DNA of 64,000 nt from Herbidospora yilanensis. Its GTDB lineage: Bacteria > Actinomycetota > Actinomycetes > Streptosporangiales > Streptosporangiaceae. Location: contig NZ_BBXE01000044.1 of NCBI RefSeq assembly GCF_001570565.1, positions 1-64,000 of the forward strand, written 5' to 3'. Below the pieces are notes generated by a model. The model did no database searches and had not been told where the DNA came from. It saw nothing but the letters and a program-made list of their open reading frames with translations. Numbering within the stretch: the stretch's first letter is position 1; each line of letters begins with the position of its first letter. The translations under genes and the position numbers were made by a program. This document shows positions 1 to 64,000 of this stretch, one piece after another.

Positions 1-1229
1 ACCTCCTCGATGACGTGCGCGAGGGCGTCGGCCAGACGCCAGCAGTCGTGGTAGGTGCAGTAGAGGGGCACCGGCGCGGCCCGGACGATGTCGGGCTCCC
101 GGGCGTCGGTGATGACGCCGAACTCGAAACGCAGCCGTTTGGCCAGCTCGTGGGCGCTGCCGCCGCTGATCCGCAGGGAGAGCTGGCTGCCCCTCCGCTC
201 GGGGTCGCGCGGGGTGACCACGGTGACCGGGAGCTCGTCGAGCAGCGTCTCCAGGTAGCCGGTGAGGCGACGGCTCCGGGCGCGCAGGTCGGCCATGCCG
301 ACGCGGTCGAAGATCTCCAGCGAGGTGCGGACCGGGCCCATGGCGTAGATCGGCGGGTTGGAGATCTGCCACGCGTCGGCCGTGGCCGGGGGACGGGAGA
401 CCGGGGTCATCTCGAAGCGGGTGGCCGGTTCGGTGCTCCACCAGCCCTCGAACCGCCGCACGGCCGGGTCGCCGAGGTGCCGCTCGTGCACGAACACGCC
501 GCCGAGCGCGCCCGGTCCGGCGTTCAGGTACTTGTAGGAGCACCAGGCCGCGAAGTCGGGGCCCCATTCGTGCAGCTCCAGTGGGACGTTCCCGGCGGCG
601 TGCGCCAGATCCCAGCCGACGATCGCCCCGCACTCGTGACCCGCCCGCGTGACGGCGGGGATGTCCATGAGCTCGCCGGTGAGGTAGTTGACCCCGCCGA
701 GCAGCACCAGCGCGACCTCGTGGCCCTCACGGGCGAGGTAGCCGAGTACGTCGGCGGGGTCGAGCCTGACCACCGTCGCGTCGGGGTCGAGGCCGTGGAA
801 GCGGGCCTGGCTGCGGACCGCGTAGCTGTCGGAGGGGAAGGCGGTGTCCTCGATGACGATCTTCGTCCGGGTGCCGGCAGGCCGGTAGAAGGACACCATC
901 AGCAGGTGCAGGTTGACCGTCAGCGAGTTCATCACCACGGTCTCCCGAGGCAGCGCGCCGACCAGCCGGGCCGCGGTGCCGGTCAGGAACTCGTGGTAGG
1001 GCAACCACGGGCGGGCCGCGTCGAGATGGCCCTCGACGCCGAGGCGCGCCCAGGCGTCCAGGTCGTCGAGCAGGTCGCCTCTGGTCGCCCTGGGCTGCAG
1101 CCCCAGCGAGTTGCCGGCCAGGTAGGCGGTCTCGGCGTACCTGCCGCCCTCCGCCGGGGGGACGTGGAAGAGGTCGCGGTGACCGGGGTCGGCCAGGTCG
1201 CGTTCGAGGGCGTCGGCCTCGGTGAACAT
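1..1229 (-). CDS. kynU: Kynureninase, C-terminus cut by the window edge
   Basis: This is a PLP enzyme of fold type I that cleaves kynurenine (or 3-hydroxykynurenine) to anthranilate (or 3-hydroxyanthranilate) plus alanine in the cytoplasm. About 409 residues are visible from an ATG at 1229. The PLP lysine lies in a WCSYKYLN motif (about K233), and the PLP-binding aspartate in GWDLAHAAGN (about D207). The family is about 410-420 residues long, so only a few residues should be missing. It starts 16 bases after the stop of the tryptophan dioxygenase gene, with a GGAG 11 bases before the ATG, so the two genes form an operon. The call is firm. Confidence 0.95.
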   Translation of the reverse strand, partial: MFTEADALERDLADPGHRDLFHVPPAEGGRYAETAYLAGNSLGLQPRATRGDLLDDLDAWARLGVEGHLDAARPWLPYHEFLTGTAARLVGALPRETVVMNSLTVNLHLLMVSFYRPAGTRTKIVIEDTAFPSDSYAVRSQARFHGLDPDATVVRLDPADVLGYLAREGHEVALVLLGGVNYLTGELMDIPAVTRAGHECGAIVGWDLAHAAGNVPLELHEWGPDFAAWCSYKYLNAGPGALGGVFVHERHLGDPAVRRFEGWWSTEPATRFEMTPVSRPPATADAWQISNPPIYAMGPVRTSLEIFDRVGMADLRARSRRLTGYLETLLDELPVTVVTPRDPERRGSQLSLRISGGSAHELAKRLRFEFGVITDAREPDIVRAAPVPLYCTYHDCWRLADALAHVIEE

Positions 1230-1245
1230 CGTCGTCGTGCTCCGC

Positions 1246-2103
1246 TCAGACGAGGGTCCTGGCGGACCAGATTTCGGGGAAGACCACGCGGGCCATGCTG
1301 CGGCGCAGCCAGTTCGCCCCGGCCGAGCCGCCGCTGCCGGACTTCTCGCCCATGGTGCGCTGCACCGCCTTGAGGTGCTGCCAGCGCCAGTCGCCGAAGC
1401 CGTCGGCGAGTTCGGTGAGCGCCTCGCCGAGCGCCCAGAGGTGGTTGCCGGGGGTGTTCTCCCGGTAGATCTCCACCCAGGCGGCCTCGACGGCGGGGTG
1501 GCCCTCGTGCTCCACGGTCACGTCGCGGTCGAGCAGGTCGCGGGGGATGTCGAAGCCCTGCCGGGCGAGCGTCGCGACGACGTCGTCCCACAGGCTGGGC
1601 GCGCGCATGGTCTCCTGGAGGGCGGCGTACACGTCGGGCTGGCGGTGGAAGGGGCGCAGCAGGCTCGCGCTGCGCAGGCCCAGCAGGAACTCCAGTTGCC
1701 GGTACATGGCGGACTGGAAGCCCGACGCCTCGCCCAGCAGGTCGCGGAAGCGGTTGAAGTCGGCCGGGGTCATCCAGTCGAGCCCGCGCCAGGCCGCGTT
1801 GAGGCCCTGGATGTCCAGGGCGGCGCGCTTCAGCGGGGCGAGCGTGCCCCAGACGTCGTCGTCGCGCAGCAGCCGCTGGGCCTGGCGCAGTTCGAAGCAG
1901 GTCAGGCCGAAGTACAACTCCATGATCTGGCTGACCATGAGGAAGGACATCTCGCCGGGGTCTTTGCTGATGGTCTGCTGCAGCGAGTGCAGGGTCTCGG
2001 CGTGCACGTAGACCTCGTACGGCAGGCCGTCGGCGAACTCAAGAGTGGGGTTCCCGCCGTTGGCGGCGGCCCTGGCCGCGCGCGTGCTGTTCGTGCTCTC
2101 CAC
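1246..2103 (-). CDS. kynA: Tryptophan 2,3-dioxygenase
   Basis: This is a cytoplasmic heme dioxygenase that opens the tryptophan indole ring to N-formylkynurenine, the first step of the kynurenine route. The protein is 285 residues, the usual bacterial size. It shows the family's substrate-pocket stretch (FQSAMYRQLEFLLG), a histidine in WRWQHLKAVQRTMG (about H243, the likely heme ligand) and the glycine-rich GSGGSAG near the C-terminus. The start is a GTG with GAGG four bases upstream. kynU follows in the same operon. No formamidase gene is visible nearby. An Lrp-type regulator is transcribed divergently and probably controls the pair. Confidence 0.95.
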   Translation of the reverse strand: MESTNSTRAARAAANGGNPTLEFADGLPYEVYVHAETLHSLQQTISKDPGEMSFLMVSQIMELYFGLTCFELRQAQRLLRDDDVWGTLAPLKRAALDIQGLNAAWRGLDWMTPADFNRFRDLLGEASGFQSAMYRQLEFLLGLRSASLLRPFHRQPDVYAALQETMRAPSLWDDVVATLARQGFDIPRDLLDRDVTVEHEGHPAVEAAWVEIYRENTPGNHLWALGEALTELADGFGDWRWQHLKAVQRTMGEKSGSGGSAGANWLRRSMARVVFPEIWSARTLV

Positions 2104-2223
2104 AAGACCTCATGCTCCACCAAACGGTCATATACCGAGAAGGAGCACTTAAAGGTACGATGCGCCCCTGGCCTGTTGTTTCACGGCCAAATCGCTCAAC
2201 CGCTTAATGAATCGAAGGTCCCC

Positions 2224-2673
2224 ATGGACGATATGGATTGGGCGCTCCTGCGCGAGTTGCAGGTCGACGCGCGGTTGTCCTTCAGCGAGTTGTCCCGCCG
2301 GGTGCACCTGTCGCCGCCCGCCGTGGCCGAGCGGGTGCGGCGGCTGGAGGAGACCGGCGTCATCTCCGGCTACCACGCCCGGGTCGACCTGACCCGGACC
2401 GGCTGGCCGGTGATGGCGATCATCCGGATGTCCTGCTACGGCCCCCGCTGCATGTTGCGCGACCCGTCGGTGGCCGAGTGGCCCGAGGTGCTGGAGATCC
2501 ACCGCATCACCGGCGACGCCTGCTGCATCCTCAAGGTCGCCGCCGAGACGATGGACGCCTTCGAGCACGTCATCGACCGGCTCGCGCCCTACGGCCAGCC
2601 GTCGAGCACGATGGTGTTGTCGACCCCGCTCCCGTGGAACTCCGTCACCCCGCCGCGGATCCGGCCCGCCTAG
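2224..2673 (+). CDS. Lrp/AsnC family transcriptional regulator
   Basis: The 149-residue protein has an N-terminal winged HTH (about residues 4-55: LLRELQVDARLSFSELSR followed by PPAVAERVRRLEETGVI) and a C-terminal ligand-binding (RAM/AsnC) domain. The ATG at 2224 is preceded by AAGG at optimal spacing, whereas longer upstream readings of the frame run through kynA on the other strand. It is divergent from kynA-kynU across about 120 bases, so its likely role is amino-acid-responsive control of tryptophan catabolism; this is inferred from position. Its stop codon overlaps the stop of the convergent gene at 2670. Confidence 0.92.
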   Translation: MDDMDWALLRELQVDARLSFSELSRRVHLSPPAVAERVRRLEETGVISGYHARVDLTRTGWPVMAIIRMSCYGPRCMLRDPSVAEWPEVLEIHRITGDACCILKVAAETMDAFEHVIDRLAPYGQPSSTMVLSTPLPWNSVTPPRIRPA

Positions 2674-3674
2674 GACCGGCGCAGCGACGGCAGCACCGCC
2701 GAGCCCAGGAGCTCCACGCCGCGCCGGTCGCTCAGCCCGTGGGGGGTGCCGAACTCGACCCGGCGCACCCCCGCGTCGATGAGCGCCTGCGCCTGGGCGG
2801 CGACCTGGTCGGGGGTGCCCGCGAACGCGAACAGGTCGAGCAGGTCGCCGGGGATGAGCCGGCCGGCCTCCTCGTGCCGGTCGGCGTCGACCAGTTCCTT
2901 CACCCGGGCGACCAGGTCGGCCGGGATCTCCAGGGTGGGGTCGAGCTCGGCCACGACCGCGAGGTACATGGCCACCTCGGCCCGCGCCCGCGCCCGCGCC
3001 GCCCTGCCGTCGGTGTCGACGACGGTGACCGCGCCGAGCACGATCCCGACGTCCTCGGCGTCGCGTCCGGCGGCCTCCGCGCCCGGCCGCAGCCGCTCGC
3101 GGATCACCTTCACCATCGCCGGGTTGGCGCTGCCGCCCACCTTGATCTCGTCGGCGATGCGCCCGGCCAGCGCCGCGCCCTTGGCGCCCCACGCGCCGAG
3201 CAGCAGCGGCGGATCGGGGCGGTGCACCGGGTAACGCAGCGTGGTGCCCGGGGCCAGCCGGAACACCCGGCCCTCGTAGCCGCCGGCGTCGCCGCGCAGC
3301 AGCCGGTAGACGACCTGCGCCGACTCCTCCAGGGTGGTCAGCGGGCGCGGCTGGTCGATGCCGACCGCGCCCAGCCAGGTGCCTCTGGCCAGGCCCAGGT
3401 AGGCCCGGCCGCGCGAGGCCAGGTCGAGCGCGGCGATCTGCCCCGCGATCTCGTAGGGGGCCAGGGAGTAGGGGTTGAGGCAGGCCACGCCCAGGCGCAC
3501 CCGCTCGGTGGCGGCGGCCATCTCCAGCAGCGGGAAGACGGGCGGCTGGTACATGAGGTCGCCGAAGACGGTCAGCACGTCGAAGCCGTGCGCCTCGGCG
3601 CTGCGGGCCAGGGCCGCGTAGTCGCCCGCGCCCTTGTCGCTCTGGAGGCCGAGGCCGATCTCCACGGTCGTCAC
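2670..3674 (-). CDS. Luciferase-like (LLM class) flavin/F420 oxidoreductase
   Basis: The 334-residue TIM-barrel protein belongs to the bacterial luciferase/F420-dependent family. Family features are the N-terminal strand with AARSAEAHGFD-type helix, RVRLGVACLNPYSLAPYEIA, the ASRGRAYLGLARG segment and the C-terminal GTPDQVAAQAQALIDAGV. The start is a GTG whose GTGA overlaps the stop of the upstream TIGR04076-like gene, giving translational coupling. It is the last gene of a regulator/small protein/oxidoreductase operon. Substrate and cofactor (FMN or F420) cannot be read from the sequence. A second family member sits at 12581, behind the first transporter operon. Confidence 0.88.
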   Translation of the reverse strand: MTTVEIGLGLQSDKGAGDYAALARSAEAHGFDVLTVFGDLMYQPPVFPLLEMAAATERVRLGVACLNPYSLAPYEIAGQIAALDLASRGRAYLGLARGTWLGAVGIDQPRPLTTLEESAQVVYRLLRGDAGGYEGRVFRLAPGTTLRYPVHRPDPPLLLGAWGAKGAALAGRIADEIKVGGSANPAMVKVIRERLRPGAEAAGRDAEDVGIVLGAVTVVDTDGRAARARARAEVAMYLAVVAELDPTLEIPADLVARVKELVDADRHEEAGRLIPGDLLDLFAFAGTPDQVAAQAQALIDAGVRRVEFGTPHGLSDRRGVELLGSAVLPSLRRS

Positions 3675-3991
3675 GTCAGGTCCGCCGAGTTCATCCGCCG
3701 CCGGCAGGTGCGGGAGACCTGCATGATCAGGCGTTCCTCCGGGTCGGGGCAGGCGAACTGGGTGTCCTGCGCCAGCCAGTCGCCCGCCGCCAGGTCGCGC
3801 TGCTTGGCCGCCAGGAAGGGCAACACGGAGGCGAGGGCGTACACGCAGAAGTGCTGACCGTCGGGCAGCTTCAGGTGGGCGCTGTTCGTCAGGTCGAAGT
3901 GGTCGCCGACGTTCATACCGCAGACCGACCGGCCTTCGATGCGTTCGACGGTGACCCGGAGGTCGTAGATCTCCATATCTGTTTCGTCCAT
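3671..3991 (-). CDS. TIGR04076 family small protein
   Basis: The 106-residue protein matches the small TIGR04076 family: an N-terminal V-T-V-E-R strand, a conserved cysteine before a GD motif (VCGMNVGDHFDL), HFCVYALASVLPFLAAK in the middle, and FACPDPEERLIMQVSR near the end. The function of the family is not established; the conserved cysteines suggest metal or redox chemistry. The ATG at 3991 has GAAGGAG upstream and lies 14 bases after the regulator gene. It overlaps the luciferase-like gene by four bases, so the two products are probably made together. Confidence 0.8.
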   Translation of the reverse strand: MDETDMEIYDLRVTVERIEGRSVCGMNVGDHFDLTNSAHLKLPDGQHFCVYALASVLPFLAAKQRDLAAGDWLAQDTQFACPDPEERLIMQVSRTCRRRMNSADLT

Positions 3992-4005
3992 CGGGCCGGT
4001 CTCCT

Positions 4006-4563
4006 TCAGGGGGACGGGGGGTTTATGGCCAGAACGATCTCCGTCTCGGTGTCGGAGGTGTTCAGGTAGCGGTGCGGGCGGTTGGAGTCGAGGGTCAGGC
4101 TCTCGCCCGCGGCGACGGTGTAGGACGACCGCTCGACCTGGACGGTCAGCGTGCCGGACACGACGTACACGCACTCCATCGACGGGTGGCTCCACAACTC
4201 GTCGCTGGAGACCTCGCCGGGTGCGAGCACCGCGTGCAGCACCTCGAGCTGCCCGTTGCCGGGGGTCAGCCGCTCGTAGCGGATCTGGCCGTTGGGCGCA
4301 CCGAGGGTGGTGCGCTCACCGGGCCGGCTGATCCACACCGCGGGCGCGGCGGGGTCTTCGAACAACGAGGCGATGGACGCGCCGAACACCCCGGCCAGGC
4401 GGCGCAGGGTCGACAGGCTGGGCTCGGTGACGCCCCGCTCGATCTGGCTGAGCAACGTCGGGGAGACGCCGGCCTGCTCGGCGAGGGCGCGCAGGCTCAT
4501 CCCCCGTTCGGTGCGCAGTTCGTGCAAGCGATCTCCGATCACCCGCGCCGTCCTTCCTACCAT
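4006..4563 (-). CDS. XRE-family regulator with C-terminal cupin
   Basis: The 185-residue protein has an N-terminal HTH_3 domain (about residues 11-65, ERGMSLRALAEQAGVSPTLLSQIERG) and a C-terminal cupin_2 sensor domain (about 110-180). This is the layout of regulators that respond to small metabolites. It heads the operon with the TIGR04076 and luciferase-like genes. Ten bases upstream of its ATG is an 8-5-8 inverted repeat that recurs in the divergent transporter promoter. I infer that it represses itself and the transporter operon at 4823. Confidence 0.92.
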   Translation of the reverse strand: MVGRTARVIGDRLHELRTERGMSLRALAEQAGVSPTLLSQIERGVTEPSLSTLRRLAGVFGASIASLFEDPAAPAVWISRPGERTTLGAPNGQIRYERLTPGNGQLEVLHAVLAPGEVSSDELWSHPSMECVYVVSGTLTVQVERSSYTVAAGESLTLDSNRPHRYLNTSDTETEIVLAINPPSP

Positions 4564-4572
4564 CGCACTGTC

Positions 4573-4593
4573 ACGTGCAGGTTAACTACACGC
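4573..4593. promoter_or_regulatory. Predicted operator, copy 1 (8-5-8 inverted repeat)
   Basis: ACGTGCAG, spacer GTTAA, then CTACACGC: an inverted repeat with two mismatches. It lies between the predicted leftward promoter and the ATG of the cupin-XRE gene. The same half-site and the same 5-base spacing occur at 4708-4728. Confidence 0.6.
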
Positions 4594-4602
4594 GTGGGCA
4601 GC

Positions 4603-4631
4603 ACCGTAGGGGTGCGGGCCTTGGCCGTCAA
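4603..4631 (-). promoter_or_regulatory. Predicted promoter of the cupin-XRE operon
   Basis: On the minus strand, -35 TTGACG (4626-4631) and -10 TACGGT (4603-4608) are separated by 17 bases. The operator at 4573-4593 would lie just downstream of the transcription start. Confidence 0.55.
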
Positions 4632-4668
4632 CAGACAGTCGTGAGCAGGTGATCAGCGGTGACCCCTC

Positions 4669-4698
4669 TTGACGGGGTCCATGCCGACGGCCTAGCGT
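4669..4698 (+). promoter_or_regulatory. Predicted promoter of the first peptide-transporter operon
   Basis: -35 TTGACG (4669-4674) and -10 TAGCGT (4693-4698) are separated by 18 bases. The operator copy at 4708-4728 would cover the start of transcription. Confidence 0.5.
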
Positions 4699-4707
4699 GC
4701 GCGGTCA

Positions 4708-4728
4708 ACGTGCAGTAAGGCTGCACGT
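4708..4728. promoter_or_regulatory. Predicted operator, copy 2 (perfect 8-5-8 inverted repeat)
   Basis: ACGTGCAG, spacer TAAGG, CTGCACGT: a perfect 8-base inverted repeat located just after the predicted promoter of the transporter operon. It matches the site in front of the cupin-XRE gene. Confidence 0.7.
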
Positions 4729-4822
4729 CGGGTCGCGGCCTCGTGCCGCTGCCGCACAGGAGAGTCATGACATCGCCCCATATGTCTGAGCGGGCCCCCG
4801 TAGCCCGGCCTTGGAGTCCCTC

Positions 4823-6409
4823 ATGAAGATCCGCCGGTCTGCCGGTGCGCTCACCGCCGCTGTGGCGCTGAGCCTGCTCACCGCCTGCGGCGGTGGCAAC
4901 GCCGCCGCTCCGTCCTCGCCCGGCGGGCAGGGCGGGAAGACCCTCGTCATCGACACCGCGTTCCAGCTCAAGACCACCGACCCGGCCCGCATGTTCGAGC
5001 CGACCGGTCTGCTGATCGACCAGGCGGTCTACGACACGCTGCTCACCTTCAAGGGTGGCGACGTGACCAAGCCGATCCCGGCGCTCGCCGAGTCGTTCAC
5101 CGCCTCCGACGACGCCAAGACCTTCACGTTCAAGCTGCGCCCCGACGCGAAGTTCTCCGACGGCACTCCGGTCACCTCGGCCGACGTCGTCTTCTCGCTC
5201 AACCGCGTGAAGAACGTCAAGGGCAACCCGTCGTTCCTGATGGCGGGCCTGACGGTCACCGCGCCCGACCAGTCGACCGTCGTGGTCGCCAGCGAGGAGC
5301 CGAACACCGCCATCCCGTTCATCCTGCCCAACCCCGCCCTGGGCATCGTCAACTCGGCCGTGGCCAAGAAGAACGGGGCCAGCGACGCCGAGGACGCCGA
5401 CAAGACCGACACCGCCGAGGCGTTCCTCAACAAGGAGTCGCAGGGCAGCGGCCCGTACGTCCTGGAGAGCTACAGCACCACCTCGCAGGTCGTGCTGAAG
5501 GTGAACGAGAAGTACTGGGGCGCCAAGCCCGCCTACTCCAGGGTCGTCGTGCGCAACACGCAGGCCAACGTGCAGCGGCTCAACGTCCAGAAGGGCGAGA
5601 CGCAGATCGCGGTGGACCTGTCGCCCGAGCAGGCCAGGGGCATGGGCTCCCTCCAGGTCGTCAACGGCGCCTCGCCGAACGTGTTCTTCCTGTTCACCAA
5701 CAACAACCCGGAGATCTCCAAGATCTCTTCCAACCCGAAGTTCCAGGAGGCGGTGCGCTACGGCATCGACTACCAGGGACTGGCCGACCTGGCCGGCGAG
5801 GGAGCCGTGCAGGCCCCCGGCATCGTGCCGTCGGTCTTCCTCGGCGCGCTCCCGGCCGCCGACGGCATCAAGCGCGACGTCGCCAAGGCGAAGGCCGCGC
5901 TGGCCGAGTCGGGCCTGCGGAACCCGACCGTCAAGCTGAACTACCCGAGCGACGTGCAGGTCAACGGGCTCAACTTCGGCGACCTCGCCGCCCGCGTGCA
6001 GGCCAACCTCAAGGAGGTCGGCATCAACGTCGAACTGGCCCCCGCGTCGGTGCAGACCGCGCTGGAGTCCTACCGGGGCGGCACCGAGGAACTGGGCCTG
6101 TGGCAGTGGGGCCCCGACTTCCCCGACCCCAGCAACTACCTCAACTTCCTGCCGGGCCAGCTCGTCGGCCTGCGCGCCGGATGGGCCGAGGGCGCCGCCC
6201 CCGACCTGGAGGAACTGGGCGCCAAGGCCCGCACCACCGTCGACGACGCCGCCCGCTCGGCGCTGTACGTCGACATCCAGCACAAGATGAACGAGGGCGG
6301 CCCGATCATGCCGCTGATCCAGCCGGCGCAGATCCTGGTCGCCGCCAAGTCGGTGACCAACCTGCAGTCGAACGCCCTCTGGCTGGTCAACGTCCGTGAG
6401 CTCGGCTAA
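4823..6409 (+). CDS. Peptide-type ABC transporter substrate-binding lipoprotein
   Basis: The 528-residue protein is an SBP_bac_5 (DppA/OppA-type) extracellular solute receptor. It begins with MKIRRSAG, a hydrophobic stretch and the lipobox LTAC (Cys22), so it should be lipid-anchored outside the membrane. Typical family segments follow: KLRPDAKFSDGTPVTSADVVFSLNR and GIDYQGLADLAG. The ATG at 4823 has GGAG six bases upstream; an in-frame TTG at 4811 would place that motif inside the gene. It is the first gene of a five-gene transporter operon ending at 10226. Confidence 0.93.
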   Translation: MKIRRSAGALTAAVALSLLTACGGGNAAAPSSPGGQGGKTLVIDTAFQLKTTDPARMFEPTGLLIDQAVYDTLLTFKGGDVTKPIPALAESFTASDDAKTFTFKLRPDAKFSDGTPVTSADVVFSLNRVKNVKGNPSFLMAGLTVTAPDQSTVVVASEEPNTAIPFILPNPALGIVNSAVAKKNGASDAEDADKTDTAEAFLNKESQGSGPYVLESYSTTSQVVLKVNEKYWGAKPAYSRVVVRNTQANVQRLNVQKGETQIAVDLSPEQARGMGSLQVVNGASPNVFFLFTNNNPEISKISSNPKFQEAVRYGIDYQGLADLAGEGAVQAPGIVPSVFLGALPAADGIKRDVAKAKAALAESGLRNPTVKLNYPSDVQVNGLNFGDLAARVQANLKEVGINVELAPASVQTALESYRGGTEELGLWQWGPDFPDPSNYLNFLPGQLVGLRAGWAEGAAPDLEELGAKARTTVDDAARSALYVDIQHKMNEGGPIMPLIQPAQILVAAKSVTNLQSNALWLVNVRELG

Positions 6410-7478
6410 GCCGAAAAGCGGTACCCCCGGGACGGGTCGCACGTCGGCCCGTCCCGGCGGGGTGCTGCTGCGGTTCCTGGCCCGGCGGCTGGCGGCCGCC
6501 CTGCTGCTGTGCGTCGGCATCACCCTCGTGGCCTTCACCCTGACCCAATTGGTCCCGGGCGATCCCGCCGCCGCCAACCTGGGGCAGCAGGCGATCGGCG
6601 ACCCGGCCGCGGTGGCCGCGTTCCGCGCCAAGTACGGGCTCGACCAGCCCCTCCCGGTGCAGTACCTGACGTACATCGGCAACGTGTTCCAGGGGAACCT
6701 GGGCATGTCGCAGCAGAGCCACCGGCCGGTGGCCGAGGACCTGGCCGAGTTCGTGCCCGCCACGATCGAGCTGGCGCTGTTCGCGATCGTGTTGTCGCTG
6801 CTGGTCGGCGTCGCCCTCGGCGTCGTGGCGGCGGTCAACCGCGACCGCTGGCCCGACCAGGTGCTGCGGGTGGTGAGCCTGGGCGGGGTGTCCATGCCCA
6901 CCTTCTGGGTCGCGCTCGTCGCCTTCTACCTGCTGTCGTTCAAGTTCGACCTGCTGCCGGGCACCGGGCGTCTCGATCCGGTGATGAGCCCGCCGCCGTA
7001 CACGACGGGCTTCTACTCGGTGGACGCGGCGCTGGCCGGGCAGTGGGACGTGATGTGGTCGGCGCTCGGGCACCTGGTGCTGCCGTCGCTCGTGCTGGCC
7101 GTCTACACGGTCGGCATGCTGATGCGCTTCAGCCGGGCCTCGGTGCTGGAGATCCTCGGCAACGACTACGTGCGCGCGGCGAGGGCCAAGGGCCTGCCCG
7201 AGCGGGTGGTCATCGTGCGGCACGTGCTGCGCCCCGCGATGGTCGCGATCATCACCGTGGCCGGCGTCGCCTTCGGCAGCCTGCTGTCGGGCGCCGTGCT
7301 GGTGGAGAAGATCTTCTCCTGGCCCGGCGTCGGCCAGTACGCCTACCGCAGCGCGGTCAACCTCGACCTGCCCGGCATCATGGGCGTCAGCATCGTCGTC
7401 GCCGCCGTGTACATCCTCATCAACCTGCTCGTGGACCTGCTGTACGGGGTCATCGACCCGAGGATCAGGCTGACATGA
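6396..7478 (+). CDS. ABC transporter permease, DppB type
   Basis: The 360-residue membrane protein of the BPD_transp_1 family has about six transmembrane segments. The N-terminal region holds the DppB-type signature FLARRL...TLTQLVPGDPAA, and the ATPase-contact EAA-like loop is around NDYVRAARAKGLPERVV. The GTG start lies 14 bases inside the end of the binding-protein gene. An N-terminal extension of about 27 residues before the first membrane segment is longer than usual, so a later start is possible. Confidence 0.93.
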   Translation: MSSAKPKSGTPGTGRTSARPGGVLLRFLARRLAAALLLCVGITLVAFTLTQLVPGDPAAANLGQQAIGDPAAVAAFRAKYGLDQPLPVQYLTYIGNVFQGNLGMSQQSHRPVAEDLAEFVPATIELALFAIVLSLLVGVALGVVAAVNRDRWPDQVLRVVSLGGVSMPTFWVALVAFYLLSFKFDLLPGTGRLDPVMSPPPYTTGFYSVDAALAGQWDVMWSALGHLVLPSLVLAVYTVGMLMRFSRASVLEILGNDYVRAARAKGLPERVVIVRHVLRPAMVAIITVAGVAFGSLLSGAVLVEKIFSWPGVGQYAYRSAVNLDLPGIMGVSIVVAAVYILINLLVDLLYGVIDPRIRLT

Positions 7479-8311
7479 CGACTGGATCCCGCACCCCGTG
7501 GCGGCAGCCCCTCGCCCTGGTCGGCGCCGCCTTCGTCGTCCTGTGGGTGCTGGTGGCGGTGCTCGCGCCCGTGCTGGCCCCCTACGGCCCGCTCGACCAG
7601 ATCGCCGACAAGCTGCTCGAACCCTCGGCCCAGCACCTGTTCGGCACCGACCAGCTCGGCCGCGACGTGCTCAGCCGCGTCATCTACGGCGCGCAGGTCT
7701 CGCTGCCGCTGGCGTTCCTGCTCGTCGCCCTCTCGGCCGTGATCGGGTCGGTCGTCGGCGCGGTGGCCGGGTTCTTCGGCGGCTGGGTCGACGGCACGCT
7801 CATGCGGCTGGCCGACCTGGTGTTCGCCTTCCCCGGCATCATCCTGGCCATGGCGGTCGCCGCCGCGCTCGGCCCCGAGCTGCGCAACGCCGTGCTGGCG
7901 GTCGTCGTGGTGTCGTGGCCGTCGTACGCGCGATTGGTGCGCGGCCTGGTCATGTCGGCCCGGAACTCCGAATACGTCGCGGCCGGGCGGCTGCTCGGCT
8001 CCTCGTCCGTCCGCACGATGATCGTGGACCTGCGGCCGAACGTCGCCGGGCCGGTGCTGGTCATGGCGGCGCTCGACGTGGGCAACGCCGTGCTGCTGCT
8101 GTCGGGCCTGTCGTTCCTCGGGCTGGGCGCGCAGCCGCCCATGGCCGAATGGGGCTCCATGGTGGTGTCCGGCATGGACTACTTCGACCTGTGGTGGTTG
8201 TGGCTGTATCCGGGCCTGTCCATCCTGACCGTCGTGCTCGCCTTCAACTTCGTCGGAGACACGCTGCGGGACGCGCTCGATCCGCGCACCGCGCGTGCGA
8301 TCAGGGGATGA
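7475..8311 (+). CDS. ABC transporter permease, DppC type
   Basis: The 278-residue permease shows the DppC layout: one N-terminal transmembrane helix, the LFGTDQLGRDVLSR motif, then the BPD_transp_1 domain with SEYVAAGRLLGSSSVR and the C-terminal LSGLSFLGLGAQPP signature. It overlaps dppB by an ATGA and the next ATPase gene by another ATGA. Confidence 0.93.
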   Translation: MTTGSRTPWRQPLALVGAAFVVLWVLVAVLAPVLAPYGPLDQIADKLLEPSAQHLFGTDQLGRDVLSRVIYGAQVSLPLAFLLVALSAVIGSVVGAVAGFFGGWVDGTLMRLADLVFAFPGIILAMAVAAALGPELRNAVLAVVVVSWPSYARLVRGLVMSARNSEYVAAGRLLGSSSVRTMIVDLRPNVAGPVLVMAALDVGNAVLLLSGLSFLGLGAQPPMAEWGSMVVSGMDYFDLWWLWLYPGLSILTVVLAFNFVGDTLRDALDPRTARAIRG

Positions 8312-9288
8312 CCGTGGGAACGCTACTGGAGGTCGAGGACCTCACCGTGTGGCTCGCCACCAGGAACGGCCCGCGCAAGGCCGTCGACGGCCTGTCGTTC
8401 CGGGTCGACGCCGGCGAGGTCTTCGGCATCGCGGGGGAGAGCGGCAGCGGCAAGACGATGACCGCGATGGCGCTGCTGGGCCTGCTCCCGCACGCCGCCC
8501 GCACCGGCGGCCGGGCCGTCTTCGAGGGCCGCGACCTGCTGGCCATGCGGCCCCGCGAGCTGCGCGACGTGCGCGGGCGCAGCATCGCGATGGTGTCGCA
8601 GGACCCGTCGACGAGCCTGCACCCGATGCTCAGCATCGAGACCCAGGTGACCGAGCACATGCGTCACCACCTGGGGATCGGCAGGTCGGAGGCGCGCGGC
8701 CGGGCGGTCGAGCTGCTGTCGACCGTGCGCATCCCCGATCCGGAGCGGGCGCTGAAGGCACATCCGGCGCAGTTCTCCGGCGGCATGCGCCAGCGCATCG
8801 CCATCGCCGTCGCGCTGGCCTGCGAGCCCCGGCTGCTGCTGGCCGACGAGCCGACGACCGCACTCGACGTCACCGTGCAGGCGGGCATCCTGCGGCTGCT
8901 GGACCGGCTGCGGCGGGAGCGCGACCTGGCCGTCGTGGTGATCACCCACGACCTGGGCGTGATGTCGGCCGTGGCCGACCGCATCTGCGTCATGTACGGC
9001 GGCCGCACCGCCGAGATCGGCCCGCGCGAGACCGTGCTGACCCACCCCCGCCACCCCTACACCCGGGGCCTGCTCGACGCGCTGCCGCACCCGGAGGGCG
9101 GGGCGGCGACGCTGCGGCCGATCCCGGGCAGCCCGCCCTCGCTCGGCGGGGTGCCCGAAGGATGCCCGTTCCATCCGCGGTGCGCGTTCGCCGTCGACTC
9201 CTGCCGGGCGGAGCGCCCCGACCCGGCGCCCGTCGGATCCGGTCACCGGGTGGCCTGCCCGCCCGACCCGCTGGGAGGAACCGCGTGA
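8308..9288 (+). CDS. Peptide-type ABC transporter ATPase, DppD type
   Basis: The 326-residue ATPase has Walker A GESGSGKT, signature FSGGMRQRIAIA, Walker B LLLADEPTTALD and the H-loop VITHDLG. The C-terminal oligopeptide-transporter extension carries the CPFHPRCAFA cysteine pattern typical of DppD/OppD, which can hold an Fe-S cluster. Start and stop overlap the neighbouring genes (ATGA, GTGA). Confidence 0.94.
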   Translation: MTVGTLLEVEDLTVWLATRNGPRKAVDGLSFRVDAGEVFGIAGESGSGKTMTAMALLGLLPHAARTGGRAVFEGRDLLAMRPRELRDVRGRSIAMVSQDPSTSLHPMLSIETQVTEHMRHHLGIGRSEARGRAVELLSTVRIPDPERALKAHPAQFSGGMRQRIAIAVALACEPRLLLADEPTTALDVTVQAGILRLLDRLRRERDLAVVVITHDLGVMSAVADRICVMYGGRTAEIGPRETVLTHPRHPYTRGLLDALPHPEGGAATLRPIPGSPPSLGGVPEGCPFHPRCAFAVDSCRAERPDPAPVGSGHRVACPPDPLGGTA

Positions 9289-10226
9289 GCGTGTTGCTGG
9301 AGGCGACCGGGGTCGCCGTCGAATACCACCGGCAGGGCGCGGCGCCGCTGCGCGCCGTCGACCACGCCGACCTGACCCTGGCCCGGGGCGAGATCCTCGG
9401 GCTGGTCGGCGAGTCCGGGTGCGGCAAGTCGACGCTGGGCCGCGCCGTCGTCGGGCTCCAGCGCACCGCCGCCGGGGAGATCCGCTTCGACGGCCGCCCG
9501 GTCGCGCCGCTGGGGCTGCGCCGCCGCCCGGCCGGCATGCGCGGGCTGCAGATGGTCTTCCAGGATCCGTACGCCTCCCTCAACCCCCGCCGCCTGGTCG
9601 GCGACCAGGTCGGCGACGGGTACCTGCTCGGCGGCACGACCAAGGCGGAGGCCCGCCGCCGGGCCGGGGAGCTGCTCGAACGCGTCGGCCTCCCGGCGGA
9701 CGCGGTCAGGCGTTACCCGCACGAGTTCAGCGGCGGCCAGCGCCAGCGCATCGCGATCGCCCGGACCCTCGCCGCCGAGCCGAGCTGCATCATCGCCGAC
9801 GAGCCGATCAGCGCGCTCGACGCCTCGGCGCAGGCGTCGGTCGCCAACCTGCTGGTGGAACTGGTCCGCGAGCTCGACATGGGCATGGTGTTCATCTCGC
9901 ACGACCTGTCGGTGGTGCGGCAGATCGCCGACCGCACGGCGGTCATGTACCTGGGGCGCGTCGTCGAGGTCGGCCCGACCCGGCAGGTGTGGTCGGAGCC
10001 CGCCCACCCGTACACGAAGGCGCTGATCTCGGCGGTGCCCCGGGCCGACGGCGGCGGCGTGTTGCCGGTCGAGCTGCCGGGAGACGTGCCCGACCCCTCG
10101 CGGCCCCCCGGCGGGTGCCGGTTCCATCCGCGCTGCCCGGTGGCCCTGCCGTCGTGCGCGGAGAACGACCCGCCGCTCACGATCCTGCGGGACGGCCGGT
10201 CGGCCGCCTGCGTCCTGGCGAAGTGA
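9285..10226 (+). CDS. Peptide-type ABC transporter ATPase, DppF type
   Basis: The 313-residue ATPase has Walker A GESGCGKST, signature FSGGQRQRIAIAR, Walker B CIIADEPISALD and switch histidine ISHDLS. The C-terminal extension carries CRFHPRCPVALPSC. The GTG start overlaps the dppD stop, with GGAGG upstream. It completes a DppA-B-C-D-F set; the imported substrate is probably a short peptide or related amide. Confidence 0.94.
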   Translation: MSVLLEATGVAVEYHRQGAAPLRAVDHADLTLARGEILGLVGESGCGKSTLGRAVVGLQRTAAGEIRFDGRPVAPLGLRRRPAGMRGLQMVFQDPYASLNPRRLVGDQVGDGYLLGGTTKAEARRRAGELLERVGLPADAVRRYPHEFSGGQRQRIAIARTLAAEPSCIIADEPISALDASAQASVANLLVELVRELDMGMVFISHDLSVVRQIADRTAVMYLGRVVEVGPTRQVWSEPAHPYTKALISAVPRADGGGVLPVELPGDVPDPSRPPGGCRFHPRCPVALPSCAENDPPLTILRDGRSAACVLAK

Positions 10227-10244
10227 CCAATGGAAGGACATCCC

Positions 10245-12584
10245 GTGCTCGCGGAGCTGACCGAGCGGTTCTGGGCCTGGCGGCTGGCCACCACCCCGCG
10301 TAGCCGCGACGACATCCCCCGGGTGGTCCGGCCCTCGGGGTGGCGTCCGGAGTGGGACGCCCTCACGGTCGAGGAGGACCGGCGGTTCCTGGCCGCGATC
10401 GAGAGCGACCTGGCGGCCGTCGCGCCGTCGGCCGATCCGGCGGTCGAGGTGCCGCGCCGGCTGCTCGGCTCGGCGACCGCGCGGGTGCGCTGGGAGCTCG
10501 ACGTCGTCCAGAGCTGGCGGCGCGACCCCTGGTTCTACCTCGACCAGACGGTCGGCCACGTCTACGACGCGCTGCTCCCGCCGGGCCCCTTCGACGCGGC
10601 GCGCAGCGCCGACGTGGTCGAACGGCTGCGCTGGATCCCCGGCACCCTCGACACCGCCAGGGAGAACCTCGACGGCGCCGCGACCCGCGAGTTCGCCGAA
10701 CTCGCCCTGGCCGACAGCGCCGACGTGCCCGACCAGCTCCGGACCGCGGTCGGCCTGCTGCTGCCGCACCTCGACCCGGCCGCGCGCGAGGCCGCCGTCG
10801 CGGCGGCGGCGGAGGCGGCGGACGCGCTGGCCGGCTGGCGGGCCTGGCTGACCGAGCGGCTGCCGGATCTCGCCCCGCACCGGCCGGTCGGCGCGGAGGC
10901 GTTCGGCTTCTTCCTGCACCGGGTCGCCCTGCTGCCCTGGTCGACCGCCGAGATCCTCGCCCTGGCCGCCCAGGAACGCGACCGGGCCGAGGCGTTCGAG
11001 CTGTTCGAGCGGGCCAGATCGGGCCCGCCCGAGTGGCCGCCGCCCCCGGCGAGCGCGGCGGAGCAGAGCGCCGCCGAACGGGCCGCCGAGCTGGAGGTGC
11101 GCGCCTTCTACGAGACGCGCGGCCTGCTGTCGCAGCCGCCGGAGCTGCGGCACTACCGGAACCTGCCCCGGCCCGACTACCTGGAGCCGCTGCGCTGGCT
11201 GGGCGTCAGCGACGACCTCACCGACGAGCACCGGCTCGACCAGGACGGCGTCAGCTACGTCCCGGCGCCGGGCCCGGACCTGCCCTACTTCTACCGGGCC
11301 AACGCCGCCGACCCCCGGGCCGGGATCATCCACGAGGGCGTGCACTACCAGCAGCTCGCGCTGACCTGGCGGCACCCCGATCCGGCCCACCGGCGCTTCT
11401 ACGACTCCGTGCCCAACGAGGGCATCGCCTTCTACAACGAGGAGATGATGCTCCAGACCGGCCTCTTCGCGGACGCGCCGCTCTCCCGGGCCATCGTCTA
11501 CAACTTCATGCGGCTGCGCGCGATCCGGGTCGAGGTGGACGTCCGCCTGGCGCTCGGTGAGATCGACATCGACGGCGCGGCCCGCATGCTGCACGAACTC
11601 GTGCCGGTCGACCTCCAAACCGCCCGGGAGGAGGCCGCCTTCTTCGCCGCGACCCCGGGGCAGGGCCTGTCGTACCAGGTCGGGAAGGTCCAGGTGACCC
11701 GCCTGCTGGCCGACGCCGCCCGGCGCGACCGCGACGGCTTCGACCTGCGCGCCTTCCACGACGCCCTCTGGTCCGACGGCAACATCCCGCTGGCGGTGCA
11801 GCGCCTGCAACTGCTGGGCGACGCGAGCGAACTGGAGCAGGCCGACGCCCTGGCGGGTGACGTGCGCGCCTTCGCGGCCGAGCTCCTCGACGCCATCACC
11901 TCCGGCGACGTCGCCCGGCTCGACCGCCTGTACGCCGACGACATCCGCGTCTGGCACAACTACGACGGCGTCGACCGGGACAAGGCCGAGAGCCTCGACG
12001 CGATCCGCCTCATCGACGCGGGCATCGAGGGCTTCCACGCCACCGACGTGCGCGTCGACCCGGTGCCGGGCGGCTACGTGCAGCGCTGCGTCTACCGGGG
12101 CCGCGACCGCGACGAGGGCGCCGAGATGGCGGTCGACGCGATGATGCGCGTCGAGGTGCGGAACGGCCGGGTGACCCGGATCGAGGAGTACACCGACCCG
12201 GCCCAGGGCTCGGTGCCCTCGGTCACCCGGTTCAAGGACGGCTCGGGCTGGGAGGAGCAGGCGGGCTACTCCCGCGCCGCCCGCGAGGGCGACCTCATCG
12301 CCGTGAGCGGCACGACGGCCGACGGCCCGGACGCCTACGTCCAGACCCTTGAGGCCCTGCGCCGCGGCGTGGCGGCGGTGGAGGCCCTGGGCGGTTCGCG
12401 CACCACCGTGTTCCGCACCCGCCTGCTGCTCACCCCCGCCGCCGACTGGGCGGAGGCGGCCCGCGCCCACGCCGAGGTGTTCGGCGACGTGGCCCCCGCC
12501 AACAGCACGTATGTGGTCGCCGGCCTCATCGGCGACGGTTTCCTGGTCGAAGTCGAGATCGACGCGAAGGCGGTCGGCACGTGA
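10245..12584 (+). CDS. Three-domain fusion: DUF885 peptidase-like, NTF2/SnoaL-like, RidA-like
   Basis: This is one open frame of 779 residues. Residues 1 to about 530 resemble DUF885 proteins, with a zinc-peptidase-type HEGVH motif (about 363-367) followed about 30 residues later by NEGIAFYNEE, which may supply a third ligand. Residues of about 535-650 form an NTF2/SnoaL-like domain. Residues of about 660-779 resemble RidA enamine/imine deaminases (LIAVSGTTADG...FLVEVEIDA), but the family's catalytic arginine position appears to be Asn (PANSTYVV). I prefer the GTG at 10245 because GGAAGGA stands six bases before it; the ATG at 10230 has no such site. It follows dppF by 18 bases and overlaps the next oxidoreductase by GTGA. 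The biochemical role is unknown; hydrolysis of an imported amide is a reasonable guess. Confidence 0.8.
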   Translation: MLAELTERFWAWRLATTPRSRDDIPRVVRPSGWRPEWDALTVEEDRRFLAAIESDLAAVAPSADPAVEVPRRLLGSATARVRWELDVVQSWRRDPWFYLDQTVGHVYDALLPPGPFDAARSADVVERLRWIPGTLDTARENLDGAATREFAELALADSADVPDQLRTAVGLLLPHLDPAAREAAVAAAAEAADALAGWRAWLTERLPDLAPHRPVGAEAFGFFLHRVALLPWSTAEILALAAQERDRAEAFELFERARSGPPEWPPPPASAAEQSAAERAAELEVRAFYETRGLLSQPPELRHYRNLPRPDYLEPLRWLGVSDDLTDEHRLDQDGVSYVPAPGPDLPYFYRANAADPRAGIIHEGVHYQQLALTWRHPDPAHRRFYDSVPNEGIAFYNEEMMLQTGLFADAPLSRAIVYNFMRLRAIRVEVDVRLALGEIDIDGAARMLHELVPVDLQTAREEAAFFAATPGQGLSYQVGKVQVTRLLADAARRDRDGFDLRAFHDALWSDGNIPLAVQRLQLLGDASELEQADALAGDVRAFAAELLDAITSGDVARLDRLYADDIRVWHNYDGVDRDKAESLDAIRLIDAGIEGFHATDVRVDPVPGGYVQRCVYRGRDRDEGAEMAVDAMMRVEVRNGRVTRIEEYTDPAQGSVPSVTRFKDGSGWEEQAGYSRAAREGDLIAVSGTTADGPDAYVQTLEALRRGVAAVEALGGSRTTVFRTRLLLTPAADWAEAARAHAEVFGDVAPANSTYVVAGLIGDGFLVEVEIDAKAVGT

Positions 12585-13570
12585 CGTACTCCCTGCGGGT
12601 CAACAACGACCTCGACATCCCGACCCTGGTCGACCTGGCGCGACGGGCCGAGAAGCACGGCTTCGACCAGCTCTGGGTGTCCAACGACCTGTTCCTGCGC
12701 TCGGCCCCGGTGCTGCTCGGCGTGCTGGCCGCCAAGACCGAGCGCATCAAGCTCGGCGTCGGCATCATGAACCCCTACTCCGTGCACGTGTCGGAGATCG
12801 CGATGATGGCCGCCACCATGCGGGAGGCGACCGGCGGCCGGTTCCTGCTCGGGGTCGCCGCCGGGTCGGCCGAGTTCCTCGGCTGGGCCGGGATCGAACG
12901 TCCACGACCGCTGTCGAAGACCGCCGAGGCGGTCACGGTGCTGCGGGCCCTGCTCGGCGCGGAGGAGGTCGGGGGCGAGCTGCCCGCGTGGTTCGGCCCG
13001 CTGTCGGAGCTGCGCCTGCCGCCGGGCGATCCGGTGCCGGTGTACGTCGGCGCGATGAGCCCCAAGATGCTCCAGATGGCCGGGCGGCTGGCCGACGGCG
13101 TGTTGCCGCTGCTCTACCCGCCGGAACACTTCACCACCGCGCGGGCCGAGGTGGCGAAGGGGGCCGAGGAGGCCGGCCGGTCGGTCGGCGAGCTCGACAT
13201 CCCGGCCTGCTTCTGGGTGTCGACCGGGGACGACGAGGAACGGGCCCGGCTCGCCATGGCCGCCAAGATCGCCTATTACGGGCCGTCGTTCGCGCCGTAC
13301 CTGCTCGGCCGGGCCGGGCTCGTGGTCGAGGACTTCGCCCCGATCACGGCCGTGCTGGAGCGGGACGGGCTGGACGCCGCCGCGCGGCTGGTCGACGACC
13401 GCATGTTGTCGCTCGGCATCACCGGCGGCACGGCCGACGTGGTCGAGCGCTGCCGGTCGTTGCGGGCGGCGGGGGCCACCCATCTGTCGTTCGGGCCCCC
13501 GCTGGGCCCGGACCTGCGGGAGGCCGTGGAGAAGCTCGGCAGCGAGGTTCTGCCCGCAATTTCGCGTTAA
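12581..13570 (+). CDS. Luciferase-like (LLM class) flavin/F420 oxidoreductase
   Basis: The 329-residue luciferase-fold protein has KHGFDQLWVSNDL near the N-terminus, RIKLGVGIMNPYSVHVSEIA and the ATGGRFLLGVAAGS segment. It resembles the protein at 2670, sharing the NPYS...EIA motif, but is clearly a separate paralogue. Its GTG start overlaps the stop of the fusion gene, so it is the last gene of the first transporter operon. The substrate is unknown. Confidence 0.88.
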   Translation: MTYSLRVNNDLDIPTLVDLARRAEKHGFDQLWVSNDLFLRSAPVLLGVLAAKTERIKLGVGIMNPYSVHVSEIAMMAATMREATGGRFLLGVAAGSAEFLGWAGIERPRPLSKTAEAVTVLRALLGAEEVGGELPAWFGPLSELRLPPGDPVPVYVGAMSPKMLQMAGRLADGVLPLLYPPEHFTTARAEVAKGAEEAGRSVGELDIPACFWVSTGDDEERARLAMAAKIAYYGPSFAPYLLGRAGLVVEDFAPITAVLERDGLDAAARLVDDRMLSLGITGGTADVVERCRSLRAAGATHLSFGPPLGPDLREAVEKLGSEVLPAISR

Positions 13571-13598
13571 CTGAACAGCGGTGAACGCACTTCCGCAG

Positions 13599-13610
13599 GT
13601 CAGCGCTGAC
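13599..13610. promoter_or_regulatory. 12-base palindrome upstream of the second transporter operon
   Basis: GTCAGCGCTGAC is a perfect palindrome in the 155-base gap before the second binding-protein gene. It lies upstream of a possible promoter (TTGTTC, 18 bases, TAGAAC) and could be a regulator site. Confidence 0.4.
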
Positions 13611-13677
13611 ATGTTTACCCAGATGAAACAGCTTCCCCTCTTGTTCACCGAAGTTTCGCCTTGGTAGAACGGTGCTA

Positions 13678-13701
13678 GTGCGGGCGATCCCCAGCCCGCA
13701 C
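13678..13701. promoter_or_regulatory. Inverted repeat in the leader of the second transporter operon
   Basis: GTGCGGGC, an 8-base loop and GCCCGCAC form a perfect 8-base-pair stem 25 bases before the start codon at 13726. It may be an operator or an mRNA hairpin. I could not relate it to the operator motif of the first transporter operon. Confidence 0.4.
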
Positions 13702-13725
13702 ACACCTGTTCGTGGAAGGCGAGCT

Positions 13726-15363
13726 ATGGCTGGTTCACCCGCTTTCTCTCGTCGGTCGGTGCTCCAGCTCGGCGGCGGCGTCGCCCTGCTGCTGGCCACC
13801 GGCTGCGCCGCCGGCTCCAAGCCCCAGGGTGCGAACGCCCCTTCCGGCACCGCCCCCGCCGCCGCGTCGTCCCTGCGGATCGCCGTCTCCAGCTACCTCA
13901 GCAGCTGGGACCAGGACTTCGTCGGTTTCGACCTCACCGCGCTCATGCTCTACAAGAACGTCTATCCCTACCTGATCGACTACGGCGTGACCGACGTGGA
14001 CGGGGCGCAGATCCTCGACACCACGAACATCACGCCCACCTTCGCCGAGTCCTTCACCCCGAGCGCCGACCAGAAGGTCTGGACGCTCAAGCTGCGCAAG
14101 GGCGTGAAGTTCGCCAGCGGCAACGAGATGAAGGCCGCCGACGTCAAGTGGTCGAAGGACCGCGCCTTCGCCGCCCAGGCCAACGTCGCCGGCGTCTACC
14201 GCGTCATCGGCCTCACCGAGCCCGACCAGGTCAAGGTCGTCGACGACTACACCGTCGAGTTCACCCAGGCCTTCCCGAGCGCGCTCACCCCGCAGATCCA
14301 GGCCATCTCCCTGTACGTCTTCGACTCCGTCGAGGCCAGGAAGCACGCCACCGACGCCGACCCGTGGGCCAAGGAGTGGTTCGCCAAGAACCCGCCCACC
14401 GGCGGCTACTTCAACGTCGAGAAGGCCACCCAGGGCCAGGAGATCGTGCTGGCCGCCAACACCGGCTACCCCGGCCCCGACCCGGCCAAGACCCCGACCA
14501 TCCGGATCTCGGTCGTGCCCGCCGCCTCCAACCAGCGGCTCCAGCTCCAGAACGGCGACATCGACATCGCCCTCGGCGTGAGCAAGCGGGACATCGCCGA
14601 CCTGAAGAAGGCCCCCGGCGTCAAGGTCATCTCCGCGCCGAGCAACCAGCAGGTCACCCTTCAGATGTCGGTGACCACCGCCCCGTTCGACGACGTAAAC
14701 GTCCGCAAGGCGCTGGCGTACGCGGTGCCGTACGAGCAGATCATCGCCAACATCTACGGCGGCGACGCGCGCCCCGCCAAGAGCCCCGTGCCGCTCGACA
14801 TGCCCGGCTACGACGAGCGCGGCTACCCCTACACCTACGACCTGGAGAAGGCCAAGGCGGCGCTGGCCGCCGCCGGCAAGACGTCGGTCACCTCCGAGCT
14901 GGTCTTCGAGGCCGACAACGAGGAACAGCAGCAACTCGCCGTGCTCGTGCAGAGCGAGGCCCGCAAGGCCGGCATCGAGCTCACGCTCGCCCCGCTCGAC
15001 CCGGCCACGCTCGCCGAACGCCGCCAGAAGCGCAGCGTGCCGCTCCAGATCACCTCGGGCCAGCTCTGGGTCAACGACGTCGAGTACATGCTCGCCACCA
15101 GCCTGGTGAAGGGCGCGAACCTCAACTACTCCAACTACTCCAACCCGGAGATCGAGAAGATCTACGAGGAGTCGCACACCACGGTCGACGCCGCCGCGCG
15201 CGGCGAGTTGTGGGCGAAGGTGCAGGAGATCCTCGCCGCCGACGTGCCGTGGGTGGTCGTCTGCCAGCCCAACTTCAACCTGCCCGTGCGGGAGAACGTG
15301 GCCGGGTGGGTGCAGCCCATGGACGGCCTGGCCCGGCTCCGTCACCTCATGCCCTCGGCGTGA
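13726..15363 (+). CDS. Peptide-type ABC transporter substrate-binding lipoprotein (second system)
   Basis: The 545-residue SBP_bac_5 protein has a twin-arginine-like lipoprotein signal: SRRSVLQLGGGVALLLATGC, with the lipid-attached Cys in TGC. The family segment KLRKGVKFASGNEMKAADVKWS follows. The ATG at 13726 has GGAAGG six bases upstream. It is not closely similar to the binding protein at 4823, so the two systems probably carry different substrates. It opens an operon that runs to 26244. Confidence 0.93.
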   Translation: MAGSPAFSRRSVLQLGGGVALLLATGCAAGSKPQGANAPSGTAPAAASSLRIAVSSYLSSWDQDFVGFDLTALMLYKNVYPYLIDYGVTDVDGAQILDTTNITPTFAESFTPSADQKVWTLKLRKGVKFASGNEMKAADVKWSKDRAFAAQANVAGVYRVIGLTEPDQVKVVDDYTVEFTQAFPSALTPQIQAISLYVFDSVEARKHATDADPWAKEWFAKNPPTGGYFNVEKATQGQEIVLAANTGYPGPDPAKTPTIRISVVPAASNQRLQLQNGDIDIALGVSKRDIADLKKAPGVKVISAPSNQQVTLQMSVTTAPFDDVNVRKALAYAVPYEQIIANIYGGDARPAKSPVPLDMPGYDERGYPYTYDLEKAKAALAAAGKTSVTSELVFEADNEEQQQLAVLVQSEARKAGIELTLAPLDPATLAERRQKRSVPLQITSGQLWVNDVEYMLATSLVKGANLNYSNYSNPEIEKIYEESHTTVDAAARGELWAKVQEILAADVPWVVVCQPNFNLPVRENVAGWVQPMDGLARLRHLMPSA

Positions 15364-15364
15364 C

Positions 15365-16375
15365 ATGAGGATCGTCCGTTTCGTCGTCAGGCGGCTGCTC
15401 CAGCTCATCCCGGTGCTGCTCGGAGTGGTCGTCCTGACCTTCCTGCTGGTCCGGGTGCTGCCCGGTGACCCGATCCGGACCATCCTCGGCCCGAACGCCA
15501 CCCCCGAGGACGCCGCCGCGGCGCGGGCCCGCTACGGCCTCGACCAGCCCATCGTGAAGCAGTTCCTCGACTACCTCGGCGGGTTGGTCACCGGCGACCT
15601 CGGCACCTCCATCCAGAGCGGCACCTCGGTCGGCGCGGAGATCGGGCTGCGCATCGGCCCCACCTTCGAACTGGTCGTGCTGGCGCTCGCGGTGGCGCTG
15701 GTGGTCGCCGTGCTGCTCGGCGTCTGGTCGGCGCGGCACGCCGACCGGGCCGGCGACCACGGGGTGCGGCTGACGGCCCTGGTCGGCAACTCGATGCCGG
15801 AGTTCTGGCTCGGGCTGGTGCTGATCCTCGTCGGCTACAGCGTGCTCGGCTGGTTCCCCGCGCCCAGCGGCCGGGTCGACCCGGACACGAACCTGACCCC
15901 GCTCACCGGGGCCGACCTGCTCGACGCCGCGCTGACGCTCAACGGCCCGGCGTTCGGGTCGGCGCTGGCGCACCTGATCCTGCCGGTGGCGACGTTGTCG
16001 ATCGTGGTCGTCGCGCCGTTGCTGCGCAGCGTGCGGGCATCGGCGCTGGAGGTGCTGCACTCCGAGCCCTACGTCGCGGCCACCGCCCACGGCCTGCGCG
16101 GGCGCACGCTGCTGCGCGGCTACCTGCTGCGGGCCACGCTGGCCCGGCTGCCGTCCCTGGCCGCGCTGGTCTTCGGCACCTCGATCGGCTCGACCGTGCT
16201 GGTCGAGTACGTGTTCTCGTGGCAGGGCTTCGGCCAGTGGGCGCTGCGCGGGCTGCTCTACCGGGACTACCCGGTCGTCCAGGCGTCGGTGCTGGTGATC
16301 GCGTTCTGCTACGTCGTGGTGTTCCTCATCGCCGACGTGGCGCAGGCCGTCCTCGACCCGCGCGTGCAGATCTAG
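15365..16375 (+). CDS. ABC transporter permease, DppB type (second system)
   Basis: The 336-residue permease starts directly with the DppB membrane segment (MRIVRFVVRRLLQLIPVLLG) and the RVLPGDPIRT motif. The BPD_transp_1 domain carries an EAA-type loop at EPYVAATAHGLRGRTLL. It starts one base after the binding-protein stop codon. Confidence 0.94.
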   Translation: MRIVRFVVRRLLQLIPVLLGVVVLTFLLVRVLPGDPIRTILGPNATPEDAAAARARYGLDQPIVKQFLDYLGGLVTGDLGTSIQSGTSVGAEIGLRIGPTFELVVLALAVALVVAVLLGVWSARHADRAGDHGVRLTALVGNSMPEFWLGLVLILVGYSVLGWFPAPSGRVDPDTNLTPLTGADLLDAALTLNGPAFGSALAHLILPVATLSIVVVAPLLRSVRASALEVLHSEPYVAATAHGLRGRTLLRGYLLRATLARLPSLAALVFGTSIGSTVLVEYVFSWQGFGQWALRGLLYRDYPVVQASVLVIAFCYVVVFLIADVAQAVLDPRVQI

Positions 16376-16385
16376 GAGCCGCGTC

Positions 16386-17234
16386 ATGTCAGAAACCGTC
16401 GTCGTCGGCGCGGCCCGCGTGGGCCGGTTCGCCACCGTCCTCATCGTCACCGGCTCGGCGATCCTGGCCGTCGTCGCGCTGGCCGCGATCTTCGCCCCGC
16501 TGTTCACCGGCTGGGGACCGACCGAGATCGACCCTCTCGGCACGCTGGTGCCGCCCGGCCCCGGCCACCCGCTCGGCACCGACGCCAACGGCATGGACGT
16601 CTGGAGCAGGCTCCTGTACGCCGGCCGCCTCGACCTCGGCATCGCGGTCGCCGGGGTGGCCGTGGCCGTCGTCGCCGGCACCGCGCTCGGCCTGGTGGCC
16701 GGCTATCTCGGCGGCTGGGTCGACGACGTGCTGATGCGCGTGGTCGACATCTTCCAGGCGTTCCCCACCTTCATCCTGGCCCTGGCGGTGGCCGCGCTGG
16801 TCGGCAACGGCACCGGCAACCTGATCGCGGTGATCGCGGCGGTGAACGCGCCCGCGTACGCCCGGCTGGTCCGCGCCGAGGTGCGCACCGTGCGCGAGTC
16901 GGCGTTCGTGGCCGCGTCGGTCACCTCGGGCGCGTCCACGTCCGGGGTGTTGTGGCGGCACGTGCTGCCCAACAGCCTGACCCCCGTCCGGGTGATCGCG
17001 CCCCTGAACGCCGGGTGGGCGATGCTCACCCTGGCCGGGCTCTCGTTCCTCGGGCTGGGCGTGACCGTCCCGGCGGCCGAGTGGGGCGCGATGATCAGCC
17101 TCGGCAGCCCCGACGTGGTGGCCGGACGCTGGTGGACCTCGGTCCCGCCCGGCCTTGTCCTGCTCATTTGCGTGCTCGGCTTCAGCCTGCTCGGCGAGGG
17201 CCTCCAGGAGCGCGCCGAAGCGAAGCGGCGGTGA
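16386..17234 (+). CDS. ABC transporter permease, DppC type (second system)
   Basis: The 282-residue permease shows the DppC features: an N-terminal membrane helix, HPLGTDANGMDVWSRLLY and LAGLSFLGLGVTVPAAEWG. GGAG lies close upstream of the ATG, and the stop overlaps the GTG of the fused ATPase gene. Confidence 0.94.
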   Translation: MSETVVVGAARVGRFATVLIVTGSAILAVVALAAIFAPLFTGWGPTEIDPLGTLVPPGPGHPLGTDANGMDVWSRLLYAGRLDLGIAVAGVAVAVVAGTALGLVAGYLGGWVDDVLMRVVDIFQAFPTFILALAVAALVGNGTGNLIAVIAAVNAPAYARLVRAEVRTVRESAFVAASVTSGASTSGVLWRHVLPNSLTPVRVIAPLNAGWAMLTLAGLSFLGLGVTVPAAEWGAMISLGSPDVVAGRWWTSVPPGLVLLICVLGFSLLGEGLQERAEAKRR

Positions 17235-19243
17235 GCCCCGTGGACCCTGACCTGCTCTCGATCGAGCACCTGTCGGTCGTCATCCGGCGTCCCGGCCGCG
17301 AGGTGGCCGCGCTCAGCGACGTCTCGCTGCGGGTCGGCCGGGGCGAGGTGGTCGGCCTGGTGGGGGAGAGCGGCGGCGGCAAGAGCATGGTCGCCCGCTC
17401 GATCGTCGGGCTGCTCCCGGGCGGGTCGCACGCCACCGGCGCGGTCCGCTTCGAGGGGGACGACGTGCTGCGCATGGACGACGACGCGCTGCGCCGCCAT
17501 CGGGGGCACGGCGCGGCCATCTGCTTCCAGAACCCGCGCGGCGCGCTGAGCCCGACCAGGACCGTGGGCCGCCAGCTCACCGACCGGCTGACCACCCACC
17601 AGCGGCTCACCGAGGCCGAGGCCAGGCGGGCCGCCGAGGAGCAGTTCGCGGCGGTCGGCATCCGCTCGCCGCGGCGGCGGCTGGGGGCCTACCCGCACGA
17701 GTTGTCGGGCGGCATGGCCCAGCGGGTGATGATCTCGCTGGCCACCGGCTGCGCCCCCGGCCTGCTCATCGCCGACGAGCCGACCACCGGCCTCGACGTG
17801 ACCCTGACCAGGGAGATCCTGCGCCGCTTCCGGCACGCCGCCGACACCGACGGCCGGGGCGTGCTGCTCATCTCGCACGACCTCGCCTCCATCGCCGACG
17901 TGTGCGACCGCGTCGTGGTGCTCTACGCGGGCACCGTGGTGGAGAGCGGCCCGGCCGCACGGGTGCTGGGGCGGCCCGCCCACCCGTACACGCGGGCGTT
18001 GTTGCGGTCGGTCCCCGACGTCGACGGGCGCGCGGTCGTCGCCACGCCCGGCGCGATGCCCCTGCTGAAGGCGGCCCCGCACGACTGCCCGTTCGCGCCG
18101 CGCTGCGCGCACGCCACCGCCGAGTGCACGGCGGAGCGGCCACCGGTCTCCCGGGTGCCGGGCGCCGCCGACGACTGGACGCTGGCCTGTTTCCACCCCC
18201 GTACCGACGAGCTGGCCTTCGCCGAACCCGCCGAGACCCCCGGGCGTGCGACGGCGGCGGAGCGGGCCGTGCTGGAGGTCGACGACGCCCACGTGGTCTA
18301 CCGCAGCCGGTTCGGCAAGGGCGGCCACGCCGCGCTGCGCGGGGTCAGCCTGCGGGTGGCGGCGGGCGAGACGCTCGGCGTGGTGGGGGAGAGCGGCTGC
18401 GGCAAGAGCACCCTCGCCAAGCTGCTGCTCGGACTGGTGTCTCCGGCGCGAGGCGACGTGCGGGTGGCCGGTTCGCGCATGTCGGACCTGCGTGGAGGTG
18501 AGCTGCGCCGGTTGCGCACCCGCGTCCAGATGGTGTTCCAGGATCCGATCGGGTCGCTCAGCCCGCGCCGCACCGTCGCCGACGCCATCGCCGAACCGCT
18601 CCGGGCGCTCGGCCTGCCGGCCGCGCGGCGGGCCGAGCGGGTCGAGGCCGTGGCCGACCGGCTGAAGATCGACCGCTCGATGCTGGCCCGCCGCCCCCAC
18701 GAACTGTCCGGCGGGCAGGCGCAGCGGGTCTGCGTCGCCCGCGCGCTCGCCGGCGAACCCGACGTGCTCGTCTTCGACGAACCCACCTCGGCGCTCGACG
18801 TCACGGTGCAGGCGCAGATCCTCGAAGTGATCGCCGACGTGGTGCGCGACCCGGCCCGGGGCTCGGTCTTCATCTCCCACGACCTGGCCACCGTGCGCGG
18901 CTTCGCCGACCGGGTGATCGTGCTCTACCTCGGCCGGATCGTCGAGGAGGGCCCGGTCGACGAGGTCTTCGGCAACCCCCGCCACCCCTACACCCGGGCG
19001 TTGTTGTCGAGCGCGCCCAGCCTCGGCGACGGCTTCTCCGGCCCGAAGGTGACGCTCACCGAGGACCTGGACGACACCGACGCCGCCGCGCCGGGCTGCC
19101 CGCTGGCCGCGCGCTGCCCGTTCGCGGACGACCGCTGCCGCACCGAGGAGCAGGAGCTCCGGCCCTACGGGAACACCCGGGCGGCCTGCCGGCGGGTGCC
19201 CGAGATCCCCGATCTGCTGAAAGGTAGTGACATCCGTGTCTGA
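17231..19243 (+). CDS. Fused DppD-DppF-type ABC ATPase (second system)
   Basis: The 670-residue protein carries two complete ABC domains in one chain. The first half has Walker A GESGGGKS, signature LSGGMAQR and Walker B LLIADEPTTGLD. The second half has GESGCGKST, LSGGQAQR and VLVFDEPTSALD. Each half ends with the oligopeptide-transporter cysteine extension (CPFAPRCAHA; CPLAARCPFA). A single chain replaces the two ATPases of the first system. The start is GTG 17231 or the in-frame GTG nine bases later. Confidence 0.95.
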   Translation: MSPVDPDLLSIEHLSVVIRRPGREVAALSDVSLRVGRGEVVGLVGESGGGKSMVARSIVGLLPGGSHATGAVRFEGDDVLRMDDDALRRHRGHGAAICFQNPRGALSPTRTVGRQLTDRLTTHQRLTEAEARRAAEEQFAAVGIRSPRRRLGAYPHELSGGMAQRVMISLATGCAPGLLIADEPTTGLDVTLTREILRRFRHAADTDGRGVLLISHDLASIADVCDRVVVLYAGTVVESGPAARVLGRPAHPYTRALLRSVPDVDGRAVVATPGAMPLLKAAPHDCPFAPRCAHATAECTAERPPVSRVPGAADDWTLACFHPRTDELAFAEPAETPGRATAAERAVLEVDDAHVVYRSRFGKGGHAALRGVSLRVAAGETLGVVGESGCGKSTLAKLLLGLVSPARGDVRVAGSRMSDLRGGELRRLRTRVQMVFQDPIGSLSPRRTVADAIAEPLRALGLPAARRAERVEAVADRLKIDRSMLARRPHELSGGQAQRVCVARALAGEPDVLVFDEPTSALDVTVQAQILEVIADVVRDPARGSVFISHDLATVRGFADRVIVLYLGRIVEEGPVDEVFGNPRHPYTRALLSSAPSLGDGFSGPKVTLTEDLDDTDAAAPGCPLAARCPFADDRCRTEEQELRPYGNTRAACRRVPEIPDLLKGSDIRV

Positions 19244-21278
19244 ACGCACCATCCGGCTGGCCGTCGACATCGGGGGCACCTTCGTCGACGCGATGGAGCT
19301 GGACTCGCGCACCAACCGGGTCAGGTTCCGCAAGGCCTCCACGACGCCGGCCCGGCCGTGGGAGGGCGTGCTCAACGCGATCGAGGCCCTGGGCACCGAC
19401 CTGTCCCGGGTGGAGCTGTTCATCCACGGCACCACCCTCGGCCTGAACGCCGTGCTGGAGCGCCGGGGCGGCCCGACCGGCATCATCACCAACGAGGGCT
19501 TCCGGGACGTCTTCCTCATCGGCCGCGGCAACGTGCCGCCCGACCACATGTACGACTTCCAGTACGAACGCCCCGAGAGCCTGGTCCGCCGCCGCCACAC
19601 GGCGGGCGTGAAGGGGCGGCTCGACTACCGGGGCCGCGTGGTGGAGGACCTCGACCCCGACAGCGTGCGCGCGGCGGCCCGCACCCTCGTCGAGGAGCAC
19701 GGCGTGCACGGCATCGCCGTCTGCTTCCTGCACTCCTACCTCGACCCGGCCCACGAGCGGGCCGCGGCGGCCATCATCCGCGAGGCGTACCCGCAGGTCA
19801 GCCTGTCGCTCTCCACCGACATCGTGCGCGAGTACCGCGAGTACGAACGCACCAGCACGACGGTGCTGGAGGCCTACATCCGGCCCATCTTCGAGAGCTA
19901 CGTCGACGAACTGGAGGCCGGGCTGGCCGCGCGGGGCTTCGGCGGCCGGTTCCTCATCATGCGCTCGGGCGGCGGCTCGATGACCTCCTCGGTGGCCAAG
20001 ACCTCGCCCACCCACACGGTGTTGTCCGGCCCGGCCGGCGGCATCGTCGGCGCCGCCTACCTGGCCGACGCGCTCAAGCGCGACTACCTGCTCACCTTCG
20101 ACATCGGCGGCACCTCCCTGGACGCCTGCGTCATCGAGCGCGGCTCGGCGGTGGCCGCCTACGAGGCCCAGCTCGAACACTTCCCGCTGCTCATCCCGAC
20201 GTACGACATCCGCACCATCGGCGCGGGCGGCGGCTCCATCGCCTGGCTCGACCGGGGCCTGCTCAAGGTCGGCCCGGAGAGCGCCGGAGCCGATCCGGGC
20301 CCGGTCTCCTACGGCCGGGGCGGCACCCGCCCCACGGTCACCGACGCCGCCGTCGTCCTCGGCTACGTCGACCCCGACCGGTTCCTCGGCGGCGAGATGG
20401 GCCTGCACGCCGGGGCCGCCCGCACCGCGCTGGAGGAGCAGATCGCCGGGCCGCTCGGGCTGCCCGTGGAGTCGGCCGCCGCCGGGGTGTTCGACGTGCT
20501 GCTGGCCAAGACGGTCGGCGCGGTCCGGCAGATCACGGTGGAGCGCGGCCACGACCCCCGGGTCTTCTCGCTGCTCGCCTTCGGCGGGGCCGGGCCGCTG
20601 CTGGCCCCGCTGCTGGCCAGGGAGATGGGCATCCGCGAGGTGGTCGTGCCGTTCGCGCCCTCGGGCTTCTCGGCCTGGGGCATGTTGTCGGCCGACATCG
20701 TCGGCGACTTCTCCCGGACCGTCATGGCCACCCTCGACGACATCGACCTCGCCGAACTCGACGAACGCTTCGGCGAGGTGGAGGCCGAGGCGGTGGCCTC
20801 GCTGAAGGAGCAGGGCGTGCCCGCCGACCTGGCGATCCTGGAGCGGCAGCTCGAACTGCGCTACCTGGGGCAGGAGCACACATTGACCGTCCCGGTCGGC
20901 CGTGAGCTCGACGCGGAGACCGTCCGGGTCACCTTCGAGGAGCTGCACCGCGCCCGCTACGGCCACGCCATGGACAACCGGCTCCAGATCCTCAACCTGC
21001 GGGTCCGCGGCATCGGCCGGGCCGACCGGCCGGAACTGGTGCGCCCGCCCCGCCGTGAGGGGGAGCTCGCGCCGAGACGCCGCCAGGCCTACGACTTCGG
21101 CGTCCGCGCGCTGACCTCCTTCGCGGTCTACGACCGGGCCGACCTCGCCCCCGGCGACGCCTTCGCCGGCCCCGCGCTGGTCGACGAGGGCACCTCCACC
21201 ACCGTGGTGCCCAGCGGCCAGCGGGTCGAGGTCGACGAATTCGGCCACCTGCTGGTGACCCTCGACGAGGAGGCGTGA
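19236..21278 (+). CDS. Hydantoinase/oxoprolinase family subunit A
   Basis: The protein of about 680 residues is of the HyuA/OplA N-terminal-plus-central type with an actin-like ATPase fold. It has the phosphate motif AVDIGGTFVDAM near the start, TLGLNAVLERRGGPTGIIT and LTFDIGGTSLDACVIERG in the middle, and FGGAGPLLAPLLAREMG later. The family uses ATP to drive hydrolysis or carboxylation of cyclic amides or ketones together with a B subunit. An in-frame GTG at 19227 is also possible; AAAGG spacing favours 19236. It directly precedes two B-subunit genes. Confidence 0.92.
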   Translation: MSERTIRLAVDIGGTFVDAMELDSRTNRVRFRKASTTPARPWEGVLNAIEALGTDLSRVELFIHGTTLGLNAVLERRGGPTGIITNEGFRDVFLIGRGNVPPDHMYDFQYERPESLVRRRHTAGVKGRLDYRGRVVEDLDPDSVRAAARTLVEEHGVHGIAVCFLHSYLDPAHERAAAAIIREAYPQVSLSLSTDIVREYREYERTSTTVLEAYIRPIFESYVDELEAGLAARGFGGRFLIMRSGGGSMTSSVAKTSPTHTVLSGPAGGIVGAAYLADALKRDYLLTFDIGGTSLDACVIERGSAVAAYEAQLEHFPLLIPTYDIRTIGAGGGSIAWLDRGLLKVGPESAGADPGPVSYGRGGTRPTVTDAAVVLGYVDPDRFLGGEMGLHAGAARTALEEQIAGPLGLPVESAAAGVFDVLLAKTVGAVRQITVERGHDPRVFSLLAFGGAGPLLAPLLAREMGIREVVVPFAPSGFSAWGMLSADIVGDFSRTVMATLDDIDLAELDERFGEVEAEAVASLKEQGVPADLAILERQLELRYLGQEHTLTVPVGRELDAETVRVTFEELHRARYGHAMDNRLQILNLRVRGIGRADRPELVRPPRREGELAPRRRQAYDFGVRALTSFAVYDRADLAPGDAFAGPALVDEGTSTTVVPSGQRVEVDEFGHLLVTLDEEA

Positions 21279-22942
21279 TGACGGAGCTCGACGGCGCGAC
21301 CGTGGAGGTCGTGCGCAGCTACCTGCTGTCGGCGGCCGAGGAGATGCGCGCCACGCTGGTGCGCACCTCGTTCAACCCGGTCATCTACGAGGTGCACGAC
21401 TTCGGGATGTCGATGTACGACGCCGACCTGCGCCTGATCGCCGAGGCCACCGGCCTGACCTTCTTCCTCGGGGCCAACGACTTCGCCCTGCGCAAGGGGG
21501 TGGAGTACGTCGGGCGCGAGAACCTGCACCCGGGCGACGTGGTGCTGATGAACTATCCGTACTGGAACTCCGCCCACGCCTACGACGCGACCCTGTTCGC
21601 GCCGGTCTTCGAGGGCGCCGACCTGGTGGGCTTCCTGTGCGTGCGGGCCCACTGGATGGACCTGGGGGCCAAGGACCCGGGCTACGTGCTCGACTCGACC
21701 GACATGCACCAGGAAGGCCTCATCTTCCCCGGCACGAAGGTCGTCTCCCGGGGCGAACCCGTCAGGGAGATCCACGAGCTGATCCGCTTCAACTCGCGCA
21801 TGCCGGGCGAGGTGCTCGGCGACCTGCACGCCCAGATCGCCGCCCTGCGCACGGGGGAACGCCGGTTCCTGGAGATCCTCGCCAAGTTCGGCCGCCCCAC
21901 CGTCGAGGCCGCCGTCGAGCGCATCATCGCCGACGGCGAGGCGCGCACCCGCGCGGCCCTGGCCGCCCTGCCACAGGGCTCGTGGACGGCGGTCGACTGG
22001 GTCGACGACGACGGCATCACCGACGACCCGGTGAAGATGCAGGTCACGGTCACGATCGACGACGGCGGATTCACCGTCGACTTCGCCGGTTCGGCCCCGG
22101 CGACGGCCGGGCCGATCAACATGCCCTACGGCGCGACCGAGGCGATCTGCAAGGTCGTGCTCAAGTCGCTCACCTCGGCCGACCAGCCCTCCAACGAGGG
22201 CATCGTCGCGCCGCTGATGGTGAAGGCCGAGCCGGGCACGTTGTTCCACGCCGTCTACCCGCAACCGACCTTCACCCTGTGGACCGGCATCGTCGCGGTG
22301 GAGCTGATCCTCAAGGCCCTGGCCCAGGGCATGCCCGACCGGCTGGCGGCCTCGTCCGGCGGTGACGTGCCCGGCTTCATGATGGTCGGCGTCCACCCCG
22401 ACACCGGGAAGTTGTTCGCGGTCAGCAACAACGACCCGGTCGGCTGGGGCGCGACCCCCCACCACGACGGCATGCACGCCGCCACGCACGTCTCCGGCAG
22501 CACCGGCCGCACCACCCCGATCGAGGTCCTGGAGGCCAAGACGGGCATGTTCTTCGAGCGGGTCGAGATCCGCACCGACTCGGGCGGCGCGGGGAGGCAC
22601 CGGGGCGGCGCGGGCCTGCGGCGGGACATCCGGTTCGTCACCGAGGGCGAGTTCCTGTCGGTGATCAAGAAGACCCGGTCCCGCCCCTGGGCCCTCGACG
22701 GCGGCCACGAGCCCGAGGCCAACCAGGTCATCGTGTTCCCCGGCACCGACCGGGAGGAACGGGTCAGCACCCGTCGCACCGCCGTCACGCCGGGCGACCG
22801 CGTCACCCTGCTCACCGCGGGCGGCGGCGGCCACGGCGACCCCCGCGACCGCGACCCGGCGGCCGTCCGCGACGACGTCGCCGAGGGCTACGTCTCCCCG
22901 CAGGCGGCCCGCGACCAGTACGGAGTGGACGTCGATGACTGA
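21278..22942 (+). CDS. Hydantoinase/oxoprolinase family subunit B, copy 1
   Basis: The 554-residue HyuB protein has TLVRTSFNPVIYEVHDFG near the start, NYPYWNSAHAYDATLFAPVF, AHWMDLGAKDPG, and the C-terminal SGGAGRHRGGAGLRRDI and TAGGGGHGDPRDRDP. It pairs with the A subunit. The ATG at 21278 has GAGGAGG four bases upstream and overlaps the hyuA stop. The next gene is a close paralogue. Confidence 0.92.
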   Translation: MTELDGATVEVVRSYLLSAAEEMRATLVRTSFNPVIYEVHDFGMSMYDADLRLIAEATGLTFFLGANDFALRKGVEYVGRENLHPGDVVLMNYPYWNSAHAYDATLFAPVFEGADLVGFLCVRAHWMDLGAKDPGYVLDSTDMHQEGLIFPGTKVVSRGEPVREIHELIRFNSRMPGEVLGDLHAQIAALRTGERRFLEILAKFGRPTVEAAVERIIADGEARTRAALAALPQGSWTAVDWVDDDGITDDPVKMQVTVTIDDGGFTVDFAGSAPATAGPINMPYGATEAICKVVLKSLTSADQPSNEGIVAPLMVKAEPGTLFHAVYPQPTFTLWTGIVAVELILKALAQGMPDRLAASSGGDVPGFMMVGVHPDTGKLFAVSNNDPVGWGATPHHDGMHAATHVSGSTGRTTPIEVLEAKTGMFFERVEIRTDSGGAGRHRGGAGLRRDIRFVTEGEFLSVIKKTRSRPWALDGGHEPEANQVIVFPGTDREERVSTRRTAVTPGDRVTLLTAGGGGHGDPRDRDPAAVRDDVAEGYVSPQAARDQYGVDVDD

Positions 22943-24590
22943 CGGCACCACCGTCGAGGTCGTGCGCAGCCACCTGGTCTCGGTGGCCGAGGAGATGCGG
23001 GCCACGCTGGTGCGCACCTCCTTCAACCCGGTCGTCTACGAGGTGCACGACTTCGGCATCTCGGTCTACGACCCCCGGCTGCGCCTGGTCGCCGAGTCGA
23101 CCGGCCTGAGCCGGTTCCTGGGCGCCAACGACTACTCCATCCGCAAGGGCGTGGAGTACGTCGGCGTCGAGAACCTGCACCCCGGCGACGTGGTCCTGCT
23201 GAACTATCCGTACTGGAACGCCGCCCACTCCTACGACGCGACCCTGTTCGCCCCGGTCTTCGACGACGAGCTGATCGGCTTCGTCTGCGTGCGCGCCCAC
23301 TGGATGGACCTGGGCGCGAAGGACCCGGGCTACGTGCTCGACTCGACCGACATGCACCAGGAAGGCGTCATCTTCCCCGGCACGAAGGTCGTCTCCCGGG
23401 GCGAGCCGGTGCACGAGATCCACGAGCTGATCCGCTTCAACTCGCGCATGCCCGATGAAGTGCTCGGCGACCTGCACGCCCAGATCGCCGCCCTGCGCAC
23501 CGGGGAGCGCCGCCTGGTCGAACTGAGCAGGCGGTACGGCCGCGACACCGTCGCCGAGGTGATCGACACCGTGATCGCGGTGGCCGAGGCGTCCACCGCC
23601 GACGCGCTCGCGGCGTTGCCGCAGGGGTCGTGGACGGCCGAGGACTGGCTCGACGACGACGGGATCACCGACGACCCCGTGAAGATGCGGGTCACCGTCA
23701 CCATCGCCGACGGGACCTGCGTCGTCGACTTCGCCGGTTCCTCGCCCGCCGTGGCCGGCCCGGTGAACCTGCCCCTCGGGGCGACCATCGCGACCGCGCG
23801 GGTCGCGTTCAAGGCGATCACCACGCCCGGCGAGGCGACCAACGCCGGGCACTTCACCGCCCTGACCGTCCGGGCCGAGCCCGGCACGCTCTTCCACGCC
23901 GTCTACCCGGCGGCGACCTTCACCCAGTGGACCGGCACGGTGGCGCTCGAACTCGTCTACAAGGCCCTCGCGCAGGGCATGCCGGATCGGCTGCCCGCCT
24001 CGTCCGGCGGTGACGTGCCGGGCTTCATGATGGTCGGCGTCCACCCCGACACCGGGAAGTTGTTCGCGGTCAGCAACAACGAGCCGGTCGGCTGGGGCGC
24101 GACCCCGCACCACGACGGCATCGGCCCGGCCAACCACCTGGCCCAGACCCAGGCCCGCATCACCCCGATCGAGGTCCTGGAGGCCAGGACCGGGATGTTC
24201 TTCGAGCGGCTGGAGATCCGCACCGACTCCGGCGGCGCGGGAAGGCACCGGGGCGGCCCCGGCCTCCGGCGGGACATCCGGTTCGTCTCCGGGGGCGAGT
24301 TCCTGTCGGTGATCAAGAAGACCCGGTCCCGCCCCTGGGCCCTCGACGGCGGCTGCGAACCCGAACCCAACCAGGTGATCGTCTTCCCCGGCACCGACCG
24401 CGAACACCGGGTCAGCACCCGTCGCACCGCCGTCGCGCCGGGCGACCGCGTCACTCTGCTCACGGCCGGCGGCGGCGGCCACGGCGACCCCCGCGACCGC
24501 GACCCGGCGGCCGTCCGCGACGACGTCGCCGAGGGCTACGTCTCCGCCGAGGCGGCCCGCTCCCGGTACGAAAGGAAGAACCCTTCATGA
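22935..24590 (+). CDS. Hydantoinase/oxoprolinase family subunit B, copy 2
   Basis: The 551-residue protein is colinear with copy 1 and highly similar along its whole length, including stretches of perfect DNA identity near the 3' ends. It starts eight bases inside the end of copy 1. Differences cluster in the middle (for example GPANHLAQTQAR versus HAATHVSGSTGR). It may form an alternative B subunit of different specificity or a hetero-oligomer with copy 1 and the A subunit. Confidence 0.92.
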   Translation: MTDGTTVEVVRSHLVSVAEEMRATLVRTSFNPVVYEVHDFGISVYDPRLRLVAESTGLSRFLGANDYSIRKGVEYVGVENLHPGDVVLLNYPYWNAAHSYDATLFAPVFDDELIGFVCVRAHWMDLGAKDPGYVLDSTDMHQEGVIFPGTKVVSRGEPVHEIHELIRFNSRMPDEVLGDLHAQIAALRTGERRLVELSRRYGRDTVAEVIDTVIAVAEASTADALAALPQGSWTAEDWLDDDGITDDPVKMRVTVTIADGTCVVDFAGSSPAVAGPVNLPLGATIATARVAFKAITTPGEATNAGHFTALTVRAEPGTLFHAVYPAATFTQWTGTVALELVYKALAQGMPDRLPASSGGDVPGFMMVGVHPDTGKLFAVSNNEPVGWGATPHHDGIGPANHLAQTQARITPIEVLEARTGMFFERLEIRTDSGGAGRHRGGPGLRRDIRFVSGGEFLSVIKKTRSRPWALDGGCEPEPNQVIVFPGTDREHRVSTRRTAVAPGDRVTLLTAGGGGHGDPRDRDPAAVRDDVAEGYVSAEAARSRYERKNPS

Positions 24591-25825
24591 ACTCGACCGT
24601 GCTGACCGGCTGCACGGTGGTCGACGCCCGCGTCCTCGACGGCGTCGGCCCCCTGCGCGACGCGGCGGTGTGGGTGCGCGGCGACCGCATCGCCGCCGTC
24701 GGCCCCGCCGACGAGGTCCTGGCCGAGGCCGGGCGAGACCACCGGCGCGTCGACCTGGGCGGCGCGTTCCTGACGCCCGGCCTGGCCAACATGCACACCC
24801 ACCTGTCCCTGTCGCTGCCCGGCCAGGGCGGCGACACGGTCAAGGGCCTGAGCCCGCACGACCTGGCCTTCTACATGGCCGACGGCGCCCGCCGCACCCT
24901 GCTCTGCGGGGTCACCACCGTGCGCTGCGTCGCCGAGAAGGACCACGCCGACTTCGCGCTGCGCCGCGCCATCGCCTCCGGCCGCGCGACCGGCCCGCGC
25001 GTCTTCACGGCGGGCCGCGCCCTGGTCTCCACCGGCGGCCACGGACACGAGGGCACCGACACCCTGGAGTGCGACGGCGCCGACGGTTTCCGCCAGGGGG
25101 TGCGCAGCCAGGTCAAGGCCGGCGCCGACCTGATCAAGGTGATGATCTCCGGCGGCATCGCCGGCGAGCACGAGGACATCGACACCCGCCAGCTCTTCAC
25201 CGACGAGCTGACCGCCGTCATCGAGACCGCGCACGCCTGGGGCCGCAAGGTCACCGCCCACGCGGGCCCCGCCCCGGTCATCGCCGAGGCGGTCGAACTC
25301 GGCCTCGACTGCGTCGAGCACGGCTACCAGCTCACCCCCGAGGTGGTCGGCGCGATGGCCGCCCGGGGCACCGCGCTGGTGCCGACCCTGCTGGTCACCC
25401 GCTGCAAGGCCTTCTTCGACGAACTCGGCGTCCCCGAGTGGATGCAGCAACGCTCACTGGGCGCGGGCCCCCGCCACCTGGAGAGCTACGCCCTGGCCCT
25501 GGAGGCGGGCGTGGAGGTGCTGCTCGGCAGCGACATGCCCCCGTTCTGGGACTTCGAGGGCACCAACGCCACCGTCCGCGAGCTGGAGCACATGTCGGAG
25601 GCCGGCCTCGGCCCCGCCCGCGCCCTCTACGCCGGCACCCTCGGCCCGATCCGCTGGCTCGGCGCGGACGCCGACCTCGGCACCGTCGAGACCGGCAAGT
25701 ACGCCGACCTCGTCGCCATGGACGCCGACCCGCTGGAGTCGGCGTCGGCGTTCCGGGGCGTGCGCTGGGTGATGTCCGGCGGCCGGGTCGTCCGCGACGA
25801 CCGGAACGGCCGGGCCGCCCTGTGA
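24587..25825 (+). CDS. Amidohydrolase family protein (dipeptidase/imidazolonepropionase-like)
   Basis: The 412-residue TIM-barrel metal hydrolase has the N-terminal metal motif NMHTHLSLSL, ADLIKVMISGGIAGEHEDID (metal-bridging Lys region), KVTAHAGP, CVEHGYQL and LLGSDMPPFWDFEG. This order matches the Xaa-Pro/Xaa-Arg dipeptidase branch of the superfamily. It overlaps hyuB2 by ATGA. A role in cleaving the amide product released by the Hyu proteins is inferred from the operon only. Confidence 0.88.
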   Translation: MNSTVLTGCTVVDARVLDGVGPLRDAAVWVRGDRIAAVGPADEVLAEAGRDHRRVDLGGAFLTPGLANMHTHLSLSLPGQGGDTVKGLSPHDLAFYMADGARRTLLCGVTTVRCVAEKDHADFALRRAIASGRATGPRVFTAGRALVSTGGHGHEGTDTLECDGADGFRQGVRSQVKAGADLIKVMISGGIAGEHEDIDTRQLFTDELTAVIETAHAWGRKVTAHAGPAPVIAEAVELGLDCVEHGYQLTPEVVGAMAARGTALVPTLLVTRCKAFFDELGVPEWMQQRSLGAGPRHLESYALALEAGVEVLLGSDMPPFWDFEGTNATVRELEHMSEAGLGPARALYAGTLGPIRWLGADADLGTVETGKYADLVAMDADPLESASAFRGVRWVMSGGRVVRDDRNGRAAL

Positions 25826-26244
25826 CCGCCTTCGACCTCACCCGCGGCACCTCCGCCGCCGACGTGGCGGCCGCCATCGACGACATGTACGACGCCTTCC
25901 TGGCCGGCGACCGCACCCGCTTCGACAGCCACCTCCACCCCGAGGTGACCACCTGGGAGACCCACCTGCCCGGCCCGCTGCGCACCCGGGCCGAGCTCGA
26001 CGCCTACCGCGCCCAGCGGGACGCCGCCGGGGCGCGGCCGTCGCTCGCCTCGCTGAGCGCCGCCGAGATGCGCGTCGACGTGTGGGGCGACACCGCCGTG
26101 GCCCGTTACGTGCTGGTCGCGGTCGCGCCGGGCGGGCAACCGGAGCACACCCGGGTCACCGACGTGCTGCGCCGTTCGGCGACGGGGGGCTGGGCGATCG
26201 TGCACCATCACGCGGAACTCGTCCGCGATGTTACGTGGGAGTGA
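25822..26244 (+). CDS. NTF2/SnoaL-like small protein
   Basis: The 140-residue protein has the NTF2-like alpha+beta layout: a helical start (IDDMYDAFLAGDRTRFDSHLHPEVTTW), LRTRAELDAYRAQRDA, then strands ending in GGWAIVHHHAELV. The GTG overlaps the amidohydrolase stop. A similar domain is embedded in the fusion protein at 10245, so both transporter operons encode one. The function is unknown. Confidence 0.8.
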   Translation: MTAFDLTRGTSAADVAAAIDDMYDAFLAGDRTRFDSHLHPEVTTWETHLPGPLRTRAELDAYRAQRDAAGARPSLASLSAAEMRVDVWGDTAVARYVLVAVAPGGQPEHTRVTDVLRRSATGGWAIVHHHAELVRDVTWE

Positions 26245-26256
26245 ACAGAGCCCTCG

Positions 26257-26871
26257 TCAGAACAGCCGGGGAGTGACCACGGACACCACCGTGGTCACTT
26301 CGTCGGTGTCGTTGTAGAGCCGGTGCGGCACGCTCGACCGCAGGTGCACACTGTCACCCGGCAGCAGCCGGTGTTCGACCCCGTCGACCTCGTAGAGCAA
26401 CTCGCCGTGCACGACGTAGGCGAACTCCTCCCCCCGGTGGCCGTAGGACTCCTCCCGCCGGCCGCCCGGCGCGATGTGCACCAGCATCGGCTCCAGCACC
26501 AGGTCAGGCCCCCGGTCGGAGAGCATGCGGTAGGTGGTCTGCCCCGAGACGTACTGGGTCGCGCCGTCGTCGCGGCGGGTCAGCGTGAAGTGGAGGGGCG
26601 CGGCGGCGGGCTCGGAGCGCGGCTCGGGCTCGTCGGCGCTGAAGAACTCGGGCACCGGCCGGTCGAGCGCCTTGGCGAGGCTGTTGAGCGCGGTCAGCCC
26701 GATGGAGGAGACACCCCGCTCGACCTGGGAGAGGAACCCGATCGACAACCCCGACTGGGCGGACAGCCCGCGCAGGGTCAGACCCCGCTCGGTGCGGAAC
26801 TGCCGCACCCGGGCGCCGACCAGCACCTGCTGGCCGTCGCCGTCGTCGGCACGCCGGTCACTCCTGGCCAC
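26257..26871 (-). CDS. XRE-family regulator with C-terminal cupin
   Basis: The 204-residue protein has an HTH_3 domain (about 20-75: RTERGLTLRGLSAQSGLSIGFLSQVERG) and a C-terminal cupin domain (GEEFAYVVHGELLYEVDGVEH). I chose the GTG at 26871 because GGGGAG lies six bases upstream. Longer in-frame starts would place a perfect inverted repeat (26902-26916) inside the gene. It is convergent with the second transporter operon and resembles the regulator at 4006 in layout. Confidence 0.9.
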   Translation of the reverse strand: MARSDRRADDGDGQQVLVGARVRQFRTERGLTLRGLSAQSGLSIGFLSQVERGVSSIGLTALNSLAKALDRPVPEFFSADEPEPRSEPAAAPLHFTLTRRDDGATQYVSGQTTYRMLSDRGPDLVLEPMLVHIAPGGRREESYGHRGEEFAYVVHGELLYEVDGVEHRLLPGDSVHLRSSVPHRLYNDTDEVTTVVSVVTPRLF

Positions 26872-26901
26872 CTGATCTCCCCATGACTCACGACGGATCT
26901 G

Positions 26902-26916
26902 TTCGATGGTATCGAA
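26902..26916. promoter_or_regulatory. Predicted operator of the cupin-XRE gene
   Basis: TTCGAT, spacer GGT, ATCGAA: a perfect 6-base inverted repeat 30 bases before the regulator start. It overlaps a possible leftward promoter (TTGCTG, then a GATACC-like -10 within the repeat), which suits autorepression. Confidence 0.5.
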
Positions 26917-26968
26917 CATCGGCGCGCACAACAGCAAGGAGGGGCATGTGATCAGGCCGTGACCTGGC

Positions 26969-27802
26969 ATGGTGAGACTTTCCCAGGTGAAAAGAGTGAT
27001 GGCCGTGACGATGGTGATCGCGAGCGCCCTGGTGGTGCCCGCGCAGCCGGCGGCGGCGGCGAAAGTCGATCCGATCAGGGCGCTGAAGGCGCAGTTCGTC
27101 GCCGGGACGGGCGTCAAGCTCAAGACGGTCCAGCAGGTGCGGGTGAAGGGCGGCAAGGGGAGCGTCACCCAGGAGATGGGAACGATCCAGTTCGGCCCGA
27201 AGGGGGCGACCGCCTCCGACCTCAACGAGAAGACGCGCTACGACAAGGGCTACTTCGCCGACGCGGACAAGGACGAACGCGACGTGCGCAAGAGCTTCGA
27301 GGCCCCCGGCCGGGTGATCTCCCTGCCGAAGGCGACGTACGTGCAGGGACCCCGCGCCGGGCAGGGGCTGCCGGAGGGCAAGTACTGGGTGCGCAAGCGC
27401 CCCCTTCCCCCGGTGCCCGGCGGGATCATCATCAACGTGTTCGAACCGAACACGGTCGAGACCCTGATCGCCAAGGCCGAGTCGGTCCGCGGCGGCGTGG
27501 TGAAGGGCTCGACCACCAGCGCGAAGATGGCGGCGCTCTCACCGGTGTTCCGCAAGCGGTTCGGCGCCGGCGGCAAGAGCGGGAGCGGGCAGATCTCCAC
27601 GATCAAGTACACGTTCTCCCTCAACTCCGAAGGGCTGATCACCCGCCTCAGCGTCAAGATGCGCATGCCCGTCGGCGGCGGGAAGGTCGTCGACTACACC
27701 TCCGACACCCGTCTCTACAACTGGGGTGCCAAGGTCTCCGTCGTACCGCCCCGCGCCGAAGCGGTGATCGACGAGAAGGACCTCAAGTCCGGCGGAAGGT
27801 GA
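26969..27802 (+). CDS. Secreted protein of unknown function (LppX/LprAFG-like size)
   Basis: The 277-residue protein has a clear signal peptide (hydrophobic core AVTMVIASALVV, cleavage probably after AQPAAAA) and no lipobox cysteine. The mature part is rich in Lys, Gly and beta-forming stretches, with a motif TIKYTFSLNSEGLITRLSVK that recalls LppX/LprAFG-type carriers; this resemblance is weak. The start is uncertain: ATG 26969 has no good ribosome site, and internal GTG or ATG codons (near 26990-26999) are possible. It is convergent with the next gene and overlaps it by 20 bases. Confidence 0.7.
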   Translation: MVRLSQVKRVMAVTMVIASALVVPAQPAAAAKVDPIRALKAQFVAGTGVKLKTVQQVRVKGGKGSVTQEMGTIQFGPKGATASDLNEKTRYDKGYFADADKDERDVRKSFEAPGRVISLPKATYVQGPRAGQGLPEGKYWVRKRPLPPVPGGIIINVFEPNTVETLIAKAESVRGGVVKGSTTSAKMAALSPVFRKRFGAGGKSGSGQISTIKYTFSLNSEGLITRLSVKMRMPVGGGKVVDYTSDTRLYNWGAKVSVVPPRAEAVIDEKDLKSGGR

Positions 27803-28838
27803 CGATCGACTCGGAGTCCCCGTTGGCCACGTTGACCACCAGCCACAACTGACGGGTGCCGGGGATGCGCTCGATCTTCGCGGAGAGGCCCGCTCCCGCG
27901 TTCGGGGGCGACTCGCGGGTCCAGGTCCGGCCGTCCCAGTGCAGGACGGAGATCTCGCCCGGCCGGCTGGGATCGCGGCCCGAGAACCAGACGTCGTCGG
28001 GGCCGAACGCGGTCACGCCGGTCACCTCGCCGCTCGCCTGCGGGACGGCCGGTTGCCGCCACGACCGGCCGTCCCAGTGCAGCAGCAGCGGCCTCTCGCC
28101 GGTGCCGCCGACCGCCCAGACGTCGTCGGGGGCGATCTGGAGGATCCCGTTGAGGTGGCCCTTCGGCAGTGCGGGGGTCGCCTCGTATCGGCCGTCGTGT
28201 CCGTGCCAGACGACGGGCTGGTCCGGTTCCCGGGAGCCGGCGACCCAGGTGTGGCCGCCGCCGGTGTCCACCCGCGTGAGCCGGGTCCGCCCGCCGCCGA
28301 GCTTGGCTTCCGTGACGAAGGCGGCGCCGTTCCAGGTCAGCACCGCGTCGTCGATGACCACGGCCACCCGGCGGCCGTCCACCGCCACGTCCCGACCGAA
28401 GGTGGGGAGCGGGTGCCGCCGCCACGTCCTTCCGTCCCAGCGCTGGGCGAACGACTCGTCCTCGTGGAAGCCGCCGCCGAGCATCCAGGCGTTGCGCGGC
28501 CCGTCGGAGTCGACGCTCGCCAGGCCGCCCGTGGCGTCCTTCAGCGGCACCGCCCGCCACCGCGACCCGTTCCAGGTGCGCAGCGACGTGGCCACGCTGT
28601 CCTCCCAGCCGGTGTATCCGACCGCCCACGCGAGGCCGGGGCCGGCCGCGCTCACGTCGTCCAGGCCCCGCTCCCAGCCGTCGTCGGTGGGCAGGCCGGG
28701 AACACGCACCCACATCTGGGGGGCGGACGGGGCCGGCGTGGGCTTGGCGATAGGCTGCGCGGCGGGTTGCGCGGGGGACTGGTGGGTGCAGCCCGACACG
28801 ATCAGGCAGGCGGCCAGCGCCGTCGTCCACGACCTCAT
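27783..28838 (-). CDS. Secreted lipoprotein with repeated WDGRxW motifs
   Basis: The 351-residue protein has a lipobox (CLIVSGC) after a short hydrophobic signal, then a Pro/Ala-rich linker. The rest contains recurring blades with W-[DN]-G-x-x-W (TWNGSRW, RWDGRTW, HWDGRSW, HWDGRTW) alternating with DDVWAVGG and DDVWFSGR motifs. This pattern suggests a beta-propeller displayed on the cell surface. It follows the lipoprotein gene at 28844 by five bases. The function is unknown. Confidence 0.82.
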   Translation of the reverse strand: MRSWTTALAACLIVSGCTHQSPAQPAAQPIAKPTPAPSAPQMWVRVPGLPTDDGWERGLDDVSAAGPGLAWAVGYTGWEDSVATSLRTWNGSRWRAVPLKDATGGLASVDSDGPRNAWMLGGGFHEDESFAQRWDGRTWRRHPLPTFGRDVAVDGRRVAVVIDDAVLTWNGAAFVTEAKLGGGRTRLTRVDTGGGHTWVAGSREPDQPVVWHGHDGRYEATPALPKGHLNGILQIAPDDVWAVGGTGERPLLLHWDGRSWRQPAVPQASGEVTGVTAFGPDDVWFSGRDPSRPGEISVLHWDGRTWTRESPPNAGAGLSAKIERIPGTRQLWLVVNVANGDSESIVTFRRT

Positions 28839-28843
28839 GGCGA

Positions 28844-29413
28844 TCACTCCGCGTAGGTGAACATGGCGTCGGAGAAGCCGTCGGCCGAGGTCCAGACGAG
28901 CTTCGCCCTGACATGGGTGGCGTTGCGGACGAAGGTGACCTTCCGCCCGTCGTCGGTGACGGTGGCCCGTGCCCAGCCGTCGAACTTTCTCGTGAGGTGG
29001 TGGTCCCACGCGTCGAGGGTCCCCGTGGCCACCGCCGCGATGGACTCGGTGGGCGGCTCGCCGTCCGCGCAGTAGCGGCCGAAGTTCGCGATGGCCGTGA
29101 CCGTGCCGCTCCCGGCCTGAAGCTTGATGCTCTGGCAGGGGTCGGCCTTGGTGCCGTAGACGAGGCGCGGGTGCGACCACTCTCCGGCCTCCGGGTCGTA
29201 GTGGCGCTCGAAGAGTCCCCGGCCGCTCTCGTACCGCATCGCCACCCGGCGGCCGTCGGCGAGTGTCACTTCCTCCTGGAACGCGGTCGCTTCTTCGGTG
29301 CTCCGCGCCGACGGGGTCGCGGTGACGGGTGGCGGAGCGACCGCCTGCTCCGGGCCGCAGGCCGTCGTGGCCGCGAGCAGCGCCAGACAGGTCAGGGTGC
29401 TCGCTGCTCGCAT
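28844..29413 (-). CDS. Small secreted lipoprotein, unknown function
   Basis: The 189-residue protein begins with MRAASTLTCLALLAATTAC, a lipoprotein signal with a TAC lipobox. The mature part has two further cysteines (DPCQSIK and GRYCADG) that may form a disulfide. The ATG at 29413 has GGGAG five bases upstream. It is the first gene of a two-lipoprotein operon. I do not recognise a family. Confidence 0.8.
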   Translation of the reverse strand: MRAASTLTCLALLAATTACGPEQAVAPPPVTATPSARSTEEATAFQEEVTLADGRRVAMRYESGRGLFERHYDPEAGEWSHPRLVYGTKADPCQSIKLQAGSGTVTAIANFGRYCADGEPPTESIAAVATGTLDAWDHHLTRKFDGWARATVTDDGRKVTFVRNATHVRAKLVWTSADGFSDAMFTYAE

Positions 29414-29571
29414 CGCGTCTCCCGGTGTCCCGCCGAGCGGTATGTCCGGCCAGGCTAGCAATCCGCGGGCGACCGTGAATCTTTCAGCCGTGCCGCCGGA
29501 CCGGTCCAGGTCATCGTGGACGCGAGATCGGCACGCTGGCCGGACGCCCGCCCGGGTGCGACTCTCGCGCC

Positions 29572-29775
29572 ATGCGCAAACTGATGGTCTCCGCACTGCT
29601 CGCATTCGGCTTCGTGCTGTCCGTGGGCGCCGCGCCCGCGCAGGCGGCCACTCTCCGCAACGTCTACTACTACAACTGGGACTGCAACCGGGTGGGCAAC
29701 CTCGGCATCACCGAGGGCTGGTGGACGTCCTACCAGTGCGTGCCCGAGCACGGCTTCTGGTTCCTCTACGCGTAG
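29572..29775 (+). CDS. Small secreted aromatic-rich peptide
   Basis: The 67-residue product has a textbook signal peptide (MRKLMVSALLAFGFVLSVG, cleavage after APAQAA) and a mature part of about 41 residues. The mature part is very rich in Tyr/Trp/Phe (NVYYYNWDC, GWWTSY, GFWFLY) and has exactly two cysteines, likely one disulfide. A strong hairpin follows at 29792-29819. I do not recognise the family. Extracellular location is well supported; function is not. Confidence 0.78.
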   Translation: MRKLMVSALLAFGFVLSVGAAPAQAATLRNVYYYNWDCNRVGNLGITEGWWTSYQCVPEHGFWFLYA

Positions 29776-29791
29776 CCCGGAGGGGCGAGCC

Positions 29792-29819
29792 GGGCCGCGC
29801 ACCCGCAGGTGCGTGGCCC
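29792..29819 (+). terminator. Probable terminator after the small secreted peptide gene
   Basis: A 12-base-pair stem (29792-29803 with 29808-29819, one G-T pair) with loop CGCA. A TTTT run occurs only about 20 bases further on, so it is not a perfect intrinsic terminator. Confidence 0.5.
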
Positions 29820-29871
29820 CGGCCACACCGGCACGGTATTTTGTGGATCTTCGTCCCCTCCGAAGGTGCAC

Positions 29872-30558
29872 ATGTACCCCTCAACGCAACTCTGGCCGGT
29901 CCGCGGCCTGGCCAAGGCGACCGTCGGCTTCCTCGTCGCCAACCTGCTGGCCGAGACCCTGGCGGCCGTCGCGCACTACCAGCGCGTCACGCTGATCGAC
30001 GCCGCGTTCGACATCGCCCTCGACGACCTGTCCGACCTGGAGGACATCGACTTCGAGGCGATCGCCGACAACGAGCTCCTGGTCCTGCTCGCCGACCTCG
30101 GCGTGAACGCGACGTTCGTGCTGGCGGGCGTCATGTTCGTGGTCTGGCTCTACCGGGTGCGGGACAACGCCGAGCAGATGTCCACCCTGCCGCAGCGGCG
30201 GGCGACGCCGTGGTTGTTCTTCGGCTGGTTCGTGCCGATCGTGTCGTTCTGGTTCCCCAAGCAGATCCTGGACGACATCTGGCGGGCCTCCTCTCCCGAG
30301 GGCCGCAGGCCCGGCGTGCTGATGATGATCTGGTGGATCCTCTGGCTCGTGACGGTCTTCCTCGGCAACACCGCCGCACGGATCGCGTCCTCCGACGAGG
30401 AGGACGCGATGGCGGTCCGCACCGGGTCGCTGCTGGACGTGGCGACGTATCCGCTGGTGGTGGTGTGCGGCGTGCTGGCGATCGTGATCGTGCGCCGGAT
30501 CAGCGCACTCCAGGAGGCGGGCAAGGCCCTGCCGGTCGACCAGCCCGCCGACGTGTGA
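29872..30558 (+). CDS. DUF4328 membrane protein
   Basis: The 228-residue protein has about four hydrophobic segments. The stretch WLYRVRDNAEQM, PWLFFGWFVPIVSFWFPKQILDDIWRAS is characteristic of DUF4328. An acidic loop (DLSDLEDIDFEAIADNE) lies between the first two segments. The ATG at 29872 has GAAGG seven bases upstream. The function is unknown. Confidence 0.87.
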   Translation: MYPSTQLWPVRGLAKATVGFLVANLLAETLAAVAHYQRVTLIDAAFDIALDDLSDLEDIDFEAIADNELLVLLADLGVNATFVLAGVMFVVWLYRVRDNAEQMSTLPQRRATPWLFFGWFVPIVSFWFPKQILDDIWRASSPEGRRPGVLMMIWWILWLVTVFLGNTAARIASSDEEDAMAVRTGSLLDVATYPLVVVCGVLAIVIVRRISALQEAGKALPVDQPADV

Positions 30559-30571
30559 GAACCCCTGGCCC

Positions 30572-31051
30572 TCACCGCCGTCCGGCCAGGGCGGCTTCGA
30601 GACGTTCGAACGGGCCCGGGCCGTCATGGTGCTTCGGCGGGGCGCCGAGGTGCCGGACACGGAGCTCGTCCATGAGCTCCTCGACGAACGCCGGCCCCTC
30701 GTCGCGCATGAACCGCTGCCGGGCCCGCAACTCCTCGCTGCCCGGGAGCCAGTCGAGGCCCCAGTTGCCGAGGGCGTACATGACCGGAAGCGTCTGGATG
30801 CCCGCTTCGGTCAGGCTGTAGCGGGCACGCTGCCCCCGTGCGGCGGTGCCGCGGGTGAGCACGCCCGCCTCGACGAGCCGCACCAGGCGGTCGGCGAGGA
30901 TGTTCGAGGCGATGCCCTCGATCGATCCGGTGAGCAGCGCCCGGAAGTGGCGGCGGTCGCCGAAGATGACGTCGCGCAGCACGAGCAGCGACCACCGGTC
31001 TCCGAGCACCTCGACGGCGGCGTTGATCGGACACCCTGACCGTGGTTCCAC
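30572..31051 (-). CDS. HxlR family transcriptional regulator
   Basis: The 159-residue winged-helix protein has the HxlR N-terminal motif (SGCPINAAVEVLGDRWSLLVLRDV) with the conserved cysteine, followed by IASNILADRLVRLVEAGVL and RYSLTEAG. The GTG at 31051 has GGAGGG at ideal spacing; an ATG at 31072 is the alternative. It is divergent from the RibD-type reductase gene, with an inverted repeat between them. Confidence 0.9.
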   Translation of the reverse strand: MEPRSGCPINAAVEVLGDRWSLLVLRDVIFGDRRHFRALLTGSIEGIASNILADRLVRLVEAGVLTRGTAARGQRARYSLTEAGIQTLPVMYALGNWGLDWLPGSEELRARQRFMRDEGPAFVEELMDELRVRHLGAPPKHHDGPGPFERLEAALAGRR

Positions 31052-31087
31052 GATTCCCTCCTTGACAGGCATTTCGCTCTGCCGATA

Positions 31088-31108
31088 GTAGTTGCAAAAT
31101 ACAACCAC
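31088..31108. promoter_or_regulatory. Predicted HxlR operator (7-7-7 inverted repeat)
   Basis: GTAGTTG, spacer of seven bases, CAACCAC: an inverted repeat with one mismatch in the short gap between the divergent HxlR and reductase genes. Confidence 0.5.
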
Positions 31109-31125
31109 TTGGAAGGAGGGGGCTG

Positions 31126-31722
31126 ATGGGCCGCTTCGTCTACGCGATGCAGGTGTCCCTCGACCTGCGGATCGAGCAAGTTCCCGGAGACAACGGCGCC
31201 GGCGAGTGGCTGCGCCTCCACGAGAAGCTGCACCGCGAGTGCAACGAGCTGACCAGGGCACTCGACCTCCTGGTCCACGGCCGCGTCTACTACGAGGTCA
31301 TGGAGGAATTCTGGCCGCACGCGTCCGGAGACCCGTCACTGCCCGACTACCTGCGTGAATACGGCGAGATCTGGACGTCCAAGCCCAAGGTCCTCGTCTC
31401 CCGCACCCGGAGCGACGCCGGCCACAACACCCGGATCATCGGCGGGGACGACACGATCGAGCGACTCGCCGGCCTGCGCGCCGAAACCGGCGGCGGCATC
31501 GGGGTGGGCGGGGCGGCGCTCGCGACCCAGCTCCTCCGGGCCGGGCTCCTCGACGAGCTGGTGCTCTTCACCCATCCCTCGATCCTCGGCTTCGGCCGGC
31601 CGCTGTTCGACGACTACGACCGGCCGATCGACCTCGACCTGATCGAGCGGCGATCGTTCGAGCAGGGTGTCACCATGCATCACTACGCCGTGCTCGGCGC
31701 GAAGGAGGCGGGCCCGTGCTGA
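31126..31722 (+). CDS. Dihydrofolate reductase family protein (RibD C-terminal type)
   Basis: The 198-residue protein has the DHFR/RibD_C fold pattern: GRFVYAMQVSLDL at the start, LLVHGRVYYEVMEEFW (the usual GRxTYE region), GGIGVGGAALATQLLRAGLLDELVL and HPSILGFGRPLF. It is probably an NADPH-dependent reductase of unknown substrate. The start has GGAGG upstream. The gene overlaps the next by seven bases and is divergent from an HxlR regulator that likely controls it. Confidence 0.87.
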   Translation: MGRFVYAMQVSLDLRIEQVPGDNGAGEWLRLHEKLHRECNELTRALDLLVHGRVYYEVMEEFWPHASGDPSLPDYLREYGEIWTSKPKVLVSRTRSDAGHNTRIIGGDDTIERLAGLRAETGGGIGVGGAALATQLLRAGLLDELVLFTHPSILGFGRPLFDDYDRPIDLDLIERRSFEQGVTMHHYAVLGAKEAGPC

Positions 31723-32522
31723 GGCAGGTGGCCGACGGCGTGCTGGTCCACGAGAGCACGTTCGTGCAGAGCAACGCCGTCGTGGTGGAGGGCCGGGCCG
31801 GGGTGCTGCTCATCGACCCCGGGGTGACCGCCTCCGAGCTCGACTGCCTCGTGAACGACCTGGCGGACCTGGGGCGGACCGTGGTGGCGGGCTTCTCGAC
31901 GCACCCGCACTGGGATCACGTGCTCTGGCACGCCGGGTTCGGCGAAGTTCCCCGCTACGGCACGGCACGCTGCGCGGCGGCCATCCGCGACGAGCTCTCC
32001 GACCCGCACGCGAAGACCCGCATCGCCGACCACCTGATCGAGACGGAGATCGCCGGACAGGTGCCGCTCGACCTCCTCGGTCTCATCACCGGCCTGCCCG
32101 CCGGCACCACGCGGGTTCCCTGGGACGGCCCCAAGGTCCGGATCATCGAGCACCAGGCACACGCCCCCGGCCACGCGGCGCTGCTGATCGAGGAACGCGG
32201 CGTGCTCGTCGCCGGGGACATGCTCTCCGACGTCCTGATCCCGATGCTCGAACACGACACCGCCGACCCGGTCGGCGACTACCTCGGCGCGCTGCGGCTG
32301 CTCGAAGACGTGGCGGGCGACGCCGGCGTCGTCGTCCCGGGCCACGGTTCGGTCGGCGGACCCGGCCGGGCGCGGGCCCGGATCGAGCTGGACCGGGCGT
32401 ACCTGGACGCGGTGCGGAACGGCCGCGTGCCCGCCGACCCGCGGATCGGCCCCTCGGCCAAGCCCGGCTGGGAGTGGGTGAGCGACGTGCACGAAGGGCA
32501 GTTCCAGCAACTCGCCCGATGA
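31716..32522 (+). CDS. MBL-fold metallohydrolase
   Basis: The 268-residue protein has the metallo-beta-lactamase-fold metal motif THPHWDH (residues 62-68), a second histidine in HAPGHAALL, an aspartate in VAGDMLSD and a late histidine in VPGHGS. These give a dinuclear metal site. The start is a GTG within the end of the reductase gene, so the two are co-transcribed. The substrate is unknown. Confidence 0.88.
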   Translation: MLRQVADGVLVHESTFVQSNAVVVEGRAGVLLIDPGVTASELDCLVNDLADLGRTVVAGFSTHPHWDHVLWHAGFGEVPRYGTARCAAAIRDELSDPHAKTRIADHLIETEIAGQVPLDLLGLITGLPAGTTRVPWDGPKVRIIEHQAHAPGHAALLIEERGVLVAGDMLSDVLIPMLEHDTADPVGDYLGALRLLEDVAGDAGVVVPGHGSVGGPGRARARIELDRAYLDAVRNGRVPADPRIGPSAKPGWEWVSDVHEGQFQQLAR

Positions 32523-32530
32523 GGCGCGGG

Positions 32531-33016
32531 TCAGTCGAGCACCTGCCCGTGCCGCGCCGGCACGTCTGACAGGGCGGTCTCGTCTTCGGTCTGGTGGACG
32601 CCGGCCGCGACCACCAGAGTGGCCGCCATCATGGCCACCGCCGCGACGAGGGCCGTCCGCAGGCGGCGTCGCGGCGGGGCGGGCACCGGTTCCGGTTCCC
32701 GCTCCGGCTCGGGTGGCAGGTTCAGGTCCAATCGGGTGCGGGCGGTGTTCCACGCCGTGGCCGCCTGTTCGTCCAGGCCGCAACCGAGGACGAACGCGGT
32801 GACCGCCTCCCGCCGGGGCAGCGTGCCGCGTTTGAGCATCCCGGCCGCGGTCGAGTAGGGCAGATGGTGGCCGGCCCGCTGCGCGTGGAGCTGGATGTCG
32901 CGGTAACTGCGTCCAGACCAGGCTTTGAGCCGCCGCAGCATGGCCACGAACTCGGCGTCGGAGCGGGCGTCGGCGGGGTCGGGACGGGCCGGCAGGCCTT
33001 CCGGGCTGATGCTCAT
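32531..33016 (-). CDS. HTH domain protein with C-terminal transmembrane helix
   Basis: The 161-residue protein has an N-terminal HTH (about 25-95: MLRRLKAWSGRSYRDIQLHA...PYSTAAGMLKRGTLPRREAVTAF), a Pro/Glu linker and one transmembrane helix (LVAAVAMMAATLVVAAG) near the C-terminus. Membrane-tethered HTH proteins of this layout are common in mycelial actinobacteria; their role is poorly known. It is convergent with the MBL gene. Confidence 0.75.
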   Translation of the reverse strand: MSISPEGLPARPDPADARSDAEFVAMLRRLKAWSGRSYRDIQLHAQRAGHHLPYSTAAGMLKRGTLPRREAVTAFVLGCGLDEQAATAWNTARTRLDLNLPPEPEREPEPVPAPPRRRLRTALVAAVAMMAATLVVAAGVHQTEDETALSDVPARHGQVLD

Positions 33017-33109
33017 AACCTGGCAGTACAACGGAGCCGCACGGATCCGCACAAGCCGGAACGGCACATTCCTTGCTCACGGGCCGGGGGAGCGGCCAGC
33101 GTCGATCAC

Positions 33110-34177
33110 ATGATCTCCACCTGGTTCCACGCCGCTCTGGCCGGCGTGCTGTTGTCCTCCGCCCCGGTCCATCCACGGATCGAGTCCTTCCTCGACCGGA
33201 CGGTGCCGCCGGGGCCCGGCGGCACCGTGGCGGTGGCCCGCCACGGCGAGCTCGTCCACTGCGCCGGGTTCGGCCTGGCCGATCGGGAGAACGGGACCCC
33301 GGCCGGATGCGACACCGCCTACGACGTCATGTCGATCACCAAGCAGTTCACCGCGGCCGCGATCATGAAGCTGCAGATGACGGGCAGGCTGCGGACGACC
33401 GACCGGATCTCCGTCCACCTCGGACCGGTGCCGGCCGACAAACGCCGGATCACGGTACGCCACCTGCTGACGCACACCTCCGGGCTGGGCGACCTCGGCG
33501 ACGACTACGAGCCGGTCTCCCGCGACACCATGACGCGGCGCGCGCTGGCGTCGCGGCTGCGGTCGGCGCCGGGGGCCGAGTTCCACTACTCCAACGTGGG
33601 CTACAGCCTGCTGGCCGCCGTCGTCGAGCGGGCGTCGGGCCGTTCGTACGAACGTTTCCTGGCCGAGCACCTGTTCGCCCCCGCCGGCATGACGAGCACC
33701 GGATACGTGCTGCCCCGCTGGGCGGCCGGCCAGATCGCGATCGAGTACGACCGGCGGGGCAACAGACGGGGACGGCCGACCGAGCACCCCTGGGCGGCGG
33801 ACGGCCCCCACTGGTACCTGAGGGGGAACGGCGGCATGCTCTCCACCGCCCGCGACATGTACCGCTGGCACCGGGCGCTGGAGGGGAACCGGATCCTGTC
33901 CCGCCGGGCCAAGGCGGAGATGTTCGCCCCGCGTGTGCTCGTCGACCGGAAGGCGAAGCTCCACTACGGCTATGGCTGGGGCGTGTTCCCGCGCACCGAG
34001 TACGGCCGGGTCGTCGAACACGACGGCGGCAACGACTGGTCGTACGGCGACTTCGCCCGGTTCCTCGACAAGGGCGTGATGGTGTTCTGGATCACCAACC
34101 AGGCGTACCTGGAAGGGAAGTGGAACCTGGAGGACCTCAACGGCACGATCACGCCCGGACTCCTCCGCGCCCTGTGA
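33110..34177 (+). CDS. Serine hydrolase of the beta-lactamase/DD-peptidase family
   Basis: The 355-residue class C beta-lactamase-like protein has the SxxK motif SITK (S75/K78), a YSN motif (about residue 160, HYSNVGYSLLA) and HDGGN near the C-terminus replacing KTG. A weak hydrophobic N-terminus (WFHAALAGVLLSSAP) suggests secretion. Such proteins act as esterases or D-amino-acid peptidases more often than as true beta-lactamases. No clear ribosome site stands close to the ATG. Confidence 0.85.
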   Translation: MISTWFHAALAGVLLSSAPVHPRIESFLDRTVPPGPGGTVAVARHGELVHCAGFGLADRENGTPAGCDTAYDVMSITKQFTAAAIMKLQMTGRLRTTDRISVHLGPVPADKRRITVRHLLTHTSGLGDLGDDYEPVSRDTMTRRALASRLRSAPGAEFHYSNVGYSLLAAVVERASGRSYERFLAEHLFAPAGMTSTGYVLPRWAAGQIAIEYDRRGNRRGRPTEHPWAADGPHWYLRGNGGMLSTARDMYRWHRALEGNRILSRRAKAEMFAPRVLVDRKAKLHYGYGWGVFPRTEYGRVVEHDGGNDWSYGDFARFLDKGVMVFWITNQAYLEGKWNLEDLNGTITPGLLRAL

Positions 34178-34191
34178 CGCCAGTGTGACGA

Positions 34192-34581
34192 TCAGCCGAC
34201 ACCGATCATCTGGTGTTCTGGCTCGATCACGGCCACGACACGTTCCTGCTCCCGGCCGTAGGGCCGGCCGGTGTACTTCTCGGCCAGCCGATCGATGATC
34301 TCCCAGCCCGCGTCGCCGTCGATCCACTCGACGACCCGCCCCCGGATGACGACCGGCTCGAAGGGGTTGTCGGCGGGCGCGATCGACAACGCGACCCGGG
34401 GATCGCGGCGCAGGTTGCGCGCCTTGCGCGAGTGGGGGCCGGTGAAGAAGACGACGCGGTCGCCGTGGGCGCCGACGAAGAGGGGCACGTTGTGCGGCGC
34501 GCCGTCCGGCAGGACGGTGGCGAGGTGCGCGATCGAGGCGCCGTCGAGGACGCGGCGCACGCCGGGGTCGAGGGCGGTCAT
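34192..34581 (-). CDS. PPOX-class F420-dependent oxidoreductase
   Basis: The 129-residue split-barrel protein has IAHLATVLPDGAPHNVPLFV, DRVVFFTGPHSRKARNLRRDPRVALSI and a late VVIRGRVVEWIDG, typical of F420-binding PPOX-class enzymes (TIGR03618 type). Its ATG overlaps the stop of the reductase gene at 34578, so it is the second gene of that operon. Confidence 0.9.
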   Translation of the reverse strand: MTALDPGVRRVLDGASIAHLATVLPDGAPHNVPLFVGAHGDRVVFFTGPHSRKARNLRRDPRVALSIAPADNPFEPVVIRGRVVEWIDGDAGWEIIDRLAEKYTGRPYGREQERVVAVIEPEHQMIGVG

Positions 34582-35171
34582 CGGGTCACCTCGTAACGCA
34601 GGTGGGTCACGCCGGGCGCCGGAACGGCTTCCAGCAGGTTCAGCCGTACGTGTTCCGGGAGTTCCCGGAAGAACCGGCGGCCGCCGCCGAGCAGGATCGG
34701 CACCTGGTGCAGGACCACCTCGTCGACCAGCCCCGCCTTCAGCGCCTCGGTCGCCGCGCCGCCGCCCATGACGAAGACGTCCTTTCCCGCGGCGGCCCGG
34801 CGGGCGGCGGCGACCGCGTCGTGGACGCCGGTGGTGACGAGGGTCTGCCGGTCGGTGATCTCCGGCGCGGCCCGGTGGCTCAGCAGGACCAGCGCGGCCG
34901 TCGGGTGGGGGCTGCCGCCGCCGAAGTGCTCGGAGTCCTCGTAGGTGTTGCGGCCCACCACGGCCGCGCCCACCCGCCCGGCGAGGGCGTCGAAGACGCG
35001 GGCGCTGGGCCCGCTGAGCTTGAAGCCGCCGAACACCCGGCTGGGCGTGTCGCCGTCGAAGTACCAGTCGAACAGCGACGTGCCGTCGCCCAGCCCGCGC
35101 CCGGCGCCCGGGTCGCGTCCGGTGATGTATCCGTCGACCGACACGGCGTGGGCCGTGATGACCTTGCTCAT
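34578..35171 (-). CDS. Dihydrofolate reductase family protein (RibD C-terminal type), second module
   Basis: The 197-residue protein has SVDGYITGRDPG, AAVVGRNTYEDSEHFGG, DVFVMGGGAATEALKAGLVDEVVLHQ and PILLGGGRRFF, all diagnostic of the DHFR/RibD_C reductases. The ATG at 35171 has AAAGGA upstream. It is divergent from the HxlR regulator at 35263, with two repeat elements in the gap, and is coupled to the PPOX gene by ATGA. Confidence 0.9.
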   Translation of the reverse strand: MSKVITAHAVSVDGYITGRDPGAGRGLGDGTSLFDWYFDGDTPSRVFGGFKLSGPSARVFDALAGRVGAAVVGRNTYEDSEHFGGGSPHPTAALVLLSHRAAPEITDRQTLVTTGVHDAVAAARRAAAGKDVFVMGGGAATEALKAGLVDEVVLHQVPILLGGGRRFFRELPEHVRLNLLEAVPAPGVTHLRYEVTR

Positions 35172-35190
35172 CTGGGGGGATCCTTTCGGG

Positions 35191-35241
35191 GTTCCTTGAG
35201 GAGACTCCATTACCGTAACACCTGAAGTTCCTTGAGGGAAC
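35191..35241. promoter_or_regulatory. Two predicted HxlR operator elements
   Basis: GTTCCTTGAG occurs at 35191-35200 and again at 35227-35236. The second copy is part of a perfect 5-5-5 inverted repeat, GTTCC-TTGAG-GGAAC (35227-35241). Both lie in the 91-base gap between the divergent reductase and HxlR genes. Confidence 0.55.
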
Positions 35242-35262
35242 CCCGAAGGCTAGAATGAGCCC

Positions 35263-35715
35263 ATGCAACGCACCCAGTTCGGGGAGATGGCCTGCTCCAT
35301 CGCGCGCACCCTCGACGTCATCGGAGAGCCCTGGTCGCCGCTGATCCTGCGCGACGTCTGGGTCGGCCTGAACCGCTTCGACCAGCTCCAGGCCGACCTC
35401 GGGATCTCCCGCAAAGTGCTGACAGAACGGCTCGGCCACCTCGTCGAACAGGGCGTGCTCGAACGCCACCCCTACGACAACCGGCCGCGCTACGAATACC
35501 GCCTCACGGCCAAGGGCGCCGAGCTGGTCGACCTGCTCATGGTCATGACCGCGTGGGGCGACAAGTGGCTGGCCGGCGAGGCGGGCCCGCCGGTGCTCTA
35601 CCGCCATCACGCGTGCGGCGAGATCAGCGGCGTCGACCTGCGCTGCGCCCACTGCGGCGAGCCGATGCACGCCGGCGACGTCGACCTGCTGCCGGGGCCC
35701 GGCTCGGCCGCGTGA
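35263..35715 (+). CDS. HxlR family transcriptional regulator with C-terminal cysteine pair
   Basis: The 150-residue protein has the HxlR winged helix (MACSIARTLDVIGEPWSPLILRDVW, SRKVLTERLGHLVEQGVLERH, YRLTAKGAELV). A C-terminal HHACGEISGVDLRCAHCGEPM stretch holds three cysteines and may be a small zinc-binding tail. It probably controls the divergent reductase/PPOX operon through the GTTCC-type repeats. Confidence 0.92.
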   Translation: MQRTQFGEMACSIARTLDVIGEPWSPLILRDVWVGLNRFDQLQADLGISRKVLTERLGHLVEQGVLERHPYDNRPRYEYRLTAKGAELVDLLMVMTAWGDKWLAGEAGPPVLYRHHACGEISGVDLRCAHCGEPMHAGDVDLLPGPGSAA

Positions 35716-35722
35716 GCGGCCG

Positions 35723-36373
35723 TCACCGGCCCGGCGGCGCGGTGAACCGGCCGGCGGCCTCTCCTTCGAGGTGACCCGGGGGCAGGCGACGCCCGCAGAC
35801 CACCAGCAGCAGGTCCTGGGCGCGGCCGGTGACCGGCGATCCGCTGCCGAGCGTCCAGTCGAGGTCGTCGGCCCGCAACCGGACGCCGGTGAGATCCGCG
35901 CCGAAGAAGGCGATGTTCCTCGGCGCCATCCCGGCGAAGACCATCGCGATCCGATCCGGCGGCACCACCCTGCCCAGCCCGAGGGCGACCGTGACGTCCA
36001 GGCCGTGGATGACGTCGTGCGACAACGCGCCGACCGCCCCGCCGCCGGGTGGCCGCCACGGATGCGCGACGTTGGCGCGCAGCACCGCCAGGAGCTCCGC
36101 GCCGCTCATCCGGCCCGCGTCGCGGCGGGCGAGCCGGTCGGCCATCCGGTTGACGTTCCCACCGGCTCTGACCAGTTCCACGACCGTCCGCCCGGCCGAC
36201 CGCCGGAACGGCGCCGTCGTGTGGGCCACGACCTCCCGGACCCGCCACCCGTCGCAGAGCGTCGGCGCGTCCCACTGCTCGGGTGTGAGCCCGGCGAGCA
36301 GGTCGGCCAGCTCGCCGCGCTCCGCCCGCACCGCCGCCCGCGCGGCCTCGTCGGTCACTTCTCCGTACGTCAC
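35723..36373 (-). CDS. Maleylpyruvate isomerase family mycothiol-dependent protein
   Basis: The 216-residue DinB/MDMPI-like protein has LADLLAGLTPEQWDAPTLCDGWRVREVVAH, the histidine-containing helix typical of the mycothiol-dependent maleylpyruvate isomerase family, and ALSHDVIHGLDVTVALG with further metal-ligand histidines. The GTG at 36373 has GGAGG five bases upstream. It is divergent from the ECF sigma factor. The real substrate is unknown. Confidence 0.85.
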   Translation of the reverse strand: MTYGEVTDEAARAAVRAERGELADLLAGLTPEQWDAPTLCDGWRVREVVAHTTAPFRRSAGRTVVELVRAGGNVNRMADRLARRDAGRMSGAELLAVLRANVAHPWRPPGGGAVGALSHDVIHGLDVTVALGLGRVVPPDRIAMVFAGMAPRNIAFFGADLTGVRLRADDLDWTLGSGSPVTGRAQDLLLVVCGRRLPPGHLEGEAAGRFTAPPGR

Positions 36374-36453
36374 GTCGCCTCCGTATGTTGGGGTCTCCCA
36401 CGACATACGGACCGGAGGCCGAGAACTCATCGGCCGGCCGTAAGGTCGAGGTC

Positions 36454-37401
36454 GTGGATCGTCTGGAACGGCACCGGACCGAGCTCACCGGCTACTGCTA
36501 CCGGATGCTGGGTTCCGGCTTCGAGGCCGAGGACGCGGTGCAGGAGACGCTCGTCCGGGCCTGGCGGGCCTACGAGAGTTACGACGAACGGCGCGGAACG
36601 TTGCGCGTCTGGCTCTACCGCATCGCCACCAACGTCTGCGTCGACATGCTCCGCAGCGCCCAGCGCCGCGCCCTCGCCATCGACCTCGGCCCCGCCTCGC
36701 AGGCCGGCGCCGCTCTGGGCCCGCCGGTCGCCGACGAACGGTGGATCCACCCGATCGCCGACGCCCGCGCCCTGCCCGAAGACCTGGCCGTGCGGCGCGA
36801 GACGATCCGCCTGGCGTTCGTCGCCGCCCTCCAGCACCTCCCGGCCCGGCAGCGCGCGGCGCTGATCCTCCGCGACGTCCTGTGCTGGACGGCCAGGGAG
36901 ACCGCCGACCTGCTCGACACCACCGTGGCCTCGGTCAACAGCGCGCTGCAGCGGGCCAGGGCGACGCTCAGGGCCAACGCCCCCGCCCTCGACGCGGGCC
37001 ACCGGCCCGACGATGCCGCCCGGCGCGACCTGCTCGACCGCTACTGCGCGGCGTTCGAACGCCACGACATCGACACCCTGGTCTCCCTCCTGCACGAGGA
37101 CGTCACGATGTCGATGCCGCCGTTCGCCTGGTGGCTGCGCGGCCGCGAGCAGATCCGCCTGGCCATGAGCGACCCGGCGGCGTCGTGCGCGGGGGCGCGG
37201 TTGTGGCCGGTCGCGGCGAACGGATCACCGGCCTTCTGGCAGACCCGCCCCGCCCACGACGGCGGCCACCACCCGTTCGCGCTGATCGTGCTCGACGTGG
37301 CCGACGGCGGGATCGCCGACATCGTCACCTTTCTGGGCGCGGAGCGGCTGGCCGGCCTCTTTCCGCCGATGACTTTCGACGTCCACGGAAAGAGCGCCTG
37401 A
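36454..37401 (+). CDS. ECF sigma factor with C-terminal SnoaL-like domain (SigG/SigX5 type)
   Basis: The 315-residue sigma factor has region 2 (GYCYRMLGSGFEAEDAVQETLVRAWRAY, VWLYRIATNVCVDMLR), region 4 (LPARQRAALILRDVLCWTARETADLLD...SVNSALQRARATL) and a C-terminal SnoaL/NTF2-like domain (about 205-310) instead of an anti-sigma partner. The GTG at 36454 has AAGG eight bases upstream. In this group the C-terminal domain modulates activity. The divergent mycothiol-family gene is a plausible target. Confidence 0.88.
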   Translation: MDRLERHRTELTGYCYRMLGSGFEAEDAVQETLVRAWRAYESYDERRGTLRVWLYRIATNVCVDMLRSAQRRALAIDLGPASQAGAALGPPVADERWIHPIADARALPEDLAVRRETIRLAFVAALQHLPARQRAALILRDVLCWTARETADLLDTTVASVNSALQRARATLRANAPALDAGHRPDDAARRDLLDRYCAAFERHDIDTLVSLLHEDVTMSMPPFAWWLRGREQIRLAMSDPAASCAGARLWPVAANGSPAFWQTRPAHDGGHHPFALIVLDVADGGIADIVTFLGAERLAGLFPPMTFDVHGKSA

Positions 37402-37439
37402 TCGAGGCCCAGGTTCGGCGGTGTCGACGGTGAGGGTGA

Positions 37440-37680
37440 GGCCGGGTTCAGCAGGTGGGCAGGTTCGGCGTCGTCCAGCCGGAGGGCGCGGGCGAGGGCT
37501 CCATGACGGCGGGGGAGACGCCGGGGAGGTTTCCACGTTCGAGTTCGGCGTAGTACTCCACGCTCATGTCGCCCAAGGCGGCGACCTCCCTGCGGCGCAG
37601 TCCCGGCACCCGGCGCCGCGAAACTCCCCGGGGGTGATCTTCGTGCGCCGCGAGGTCGGGAACTCGACGCCACGTGCTCC
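37440..37680 (-). pseudogene. Remnant of an MmyB-type XRE regulator
   Basis: Three pieces of the HTH region of this family appear in order but in different frames: SRRTKITPGEF, then RRRVPGLRRREVAALG with MSVEYYAELERGNLPGVSP, then ALARALRLDDAEPAHLLNPA. The C-terminal ligand domain of about 190 residues is absent. The intact homologue is at 62763. As there, it stands divergent from a zinc alcohol dehydrogenase gene, so this dehydrogenase seems to have lost its regulator. Confidence 0.75.
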
Positions 37681-37702
37681 GGTACACCCTTCGCCCGTGC
37701 CT

Positions 37703-37730
37703 GGTTACGTGCGCTGACCAGCGGTTACGT
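37703..37730. promoter_or_regulatory. Direct repeat upstream of the alcohol dehydrogenase gene
   Basis: GGTTACGT occurs at 37703-37710 and 37723-37730, 20 bases apart (about two helical turns), 45 bases before the dehydrogenase start. It could be the binding site of the lost XRE regulator or of its homologue. Confidence 0.45.
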
Positions 37731-37775
37731 AGATGACGTGGCGGTCCGCCCCTTATCGAGTAAAGGAATCTCCTC

Positions 37776-38792
37776 ATGCGCGGAGCAGTGATCCACGCCC
37801 CCGGCGACATCCGTTTCGAGACCCTGGACGATCCCAGGATCCTTCATCCCACCGACGCGATCATCCGCACCGCGGTGACCTGCGTGTGCGGCTCGGACCT
37901 GTGGCCCTACCGCGGCGCCGAGCCGACCGACGCGCCGCATCCGATGGGCCACGAGTACGTCGGCTTCGTGGAGGAGGTCGGATCGCAGGTGACCGCGGTG
38001 AAGCCGGGGCAGTTCGTCATCGGGTCGTTCGCCACCTCGGACAACACCTGCGCCAACTGCCGCAACGGCTTCCCGTCCAACTGCCTGAACCGCGAGTTCA
38101 TGAGCACCTGCCAGGCCGATTACGTCCGCATCCCCAACGCCCAGGGCACGCTGGTGGCCACCGACGGCGTACCCGGTGAGGAGTTCTGGCCGGGGCTGCT
38201 GGCCGTCTCGGACGTGATGGGCACCGGCTGGTGGGCCGCCGACGCCGCCGAGGTCAAGCCCGGCTCCACCGCCGTGGTCGTCGGTGACGGCGCGGTCGGC
38301 CTGTGCGCGGTGATCGCGGCCAAGCAGATGGGCGCCGAGCGGATCATCGCCATGTCCCGGCACGAGCCGCGGCAGGCACTGGCCCGCGAGTTCGGCGCGA
38401 CCGACATCGTCACCGAGCGCGGCGAGCAGGGCGCGGCCCAGATCAAGGAGCTGACCGCCGGGATCGGCGCCGACAGTGTGCTGGAGTGCGTCGGCACCCC
38501 CGAGGCGATGCGGCAGGCCCTGCGCTCGGCGCGGCCGGGCGGCAACGTCGGCTTCGTCGGCGTCCCGCACGACGTCGCTATCGACGGGCAGGAGCTGTTC
38601 TTCTCCCACGTCGGCCTGCGCGGCGGCCCCGCCCCCGTGCGCCGTTACCTTCCCGACCTGATCGAGCGGGTGCTGACCGGCGCCATCGACCCGGGCAAGG
38701 TCTTCGACCTCACCCTTCCCCTGGACCAGGTCGCCGAAGGCTACAAGGCCATGGACGAACGCCGCGCCATCAAGACCCTCCTGAAGCCCTGA
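37776..38792 (+). CDS. Zinc-dependent alcohol dehydrogenase family protein
   Basis: The 338-residue medium-chain dehydrogenase has the catalytic zinc region CVCGSDLWPY, GHEY, a reduced structural zinc site (DNTCANCRNGFPSNC) and the cofactor motif VVVGDGAVGLCAV. The C-terminal part reads GKVFDLTLPLDQVAEGYKAMDERRAIK. It is a close paralogue of the gene at 61560. The substrate is unknown. Confidence 0.92.
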   Translation: MRGAVIHAPGDIRFETLDDPRILHPTDAIIRTAVTCVCGSDLWPYRGAEPTDAPHPMGHEYVGFVEEVGSQVTAVKPGQFVIGSFATSDNTCANCRNGFPSNCLNREFMSTCQADYVRIPNAQGTLVATDGVPGEEFWPGLLAVSDVMGTGWWAADAAEVKPGSTAVVVGDGAVGLCAVIAAKQMGAERIIAMSRHEPRQALAREFGATDIVTERGEQGAAQIKELTAGIGADSVLECVGTPEAMRQALRSARPGGNVGFVGVPHDVAIDGQELFFSHVGLRGGPAPVRRYLPDLIERVLTGAIDPGKVFDLTLPLDQVAEGYKAMDERRAIKTLLKP

Positions 38793-38807
38793 CCCGCGCA
38801 CCCGACC

Positions 38808-39004
38808 GAAGGGATCGGCCTGTGCCAGCGCCGGGGCGGGCCGGTCGAGGTCATCCGGCCCGGAGACCGCGTCCTGTCCGAGGCCGACGAGGAGCACTGG
38901 CGCGGCGCCGCCCCCAACCGGCTGATGGTCCCCCTGGCCATCGACGAGAGCGACGCCGACCACGACGTCGTGCACTTGCCGAACGCCGACCACCTCGGTG
39001 GCGG
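38808..39004 (+). pseudogene. Remnant of a cupin gene
   Basis: The frame directly after the dehydrogenase stop encodes GIGLCQRRGGPVEVIRPGD, EEHWRGAAPNRLMVPLA, the C-terminal half of a small cupin (QRRGGPVEVIRPGDxV...EEHWHGAAP type). There is no start codon or N-terminal half, and the end degenerates into unrelated sequence before the DoxX gene. It is probably a deletion remnant. Confidence 0.65.
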
Positions 39005-39012
39005 GCCGCTGA

Positions 39013-39378
39013 TCACAGCCAGATCGTCGCGAGCCAGATCTCGGCCGCCGCCAGCACGATCAACGTGATGTTCAGACCGGTCTCCCTGACCTCACCCCGC
39101 GACAGATGCAGCCCGGTGGCCAGCACCTGGAGCACCGCGAACCCCACCGCGGCGGCCAGCGCCAGGCCCGGCAGGATCCCGGTGACCGGGGGAAGGACGA
39201 GCCCGGCGGCCCCCAGCACCTCCAGGACGCCGATCATCCGGACCATCGGCATCGGCACGGTGTCCACCCAGCCCATCATGGGCTGGAGCCGCTCCTTACT
39301 CTGGACGATCTTCTTGCCGCCGGCATAGAGGTAGAACAGGCCCAGCAGTCCGGCGATGATCCAGTAGGCGACGGTCAT
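39013..39378 (-). CDS. DoxX family membrane protein
   Basis: The 121-residue protein has four hydrophobic helices and the DoxX-type features IAGLLGLFYLYAGGKKIVQS near the start and MIGVLEVLGAAGLVLPPVTG in the middle. It is divergent from an HxlR regulator, a common pairing in which the regulator controls the membrane protein. Confidence 0.88.
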   Translation of the reverse strand: MTVAYWIIAGLLGLFYLYAGGKKIVQSKERLQPMMGWVDTVPMPMVRMIGVLEVLGAAGLVLPPVTGILPGLALAAAVGFAVLQVLATGLHLSRGEVRETGLNITLIVLAAAEIWLATIWL

Positions 39379-39472
39379 GGCGTTCCTCTCAATGGTTGCG
39401 CCCGCCCATGATGGGGGACCGCCGGATGCCGTACAAAAGGAACATCAGTGTGCGTGGGTAACAGGAGTGGCC

Positions 39473-39856
39473 GTGTCGCAGAACGAGAAGACGTGTCTGA
39501 TCAGGGGAGACGCCGGCAGGACGATCCGCGCGATTCTCGACCGCATCGGCAACAAGTGGACCCTGCTGATCGTCGCGACCCTCCACGGGAGCCGGATGCG
39601 CTTCACCGAGTTGCAGCAGCACATCCCCGGCATATCGCAACGCATGTTGTCGCTGAGCCTGCGCCACCTGGAACGCGACGGGCTCATCTCCCGCACCGCC
39701 CACGCCGAGGTGCCACCCCGGGTGGAGTACGAACTCACGCCGATGGGCCGGACCCTCATCGTCCCGGCGATCACCCTCGCCGAGTGGGCGGTGGAGCACA
39801 ACCCGGACATCGAACGCAGCCAGACGGCGTACGACACCCGTGAAGACCGGAAATAG
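39473..39856 (+). CDS. HxlR family transcriptional regulator
   Basis: The 127-residue winged-helix protein has IRAILDRIGNKWTLLIVATL, HIPGISQRMLSLSLRHLERDGLI and VEYELTPMGRTL. The conserved N-terminal Cys is in KTCLIRGD. I chose the GTG at 39473 because AGGAG lies five bases upstream. It is divergent from the DoxX gene. This is the third HxlR gene within nine kilobases. Confidence 0.9.
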   Translation: MSQNEKTCLIRGDAGRTIRAILDRIGNKWTLLIVATLHGSRMRFTELQQHIPGISQRMLSLSLRHLERDGLISRTAHAEVPPRVEYELTPMGRTLIVPAITLAEWAVEHNPDIERSQTAYDTREDRK

Positions 39857-39906
39857 GGCAACCGGCCCATTCGTTTCGGCCACGGACCGGCGGGCAGCCG
39901 TGGCAG

Positions 39907-41229
39907 ATGCCCATTCGACGGTTTCCCATCCTTGACGACACCCTGGCCATGCTGGCCGGGGGCTACGCCTGGTTGCCGGCCATGCTCCGCCGCGCGAGCG
40001 GCGCCCCGGCGCACACCCGGGTGATGGGGCGGCCCGCCGTCGCCCTCCGCGGCCCGGAGGCCGCGCGGTTCTTCTACGACGAACGCCACGTCAAGCGCGC
40101 CGGAGCCCTCCCGGAGCCGATCCGGGCCACGCTGACCGGCAAGGGCACCGTGCACAGCCTCGACGGCCCCGCCCATCGTGCCCGCAAGGCGATGTTCCTG
40201 TCGCTGCTGGCCGACCCCGGCCACGTCGCCGACCTGGTGCGGCAGGCGGCCGAGAGCTGGGACGAACGAGCCGCCGGCTGGCCGGCCCGACCACGTGTCG
40301 TGCTGTTCGACGAGGCGAGCCGCGCCCTCACGGCGGGTGTGTGCGCCTGGGCGGGGCTCCCCGTCAAGGAGGTCGACGACCTCGCCGCCGACATGGTGGC
40401 GCTGGTCGACGGGTTCGGCTCGGCCGGCGCCCGCCACTGGAAGGCCCGGCGGGTCCGTCTCCGTCGTGAGGCGTGGCTGGCCGATCTCCTGGCCCACGAC
40501 GACGGCGCGTCGGCGGGTCTGCTCGCCCGCCACGTCACCGGCCATCGCGACGCCGACGGCGAGCCCTTGAACCCGAGGGCCGCCGCCGTCGAGATGCTCA
40601 ACGTCATCCGCCCGACCGTCGCGGTCGCCTGGTACGTGACCTTCGCCGCGCACGCGCTGCACCGCTGGCCGGAGAACCGGGCCCGGCTGCGCGACGGCGA
40701 CCCCGCGTTCGCCGAGGCGTTCGCGCAGGAGGTGCGGCGTTTCTACCCGTTCGCGCCCTACGTCGGCGGCCGGGCCGTGGGGGATCTGACCTGGCGCGGC
40801 GAGCCCATCCCGGAGGGCGCGATGATCCTCCTGGACGTCTACGGCCAGCATCACGACGAGGCCCGGTGGGAGCGCCCCTACTCCTTCCGCCCCGGCCGTT
40901 TCCTCGACGCGGGCGTCGGCCGCGACGACCTGATCCCCCAGGGAGGCGGCGACCCCCACACCGGCCACCGCTGCCCCGGGGAGGCGGTCACGGTCGGGCT
41001 GCTGCGCGAGTTGTCCGTCCGGCTGGCGCGGCTGCGCTACTCGGTGCCCCCGCAGGACCTCCGCATCCCCCTGCGCCGTATCCCGACCCTCCCGCGCAGC
41101 GGCTTCGTCATCACCGGCGTGCGCCCATCCGCCGTGGAGACTCCGGATGAAAGCGCCGCCCGGGTCGCGAACGGCAACCCAGGCATCGCCCTTGGCCACC
41201 TCGGATCTGCCGACGCCCAGCGGCACTAA
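39907..41229 (+). CDS. Cytochrome P450, CYP152 peroxygenase type
   Basis: The 440-residue P450 has the heme-ligand motif GHRCPGE (Cys356) preceded by PQGGGDPHTG, and an I-helix Arg-Pro pair (NVIRPTVAV, R235-P236) in place of the usual acid-alcohol pair. Both are hallmarks of the CYP152 fatty-acid peroxygenases, which use hydrogen peroxide and need no redox partner. No ferredoxin gene is nearby, which fits. A C-terminal tail of about 25 residues beyond the family's usual end is present. The product could hydroxylate or decarboxylate fatty acids. Confidence 0.92.
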   Translation: MPIRRFPILDDTLAMLAGGYAWLPAMLRRASGAPAHTRVMGRPAVALRGPEAARFFYDERHVKRAGALPEPIRATLTGKGTVHSLDGPAHRARKAMFLSLLADPGHVADLVRQAAESWDERAAGWPARPRVVLFDEASRALTAGVCAWAGLPVKEVDDLAADMVALVDGFGSAGARHWKARRVRLRREAWLADLLAHDDGASAGLLARHVTGHRDADGEPLNPRAAAVEMLNVIRPTVAVAWYVTFAAHALHRWPENRARLRDGDPAFAEAFAQEVRRFYPFAPYVGGRAVGDLTWRGEPIPEGAMILLDVYGQHHDEARWERPYSFRPGRFLDAGVGRDDLIPQGGGDPHTGHRCPGEAVTVGLLRELSVRLARLRYSVPPQDLRIPLRRIPTLPRSGFVITGVRPSAVETPDESAARVANGNPGIALGHLGSADAQRH

Positions 41230-41505
41230 CGAACCCGAGAAGTGACCTCTGTGCGCCGTTTCCCGCCTCACTGAGGGAGAGGGAAAAAGAAACTTTTGCC
41301 GGGGAGTGGTCCTCGGGACAATAGTTTCAACGACTACCGGAACTCCCATTTTGGTCATGGTTTGAGGCGACTTTAGGGGCGCATGGTTGCCATCGTCCGC
41401 CGGGCGGTCGATACGTTTGAGCTAAGGTAGCGCTTTTTCCGTCGTGTATCTCATCACTTCGGAGCCATTCGCCAATCGCAGTCAACCGACCTGCGGGAGG
41501 ATATT
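41230..41505. other. Intergenic region before the MACPF cassette
   Basis: These 276 bases hold no gene I can support. The sequence becomes visibly less GC-rich here. AAAAG-AAA-CTTTT at 41285-41297 could form a small hairpin downstream of the P450 gene. No convincing promoter pair was found for the next operon, although it must start here. Confidence 0.5.
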
Positions 41506-41988
41506 GTGACCGCGAACGCGACCATTCGGCAGATCTGGTGTCTGCGTCATGCCACCGGTACGGACTTCGGCGTCGTCGAGAGCCTGACCGGCCTGGTGCC
41601 GGAGAAGCTGCTGAGCGATCTGAACGGCGAAACGCTGGCGGGCTTCATCAAGGGCCTTCCAAATGTGGTGGCGGCCATCGACGGCGCCCGATCAGATCCC
41701 GACAACCTCTTCGTCACCACCTCCACTTCGGGTGATCTGAACGACTCCATCTGGCCGCCCGGAAATGAGACCGTGGACATGCAGGCCGATCAGACCCAGG
41801 CACCTGGAATCGTGGTGCCGGTGGACTTCTCGCAAAACATCTCGCTCTGGGATCACGACTTCTCCGACAACGACCTGCTGGGGTCGATCACCATCTTCGA
41901 ATCAGAGCAGGGCACGGGAGACATCGCCAAACTCGCCAAGTCGGAAGTCGAAAGCTCCTATTACTACGTCACCTACTCGGTCGAATAA
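41506..41988 (+). CDS. C2-like beta-sandwich protein of unknown function
   Basis: The 160-residue protein has no signal peptide. Its C-terminal part reads ISLWDHDFSDNDLLGSITI...SSYYYVTYSVE, which resembles the end of C2-type calcium/lipid-binding domains (LWDxDxxSxDDLLGS). The N-terminal 60 residues are not recognisable. The GTG start has GGGAGGA at ideal spacing. It lies 27 bases before the MACPF-like gene, so the two are probably one operon and may act together at membranes. Confidence 0.65.
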   Translation: MTANATIRQIWCLRHATGTDFGVVESLTGLVPEKLLSDLNGETLAGFIKGLPNVVAAIDGARSDPDNLFVTTSTSGDLNDSIWPPGNETVDMQADQTQAPGIVVPVDFSQNISLWDHDFSDNDLLGSITIFESEQGTGDIAKLAKSEVESSYYYVTYSVE

Positions 41989-42015
41989 TTCGACCGAGGG
42001 GAAAGGGGTGGTTCG

Positions 42016-43374
42016 ATGGGCCTGCTTAACATCACCGTTCCAAACATTCGCGCTTACGATTTCGGCGTCGGGGTGGACCGGCTGTCGGGAGCACCGATGA
42101 CCCGGGCAGTGACCGCGACGCAGACGCCGCCCGAAGCCTCGGCCGGCCGCACGATGTCTTTTGAGGTCACCCGGATCGAGTCGAGCGAGGAACTGGAAAG
42201 GAAGCTCGGGATCGATATCGAGGCGTCGGCCGGATGCGCTTCCTTCGGCGCGGGAGCGTCGGCACGCTTCAGTTTCATGAAGGACAGCAAGGTTCATTCA
42301 TCCTGTCTTTTCATGACCATCACCAGCGTCGTCCGCTTGGCCGATCTGAGCATCGACCAGCCGACCCTCACCTCTGAGGCTGCCGCGGCGACAGCCCGCC
42401 CGGACGTGTTCCGCGCCCGATACGGCGATATGTTCTGCCGGGCCTGCGCCCGGGGCGGCATCTTCGTCGGGGTGTTGCGAATCGACACGCGGGACAGCTC
42501 CGAGGCGACAACGCTCTCAGCCGAGTTGTCAGGTTCGTACGGGCTGTTCTCCTCCGAAGCCAAGGTCAGCTTCAACGAGACCCTTGCCAAGCATCAGGCG
42601 CAGTCGTTCTACAGGCTCTACACCGAGGGAGGACCACAACTGAACATCCGCAATCCGTTCGACCCGGCCGAACTGCTGGAGTTGGCGAATCTCTGGCAGA
42701 AGGGCATGCAGGACGATCCGAACTGCAGTGTTCCCTATGAGTGGACGCTATCGGCGCTCACCATCGCGGAGGGCCCGATGCCCCTGAACGCGGCGCAACT
42801 CCAGCAGGCGCAAGATGTGCTGCAGTTCTGCGCGCGCGAGCGAACCGATCTGCTCGACAGGCTCAACGCGTGCGAGTGGGTGAACGATCACGCCGACCGG
42901 TACGACTGGACGGGCGGAATCACCCAGGACCAGTTGCGTCAAGTCTCTCAGGCCGCTCAGGTCGATCTCGACCTGGTGGCGCAGTGCGCAAGTGCGGCGA
43001 TCGACGATCCCGGCGGGGCCACCATGCCGGCCGAGTTCGCCGCGAGCCGCTCGAAGGTCTATCCGTCGGCGGCAGTGGTGGCGCTGCCGCAGCCGAAGCC
43101 TGGGACTCCCCGGGAACGGCAGATCGAACTCCCCGACATGGTCGGTAAGTCGTTCGCCACGGCGCGCGCACTGCTCGCGCAAAGAGGGCTGCAGTCCCAA
43201 TACTCGGCGCCGACCGAGATCACACAGAACGGTCAGGTTCTCGTCGGCAGCATCGTCGGCATGGATCCGCCGGCCAAGTCCATGGTCGCCGCGAGCACGG
43301 TGGTGACCCTCGAAATCGGCGACTACAGGGAGAAGACGCTCGTGAAGAGACTCGGCAAGTCCCCGTCCGGATGA
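42016..43374 (+). CDS. MACPF-like pore-forming protein with C-terminal PASTA domain
   Basis: The 452-residue protein has no signal peptide. Residues of about 50-240 resemble a MACPF/CDC fold: a VTRIESSEELERKLGID start, GASARFSFMKDSKVHSS, then RYGDMFCRACARGGIFVGVLRI (about 135-156), which matches the YGTHYV...GG region of perforin-like proteins, followed by a SYGLFSSEAKVSF strand. Residues of about 371-436 form a PASTA domain (LPDMVGKSFATARALLAQRGL ... VGMDPPAKSMVAASTVVTL, in two parts). PASTA domains bind peptidoglycan-type ligands, so this may be a pore former with a cell-wall anchor. The MACPF call rests on motif resemblance only. Confidence 0.6.
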   Translation: MGLLNITVPNIRAYDFGVGVDRLSGAPMTRAVTATQTPPEASAGRTMSFEVTRIESSEELERKLGIDIEASAGCASFGAGASARFSFMKDSKVHSSCLFMTITSVVRLADLSIDQPTLTSEAAAATARPDVFRARYGDMFCRACARGGIFVGVLRIDTRDSSEATTLSAELSGSYGLFSSEAKVSFNETLAKHQAQSFYRLYTEGGPQLNIRNPFDPAELLELANLWQKGMQDDPNCSVPYEWTLSALTIAEGPMPLNAAQLQQAQDVLQFCARERTDLLDRLNACEWVNDHADRYDWTGGITQDQLRQVSQAAQVDLDLVAQCASAAIDDPGGATMPAEFAASRSKVYPSAAVVALPQPKPGTPRERQIELPDMVGKSFATARALLAQRGLQSQYSAPTEITQNGQVLVGSIVGMDPPAKSMVAASTVVTLEIGDYREKTLVKRLGKSPSG

Positions 43375-43420
43375 ATCAGATTCGACACGGTCCCGTCTCA
43401 CGTCATCGTCAGGAGGCACA

Positions 43421-43828
43421 GTGCATACCAACGAATTGACCGGCGAACCTGCGCTGTGGGCCTCGCTCATCAGCAGCGGCCTGCAGCTCCTGGCCGCCTT
43501 CTGGTTGCCATTGACGGAGGCACAGGTGGCTGTCATCAACGCGGCTGTCCTTGCCGGTGCGGGCGTGTACGTGGCGTTGGCGACGAGGTCGACGGACAAC
43601 GGAGGCTCCATTAAGGGAGCCATCCTCGGACTCACGCAGGCGGCGATCTCGCTGGCAGTGACGTTCGGCTGGCAGGTCGATCCCACCCAGACAGCGGCGC
43701 TGATGGCGTTCGTCGGCCTTGCGGTAGCCGTGCTGATCCGGCAGACGTCGGTGCCCAAGAGCGCTGCTGCGGCCACATACAGCGCGCCGACCTCCGCTCT
43801 GCCGGAGCCCACTCCACCAGGAGGTTGA
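43421..43828 (+). CDS. Holin-like small membrane protein
   Basis: The 135-residue protein has three or four short hydrophobic helices (ALWASLISSGLQLLAAFWL, AVINAAVLAGAGVYVALA, AILGLTQAAISLAVTFGW, AALMAFVGLAVAVLI) and a short polar Pro/Ala tail. The size and the pattern LTEAQVAVINAAV resemble phage holins of actinobacteria. The GTG has AGGAGG four bases upstream. It lies 46 bases after the MACPF-like gene and is followed by a strong terminator, so it closes the operon. Confidence 0.6.
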   Translation: MHTNELTGEPALWASLISSGLQLLAAFWLPLTEAQVAVINAAVLAGAGVYVALATRSTDNGGSIKGAILGLTQAAISLAVTFGWQVDPTQTAALMAFVGLAVAVLIRQTSVPKSAAAATYSAPTSALPEPTPPGG

Positions 43829-43874
43829 TGGATCCTCATCCACCCCATGAGCGAGGTGGATCTCGACGGGAACC

Positions 43875-43907
43875 GAACGGCCGATGGATCGAGAACATCG
43901 GCCGTTC
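43875..43907 (+). terminator. Strong intrinsic terminator of the MACPF cassette
   Basis: GAACGGCCGATG (43875-43886), a nine-base loop and CATCGGCCGTTC (43896-43907) form a perfect 12-base-pair stem followed directly by TTTC. It lies about 45 bases after the last gene of the cassette. Confidence 0.8.
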
Positions 43908-44352
43908 TTTCAGCCGTGCCTCAGCCGTACAGTGATCGCGGTTTCTGGCGAACTCTTCGAATCCTTCTGCCTGTGCCGTTCAGCCGAGCAGAAAGGGGGG
44001 CGGTTGCTAGACGGTCGGGACATGCGTCTTCATCTGCGCCGGCCGGGGGACGTCTTGTGCTTCACCCGCGTGGCGGCCTGCTGCGTGACCTGCTTCATCG
44101 GCCGGTATTCACTGGGGCTGTGCCGGCGGTGGAAAGATCTACCGGATGATCGTCAGCTCTTCCCGATGGCCGCAGGGGCGCTCCGCAGTGGACATCTGGG
44201 CCGTCTGGGATCTCACGGACCCGAGCGGAGCTTGAAGACGACGGTGCGGGTCACGGGGCTACAGGCATACCCCCGCCCGAGGTCACCGCAAGCCGCCTGT
44301 CCGTGCCCGGGAAACCGGCTGGAGCAGACGATCCGCCCCAGCCGGCACCTTC
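43908..44352. other. Gap without a supported gene
   Basis: Several frames stay open here, but none has a good ribosome site, a recognisable motif or the codon use of the neighbouring genes. I see no clear transposase or phage remnant. The region separates the MACPF operon from the convergent RTX-like gene. Confidence 0.5.
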
Positions 44353-44862
44353 TCAGGCTTCGCAGCCGCTTTCTGTCTCGGCGCTGCAGGTGTCGAACCC
44401 GCCCACCCCGTTGGCGACGTCCACCCCGCCGTTACCGATCAGGGTGTCGTTTCCGGTGCCGCCGTTGAGCCCGTCCCGGCCTGACCCCCCGTTCAGGGTG
44501 TCTCTCCCGGCGCCGCCCAGAACGGACGACTGCAACGATGTCTTGTTGGTGACCGTGTCATTGCCCCCGAGCATGGTCGCGTCGATGAACTGGACGTTCG
44601 TCGAGCACGAGGCCACGGTCGCCCCCTGGGGGATGCACCCGGCGCCCGGGGTGATCCCCGAGTCGGAGTCGACCGTGAGCAGCCCGAACTGGAACTCGAT
44701 CCTGACGGTCTCTCCGGCGGACGTCCCGACGATGAACAGCGTTCTGCCGCTGACATGGACGGATGCGGCCGAAGCGGCGTTCGCCGGGGCCGCGGTCGCG
44801 AGCCCGGCGACGATGATCGCCAGCGCGGTGAGAAGACGTTGTACTACTGGCAGGCCGACCAT
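44353..44862 (-). CDS. Secreted protein with RTX-like calcium-binding repeats
   Basis: The 169-residue protein has a signal peptide (QRLLTALAIIVAGLATAAPANAA) and a C-terminal run of Gly/Asp nonapeptide-like repeats (LGGNDTV, GGAGRDTLNG, GSGRDGLNG, GTGNDTLIG), the pattern of hemolysin-type calcium-binding repeats. A short Cys-containing tail follows (FDTCSAETESGCEA). The ATG at 44862 has AAAGGG nine bases upstream; 44880 is an alternative. It probably folds outside the cell when calcium binds. There is no RTX type I secretion gene nearby, and the signal peptide suggests Sec export. Confidence 0.8.
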   Translation of the reverse strand: MVGLPVVQRLLTALAIIVAGLATAAPANAASAASVHVSGRTLFIVGTSAGETVRIEFQFGLLTVDSDSGITPGAGCIPQGATVASCSTNVQFIDATMLGGNDTVTNKTSLQSSVLGGAGRDTLNGGSGRDGLNGGTGNDTLIGNGGVDVANGVGGFDTCSAETESGCEA

Positions 44863-44961
44863 GTCGGTGAACCCTTTCATAGGACATTGTGTACGGTTAA
44901 ATAGCCTGGAGGTTGGCCGGACATGCTGTCAAGTCAATACGGAAGGCCGCCCCGCCGGCCG

Positions 44962-45227
44962 CGCTGAACCACGGGGCGTCCGCCGACGTCGGAGGCAAGG
45001 GTAAGGACCCCGATCGTGAACCCCGGCCCGGCTGTGTGCCATGCAGGGGATGCGGCACTTGTTCGCCGCCCCGGACTCGGGCAAGGACAAGATGAATGGG
45101 CACATCAGGAAGCGCAAGCGACGCGGCGAGTTAGTGCAGCCTGATCCGCCGCTACATCACCTGGCGCAACCGCGACACCGGCGACCCCCGCCTGCGAAAG
45201 ATCGTCAACAGGGCAAACGTGGCCTGA
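44962..45227 (+). pseudogene. IS630-family transposase remnant
   Basis: Pieces of an actinobacterial IS630-type transposase occur in order but in different frames: GGKGKDPDREPRPG, then MRHLFAAPDSGKDKMNGHI, and after a large internal deletion the C-terminus LIRRYITWRNRDTGDPRLRK ending in VNRANVA and a stop. The DDE catalytic core is missing, so the element is dead. No terminal repeats were identified. Confidence 0.75.
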
Positions 45228-45255
45228 CGCGGCACTAGCTATCGCCCAAATTCGC

Positions 45256-45284
45256 TTGACAGTGCGTCTGGTGAAACTTGTACT
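45256..45284 (+). promoter_or_regulatory. Promoter of the flavin monooxygenase operon
   Basis: -35 TTGACA (45256-45261) and -10 TGTACT (45279-45284) have the ideal 17-base spacing. The -10 is also the left half of an inverted repeat. Confidence 0.7.
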
Positions 45285-45298
45285 CTTTTCACAGTACA
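45279..45298. promoter_or_regulatory. Predicted TetR-type operator
   Basis: TGTACT, an eight-base spacer and AGTACA form a perfect 6-base inverted repeat covering the -10 box and transcription start of the monooxygenase operon. This is typical geometry for a TetR-family repressor. Confidence 0.6.
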
Positions 45299-45326
45299 CA
45301 GTGTCTTTCGAAAAGGGGTCACCGAC

Positions 45327-46850
45327 ATGGCTCACCGCACCACCCGGTCGCACGACCACGACGTCGTGGTCGTTGGCGCCGGACCGGCCGGCCTGGTGGC
45401 CGCCGCGCAACTGGCCCGCTACGGCCTGGACGTGCTCGTACTGGACAAGCGGGCCGGGGTGTCCGCGCTGCCCCGGGCTGTGGGGGTGACCGTCCGGCAG
45501 ATGGAGATCTTCCGCGGCTGGGGGTTGGAGGAGGAGTTGCGGGCCGGGACCGACGAGGTCGACTTCGCCCTGCTGCAGACCCGCACCGTCGCCGAGGCCG
45601 GGGACGGCACCCGGGTGCCGATCAACGTGCCCGACCTGGCGCAGAGCTCCGTGGTCAGCCCGACGGCCTCTGCCCGGGTGCCGCAGGACCACCTTGAGCA
45701 GGTGCTCGCCGACTACTTGGCCCGGGTGAGCGGACGTCCGGTCCGCCGGGGCGCTGAGGTCGTCGGGATCGGCCAGGACGAGGGGGGCGTGCGGCTCTCG
45801 GTCCGGGGCGCCGGCAGCCGCGGCAGCGAGGTGGTCGAAGAGCTCAGCGCGGCGTACGTCGTCGCGGCGGACGGCGCCCACAGCCCGACCCGCGAGCGTC
45901 TGGGCATCGAGTCCGTGGGGGCGGATGGGCTGATGCGCGGAATCAGCGCCGAGTTCCGTGCCCCGCTGTGGCCCGTCCTCGGCCCGCACCGCTACGCGCT
46001 CTACTCGATCAGCCTTCCGGAGGGCGCCGGCGTGCTCATCCCTTCCGGCGGCGGTACCCGGTGGCAGTTCGGCGTGGTCCTCGGGCCGGACGACGACGTG
46101 GAAGCGCTCGCGCAGCCCGAGGCCCTCGCGGGTCGGATCCGGCTCGCTTCGGGTGTGCCCGATCTGGCCGTCGAGATCGTGCGGCAAAGCGCCTTCACGG
46201 CCGACGCCAAGCTGTCGACGGCCTTCTCCTCCGGCCGCGTGTTCCTGGCCGGCGACGCCGCACACCGGGTCACGCCGCGGGGCGGCAACGGCCTGGCCAT
46301 GGCGGTGCGCGACGGGATCGCGATCGGATGGCGCCTGGCGTGGGTTCTCCGAGGCTGGGCGCCGGCCCACTTCCTCGACACCTACGAGGCGGAGATGCGG
46401 CCGCTGGCGGCCCGCGACGTCGCCCGCGCCGCCGACCCGCAGGGACGCTGCCACGCCGTCCTCACCGAGCTCCTCCACGACCTCGGCGGGCGCCTCCAGC
46501 ACGCCTGGGTCGCGCCGGGTGCGCCCGGCCGGTCACCGGTCTCGACGCTGGACCTGGTCGGCGACGGGCTGACCCTCTTCGCCGGCGACGACGACTCCGC
46601 CTGGCCGGCAGCCGCCGCCCGCCTCGAGCGCGGCGTGCCGGTCGACGTCGCGACGCTGCCCCCGGCCACCGCTCACGCGCTCGGCCTCCACGCCGGCGGC
46701 GCTCTGCTGGTGCGGCCGGACGCCGTCCCGATCGCCAGGTGGTACCGCGTGACCGACGTGCCTCGGGCGGTGGCCGAGCTCGAGCGCGCGATCGACGACG
46801 TCCTCGACGTCCTCGACCAGCGGGCCGCGACGGTGGCGGGTGCGGCATGA
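45327..46850 (+). CDS. FAD-dependent aromatic-ring-type monooxygenase (PheA/TfdB family)
   Basis: The 507-residue flavoprotein hydroxylase has an N-terminal FAD motif (DVVVVGAGPAGLVAAAQLARYG), a middle DG motif (AAYVVAADGAHSPTRERLG), the GD motif (RVFLAGDAAHRVTPRGGNGLAMAVRDG) and a C-terminal thioredoxin-like region of the PheA/TfdB group. It probably hydroxylates an aromatic or polyketide substrate with NADPH and oxygen. Its promoter carries a TetR-type operator. A methyltransferase gene is coupled behind it by ATGA. Confidence 0.92.
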   Translation: MAHRTTRSHDHDVVVVGAGPAGLVAAAQLARYGLDVLVLDKRAGVSALPRAVGVTVRQMEIFRGWGLEEELRAGTDEVDFALLQTRTVAEAGDGTRVPINVPDLAQSSVVSPTASARVPQDHLEQVLADYLARVSGRPVRRGAEVVGIGQDEGGVRLSVRGAGSRGSEVVEELSAAYVVAADGAHSPTRERLGIESVGADGLMRGISAEFRAPLWPVLGPHRYALYSISLPEGAGVLIPSGGGTRWQFGVVLGPDDDVEALAQPEALAGRIRLASGVPDLAVEIVRQSAFTADAKLSTAFSSGRVFLAGDAAHRVTPRGGNGLAMAVRDGIAIGWRLAWVLRGWAPAHFLDTYEAEMRPLAARDVARAADPQGRCHAVLTELLHDLGGRLQHAWVAPGAPGRSPVSTLDLVGDGLTLFAGDDDSAWPAAAARLERGVPVDVATLPPATAHALGLHAGGALLVRPDAVPIARWYRVTDVPRAVAELERAIDDVLDVLDQRAATVAGAA

Positions 46851-47716
46851 CGACCCGTCCCGGCTCGCTCGACTCGCCGCGGTTCCCGCGCTCCTCGTGC
46901 TACCACCCCGACTGGATACGGTCGAACGTCAGCGGCGGAGCCCACTCGCTCTGGCTCACCGAGTGGCTGTCCGAGGTCGTCGACCTGCGGCCGGGCCTGC
47001 GGGTGCTCGACCTCGGCTGCGGGCGCGGCGCGTCTTCGGTGTTCCTCCGCCGCGAGTTCGGCGTCCAGGTGTGGTCGACCGACCTGTGGTTCAGCGTCGA
47101 CGACCGCGCCCAGCGGATCCGGGACGCCGGCGTCGAGGACGGCGTCTTCCCGATCTACGCCGACGCGCGCGCCCTGCCGTTCGCCCGCGACTTCTTCGAC
47201 GTCGTCGTCAGCGTCGACTCCTACGTCTACTACGGCACCGACGACCTCTACCTCGGCTACCTGGCCCGCCTGGTGAAGCCCGGCGGGCAGATCGGGATCG
47301 TCGGCGCCGGCGTGGTGCAGGAGACCCCGGTCGACCCGCCCCCGCACCTGCGGCGCTGGTGGGAGCCGAGCCTCGCCTGCCTGCACTCACCCCAGTGGTG
47401 GCACCACCACTGGTCGCGCAGCGGCATCGTCGACGTCGAGCGGGCCGACGCCATGGACGAGGGCTGGCGGCTCTGGCTGCAGTGGCAACACGCCGTGGCC
47501 CCCGGCAACGAGCCGGAGATCCAGGCGCTCGAGGCCGACCGGGGGCGCTACCTCGGCTACGTCCGCGTCATCGCGCGGCGACGCCACGACGTCGAGCTCG
47601 ATGACCCCATCACCTCCGTCCCGGTCGTCTACCAGCGGCAGCCGTTGCTGGCCGGCGACTCGCCGACGGCGCGACGTCCCGTCACGCCCGTACCGGCTCC
47701 CGAGGAGAGAGCATGA
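46847..47716 (+). CDS. SAM-dependent methyltransferase
   Basis: The 289-residue class I methyltransferase has motif I VLDLGCGRGASSVFL, an acidic residue after the second strand (VWSTDLW), YADARALPFARDFFDVVVSVDSYVYYG (motifs II-III) and LARLVKPGGQIGIVG. The sequence resembles small-molecule methyltransferases. It overlaps the monooxygenase stop and is itself overlapped by a start codon at 47713. With the monooxygenase it looks like a tailoring pair from a biosynthetic cluster. Confidence 0.88.
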   Translation: MTTRPGSLDSPRFPRSSCYHPDWIRSNVSGGAHSLWLTEWLSEVVDLRPGLRVLDLGCGRGASSVFLRREFGVQVWSTDLWFSVDDRAQRIRDAGVEDGVFPIYADARALPFARDFFDVVVSVDSYVYYGTDDLYLGYLARLVKPGGQIGIVGAGVVQETPVDPPPHLRRWWEPSLACLHSPQWWHHHWSRSGIVDVERADAMDEGWRLWLQWQHAVAPGNEPEIQALEADRGRYLGYVRVIARRRHDVELDDPITSVPVVYQRQPLLAGDSPTARRPVTPVPAPEERA

Positions 47717-47772
47717 GCAGCACCCCGTCGCCCACCACGGCCCTGGCAGGCGTCGCGATGCCGGCCCGGTAG
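47713..47772 (+). pseudogene. Truncated third gene of the operon (19 codons)
   Basis: An ATG overlapping the methyltransferase stop (ATGA), with GAGGAGAG upstream, opens a frame of only 19 codons (MSSTPSPTTALAGVAMPAR) before a stop. Perfect coupling with so short a product suggests the start of a gene whose remainder was deleted. A functional micropeptide is possible but less likely. Confidence 0.45.
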
Positions 47773-47928
47773 CGGGTCGTGGACGCCTCGCGGAGCTCCC
47801 GGTGCGAGCTCTCCTCACCACCGGGCCGGTCATCGGCCCAGGCACGAACGGCGCCGCCGAACGTCGCGCTCGTGAAGTCGTTCGTCGCCGGCGGGGCTGA
47901 GCCGACAACCACTGAGAAAGGAACTGCG

Positions 47929-49410
47929 GTGAAACCACTGTTACGTCGCGTGGCTGCCGGCTGCGCGGCACTGCTCGGCCTGCTCGCTGCGGGCGCGCCC
48001 GCCGTGGCGGCGGGTCCCGAGCCGCCGGTTCCGGTGCTGCGCTGGATCGACTGCGGCGACGGTTTTCAATGCGCGGACGCTCGCGTGCCGCTGGACTACG
48101 ACGACCCGCGCGGAGCGACGATCACCATCGCCCTGATCCGCAAGCCGGCCGCCGATCCCGCGCAGCGCGTCGGCTCGCTGTTCGAACTGCCCGGTGGTCC
48201 CGCACAGTCCGGTGTACGGGTGCTGCGCGACTCGCCGCCGCAACTGTTGGCGTTGTTGTCGCGCTTCGACGTGATCGGCTTCGACCAGCGGGGCACCGGC
48301 GCGAGCCGGCCCGCCGTCGACTGCGGTGCGACACCGCCGTCGTTCTTCGCCCGCCCTGACGCGGTCGACGCCGACGCGTATGCCGCCGCGGCCCGCGCCT
48401 ACGGGCAGTCCTGCCTGCGCCACAACCCGGAAATTCTGCCGCACATGAGCACCGCGAACGTCGCCCGTGACGTCGATCTGCTGCGGCAGGCTGTCGGCGA
48501 CCGCAAGCTCACCGCCATCGGCGCCTCGTACGGCACGGCCATCGGCGCCACATACGCCAGCATGTTTCCCGGCCGCGTCCGGGCGATGGTGCTCGCCAGC
48601 GCCGTCGACGTGCGAACCGGTCGCGACCATCCGGTCGACGACGGCGAGGAGCAGTCGGCGGCGTTCGAGGACGAACTCGACCGCTTCTTCGCCCGCTGCG
48701 CCGCCGCCGGAACCCGCTGCGGCTTCGGCGGCACCGATCCAGAGGACGCCTTCGACGAACTGCTGGCGCGGTTGGACCGCCGGCCGCTGCCCACCGGCGA
48801 CCCGGCACACCCGCGGCTCACCGGGGACGACGTCCGCGAGGCGGCGCTGACCGCCATGTACAGCCCGCGGCGGTGGCGCGGCTTCGCCGCCGCACTCACC
48901 GCCACCACGGCCGGACAGCCGGCGACCATGCTCGACCTGCTGGCCGGCGGGGATGACTTCGGCTCCGACGACCAGCGGTTCGCGGTGCTCGCGGCCGACC
49001 AGCGATTCGCCCGCGGACCCGTGGCCGGCCACGTCCACGACAGCGTCCACGCGTACCGGATGTTCCCGCACTTCTGGTGGGTGAACGGGCTGGTCAACCT
49101 CAACCTCGCGCTATGGCCGGTCGAGGACGACGACACGTTCCGCGGCCGTTTCCACTATCCCGGCCAGGCCGCGCCGATCCTCGTCATCAGCAACACCCAC
49201 GACCCGGCGACGCCGTACGCCGGCGCGCGGCAGCTCGTCGCCGACCTCGGCAACGCCCGGCTGCTCACCTACCAGGCCGACGGCCACGCGAGCCTCACGT
49301 CCGGCAACCCGTGCCTGGTCATCCCCGCCCTGGCCTACCTGACCGACGGCACGACCCTGCCACCCGTGGGCGCTACCTGCCGCGACGACACCGACCCGTT
49401 CGCGCCGTGA
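47929..49410 (+). CDS. Secreted alpha/beta hydrolase, tripeptidyl aminopeptidase (S33) type
   Basis: The 493-residue protein has a signal peptide (RRVAAGCAALLGLLAAGAPAVAAG), the oxyanion region ELPGGPAQSG, FDQRGTGAS, the nucleophile elbow IGASYGTAIG (GxSxG), a late Asp in NTHDPATPY and His in ADGHASL, giving a complete triad. The C-terminal TAP-like domain with paired cysteines fits the Streptomyces SlpD/SlpE and tripeptidyl aminopeptidase family. The GTG has AAAGGA six bases upstream. Confidence 0.9.
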   Translation: MKPLLRRVAAGCAALLGLLAAGAPAVAAGPEPPVPVLRWIDCGDGFQCADARVPLDYDDPRGATITIALIRKPAADPAQRVGSLFELPGGPAQSGVRVLRDSPPQLLALLSRFDVIGFDQRGTGASRPAVDCGATPPSFFARPDAVDADAYAAAARAYGQSCLRHNPEILPHMSTANVARDVDLLRQAVGDRKLTAIGASYGTAIGATYASMFPGRVRAMVLASAVDVRTGRDHPVDDGEEQSAAFEDELDRFFARCAAAGTRCGFGGTDPEDAFDELLARLDRRPLPTGDPAHPRLTGDDVREAALTAMYSPRRWRGFAAALTATTAGQPATMLDLLAGGDDFGSDDQRFAVLAADQRFARGPVAGHVHDSVHAYRMFPHFWWVNGLVNLNLALWPVEDDDTFRGRFHYPGQAAPILVISNTHDPATPYAGARQLVADLGNARLLTYQADGHASLTSGNPCLVIPALAYLTDGTTLPPVGATCRDDTDPFAP

Positions 49411-49818
49411 CCGCACACGTCCAGCCCCGACCACCTGCCCACCCGCATACCGGCCGGCTACACCGGCCGCCGCAACAGAATCCGGAGATCCCGCTGTGAT
49501 CGTCAAATGGATGGCGGCCTCGCCGGCCGCCGCCATACTCGCCCTTGCGCCCGCCGTACCGCCGCAGGCGTGGCCGTGGCAGTCCTCGGCCGCACCCCGC
49601 CGGGCTGCGGCCCGACCGGCGCCGTCAGTGGCCGCCGCTTCGACCATCCCGTTCATGCCGACCCTGATCCGAGCGATGCTCGGCCGCGGCGCTACCACCC
49701 AGCGCGATGCCGTGGCGCACCGGACCCTCGATGCGCATCCGCTCGACTGAGGGCCACAGACGCCTGGTTCATCGGGCGGGGACCACGGACGGCGACAGCA
49801 CACCTGCCCCGCTGCCGT
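49411..49818. other. Gap with one doubtful small frame
   Basis: A GTG at 49496 with CGGAG upstream opens an 84-codon frame to 49750 whose first residues (MIVKWMAASPAAAILALAPAV) look like a weak signal peptide, but the rest is low-complexity Ala/Arg-rich and unlike any family I know. No other gene is supported between the hydrolase and the convergent TetR gene. Confidence 0.35.
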
Positions 49819-50478
49819 TCAGCCTTGTGGTGCTCTGCGGACCCCGGCCGACTGGATGTCAGGCGTCCGGCACACGGCGTGCTCGGCCATGTCCACCAGG
49901 ATGTCGATCGCCTCGTCGACTGTGTGGCTGCGGCCGGTCACCAGCAGGTCGAGGCTCTCGAAGCTCGTCAGCACCCACAGTGCGTCGACCGCCTTGTCGA
50001 CGGTGAGCCCTTCGCGCAGCTCACCCTCCCGTTCGAGGTGCTCGGCGAGGCTCTGCATGCCGGCCCGCCGGTCGGTCTCCATGTGGCGTACGGCGCCGCC
50101 GGCGGACTCGGGGTCCAGCCGGTCCATGGCGTGGAGCACGCGGTAGACCACCAGCTCCTGGCCCTTCATCCGGCTGGCCGCCCGGATGCCCTCACGCAGG
50201 TGGTCGCGCGCGTCGGCGGCGCTCACCGCCCCGCTGAGCTCGCCCAGACCGGTGCGCTCCCAGAGATCGACCACGAACGCGTCGAACAGGCCCGACCGTG
50301 AGCCGAAGTCGGTATAGATCGTCGACCTCGACACCTTGGCCAGTTCGGCCACCCGCCCCAGGCTGGGCTGCTCCGTCGGCGTCTCGCGCAGGCACTGGCC
50401 GACCGCGTCCAGGATCCGGCGCCTCGTCTCCTCCGCGGCCTCGGCGCGGAGGACCTGCTCGTACTTGCGGGGTGCCAT
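49819..50478 (-). CDS. TetR/AcrR family transcriptional regulator
   Basis: The 219-residue protein has an N-terminal TetR HTH (about 15-62: AAEETRRRILDAVGQCL, SLGRVAELAKVSRSTIYTDFGSRSGLFDAF) and a C-terminal helical ligand domain. It is convergent with the secreted hydrolase. Its own upstream region does not contain the TGTACT/AGTACA operator seen at 45279, so it is probably not the repressor of the monooxygenase operon. It shares an AGACTG element with the promoter region of the gene at 52712. Confidence 0.92.
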   Translation of the reverse strand: MAPRKYEQVLRAEAAEETRRRILDAVGQCLRETPTEQPSLGRVAELAKVSRSTIYTDFGSRSGLFDAFVVDLWERTGLGELSGAVSAADARDHLREGIRAASRMKGQELVVYRVLHAMDRLDPESAGGAVRHMETDRRAGMQSLAEHLEREGELREGLTVDKAVDALWVLTSFESLDLLVTGRSHTVDEAIDILVDMAEHAVCRTPDIQSAGVRRAPQG

Positions 50479-50589
50479 TCCCCCATCATGTCATATTCAT
50501 CCGACAAGCAGTCTACTCAACTCGCGTCTGGCGGGTCCGGGCGGTCGATACCCCCCAAGACCCGTCGGCATGGAGAGGAGGGATGGTGC

Positions 50590-51060
50590 GGGTTCACCGT
50601 CGACGCGGTCAGGTAGCGGCGGTCGTCGCGCGAGCTGTGGGCCTTGTCGGCCGGCACCCGGTCAGGCCGGCTACGGGGGCGGCCCCGCCCAGGTGTGGCA
50701 CCCGGATGCCTTCCAAGACCGCCGCCGTGAACTGCGGGCTGTCACCCCGCTGCCCGGCCGTCAGCACGATCGACAGTGCTCTGCGGCTTGGTGCTCAGGC
50801 CGCCGCGGGAGCGCTCCAGTTCGTGATCGGCCGGCTCTTCCTGCGCACCGCCCGGCGACTCGATCTGCAGATCCCCCTTTTCCGCGCCCCGGGCGCGGGC
50901 GGCGTGCTGATGGGCCCGGCAGACGGTGGAGTCGACACGCACATCCCAGCCGATCAGCCCGTCCGCGTCCGCCCGAGCCCGCAGGGCGGTCAGGATCCGC
51001 TGCCGGATGCCGGCACGCCGCCAGCGCCGGAACACTTCTGAGACATGCCCTGACGCCCGT
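50590..51060 (-). pseudogene. IS5-family transposase remnant
   Basis: On the minus strand the pieces VFRRWRRAGIRQRIL, WDVRVDSTVCRAHQHAARAR, SRGGLSTK and then, in another frame, VLTAGQRGDSPQFTAAVLEG and IRVPHLGG follow the order of an IS5-type DDE transposase. The first catalytic Asp region (VDST) is present, but frameshifts and stops break the frame (for example in the VPADKAHSS-like region). The element is inactive. Confidence 0.75.
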
Positions 51061-51081
51061 CATCGACGCCACTACCTGCTG

Positions 51082-51906
51082 TCACGGAGCCGTTACGCGC
51101 GAGATCAAGGCGGCGAGCGCGGCCGGCGCGGTGAGCGGCATCAGGTGGTCGGCGTTCTCGACGGTCTCGATGGTTGCCTGTGGCAGCAGCCCGGCGAGGT
51201 GCGCGACCAGCCGGTGCACCGGAGGCGGACTGTCCGCGCCCTGGACCAGCACGACCGGCTGGGCGACCGCGGGGTCGAACGTCCACGCGGCGAGCGCGGG
51301 AACCTCTCTGGTGAAGACCGGTCCGCTGCGGCTCGCCGCGTCGGCGACGACGTCCGCGCCCAGGACGTCCTCCATGATTTCGCGGTAGCGGGGCCCGCAC
51401 ACCAGGGGCATGAAGGCGTCGAACGCCGCCGCGTGGTCCCCGCGTGCGGTCGCGGCCATCGCCGCACCGATCGCGGGACCGAAGGCCGCGCGGAGATCGT
51501 CCACGTCAGACGGATCTGCCAGCGCGTCCACCAGCGGCGGTTCCAGCAGGCAGAGGGTACGCACGCAGGAAGGGGCGTCCACCGCGAGCTGGAGCGCGAT
51601 CGCCGCGGCGGATGAGTGCGCCACCACGTGCGCGGGCGCACCGCCCAGCCGGTGCAGCAGTGTCGCCGCGTGCCGGGCGTGATCGGCGATGGTGAGGTCG
51701 TCCGGGACGGGGCCGCCGGTGTAGCCCGCGCGGACCAACCGCACTACGCGGTGGCCGCGCAGCTCGGAGGCCAGCGGTGTCATCCAGTCCGCGAGGAGGG
51801 CGCCGTGCATCAGCAGGAGCGGCTCACCGTCTCCGCCGGTGTCGGTGTATACGATCTCGGCGCCCTCGATCAGCGTCTTGGTCAGGGCGCTGCGAATGTC
51901 GGTCAT
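51082..51906 (-). CDS. Alpha/beta hydrolase
   Basis: The 274-residue protein has the alpha/beta hydrolase order: oxyanion LLLMHGALLADW, a nucleophile elbow reading VVAHSSAAAIAL (A-H-S-S-A in place of GxSxG), VLVQGADSPPP with the acid and ENADHLMPLTAP with the catalytic His. It overlaps the upstream membrane-protein gene by four bases (ATGA), so the two form an operon. The substrate is unknown. Confidence 0.88.
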   Translation of the reverse strand: MTDIRSALTKTLIEGAEIVYTDTGGDGEPLLLMHGALLADWMTPLASELRGHRVVRLVRAGYTGGPVPDDLTIADHARHAATLLHRLGGAPAHVVAHSSAAAIALQLAVDAPSCVRTLCLLEPPLVDALADPSDVDDLRAAFGPAIGAAMAATARGDHAAAFDAFMPLVCGPRYREIMEDVLGADVVADAASRSGPVFTREVPALAAWTFDPAVAQPVVLVQGADSPPPVHRLVAHLAGLLPQATIETVENADHLMPLTAPAALAALISRVTAP

Positions 51907-52712
51907 GACGATTCCTTACGTTGCGGGGACTCTTGGAGCGTCGGCGAGCCGTCGCGGCGAAGCAGGCGGGCCCCGACCGCGGCGAAGCCGAGGCCCTGTG
52001 CAGCGGCGCCGGCGACCTCGAACCACTCGACACCGGAGGCGAGGCCGACGATGTGCGTCGGCGGCCAGATCATGATCGCGGCGGCGGCCCAGCGGGCGAT
52101 CGACCGGGACCGCCATAGGGCGAGGCCGATCAGGAACGTTCCGACGAGGTTGCCGAGAACGAACAGCAGGAAAACCCAGATCCCGGCCGCATCCTCCTGG
52201 CGGGCGTCGATCACGCCGGCGAAGTCGGCCATCGGCCCGCCGACCCGCACCATCGCGATGGTGGTGAGATCGGTGAGCAGGACGGCGAGGTAGCAGGCGT
52301 ATCCGGCGGCCCCCAGCGTGCCGCCGATGAACGACAGCTTCGCCGCACCCCGGCCGGCTACCCGGGCGGCGCCGAGCGTGGCGGGGATCATCAACAGCGC
52401 GCCGAGCATGCCGAACAAGACCACGTTGTGCAGCAGGGCGGGGTGCGCCGCGGCTGCGGCCAGCGCGTCGGCGCCGGTCTGGTCGCCGGCGCCGGCCGCC
52501 TGCGCCAGCGCCCATCCAGTGTTGCAGGCGACGATGAACCACGGAGCGAGGAATGCCGCCGCAGCGAGTCCGAACCGTCGCAGGCGGGTGTCATACCGGT
52601 CGTGCGGCGGGTACGTGGGCGGCGCGGGCAGAGATGTCCGGCCGACTGGCCGGGAGTCGCCGACGACGGCTTGCCCGTGCCCGCCCTCGCCGGGGGATGA
52701 GGCAGGAGTCAT
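51903..52712 (-). CDS. Multi-pass membrane protein of unknown function
   Basis: The 269-residue protein has a polar N-terminus and about six transmembrane segments (for example FGLAAAAFLAPWFIVA, LLHNVVLFGMLGALLMIPATLG, GYACYLAVLLTDLTTIAM, GIWVFLLFVLGNLVGTFLIGLAL). The C-terminal tail is charged. It is coupled to the hydrolase gene. A possible promoter lies upstream on the minus strand (TTGACC, 17 bases, AAAATA). I do not recognise the family. Confidence 0.82.
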   Translation of the reverse strand: MTPASSPGEGGHGQAVVGDSRPVGRTSLPAPPTYPPHDRYDTRLRRFGLAAAAFLAPWFIVACNTGWALAQAAGAGDQTGADALAAAAAHPALLHNVVLFGMLGALLMIPATLGAARVAGRGAAKLSFIGGTLGAAGYACYLAVLLTDLTTIAMVRVGGPMADFAGVIDARQEDAAGIWVFLLFVLGNLVGTFLIGLALWRSRSIARWAAAAIMIWPPTHIVGLASGVEWFEVAGAAAQGLGFAAVGARLLRRDGSPTLQESPQRKESS

Positions 52713-53097
52713 GATGAGTGTCCTATTTTCAGCGAACAGTCTGTCTGGTCAATTTATTCTGCATTTAGGACGACAGGGTGTCAATCGAAAATGTGATCAG
52801 GACGGGGCGCGTTGCTTGATCGACGCATGCTGTTCGCCGTGTCGCGGCAGGGCTTGTCACTCCCTCCTGGCCGGTGTCGTCGTCGGCGGCGTTCGTGCGG
52901 GGCCCGCCGCCTTGCGCCGGCCGCAGGACCATCACCACGCCGCCGGCGTGAAGGCGCCGCGCGTCCGCAGTGGGCACACCCGGCCCGCTCGCCGCCAGAG
53001 GAGACGGTCAGTCGTCGCCCAGGAGCGTGTGCATGCCGTCAAGCATGTCCTGAACCGGGATTGATGGAGATGTCGAAACCGGGGAGGAACACCAGCA
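52713..53097. other. Gap before the IS3 fragment
   Basis: The part near 52713-52790 is AT-rich and carries the leftward promoter of the membrane-protein gene. The remainder to 53097 has open frames on both strands but no ribosome sites or motifs that I can support. It is probably decayed sequence next to the IS remnant. Confidence 0.45.
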
Positions 53098-53163
53098 ATG
53101 CCCGCACCGAAGAAGTACGACGATGAGCCGCGTGAGCGTGCGACCCGGCCGGCCCCCCTATCC
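53098..53163 (+). pseudogene. IS3-family OrfA N-terminal fragment
   Basis: An ATG preceded by GGAGG begins MPAPKKYDDEPRERATR, which matches the start of IS3-type OrfA transposase proteins (MPxPKKYPxELRERAxR). After about 20 codons the similarity ends, so only the 5' tip of the element remains. Confidence 0.6.
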
Positions 53164-53232
53164 CGACCCTCTCGCGCAGCCGGACCGAGCCGGACGGGGC
53201 TCCGGCGTTCCCCGCCTGTAGCGCACTACAGG

Positions 53233-53883
53233 TCAAAGCTCGACAGGGGTCAGGAACAGACCGAGGAGGTGGGTGGGGGCCGAGGTGCTCACCGGCAGCC
53301 GCGACAGCACCTCCAGCAACTCCCGCTGCAGCACCTTCGCCTGCTGCGCGTCCAGCGCCAGGGGCGCCCAGTTGAACAGGACGGCCGGGGCGGCCTCGTT
53401 CAGCAACGTCGTCGGGTTCCAGTCGCCGTCGGCCGGCGTCATGTCGAGCCGCACCTGGTCACCCTCGCGGCGGCAGCGCACCACCCAGTCGAGCAGCCCG
53501 GCCCGCCCGGCCTGGCGGGCCAGCGCGGCCAGGAAGGCGGTCCGGGCGCCCTCGTCGACCAGGTCGAACAGGTGGTGGAGGTCGGCCTGGGGGAGCAGGC
53601 CCAGCGGGGCCCGGATCTCGGCCGCCGCGCGGTAGACGACGATCGCCCTGCCCTTGCGGGGCTGCCGGCCCACCGCCTCCAGCAGGCCCTTCGCCGACAG
53701 GGCGCGTACACGATAGGCCATCTGCTCCACCGTGACGCCCAGTTCGCGGGCCGCTTCGGCGGTGCCGCGCTCGCGGCCCATGAAGGGCTCCAGGAAGCGG
53801 CGTTCGTCGGGGCGCAGCAGGATGTGGGCGGCCGCGGCGGTGGTCAGGGTCTGCCGGGAGCTACTCGACGGCCCAGGTTCCAT
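53233..53883 (-). CDS. Winged-helix transcriptional regulator (ArsR-like)
   Basis: The 216-residue protein has an N-terminal winged HTH (about 22-80: LLRPDERRFLEPFMGRERGTAEAARELGVTVEQMAYRVRALSAKGLLEAV) and a C-terminal domain without clear family. The start at 53883 has no evident ribosome site and may be leaderless. It is divergent from the CPBP protease gene with only 30 bases between the start codons, so its binding site must overlap both promoters. Confidence 0.78.
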   Translation of the reverse strand: MEPGPSSSSRQTLTTAAAAHILLRPDERRFLEPFMGRERGTAEAARELGVTVEQMAYRVRALSAKGLLEAVGRQPRKGRAIVVYRAAAEIRAPLGLLPQADLHHLFDLVDEGARTAFLAALARQAGRAGLLDWVVRCRREGDQVRLDMTPADGDWNPTTLLNEAAPAVLFNWAPLALDAQQAKVLQRELLEVLSRLPVSTSAPTHLLGLFLTPVEL

Positions 53884-53913
53884 TTCGAGGAGGTTAGCAG
53901 CGAAGGTCCGCCC

Positions 53914-54546
53914 ATGACCCGATTCCGCCTCCCCATGGCGATCTTCCTGCACCTGTTCCCCGGTGCTCTGCTCTTCGCCTTCGCCGCTCTGGCCGGTCCG
54001 CTGCTCGACCGTCCCGTGCGGGCGCTGCCGGCCGGTGTCCTGCTGATCGTGGTGCCCGTCGAGCTCGGTCTGGTTCTGTACGCCTTCCGCCGCGGCCTCC
54101 CCCGGATCCGCGCACCGCGCCAGGCCGGCCGGATCTTCGCGATCTCCCTCGCGGCCTCGCTCGTCGGGGGCGCGGCGGTGTCGTGGCTGGAGCCGCTCCT
54201 GCGCGAGACCGGCTTCGCATGGTCGCTCGCGGCGGCCCCCGGCCACCTCGACGCCGTCACCGTGGCGTTGTGGGTCGCGGGGCCGGTGCTGGCCGGGCCG
54301 ATCGCGGAGGAGATCTACTTCCGCGGCTGGTTGCAGCCCCGCACGCCGGGCGGGCCGGTCGTCTCGTGCGCGCTGTTCGCGGTGTACCACCTCTGGCAGC
54401 CGTACGCGTGGCTGACCGTGTTCGTGGTGGCCCTGCCGCTCGCCTGGGCCCGGACCAGGGGCGGGGTCGTGGTGCCGATCCTGGTCCATTGCACGATGAA
54501 CGCCCTCACCTTCGCCGCGCTCGCCTGGGGCGCCCTCCAGAGGTGA
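53914..54546 (+). CDS. CPBP family intramembrane metalloprotease
   Basis: The 210-residue membrane protein has about six helices and the three CPBP (Abi/CAAX protease) motifs: AEEIYFRGWL (EExxxR), FAVYHLWQP (FxxxH) and HCTMNA (HxxxN). Its ATG has GAAGG seven bases upstream. Such proteins cleave substrates within the membrane or confer bacteriocin immunity; the role here is unknown. Confidence 0.9.
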   Translation: MTRFRLPMAIFLHLFPGALLFAFAALAGPLLDRPVRALPAGVLLIVVPVELGLVLYAFRRGLPRIRAPRQAGRIFAISLAASLVGGAAVSWLEPLLRETGFAWSLAAAPGHLDAVTVALWVAGPVLAGPIAEEIYFRGWLQPRTPGGPVVSCALFAVYHLWQPYAWLTVFVVALPLAWARTRGGVVVPILVHCTMNALTFAALAWGALQR

Positions 54547-54582
54547 TGATTCATAGCCGAATGTCCGTTTTCTGGCCCGTCA

Positions 54583-54598
54583 ATCGGTAAGGACCGAT
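54583..54598. promoter_or_regulatory. Hairpin before the histidine kinase gene
   Basis: ATCGGT-AAGG-ACCGAT is a perfect 6-base-pair inverted repeat 25 bases before the kinase start. It may be an operator or the stem of a weak terminator for the CPBP gene. Confidence 0.35.
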
Positions 54599-54622
54599 AA
54601 GGGGAGGTGTCTGGTCACGGGG

Positions 54623-55978
54623 GTGATCAGCATGGGCTGGTGGCATCGCCGCTCGATCCGCATCCGCCTGGCCGCGGTGGCGGGTGCCGTCATGGCGCTG
54701 CTGTGCACCGCCATGGCCGCCTTCATCGTGGTCATGGTCCGGCAGACGGCGATCGACCACCGGACCGAACAGCTCTTCGCCAGCGCCGTGAACATCGGCG
54801 CCCAACTGCGCCGGCAGGTGCCCGACCTGAGCGAGAGGAACCCCGGGCAGCCGGTCCAGGTGTTCGACCCGCACGGAACCATGGTCGCGGCCACCCCCAC
54901 GGTCGCGGACAACCCGCCGATGACGAGGCTGCACCCCGATCCCGACGCCTACGCCACCACCACCACCTGCGACACCAGGGTGTTCCCCGGCGGGTGCATG
55001 ATCGTGCTCGCCTACCCCGTCCACCGGGAAGACGGCGTCTGGCAGCTCAACGTGGCCGCCCCCGCCCTCCCCTGGTACGTCGGCCCGCAGTTGATCATCC
55101 CGATCGCCGTCACCTGGATCCTGCTGCCCGCGGCCGCCGCCGTCGGCAGCTACCGGATCGTGGGCAAGACCCTGCAGCCGGTGAGCGCCATCACCGCCAC
55201 CCTCGCCAAGATCACCTCAAGCGACCTGCGGCACCGGGTGCCCGTGCCGAAGTACCACGACGAACTGCGGGACCTGGCCGAGACCGCCAACCGCACCCTC
55301 GACCGCACCCAATCGGCGGTCGAGAAGCAACTCCGCTTCGCCTCCGACGCCTCCCACGACCTGCGCAGCCCCCTGACCGCCATCCAGACCCGGCTCGAAG
55401 AGGCCATGATGGACCCGCAGGAGGCCGACTGGGCCCAGACCGGCGAGGCGCTGCTCGACAGCGTCGACCGCATGCAGGCCCTGATCGGCGACCTCCTGCA
55501 GGTCGCCCGCCTGGACGCCGGCGTCTGCCGCCGCCGTGAGCCGATCGACCTGGCCGACCTGGTGACCGGCGAACTGAACCACCGCCAGGCCAAGACCGAG
55601 GTGTGCGCGTGCCTCGCGCCGGGCGTGACGGTGGAGGGCTCGCGGATCGAACTGGCCAGACTGCTCAACAACCTCCTGGACAACGCCGAACGCCACGCCA
55701 CCTCCACCGTCACCCTCACGTTGACGCGGAACGACGACGAGGCGGTGCTGGAGGTGGCCGACGACGGCGAAGGCATCGCCCCCGAGCAGCGGGAGGCCGT
55801 CTTCCAGCGGTTCACCCGCCTGGAGGCCTCCCGCACCAGGGACCCCGGCGGCACCGGCCTCGGGTTGCCGATCGCCCGCCAGCTCGCCCAGTCCCACGGC
55901 GGCGCCCTGACCGTCGAAGACGGCGACCGCGGCGCGCGGTTCGTGTTGCGCCTGCCCGCCTCGCCACCCCCGGACTGA
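54623..55978 (+). CDS. Sensor histidine kinase (orphan)
   Basis: The 451-residue kinase has two transmembrane helices (about 15-40 and 150-175) around an extracellular domain with a Cys pair (TTTCDTRVFPGGC), a HAMP-like linker, the H-box ASDASHDLRSPL, N-box LLNNLLDNAERHA, VADDGEGIAPE (G1) and GGTGLGLPIARQLAQSHGG (G2). No response-regulator gene is adjacent. It faces a paralogous kinase gene (56002) head-on. Confidence 0.92.
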   Translation: MISMGWWHRRSIRIRLAAVAGAVMALLCTAMAAFIVVMVRQTAIDHRTEQLFASAVNIGAQLRRQVPDLSERNPGQPVQVFDPHGTMVAATPTVADNPPMTRLHPDPDAYATTTTCDTRVFPGGCMIVLAYPVHREDGVWQLNVAAPALPWYVGPQLIIPIAVTWILLPAAAAVGSYRIVGKTLQPVSAITATLAKITSSDLRHRVPVPKYHDELRDLAETANRTLDRTQSAVEKQLRFASDASHDLRSPLTAIQTRLEEAMMDPQEADWAQTGEALLDSVDRMQALIGDLLQVARLDAGVCRRREPIDLADLVTGELNHRQAKTEVCACLAPGVTVEGSRIELARLLNNLLDNAERHATSTVTLTLTRNDDEAVLEVADDGEGIAPEQREAVFQRFTRLEASRTRDPGGTGLGLPIARQLAQSHGGALTVEDGDRGARFVLRLPASPPPD

Positions 55979-56001
55979 GCACGTCCGAAGGACGAAACGG
56001 T

Positions 56002-57519
56002 CTAGCTCCCGGTTCCCCGCCCCGTTCCTCCGGCCAGTACCCGCCGAGGATCCCGGATGACGGTCGCCGCCGCCCGGCCCAGCCGGCCGATCGACGTCGG
56101 CCTCGCGGCGGGGTGCGCCGCGCCGTCGATGACCTGGCGGGACACCTCGGGCGCGGGGGCGACCGCCGGGGCGCTCCCGAGATGGGGGAGACGCAGCACG
56201 AACCGCGCGCCCCGGTCGCTGTCCTCGACGGTCAGGGTGCCCTGGTGCGCGTGGGCGATCTCCCTGGCGATGGCCAGGCCCAGCCCGGTTCCTCCGGCGT
56301 CCCGGTCGCGGCCCGCCTCCAGGCGGGTGAAGCGCTCGAAGACCCGTTCACGATCCTCGGCGGCGATGCCCGCGCCGTCGTCCAGGACCTCCAGGACGGC
56401 AGTGCCCTCCTCGGCGCGGACGGTGACGGTGATCTGGGACGCCGTGTGCCGTTCGGCGTTGTCGAGCAGGTTGACCAGGACCCGGGAGATGCGCAGCCGG
56501 TCGATGTCGACGCAGACGCCCGGCTGGAGGCGCCGGACGATCTTCGCGCGATGAGGGCGCTGGTCGAGTTCGGCCTCGGCCAGTCTGCCCAGGTCGGTCG
56601 GCTCGCCGCTGAGGGGCGCGCCCGCGTCCAGCTTGGCCAGGGCCAGGAGGTCGGTCACGATCGCCTGGAGCCGGTCCACCCCCGTCAGCACGGTGGTGGC
56701 CACCGTCGGCCAGTCGACCTCGTCGGGGTAGGCCAGCGCCTCGTCCAGTTGCAGGCGCATGGAGGTGATCGGGCTGCGCAGGTCGTGGGAGGCGTCGGAG
56801 GTGAAGCGGCGCAGCCGCTCGTAGGCGCCCTCCAGGCGGTCGAGGGTGCCGTTCACCGTCTCGGCCAGGACCTGCACCTCTTCGTAGGTGTCGTAGGTGC
56901 CCGGCACCGGGACCCGGTGTTCGAGCTGGGCGGCGGTGATGTCGGCCAGTTGCCGCTGGATCGCGACGACCGGCTTCACGGCCTTGGTGATGTCCCGGAA
57001 CACCCAGCCGGTGACCGCGATCGTCATCAGCAGGGACGTGCCGATCGCCAGGAACACCGCGGTGGAGCTGCCGTACCAGGGGATCGTGGGGGTCGCCACG
57101 AGCAGCGACCAGATCCCGTCCGGCTGGTAGACGTTGATCGACGTCACGGTCCGGCAATCCGCCAACCCGGCGGGCGGGCACAGGACCCGGGTGGTGCTCA
57201 GCTTGTTGTCGCTGGGGTGGAAGGTCGCCATGGGCGGTTGGCCGACCAGTTGACCGCTGGCCGAGACCACCTTGTCGTGGGCGTCCAAGACCTGGACCGC
57301 CTCACCGTTGGTGTCCGGCAGCACCGACGGCAACCGCCCCTGCTGGATCAGGGACTCGACGCTGTTCCAGGTCGACAGGCCATGTTGCAGCGCGTTGTCG
57401 CCTTCTTTGCCGCCGACGTACTTGAGGAAGAGGAAACTCAGCCCCAGGCACATGAGCACCATGAGCACACCGGTGGCGATTGTCCTGCGTGTCCGGAACG
57501 ACGGCCGCCGCCTGCCCAT
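56002..57519 (-). CDS. Sensor histidine kinase (orphan), paralogue
   Basis: The 505-residue kinase has the same plan: two membrane helices around an extracellular domain with LCPPAGLADCRTV cysteines, HAMP region, H-box TSDASHDLRSPI, N-box LVNLLDNAERHTA, LDDGAGIAAED and GGTGLGLAIAREIAHAHQG. A C-terminal extension of about 55 residues follows the ATPase domain. The ATG at 57519 has GGGGAGG four bases upstream. It also lacks a neighbouring response regulator. Confidence 0.92.
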   Translation of the reverse strand: MGRRRPSFRTRRTIATGVLMVLMCLGLSFLFLKYVGGKEGDNALQHGLSTWNSVESLIQQGRLPSVLPDTNGEAVQVLDAHDKVVSASGQLVGQPPMATFHPSDNKLSTTRVLCPPAGLADCRTVTSINVYQPDGIWSLLVATPTIPWYGSSTAVFLAIGTSLLMTIAVTGWVFRDITKAVKPVVAIQRQLADITAAQLEHRVPVPGTYDTYEEVQVLAETVNGTLDRLEGAYERLRRFTSDASHDLRSPITSMRLQLDEALAYPDEVDWPTVATTVLTGVDRLQAIVTDLLALAKLDAGAPLSGEPTDLGRLAEAELDQRPHRAKIVRRLQPGVCVDIDRLRISRVLVNLLDNAERHTASQITVTVRAEEGTAVLEVLDDGAGIAAEDRERVFERFTRLEAGRDRDAGGTGLGLAIAREIAHAHQGTLTVEDSDRGARFVLRLPHLGSAPAVAPAPEVSRQVIDGAAHPAARPTSIGRLGRAAATVIRDPRRVLAGGTGRGTGS

Positions 57520-57694
57520 GGAACCTCCCCTCGCCGGCAATTGTCTCTATGGGCAAGGAACCCCGATGACCAGCCAAAACTTCCCGCGAAAAGGCAAAGT
57601 TCCGCGTGGACGGATAAAGAGGGCATGGCCGTTGGTTCAAGCCGCCGGAGAGACGGGACCAACGCCCGGTGAAACGACGCCCCGCCTTCTCCCG

Positions 57695-59332
57695 TCAGAG
57701 CGGCGGATGGGCGTTCCGCACCAGATCCCGGAAATAGGACGGCCAGAAGACCCCGTAGCCCGGCGCACCCGGGGCCGCTCCGGACGGCCGCCACGACCCG
57801 ATCGGAGGGGCGTAGGCGGGGTCGCACCAGCGGTTGGGGCCGTCGCTCGCCCCGTCCGACTCACCGGGAGGCCGGGCCCAGATGTAGGCGTCCACCCCCG
57901 GTCTGGGAGCGGCGGCCGGACGTTCGCCGATGCCCGCGTTGAGCTGGTTGCACCAGTTGAAGCGGTTGACGCGCCGGTCGAGCCTGGACTGGTCGACGTA
58001 GGTGTTGACGTCGGTGGAGACGCTGACGGCCGTCGGCCGGCCCGGCCCGCCCCAGCCGTTGCGCGAGGTGTCGATCAGCATGCCGATGTGCTCGGGGAAG
58101 CCGGCCTCGATGAGGGCGGCCCGGAGGAAGCGGGTGTAGTCGTCCTCGTCGATGTGGGGGTTCCAGTCGATCCACCGGCTCAGGTACAGCGGCGCTCCGG
58201 CGATCGTCTTGGTGGCGTCCGGGAGGAAGATCTCCTCCACCGGGACGTAGCCGGCGACGTTGGTGACGAACCCGTCCACGCCCCGGGTTCCTTCGACGAC
58301 CTCCGCGAACAGGTCGATCAGGGGCGCGGACACCTCCGTCCAGCCGGCGACCGACGACCGGGCCGCGTCGAGGTAGACGTAGACGTTGGGAACCGCCCCG
58401 AGGGTCGCGACGGCGTGCCGGATGCCCTGGACATAAGCCCCTGACGTGCGCGCTTCCACGCATCGGGGCTCCTGGGTCGAGTTGACCATGCTGCCCAGCG
58501 TCTCCGGCTCGACGAGGGTGACGATCCTGAGCGGGGCGTAGCGGGGATCGGCGAGGATGGCCGCGACGGGCTCCACGAACCGGCTCCGGTACGCCGCCAC
58601 CCCCTCGGCCGTCATGTCGAACTCCGCCGTGGACACCATCGACGAGCAGTCCTTGCCCGGCAGGTCGCTCAGCACGAGCGTCACGACGACGGGATCGGCG
58701 TTCCCCTGCGACAGGGCCTGCACGAGCGCCCGATCAAGGTGCTGCCGCAACCCGAGGCCGCCTCTCACGGAGCCGATCGAGGCCACGGAATCGAGCCACA
58801 GGGCGGTCGGCTGGAACGCCACCTTCCGCATCGCGGCCCCCACCTCACCGCCCGTGGCGGTGGCCGCGGCGTCGACCTGCGCGACGTAGTCGGGATTCAG
58901 GTAGCCGCGCGCCCCGAGATAGGGATTGTCCACCCGCCCAGGCGAGGGAGGCCCGCCGCAGGTGGCGCCGTTCAAGGTGAAGCCGCCGGGAGGGGGGTTG
59001 CCGCCGGTCCAGCGGCCGTTGAAGCCGATGGTCACCGTCGCGCCCGGCGCGAGCACCCGGTTGTACGGCTCGTTCACGGCCTGCACCCGCGCCCCGGACT
59101 GGCTCCACCGCGCCGACCAGCCATACGTGATCGTCTGCCCGGCGGTGAAGTCGAACCGCAGCGTCCAGCCGTCGACCCGATCGCCGGTGTTCTTGATGGC
59201 GACCGTCCCGGTGAACCCGCCCGGCCAGGAATCCGCCCCGTACGTCACCACGCATCCCGGAGCGGCCCAGGCCACCCCGGGCAGGACGACGAACACGAGC
59301 ACAATCCCGACAAGCACACGCAGGAGCCTCAT
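57695..59332 (-). CDS. Secreted CBM2-GH6 cellulase (cellobiohydrolase-like)
   Basis: The 545-residue enzyme has a signal peptide (LLRVLVGIVLVFVVLPGVAWA), an N-terminal CBM2 cellulose-binding domain (about 25-125, with WTLRFDFTAGQTIT, GFNGRWTGGNPPP) and a GH6 domain (about 135-545). GH6 features are VTLVLSDLPGKDCSSMVS (D223/D228 region) and VYVYLDAARSSVAGW. The family's proton-donor motif (E-P/I-D-S/A-L) reads EPETL here, with Glu277 at the Asp position. It probably acts on crystalline cellulose outside the cell, if active. Confidence 0.9.
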   Translation of the reverse strand: MRLLRVLVGIVLVFVVLPGVAWAAPGCVVTYGADSWPGGFTGTVAIKNTGDRVDGWTLRFDFTAGQTITYGWSARWSQSGARVQAVNEPYNRVLAPGATVTIGFNGRWTGGNPPPGGFTLNGATCGGPPSPGRVDNPYLGARGYLNPDYVAQVDAAATATGGEVGAAMRKVAFQPTALWLDSVASIGSVRGGLGLRQHLDRALVQALSQGNADPVVVTLVLSDLPGKDCSSMVSTAEFDMTAEGVAAYRSRFVEPVAAILADPRYAPLRIVTLVEPETLGSMVNSTQEPRCVEARTSGAYVQGIRHAVATLGAVPNVYVYLDAARSSVAGWTEVSAPLIDLFAEVVEGTRGVDGFVTNVAGYVPVEEIFLPDATKTIAGAPLYLSRWIDWNPHIDEDDYTRFLRAALIEAGFPEHIGMLIDTSRNGWGGPGRPTAVSVSTDVNTYVDQSRLDRRVNRFNWCNQLNAGIGERPAAAPRPGVDAYIWARPPGESDGASDGPNRWCDPAYAPPIGSWRPSGAAPGAPGYGVFWPSYFRDLVRNAHPPL

Positions 59333-59423
59333 GGCACCCCCCCGGACGCGAGGACCGACCCTCGATCGTCACCCCGGAAGGCCCGATCCCGGCAACCCGG
59401 CACGGCAGAACCCCAGGTCAGCG

Positions 59424-59436
59424 GTGAACCTTTCAC
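59424..59436. promoter_or_regulatory. Inverted repeat in the cellulase promoter region
   Basis: GTGAA-CCT-TTCAC is a perfect 5-base inverted repeat about 90 bases before the cellulase start. I did not find the 14-base palindrome typical of the CebR cellulose-utilisation repressor, so control may differ. Confidence 0.35.
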
Positions 59437-59459
59437 TCCGAACGCGGTACGCCGGGACA

Positions 59460-59942
59460 TCAGGTGTAGGCCAGCAGCCTGCCTGCGATCGTGACTCCCG
59501 ACCACGAGGTGAGGGAGATGACCGCGGCGATGCGGGCGGCGGCAGGCGTCGGCCTGTCCGTGTCCCAGGCGGTCACGTTGCGGTAGGTGCGCCGGTGGAA
59601 GATCAGGATGTTCAGCAAGGCGATCACGATGAGCCCGAGCTTCCACGGAGCGCTGCCGCGGTCGGCGATCAGGCTCGCGCCGGGCAGGAACATCAGGACG
59701 CCGGTGACCGCCGCGATCACGAACCCGAGGCGGGACAGAGGTAGGAGATGTTCGGCCGCGGTCATGACCCGCAGCTTCTGCCGCCCCAGCCCCAGCAGCC
59801 GGAGATCGAAGACCGCCGCGGGGCCGACAAGGAGGGCGATGCCGAGGATGTGGATGCTCTCGAGCACTGGATAGAGGTAGGGCGTGCCACGGATGGCCTC
59901 GGTGAGCGGGCCGCCCTGAAGCCAGGAGAGGAAGTCGTCCAC
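59460..59942 (-). CDS. DUF6644-type membrane protein
   Basis: The 160-residue protein has about four helices: PYLYPVLESIHILGIALLVGPAAVFDLRLLGLG, PLSRLGFVIAAVTGVLMFLPG, KLGLIVIALLNILIFHRRTY and a final segment. This pattern matches the DUF6644/DUF2214-like family. The GTG at 59942 lies 10 bases after the DUF6152 stop, so the two genes form an operon. A heme- or quinone-related role is often guessed from conserved His, but is not proven. Confidence 0.75.
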   Translation of the reverse strand: MDDFLSWLQGGPLTEAIRGTPYLYPVLESIHILGIALLVGPAAVFDLRLLGLGRQKLRVMTAAEHLLPLSRLGFVIAAVTGVLMFLPGASLIADRGSAPWKLGLIVIALLNILIFHRRTYRNVTAWDTDRPTPAAARIAAVISLTSWSGVTIAGRLLAYT

Positions 59943-59952
59943 GAAAGCACGC

Positions 59953-60660
59953 TCACACGTCTCGGCGTGACCGGGCTCGCAGGTAGACGGCCCCACCCGC
60001 GACGACAACGATCAGCCCGGCGGCGAGCACGATCCACACCACGATCGCAGACGTGCCCTCGGAATCCTCCGCGGCAGCCGGCGCATGATCTGGCGCGGCG
60101 CTGACGGGATACGGAACCGGCAGCGGCTTGGCCGGCAGTTCGCTGCCGAGCACCTGGTTGACCGGCTTCCCAGTTTCGAACCAGAACACGACCGGACGAA
60201 ATTCGTCATCGTGACTCTTATTGATGTAGCCGACCAATTCGACCTGCTCACCGTCGGCGAGGGGACGGTCCAGACCCCACATTCCGGTGTAGGTCGGCGG
60301 CGCGATGACGACCTCCAGCGCCTCATGGGAGCCGCGGTAGGACGGGGCGACCTTGATCGGGCCGCTGTCTTCGGGGGCTTGCAACTGCTCAGGCAGAGCC
60401 AGTTCGGGCGTTTCACCGGGCAGATCGTTGTCCAGAGTCACCGTGAAGAAGGAGTGCGGTTCGCCCCAGCGAACCTCCGAGACGGTACCCGCGATGTAGT
60501 AGAGGCGATCGGTGTCGAAGTCGTCCCACCCGTGATGCGCGTGCGCGGCACGCACGGGGAACACCACGAGCACCATCGCGAAGGCGAGCGACGCGGTCGC
60601 CAGCCGCAGGAGACGGGCTCTCGCGCGGGTCAGGAGCGTGGTGCCGTCCAGGCTCGACAT
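59953..60660 (-). CDS. DUF6152 family exported protein with C-terminal membrane helix
   Basis: The 235-residue protein has a signal peptide ending at AAHA, the characteristic HHGWDDFD motif directly after it, WGEPHSFFTVTLDN, YRGSHEALEVVIAPPTYTGMWG, and a C-terminal membrane helix (IVVWIVLAAGLIVVVAGGAVYL) before a basic tail. The HH motif suggests metal binding outside the membrane. The start has AAAGGA seven bases upstream. The DUF6644-like gene follows. Confidence 0.82.
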   Translation of the reverse strand: MSSLDGTTLLTRARARLLRLATASLAFAMVLVVFPVRAAHAHHGWDDFDTDRLYYIAGTVSEVRWGEPHSFFTVTLDNDLPGETPELALPEQLQAPEDSGPIKVAPSYRGSHEALEVVIAPPTYTGMWGLDRPLADGEQVELVGYINKSHDDEFRPVVFWFETGKPVNQVLGSELPAKPLPVPYPVSAAPDHAPAAAEDSEGTSAIVVWIVLAAGLIVVVAGGAVYLRARSRRDV

Positions 60661-60732
60661 AGATAGATCCTTTCTGGGGCGTGGGGGCGGCGGGGTGGCA
60701 TCGAGACCAGCAACGCCGACAGGGCGCTGGGG

Positions 60733-61500
60733 TCAGCGGGCGACGTAGCCGCCGTCGACGGGCAGGGCGACGCCGATCACGAAGCCGGCTCCCGGGCTGC
60801 ACAACCACAGGACGGCCTGGGCGACCTCCTCGGCGGTGCCGAGGCGGTTGACGGGCTGGTTCGCCTCGGCTTCGGCGAGGTCGAGCTCGCCCTTGGCGAT
60901 CATGTCGGTGACCATCGGGGTGTCGATGGTGCCGGGGCAGACGGCGTTGATGCGGACGCCGCGCGGCGCGTACTCCAAGGCGGCGCTGGTGGTGAGGCCG
61001 ATGACGCCGTGCTTGGAGGCGTGGTAGGAGGCCCGCCCGGGGATGCCGACCAGGCCGCCGAGGGACGAGCAGTTGACGATGGCGCCGCTGCCCTGGGCGC
61101 GCATGTGCCGCAGTTCGTGCTTCATGCTCGCCCAGACGCCGCGCAGGTTGATGGCGTTGACCCGGTCGAACACCTCGACCGGCTCGTCGGCGGCGTCGCT
61201 GGGCGGGATCTGGATGCCCGCGTTGTTGTAGGCCATGTCGAGGCGGCCGAAGGTCGCGACCGTCCGGTCGACGGCGGCGGCGACCCCGTTCTCGTCGCTG
61301 ACGTCGCACCCGATCGCGAGGACGTGATGACCGGCGTCCGCGAGGTCCTTGGCGGCGGCGTTCAGGGCGGTCTCGTCGATGTCGGTGAGAGCGACCGCGG
61401 CGCCGGACTCGGCGAAGGCGCGGGCGGTGGCCAGGCCCATCCCGGAGCCGGCTCCGGTGACGAAGGCGACCTGGCCGGTGAAGTCGTAGGTGGGGTTCAT
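60733..61500 (-). CDS. Short-chain dehydrogenase/reductase
   Basis: The 255-residue classical SDR has the cofactor motif TGAGSGMG, an acidic residue after strand 2 (ALTDIDE, NAD preference), NNAG, the catalytic serine in NCSSLGG, and YHASK. The C-terminal PVDGGYVAR is usual for the family. GGAGG lies upstream of the ATG. It stands 59 bases after the alcohol dehydrogenase gene on the same strand, and the two may act on the same compound. Confidence 0.93.
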
Positions 61501-61559
61501 GAGAAGCTGCCTCCTTGATCACATACGGGTGCGGCGGCCGGGGGCCTGGCGGTGGCCCT

Positions 61560-62582
61560 TCAAAGGGTGAGCAGGGCCTTGACGGCGCGGCGTTCGTCCA
61601 TGGCGCGGTAGGCCCCGGCCGCCTGATCGAGCGGGAGGGTGAGGTCGAAGACCTGGCCAGGGTCGATCTGCCGGTTCCAGATGAGGTCGATCAGCTCGGG
61701 CAGGTACTGGCGGACGGGGGCGGGGCCGCCGTGCAGGTGGGCCAGGGAGGAGAACAACTCGTCGCCGGGCAGGGAGACGTCGTGGGAGACGCCGACGAAG
61801 CCCATGTGCCCGCCGGGCCGGGTGGCACGGAGGGCCTGGGTCATGGACTCCTGGGTGCCGACCGCCTCGATGACGCCGTGCGCGCCGAGGCCGCCGGTGA
61901 GCTCTTTGACGCGGGCCACGCCCTCGTCGCCGCGCTCGGTGACGATGTCGGTGGCGCCGAAGCGGCGGGCCAGGTCCTGGCGTGCGGCGTGCCGGCTCAT
62001 CGCGATGACGCGCTCGGCGCCGAGTCGCCTGGCGGCCAGCACCGCGCACAGGCCGACGGCTCCGTCGCCGACGACGGCGACGGTCTTGCCGGGTCCCGCC
62101 TGGGCGGCGATGGCGGCGAACCAGCCGGTGCCGAGCACGTCGGAGGCGGCCAGCAGGCTCGGGACCAGGGTGGCGTCCGGGATGCCGGGCGTCGCGACCA
62201 GGGTGCCGTCGGCCAGCGGGATCCGGGCGTACTCGGCCTGGGTGCCGATGGTGCCCATGAGGACACGGTCGACGCAGCCGCTCTGGTAACCCGACCGGCA
62301 GATCTCGCAGGTGTTGTCGGAGGCCCAGAACGAGCCGACCACGAACTGGCCCGGCTTGACGGTGCGGACCTCGCTGCCGACCCGCTCGACGATTCCGACG
62401 TACTCGTGGCCCATTGGGATGGGGCCGTCGGGCTTCTCGACGCCGCGGTAGGGCCACAGGTCCGAGCCGCACACGCACGCGGCGGTCACGCGGATGATCG
62501 CATCGGTGGGCTCCACGATCACCGGGTCGGGCCGCTGCTCGACGCGGACGTCGCCGGGGGCGTGCAGGACTACGCCACGCAT
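61560..62582 (-). CDS. Zinc-dependent alcohol dehydrogenase family protein, paralogue
   Basis: The 340-residue medium-chain dehydrogenase has CVCGSDLWPYRG, MGHEYVG, DNTCEICRSGYQSGC (zinc sites) and VAVVGDGAVGLCAVLAA (cofactor). It is closely similar to the protein at 37776 along its whole length. It is divergent from an intact MmyB-type XRE regulator, which likely controls it. The SDR gene follows on the same strand. Confidence 0.93.
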   Translation of the reverse strand: MRGVVLHAPGDVRVEQRPDPVIVEPTDAIIRVTAACVCGSDLWPYRGVEKPDGPIPMGHEYVGIVERVGSEVRTVKPGQFVVGSFWASDNTCEICRSGYQSGCVDRVLMGTIGTQAEYARIPLADGTLVATPGIPDATLVPSLLAASDVLGTGWFAAIAAQAGPGKTVAVVGDGAVGLCAVLAARRLGAERVIAMSRHAARQDLARRFGATDIVTERGDEGVARVKELTGGLGAHGVIEAVGTQESMTQALRATRPGGHMGFVGVSHDVSLPGDELFSSLAHLHGGPAPVRQYLPELIDLIWNRQIDPGQVFDLTLPLDQAAGAYRAMDERRAVKALLTL

Positions 62583-62762
62583 AATGATCTCCTTCGTGGT
62601 TTCAGGTCTGGCCGGAGCGCGAACTGCGTGTCCACGCAGAAGACGGAGCGTCCCCGGACACCTCCCAGCCAACCGTCGTGTTCGCGCGGGTGGGAGGTCG
62701 CGCTTATCGGGGGGACGACCTCGACCCCCCTCACCGGCAGGCGGCTCCTTACAGTGGGGAAG

Positions 62763-63674
62763 GTGGACAACCGAGACGAGATCCGCGACTTCCTCGCCAC
62801 CCGCCGCGCCAGGATCACGCCGCAGCAGGCCGGGCTCGCGCCCGGGGTGCGGCGCCGGGTGCCGGGGTTGCGCCGGGAGGAGGTCGCGGTGCTGGCCGGG
62901 GTGAGCACCGATTGGTACACCCGCCTGGAGAAGGGCCATATCAGCGGCGTGTCCGAGGACGTCCTGGACGCGGTCGCCCGCGCCCTGCAACTCGACGAGG
63001 CCGAACGGGCGCACCTGTTCGACCTGGCCCGCGCCGCGAGCTCCCGGCCGCGCACCGGCCGCCGGGTGGTGCAGGTCCGGCCCGGTCTGCAGCGGATGCT
63101 CGACGCGATGACCGACGCTCCGGCGCTCATCCGCAACGGCCGCATGGACCTGCTGGCCGTCAACCGGCTCGGCCGCGCCATGTACTGGCCCGTCTACCAG
63201 CGTCAGGGCACGAGCGGTCCGGTCAACATCGCGCGTTTCCAGTTCCTCGACCCGGCCGGACCCGCCTTCTACCCGAACTGGGACCTCGCCGCCGACACCA
63301 CCGTCGCGCTACTGCGCACCGAGGCCGGACGCGACCCGTTCAACGCCGACCTCGCCCAGCTCATCGGCGAGTTGTCCACCCGCAGCGACGACTTCCGCAC
63401 CCGCTGGGCCCGCCACGACGTCCGCCTGCACCACATGGGCAGCAAGACCTTCCACCACCCGGCCGTCGGCGACCTCACGCTCGACTACGAGTCGATGGAC
63501 CTGCACGCCGACCCCGGCCTCAACCTCACCGTCTACACCGCCGCCCCGGACACCCCCGCGCACGACGCGTTGCGGCTGCTGGCCAGCTGGGCCGCCACCC
63601 TCGACGCCGCCGCGGACGCCACCGGGACCCGCTCCTCCCGCCTGCCGCACGAGGGGCCTGCCGGCCAAGGCTGA
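62763..63674 (+). CDS. XRE-family regulator with MmyB-like ligand-binding domain
   Basis: The 303-residue protein has an N-terminal HTH (about 5-80: RRARITPQQAGL, RRRVPGLRREEVAVLAGVSTDWYTRLEKG) and a C-terminal MmyB-type PAS-like domain (about 95-270, with NRLGRAMYWPVY, FYPNWDLAADTTVALLR, HHPAVGDLTLDYESMDLHADPGLNLTVYTA in pieces). The GTG start may be preceded by an in-frame GTG at 62754; the mRNA may be leaderless. It probably regulates the divergent dehydrogenase. The decayed homologue is at 37440. Confidence 0.9.
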   Translation: MDNRDEIRDFLATRRARITPQQAGLAPGVRRRVPGLRREEVAVLAGVSTDWYTRLEKGHISGVSEDVLDAVARALQLDEAERAHLFDLARAASSRPRTGRRVVQVRPGLQRMLDAMTDAPALIRNGRMDLLAVNRLGRAMYWPVYQRQGTSGPVNIARFQFLDPAGPAFYPNWDLAADTTVALLRTEAGRDPFNADLAQLIGELSTRSDDFRTRWARHDVRLHHMGSKTFHHPAVGDLTLDYESMDLHADPGLNLTVYTAAPDTPAHDALRLLASWAATLDAAADATGTRSSRLPHEGPAGQG

Positions 63675-63743
63675 CGAACGACCCGCCTCAGCGGACCGGC
63701 CGCACGCCGGCCGGGCGGCGGACCTTGTGGCTGTCTCGGGGCG

Positions 63744-63791
63744 TTGACTCATGGAAATATCGCAGCCACTATTGACTCAATGGAAATTGAG
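63744..63791. promoter_or_regulatory. Repeat elements and probable operator of the ArsR gene
   Basis: TTGACTCA(A)TGGAAAT occurs twice (63744-63758 and from 63772). The second copy contains a perfect inverted repeat CTCAAT-GGAA-ATTGAG (63776-63791) that includes the ArsR start codon, so the regulator could block its own transcription and translation start. Confidence 0.5.
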
Positions 63792-64000
63792 ACAAATGAG
63801 CGACGAGGGCGGGCCGCCCTGCACCACGCCCTGGCCGACCCCGCCCGGCTGGCGATCGTGGACGCGTTGCTGGTCGGCGACCTGTCGCCCGGAGAACTGG
63901 GCGGCACCCTGGGCCTGCCTTCCAACCTGCTGGCCCACCACCTGCGCGTGCTGCAGGAAGCGGGCCTGGTCACCCGCACCCGCTCCCACGCTGATCGCCG
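63780..64000 (+). CDS. ArsR/SmtB family regulator, C-terminus cut by the window edge
   Basis: About 73 residues are visible from the ATG at 63780. They form an ArsR winged HTH: LHHALADPARLAIVDALLVGDLS, GELGGTLGLPSNLLAHHLRVLQEAGLVTRTRSHADRR (in pieces). The start codon lies inside an inverted repeat and has no ribosome site, so translation may be leaderless. Metal-binding residues, if any, would be in the missing part. Confidence 0.9.
   Translation, partial: MEIETNERRGRAALHHALADPARLAIVDALLVGDLSPGELGGTLGLPSNLLAHHLRVLQEAGLVTRTRSHADR

What the first reader, a model, noticed from the sequence alone, without database searches (positions are those of the whole stretch)
41506..43907. Three-gene cassette: C2-like protein, MACPF-PASTA protein, holin-like protein
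Seen: three tightly spaced genes with strong ribosome sites, none with a signal peptide except the membrane protein, ended by a perfect 12-bp terminator. The middle protein shows a MACPF-like YG...GGxxxxVLRI region and a C-terminal PASTA domain. Known: MACPF proteins form pores, PASTA domains bind peptidoglycan-type ligands, holins release cytoplasmic proteins. Inference: a pore-forming effector aimed at cell walls or membranes, with a dedicated exit route and a possible calcium/lipid-binding partner. I know of no described system with this combination. The region also looks less GC-extreme than its surroundings.
Basis: partly seen in the sequence, partly recalled or inferred. Interest (0 to 1): 0.85.

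Follow-up and report, generated by a model that had tools for sequence, protein, structure and literature searches.

The report
MACPF-PASTA pore protein with C2 neighbour
An actinomycete carries a small acquired gene set for a perforin-like protein with a cell-wall-type PASTA tail, next to a separate gene for a C2-like protein and a holin of phage kin, which looks like a perforin split into two genes; joint function is not yet shown.

The parts
41506..41988 (+). ORF1, 160 aa, C2-like protein, no leader; probable calcium/membrane adaptor
   Evidence: Homologous to a Calothrix protein with a Pfam C2 domain; profile hits are C2 domains, perforin-1 first or among the first. No Pfam match of its own
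42016..43374 (+). ORF2, 452 aa, MACPF/CDC-fold protein, presumed pore-former, with C-terminal PASTA domain
42016..42771 (+). MACPF-like domain, about residues 1-252
   Evidence: VIA-align ranges up to 1-252 on MACPF/CDC structures; profile match to 9uj0 over family positions 7-242
42211..42303 (+). TMH1-like region, residues 66-96, glycine-rich alternating pattern
   Evidence: Beta-alternation exceeds alpha in 13 of 14 members; low confidence in the model (pLDDT under 50 at 66-86)
42502..42600 (+). TMH2-like region, residues 163-195
   Evidence: Beta-alternation exceeds alpha in 14 of 14 members
43123..43320 (+). PASTA domain, residues 370-435
43421..43828 (+). ORF3, 135 aa, holin-like membrane protein of phage kin
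   Evidence: PHROG 9752 'holin', E 3e-17; relatives in phages, phage-like plasmids and prophage-like regions
43875..43907 (+). Perfect 12-bp hairpin after the last gene, terminator-like
41126..44249 (.). Low-G+C stretch without match in the fetched stretches of sister genomes G005 and G004, with homologous DNA on both sides

Best explanation
ORF2 is a leaderless MACPF/CDC-superfamily pore-forming effector: a constant pore chassis (residues 1 to about 340, MACPF plus helical bundle) carrying one of several interchangeable targeting tails, here a PASTA domain. ORF1 supplies a second, C2-like targeting module in trans, so ORF1 plus ORF2 resemble a perforin whose MACPF and C2 parts are on separate genes. 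Proposed steps: both proteins are made in the cytoplasm; the phage-type holin ORF3, or cell lysis, lets them out; outside, calcium makes ORF1 bind membrane, PASTA holds ORF2 at cell-wall-like ligand, ORF2 oligomerises and its two helical clusters unfold into beta-hairpins that perforate the target. Supported by computation: domain identities, tail swapping on a conserved chassis, foreign base composition and absence from congeners, absence of leaders. Inferred: joint action of ORF1 and ORF2, holin release, pore formation itself and the target (competing microbes most likely; insects or other eukaryotes possible).
Against: The cassette is not conserved: ORF1 and ORF3 relatives are absent from 16 of 16 ORF2-family loci, and ORF2 relatives from 8 of 8 ORF1-family loci. 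Helix controls for the hairpin pattern are mixed: helix 304-330 has beta over alpha in 1 of 14, but helix 259-291 in 11 of 14, mean 0.81, so the test has limited power. ORF2 model is middling (pLDDT 66, pTM 0.44, TMH1 region under 50) and Foldseek TM-scores are low, 0.20-0.36 by query length in the rows at E <= 0.001. ORF2 has no Pfam MACPF match at E up to 5; 3 of 15 relatives scanned match it, all below cut-off. ORF1's own model failed (pLDDT 32). ORF1, P0008 and the L077 and L078 relatives have no Pfam C2 match; only the Calothrix relative has. The L034 tail has no Pfam C2 match and matches by weak scores only (E 0.001 in a two-sequence BLAST; hhalign probability 18%, E 0.0013). No endolysin in the cassette. 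Ligand and calcium binding untested.
Confidence: 0.48

Rival explanations
1. Three separately acquired genes that lie together by chance or by shared regulation. ORF2 acts alone as a pore-former, ORF1 is a general C2-like accessory of exoproteins and ORF3 a stranded phage holin.
For: 0 of 16 ORF2-family loci have ORF1- or ORF3-like neighbours; ORF1 kin accompany a subtilase and PG-binding proteins; ORF3 kin lie in prophage-like regions (by eye); the stretch sits at a rearrangement breakpoint.
Against: Short gaps (27 and 46 bp), three good ribosome sites and one hairpin suggest one transcript; a MACPF protein with a C2-like tail exists (weak scores).
Confidence: 0.28
2. An intracellular suicide or lysis module: no leaders, so the pore-former and the holin act on the producer's own membrane, for programmed lysis or phage defence, as gasdermins do.
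For: No leader on ORF1 or ORF2; holin next door; serine-protease-like genes flank the pore gene in L027 and L033, by sub-threshold domain hits, as proteases flank gasdermins (recalled).
Against: PADLOC gives only two weak matches among 10 proteins, one of them the PASTA part of ORF2; PASTA, crystallin, LRR and ConA-like tails fit extracellular ligands; stand-alone C2-like relatives carry signal-peptide-like starts (by eye); the bacterial MACPF Mpf2Ba1 acts in an insect gut (PMC10344926, passages).
Confidence: 0.13
3. A binary insecticidal-type toxin, like aegerolysin plus MACPF pairs, with ORF1 in place of the aegerolysin and an animal gut as target.
For: Nearest solved relatives are Aegerolysin-L and the insecticidal Mpf2Ba1; adjacent small plus large gene order as in the insecticidal AfIP-1A/1B, whose authors however found no MACPF relation for AfIP-1B (PMC5465095, passages).
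Against: ORF1 has no aegerolysin match in Pfam; the tail is PASTA, not beta-prism; nothing in the locus points to an animal host.
Confidence: 0.11

Closest known systems
Perforin-1 (MACPF-EGF-C2, architecture recalled)
   Same: MACPF chassis and a C2 domain with a similar loop-3 pattern, W-D-x-D then D-x-D-L-L-G
   Different: C2 is on a separate gene with a longer N-terminal part; PASTA tail instead; no EGF seen, no leader
Aegerolysin-L pore (PDB 9uj0) and aegerolysin/pleurotolysin-B pairs
   Same: Closest solved sequence relative of the ORF2 family (E 2.3e-11); two-part logic of a small membrane-recognition protein plus a MACPF protein (abstract starts in the listing)
   Different: ORF1 is C2-like, not aegerolysin
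Mpf2Ba1, Plu-MACPF (2qp2), GNIP1Aa
   Same: Bacterial MACPF proteins among the best fold or profile matches; Mpf2Ba1 and 2qp2 have a C-terminal extra domain
   Different: That domain is a beta-prism, here PASTA
BSAP antibacterial MACPF toxins of Bacteroidales
   Same: Receptor choice lies in the C-terminal domain, and tails vary (PMC12853789, abstract and outline page)
   Different: Surface lipoproteins with leaders; other tails
Phage holin family PHROG 9752
   Same: ORF3 is a clear sequence relative
   Different: No endolysin beside it here
PASTA domains of PknB and PBP1
   Same: Sequence and fold
   Different: There on membrane-anchored proteins (recalled); here on a soluble MACPF-fold protein

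Membership tests
MACPF/CDC superfamily | Bent-sheet MACPF/CDC fold | tested here: met
MACPF/CDC superfamily | Sequence homology to proven MACPF pores | tested here: met
   Profile A6: 9uj0 E 2.3e-11, Mpf2Ba1 E 1.1e-5. The curated Pfam MACPF model does not reach its cut-off: no match for ORF2, sub-threshold for 3 of 15 relatives scanned, E 0.003-0.015; I treat this as a detection limit, not a defining feature.
MACPF/CDC superfamily | Two helical clusters able to become amphipathic beta-hairpins | tested here: inconclusive
   Pattern in 13 of 14 and 14 of 14 members, but one of two control helices shows it too (11 of 14; the other 1 of 14)
MACPF/CDC superfamily | Ring-shaped oligomeric pore | not testable with these tools
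   Needs protein
PASTA domain | Curated profile above cut-off and PASTA fold | tested here: met
C2 domain | Sequence homology to C2 domains | tested here: met
   Through the Calothrix relative: Pfam C2 6.3e-6 for the whole protein, 0.099, below cut-off, for the part that matches ORF1; profile A8: 45 rows, nearly all C2 proteins by name, dysferlin 7e-6, perforin-1 5.5e-4. ORF1 alone has no Pfam match; A8 also holds the better Calothrix domain, which may carry part of the score; A7 without it gives perforin-1 at 0.048.
C2 domain | Acidic calcium-binding loop 3 | tested here: met
   D116, D118, D121, D123 before LLG in ORF1; D118 and D123 invariant in the 3-row and 5-row alignments; assignment to loop 3 by alignment with perforin-1
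C2 domain | Beta-sandwich fold and calcium binding | tested here: inconclusive
   Single-sequence model failed, pLDDT 32; binding needs protein
Holin (PHROG 9752) | Profile match and multiple transmembrane segments | tested here: met
   E 3.3e-17; hydrophobic stretches near residues 10-57, 62-86 and 86-113
Holin-endolysin export (type 10 secretion) | Endolysin gene beside the holin | tested here: not met
   The cassette holds only ORF1-3; flanking genes are a P450 and, on the other strand, an RTX-repeat protein
Aegerolysin/MACPF binary toxin | Aegerolysin partner | tested here: not met
   No Pfam match of ORF1; C2 instead
eCIS cargo | Contractile injection system in the producer | tested here: inconclusive
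   PF06841 tube family: 0 matches in the own genome, matches in 3 of 9 genomes searched; one marker only

The most novel reading that the evidence does not exclude
A split bacterial perforin: MACPF and C2 parts on two genes that act together in a calcium-dependent way, with a peptidoglycan-reading PASTA tail and a holin borrowed from a phage as release valve, assembled from a shared pool of leaderless effector parts (C2-like adaptor, PG-binding protein, subtilase, MACPF chassis with exchangeable tails).
Probability: 0.27. Interest if true: 0.82.

Novelty: new variant of a known kind. Interest (0 to 1): 0.62.

Why it matters
It would show bacteria building perforin-like weapons from exchangeable parts, including the kind of C2 module that aims animal perforin, and would suggest that PASTA can aim a pore-former at cell walls. 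It gives a testable case for how leaderless actinobacterial pore-formers leave the cell. Tail swapping on a 68%-identical chassis gives natural pairs for asking what the tail contributes.

Tried and rejected
Rejected: a conserved three-gene cassette (0 of 16 loci); close ORF2 relatives in phages (no match at E 0.01 in 50,697 phage records; none confirmed in viral contigs by the pattern-limited scans); a known defence system; a simple insertion: the flanks are about 273 kb apart in G005, no tRNA was found in the 64 kb, and only short imperfect repeats in 40900-44500. An eCIS route in this genome is made unlikely, not excluded (one marker). Led nowhere: single-sequence model of ORF1; consensus promoter scan; a literature search on actinobacterial MACPF, whose 15 listed papers hold no MACPF; MACPF with C2 domain and holin, 0 papers; MACPF with PASTA, 0 papers in the open PMC set.

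Caveats: tblastn missed the divergent C2-like tail of L034, so other divergent C2 neighbours could be missed; the DNA held around the loci differs in length. The greedy gene caller is crude. Endolysins in L044, L045 and L047, and the prophage nature of L044, L045, L047 and L048, were judged by eye, without a profile search; the endolysin in L025 and the peptidoglycan recognition protein in L023 are named in the records. The holin-like match in G026 was not fetched. L036 was left out of the tree and because its N-terminal half is not in frame in the assembly; L019 and L020, partial and distant, were left out of A5, A6, and the tree. So (tree) used 14 of 17 members, and A6 11 of the 13 then in hand. 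L011, a weak match at E 0.00996, and the weak C2 matches L071, L075 and L076 were not followed up.

Full report
What is there. The window lies in a genome of 7.85 Mb in 67 contigs. It is an actinomycete: genomes that the tool calls 'same class' include Protofrankia coriariae (L009 and L012 share contig length 123,377 and protein sequence). Three genes follow each other on the plus strand at 41506-41988, 42016-43374 and 43421-43828, with gaps of 27 and 46 bp, good ribosome sites and a perfect 12-bp hairpin at 43875-43907. The stretch 41126-44249 is 63.1% G+C against 71.8% around it, lower than all 110 other windows of its length in the 64 kb. In congener G005 the left flank is homologous up to window 41119 and the right flank from 44249, but these lie about 273 kb apart on one contig. 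The six congeners searched lack ORF2. So the stretch looks like an acquisition at a rearrangement point.

Exchangeable tails. The chassis is shared but the tail is not: PASTA in the window, L015, L027 and L035 (above the Pfam cut-off in the window and L035 only); beta/gamma-crystallin in L004, L012 and L033; LRR in L013; ConA-like in L036 (below cut-off); C2-like in L034 (no Pfam match); none recognised in L005, L014, L016; unknown in L017 and L018; the distant L019 and L020 were not classed. L027 and L034 are 68% identical over residues 1-360 and differ after that. On the core tree the PASTA-bearing members fall in at least two places: the window with L015 (100/100), and L035 and L027 inside another clade (100/99) where L027's sister is the C2-like L034 and the LRR-bearing L013 lies between them and L035; the deepest forks are weak. 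So the tail is exchanged, as expected for a targeting part. For comparison, BSAP-1 reads its receptor with the C-terminal domain (PMC12853789, abstract and outline page).

ORF1. It has no Pfam match, but a Streptomyces plasmid protein (36% identity) and the second half of a Calothrix protein match it, and the Calothrix protein has a Pfam C2 hit of 6.3e-6, the half that matches ORF1 only 0.099. The profile of these three ranks perforin-1 C2 first in the PDB at E 0.048, with 8 of 9 listed sequences being C2 proteins by name; a five-row profile reaches dysferlin at 7e-6 and perforin-1 at 5.5e-4. ORF1 by itself is found in 1 of 246 genomes of the class, the own one; its profile in 5 of 297 of the family and 6 of 394 of the class, own included, most of them partial matches. 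The best are G593 (L077, 72%) and G453 (L078, 55%). In L077 the C2-like gene follows a subtilase gene (Pfam 7e-40) by 35 bp; in L078 it overlaps by 4 bp a gene with PG_binding_1 (1.6e-6), whose first 100 residues match (33%, E 2e-9) the gene 87 bp upstream of the Pseudoxanthomonas MACPF-PASTA gene, itself only E 0.14 to PG_binding_1. In L021 a PG_binding_1 gene (3.9e-8) lies two genes away. More distant stand-alone relatives (L079-L082) start with signal-peptide-like sequence (by eye). ORF1 thus looks like a C2-like accessory that travels with different leaderless exoprotein-type genes. The C2-like tail of L034 aligns with the Calothrix C2 at E 0.001 and with the ORF1 profile at E 0.0013, hhalign probability 18%: weak hints that MACPF and C2 work together in this family.

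ORF3. PHROG 9752 (holin) at 3.3e-17. Its relatives lie near an annotated endolysin in phage LazerLemon, near a peptidoglycan recognition protein in a Nonomuraea plasmid, after a peptidoglycan-binding protein in a Streptomyces tubercidicus plasmid with a phage tail gene, and in prophage-like regions, by eye, of G039 (69%), G001 (63%), G004 (42%) and G031 (43%). Own plus 5 others of 80 relatives have a match. DNA similarity to these stretches is limited to the holin gene. There is no endolysin in the cassette.

Conservation of the set. 0 of 16 ORF2-family loci have an ORF1- or ORF3-like gene within the DNA held, at tblastn E <= 0.01; 0 of 8 ORF1-family loci have an ORF2-like gene. The holin-bearing relatives G001, G004, G026, G031 and G039 have no ORF2. 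In what I examined the set is a single assembly, not a conserved system.

Mechanism. Leaderless proteins, outward-looking tails and a holin suggest release through the holin or by lysis, then action outside, with ORF1 as calcium-dependent membrane adaptor and PASTA as cell-wall reader. Fold, domains and swapping are computed; joint action, release and target are inferred. Estimated probability: ORF1 C2-like 0.85, ORF1 and ORF2 act together 0.43, ORF3 exports them 0.3.

Literature. [quoted passage not shown] Mpf2Ba1 is a MACPF with a beta-prism tail, activated by insect gut fluid (PMC10344926, passages). AfIP-1A/1B is an adjacent small plus large insecticidal pair; its authors found no MACPF relation for AfIP-1B (PMC5465095, passages). 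A CDC-like protein is activated by proteolysis (PMC11952106, abstract and outline page). Searches for MACPF with PASTA found no paper in the open PMC set, nor MACPF with C2 domain and holin; most subscription papers and bioRxiv preprints are not in that library.

Noticed in passing
window 44353-44880 (-): Convergent gene for a 175-aa protein with RTX calcium-binding repeats (Pfam 1.7e-6) and a leader-like start; also in G005 beside the same monooxygenase, so it belongs to the old flank.
   Followed up: partly
L027:7106-8026 (-), L033:10314-11273 (+): Serine-protease-like genes flank two members of the MACPF family (Trypsin_2 4e-5; viral-type serine peptidase models 2e-4 and 0.006; all below cut-off), possibly activating proteases.
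   Followed up: partly
L017:7625-8101 (+): In Nostoc carneum the gene after the MACPF-like gene has a hydrophobic start and, by eye, a copy of the MACPF protein's own C-terminal domain; it could be an anchor or an immunity-type partner.
   Followed up: no
L004:7424-7942 and 12247-13233: An LGFP-repeat gene (Pfam 1e-49) lies 53 bp before the Streptomyces plasmid MACPF-crystallin gene; a second LGFP-like gene lies about 2.6 kb after it, near transposase genes.
   Followed up: partly
L005:9130-9591 and L014:7173-7628: A small gene without Pfam match follows the MACPF-like gene in two Azospirillaceae, 91% identical: a possible partner in place of ORF1.
   Followed up: no
L036:7661-8816 (-): MACPF-family gene whose N-terminal half is out of frame in the assembly; tail ConA-like.
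   Followed up: no
L046:7241-7480 (G000:C14): A second, degenerate holin-like copy (40% identity, one stop) elsewhere in the own genome.
   Followed up: no
L079, L080, L081, L082: Stand-alone C2-like proteins of 154-181 aa with signal-peptide-like starts by eye; in the class draw the C2 profile matches four genomes of one genus (g74).
   Followed up: partly
G593:C23 69710-70186 and 101045-104527: The closest ORF1 relative lies about 31 kb from two contractile-tube genes (PF06841) on one contig.
   Followed up: no
L022:4407-5366 (Calothrix plasmid): Two C2-like domains in one 319-aa protein; by eye the second has a long hydrophobic insert near where calcium loop 1 would be, as in ORF1.
   Followed up: partly
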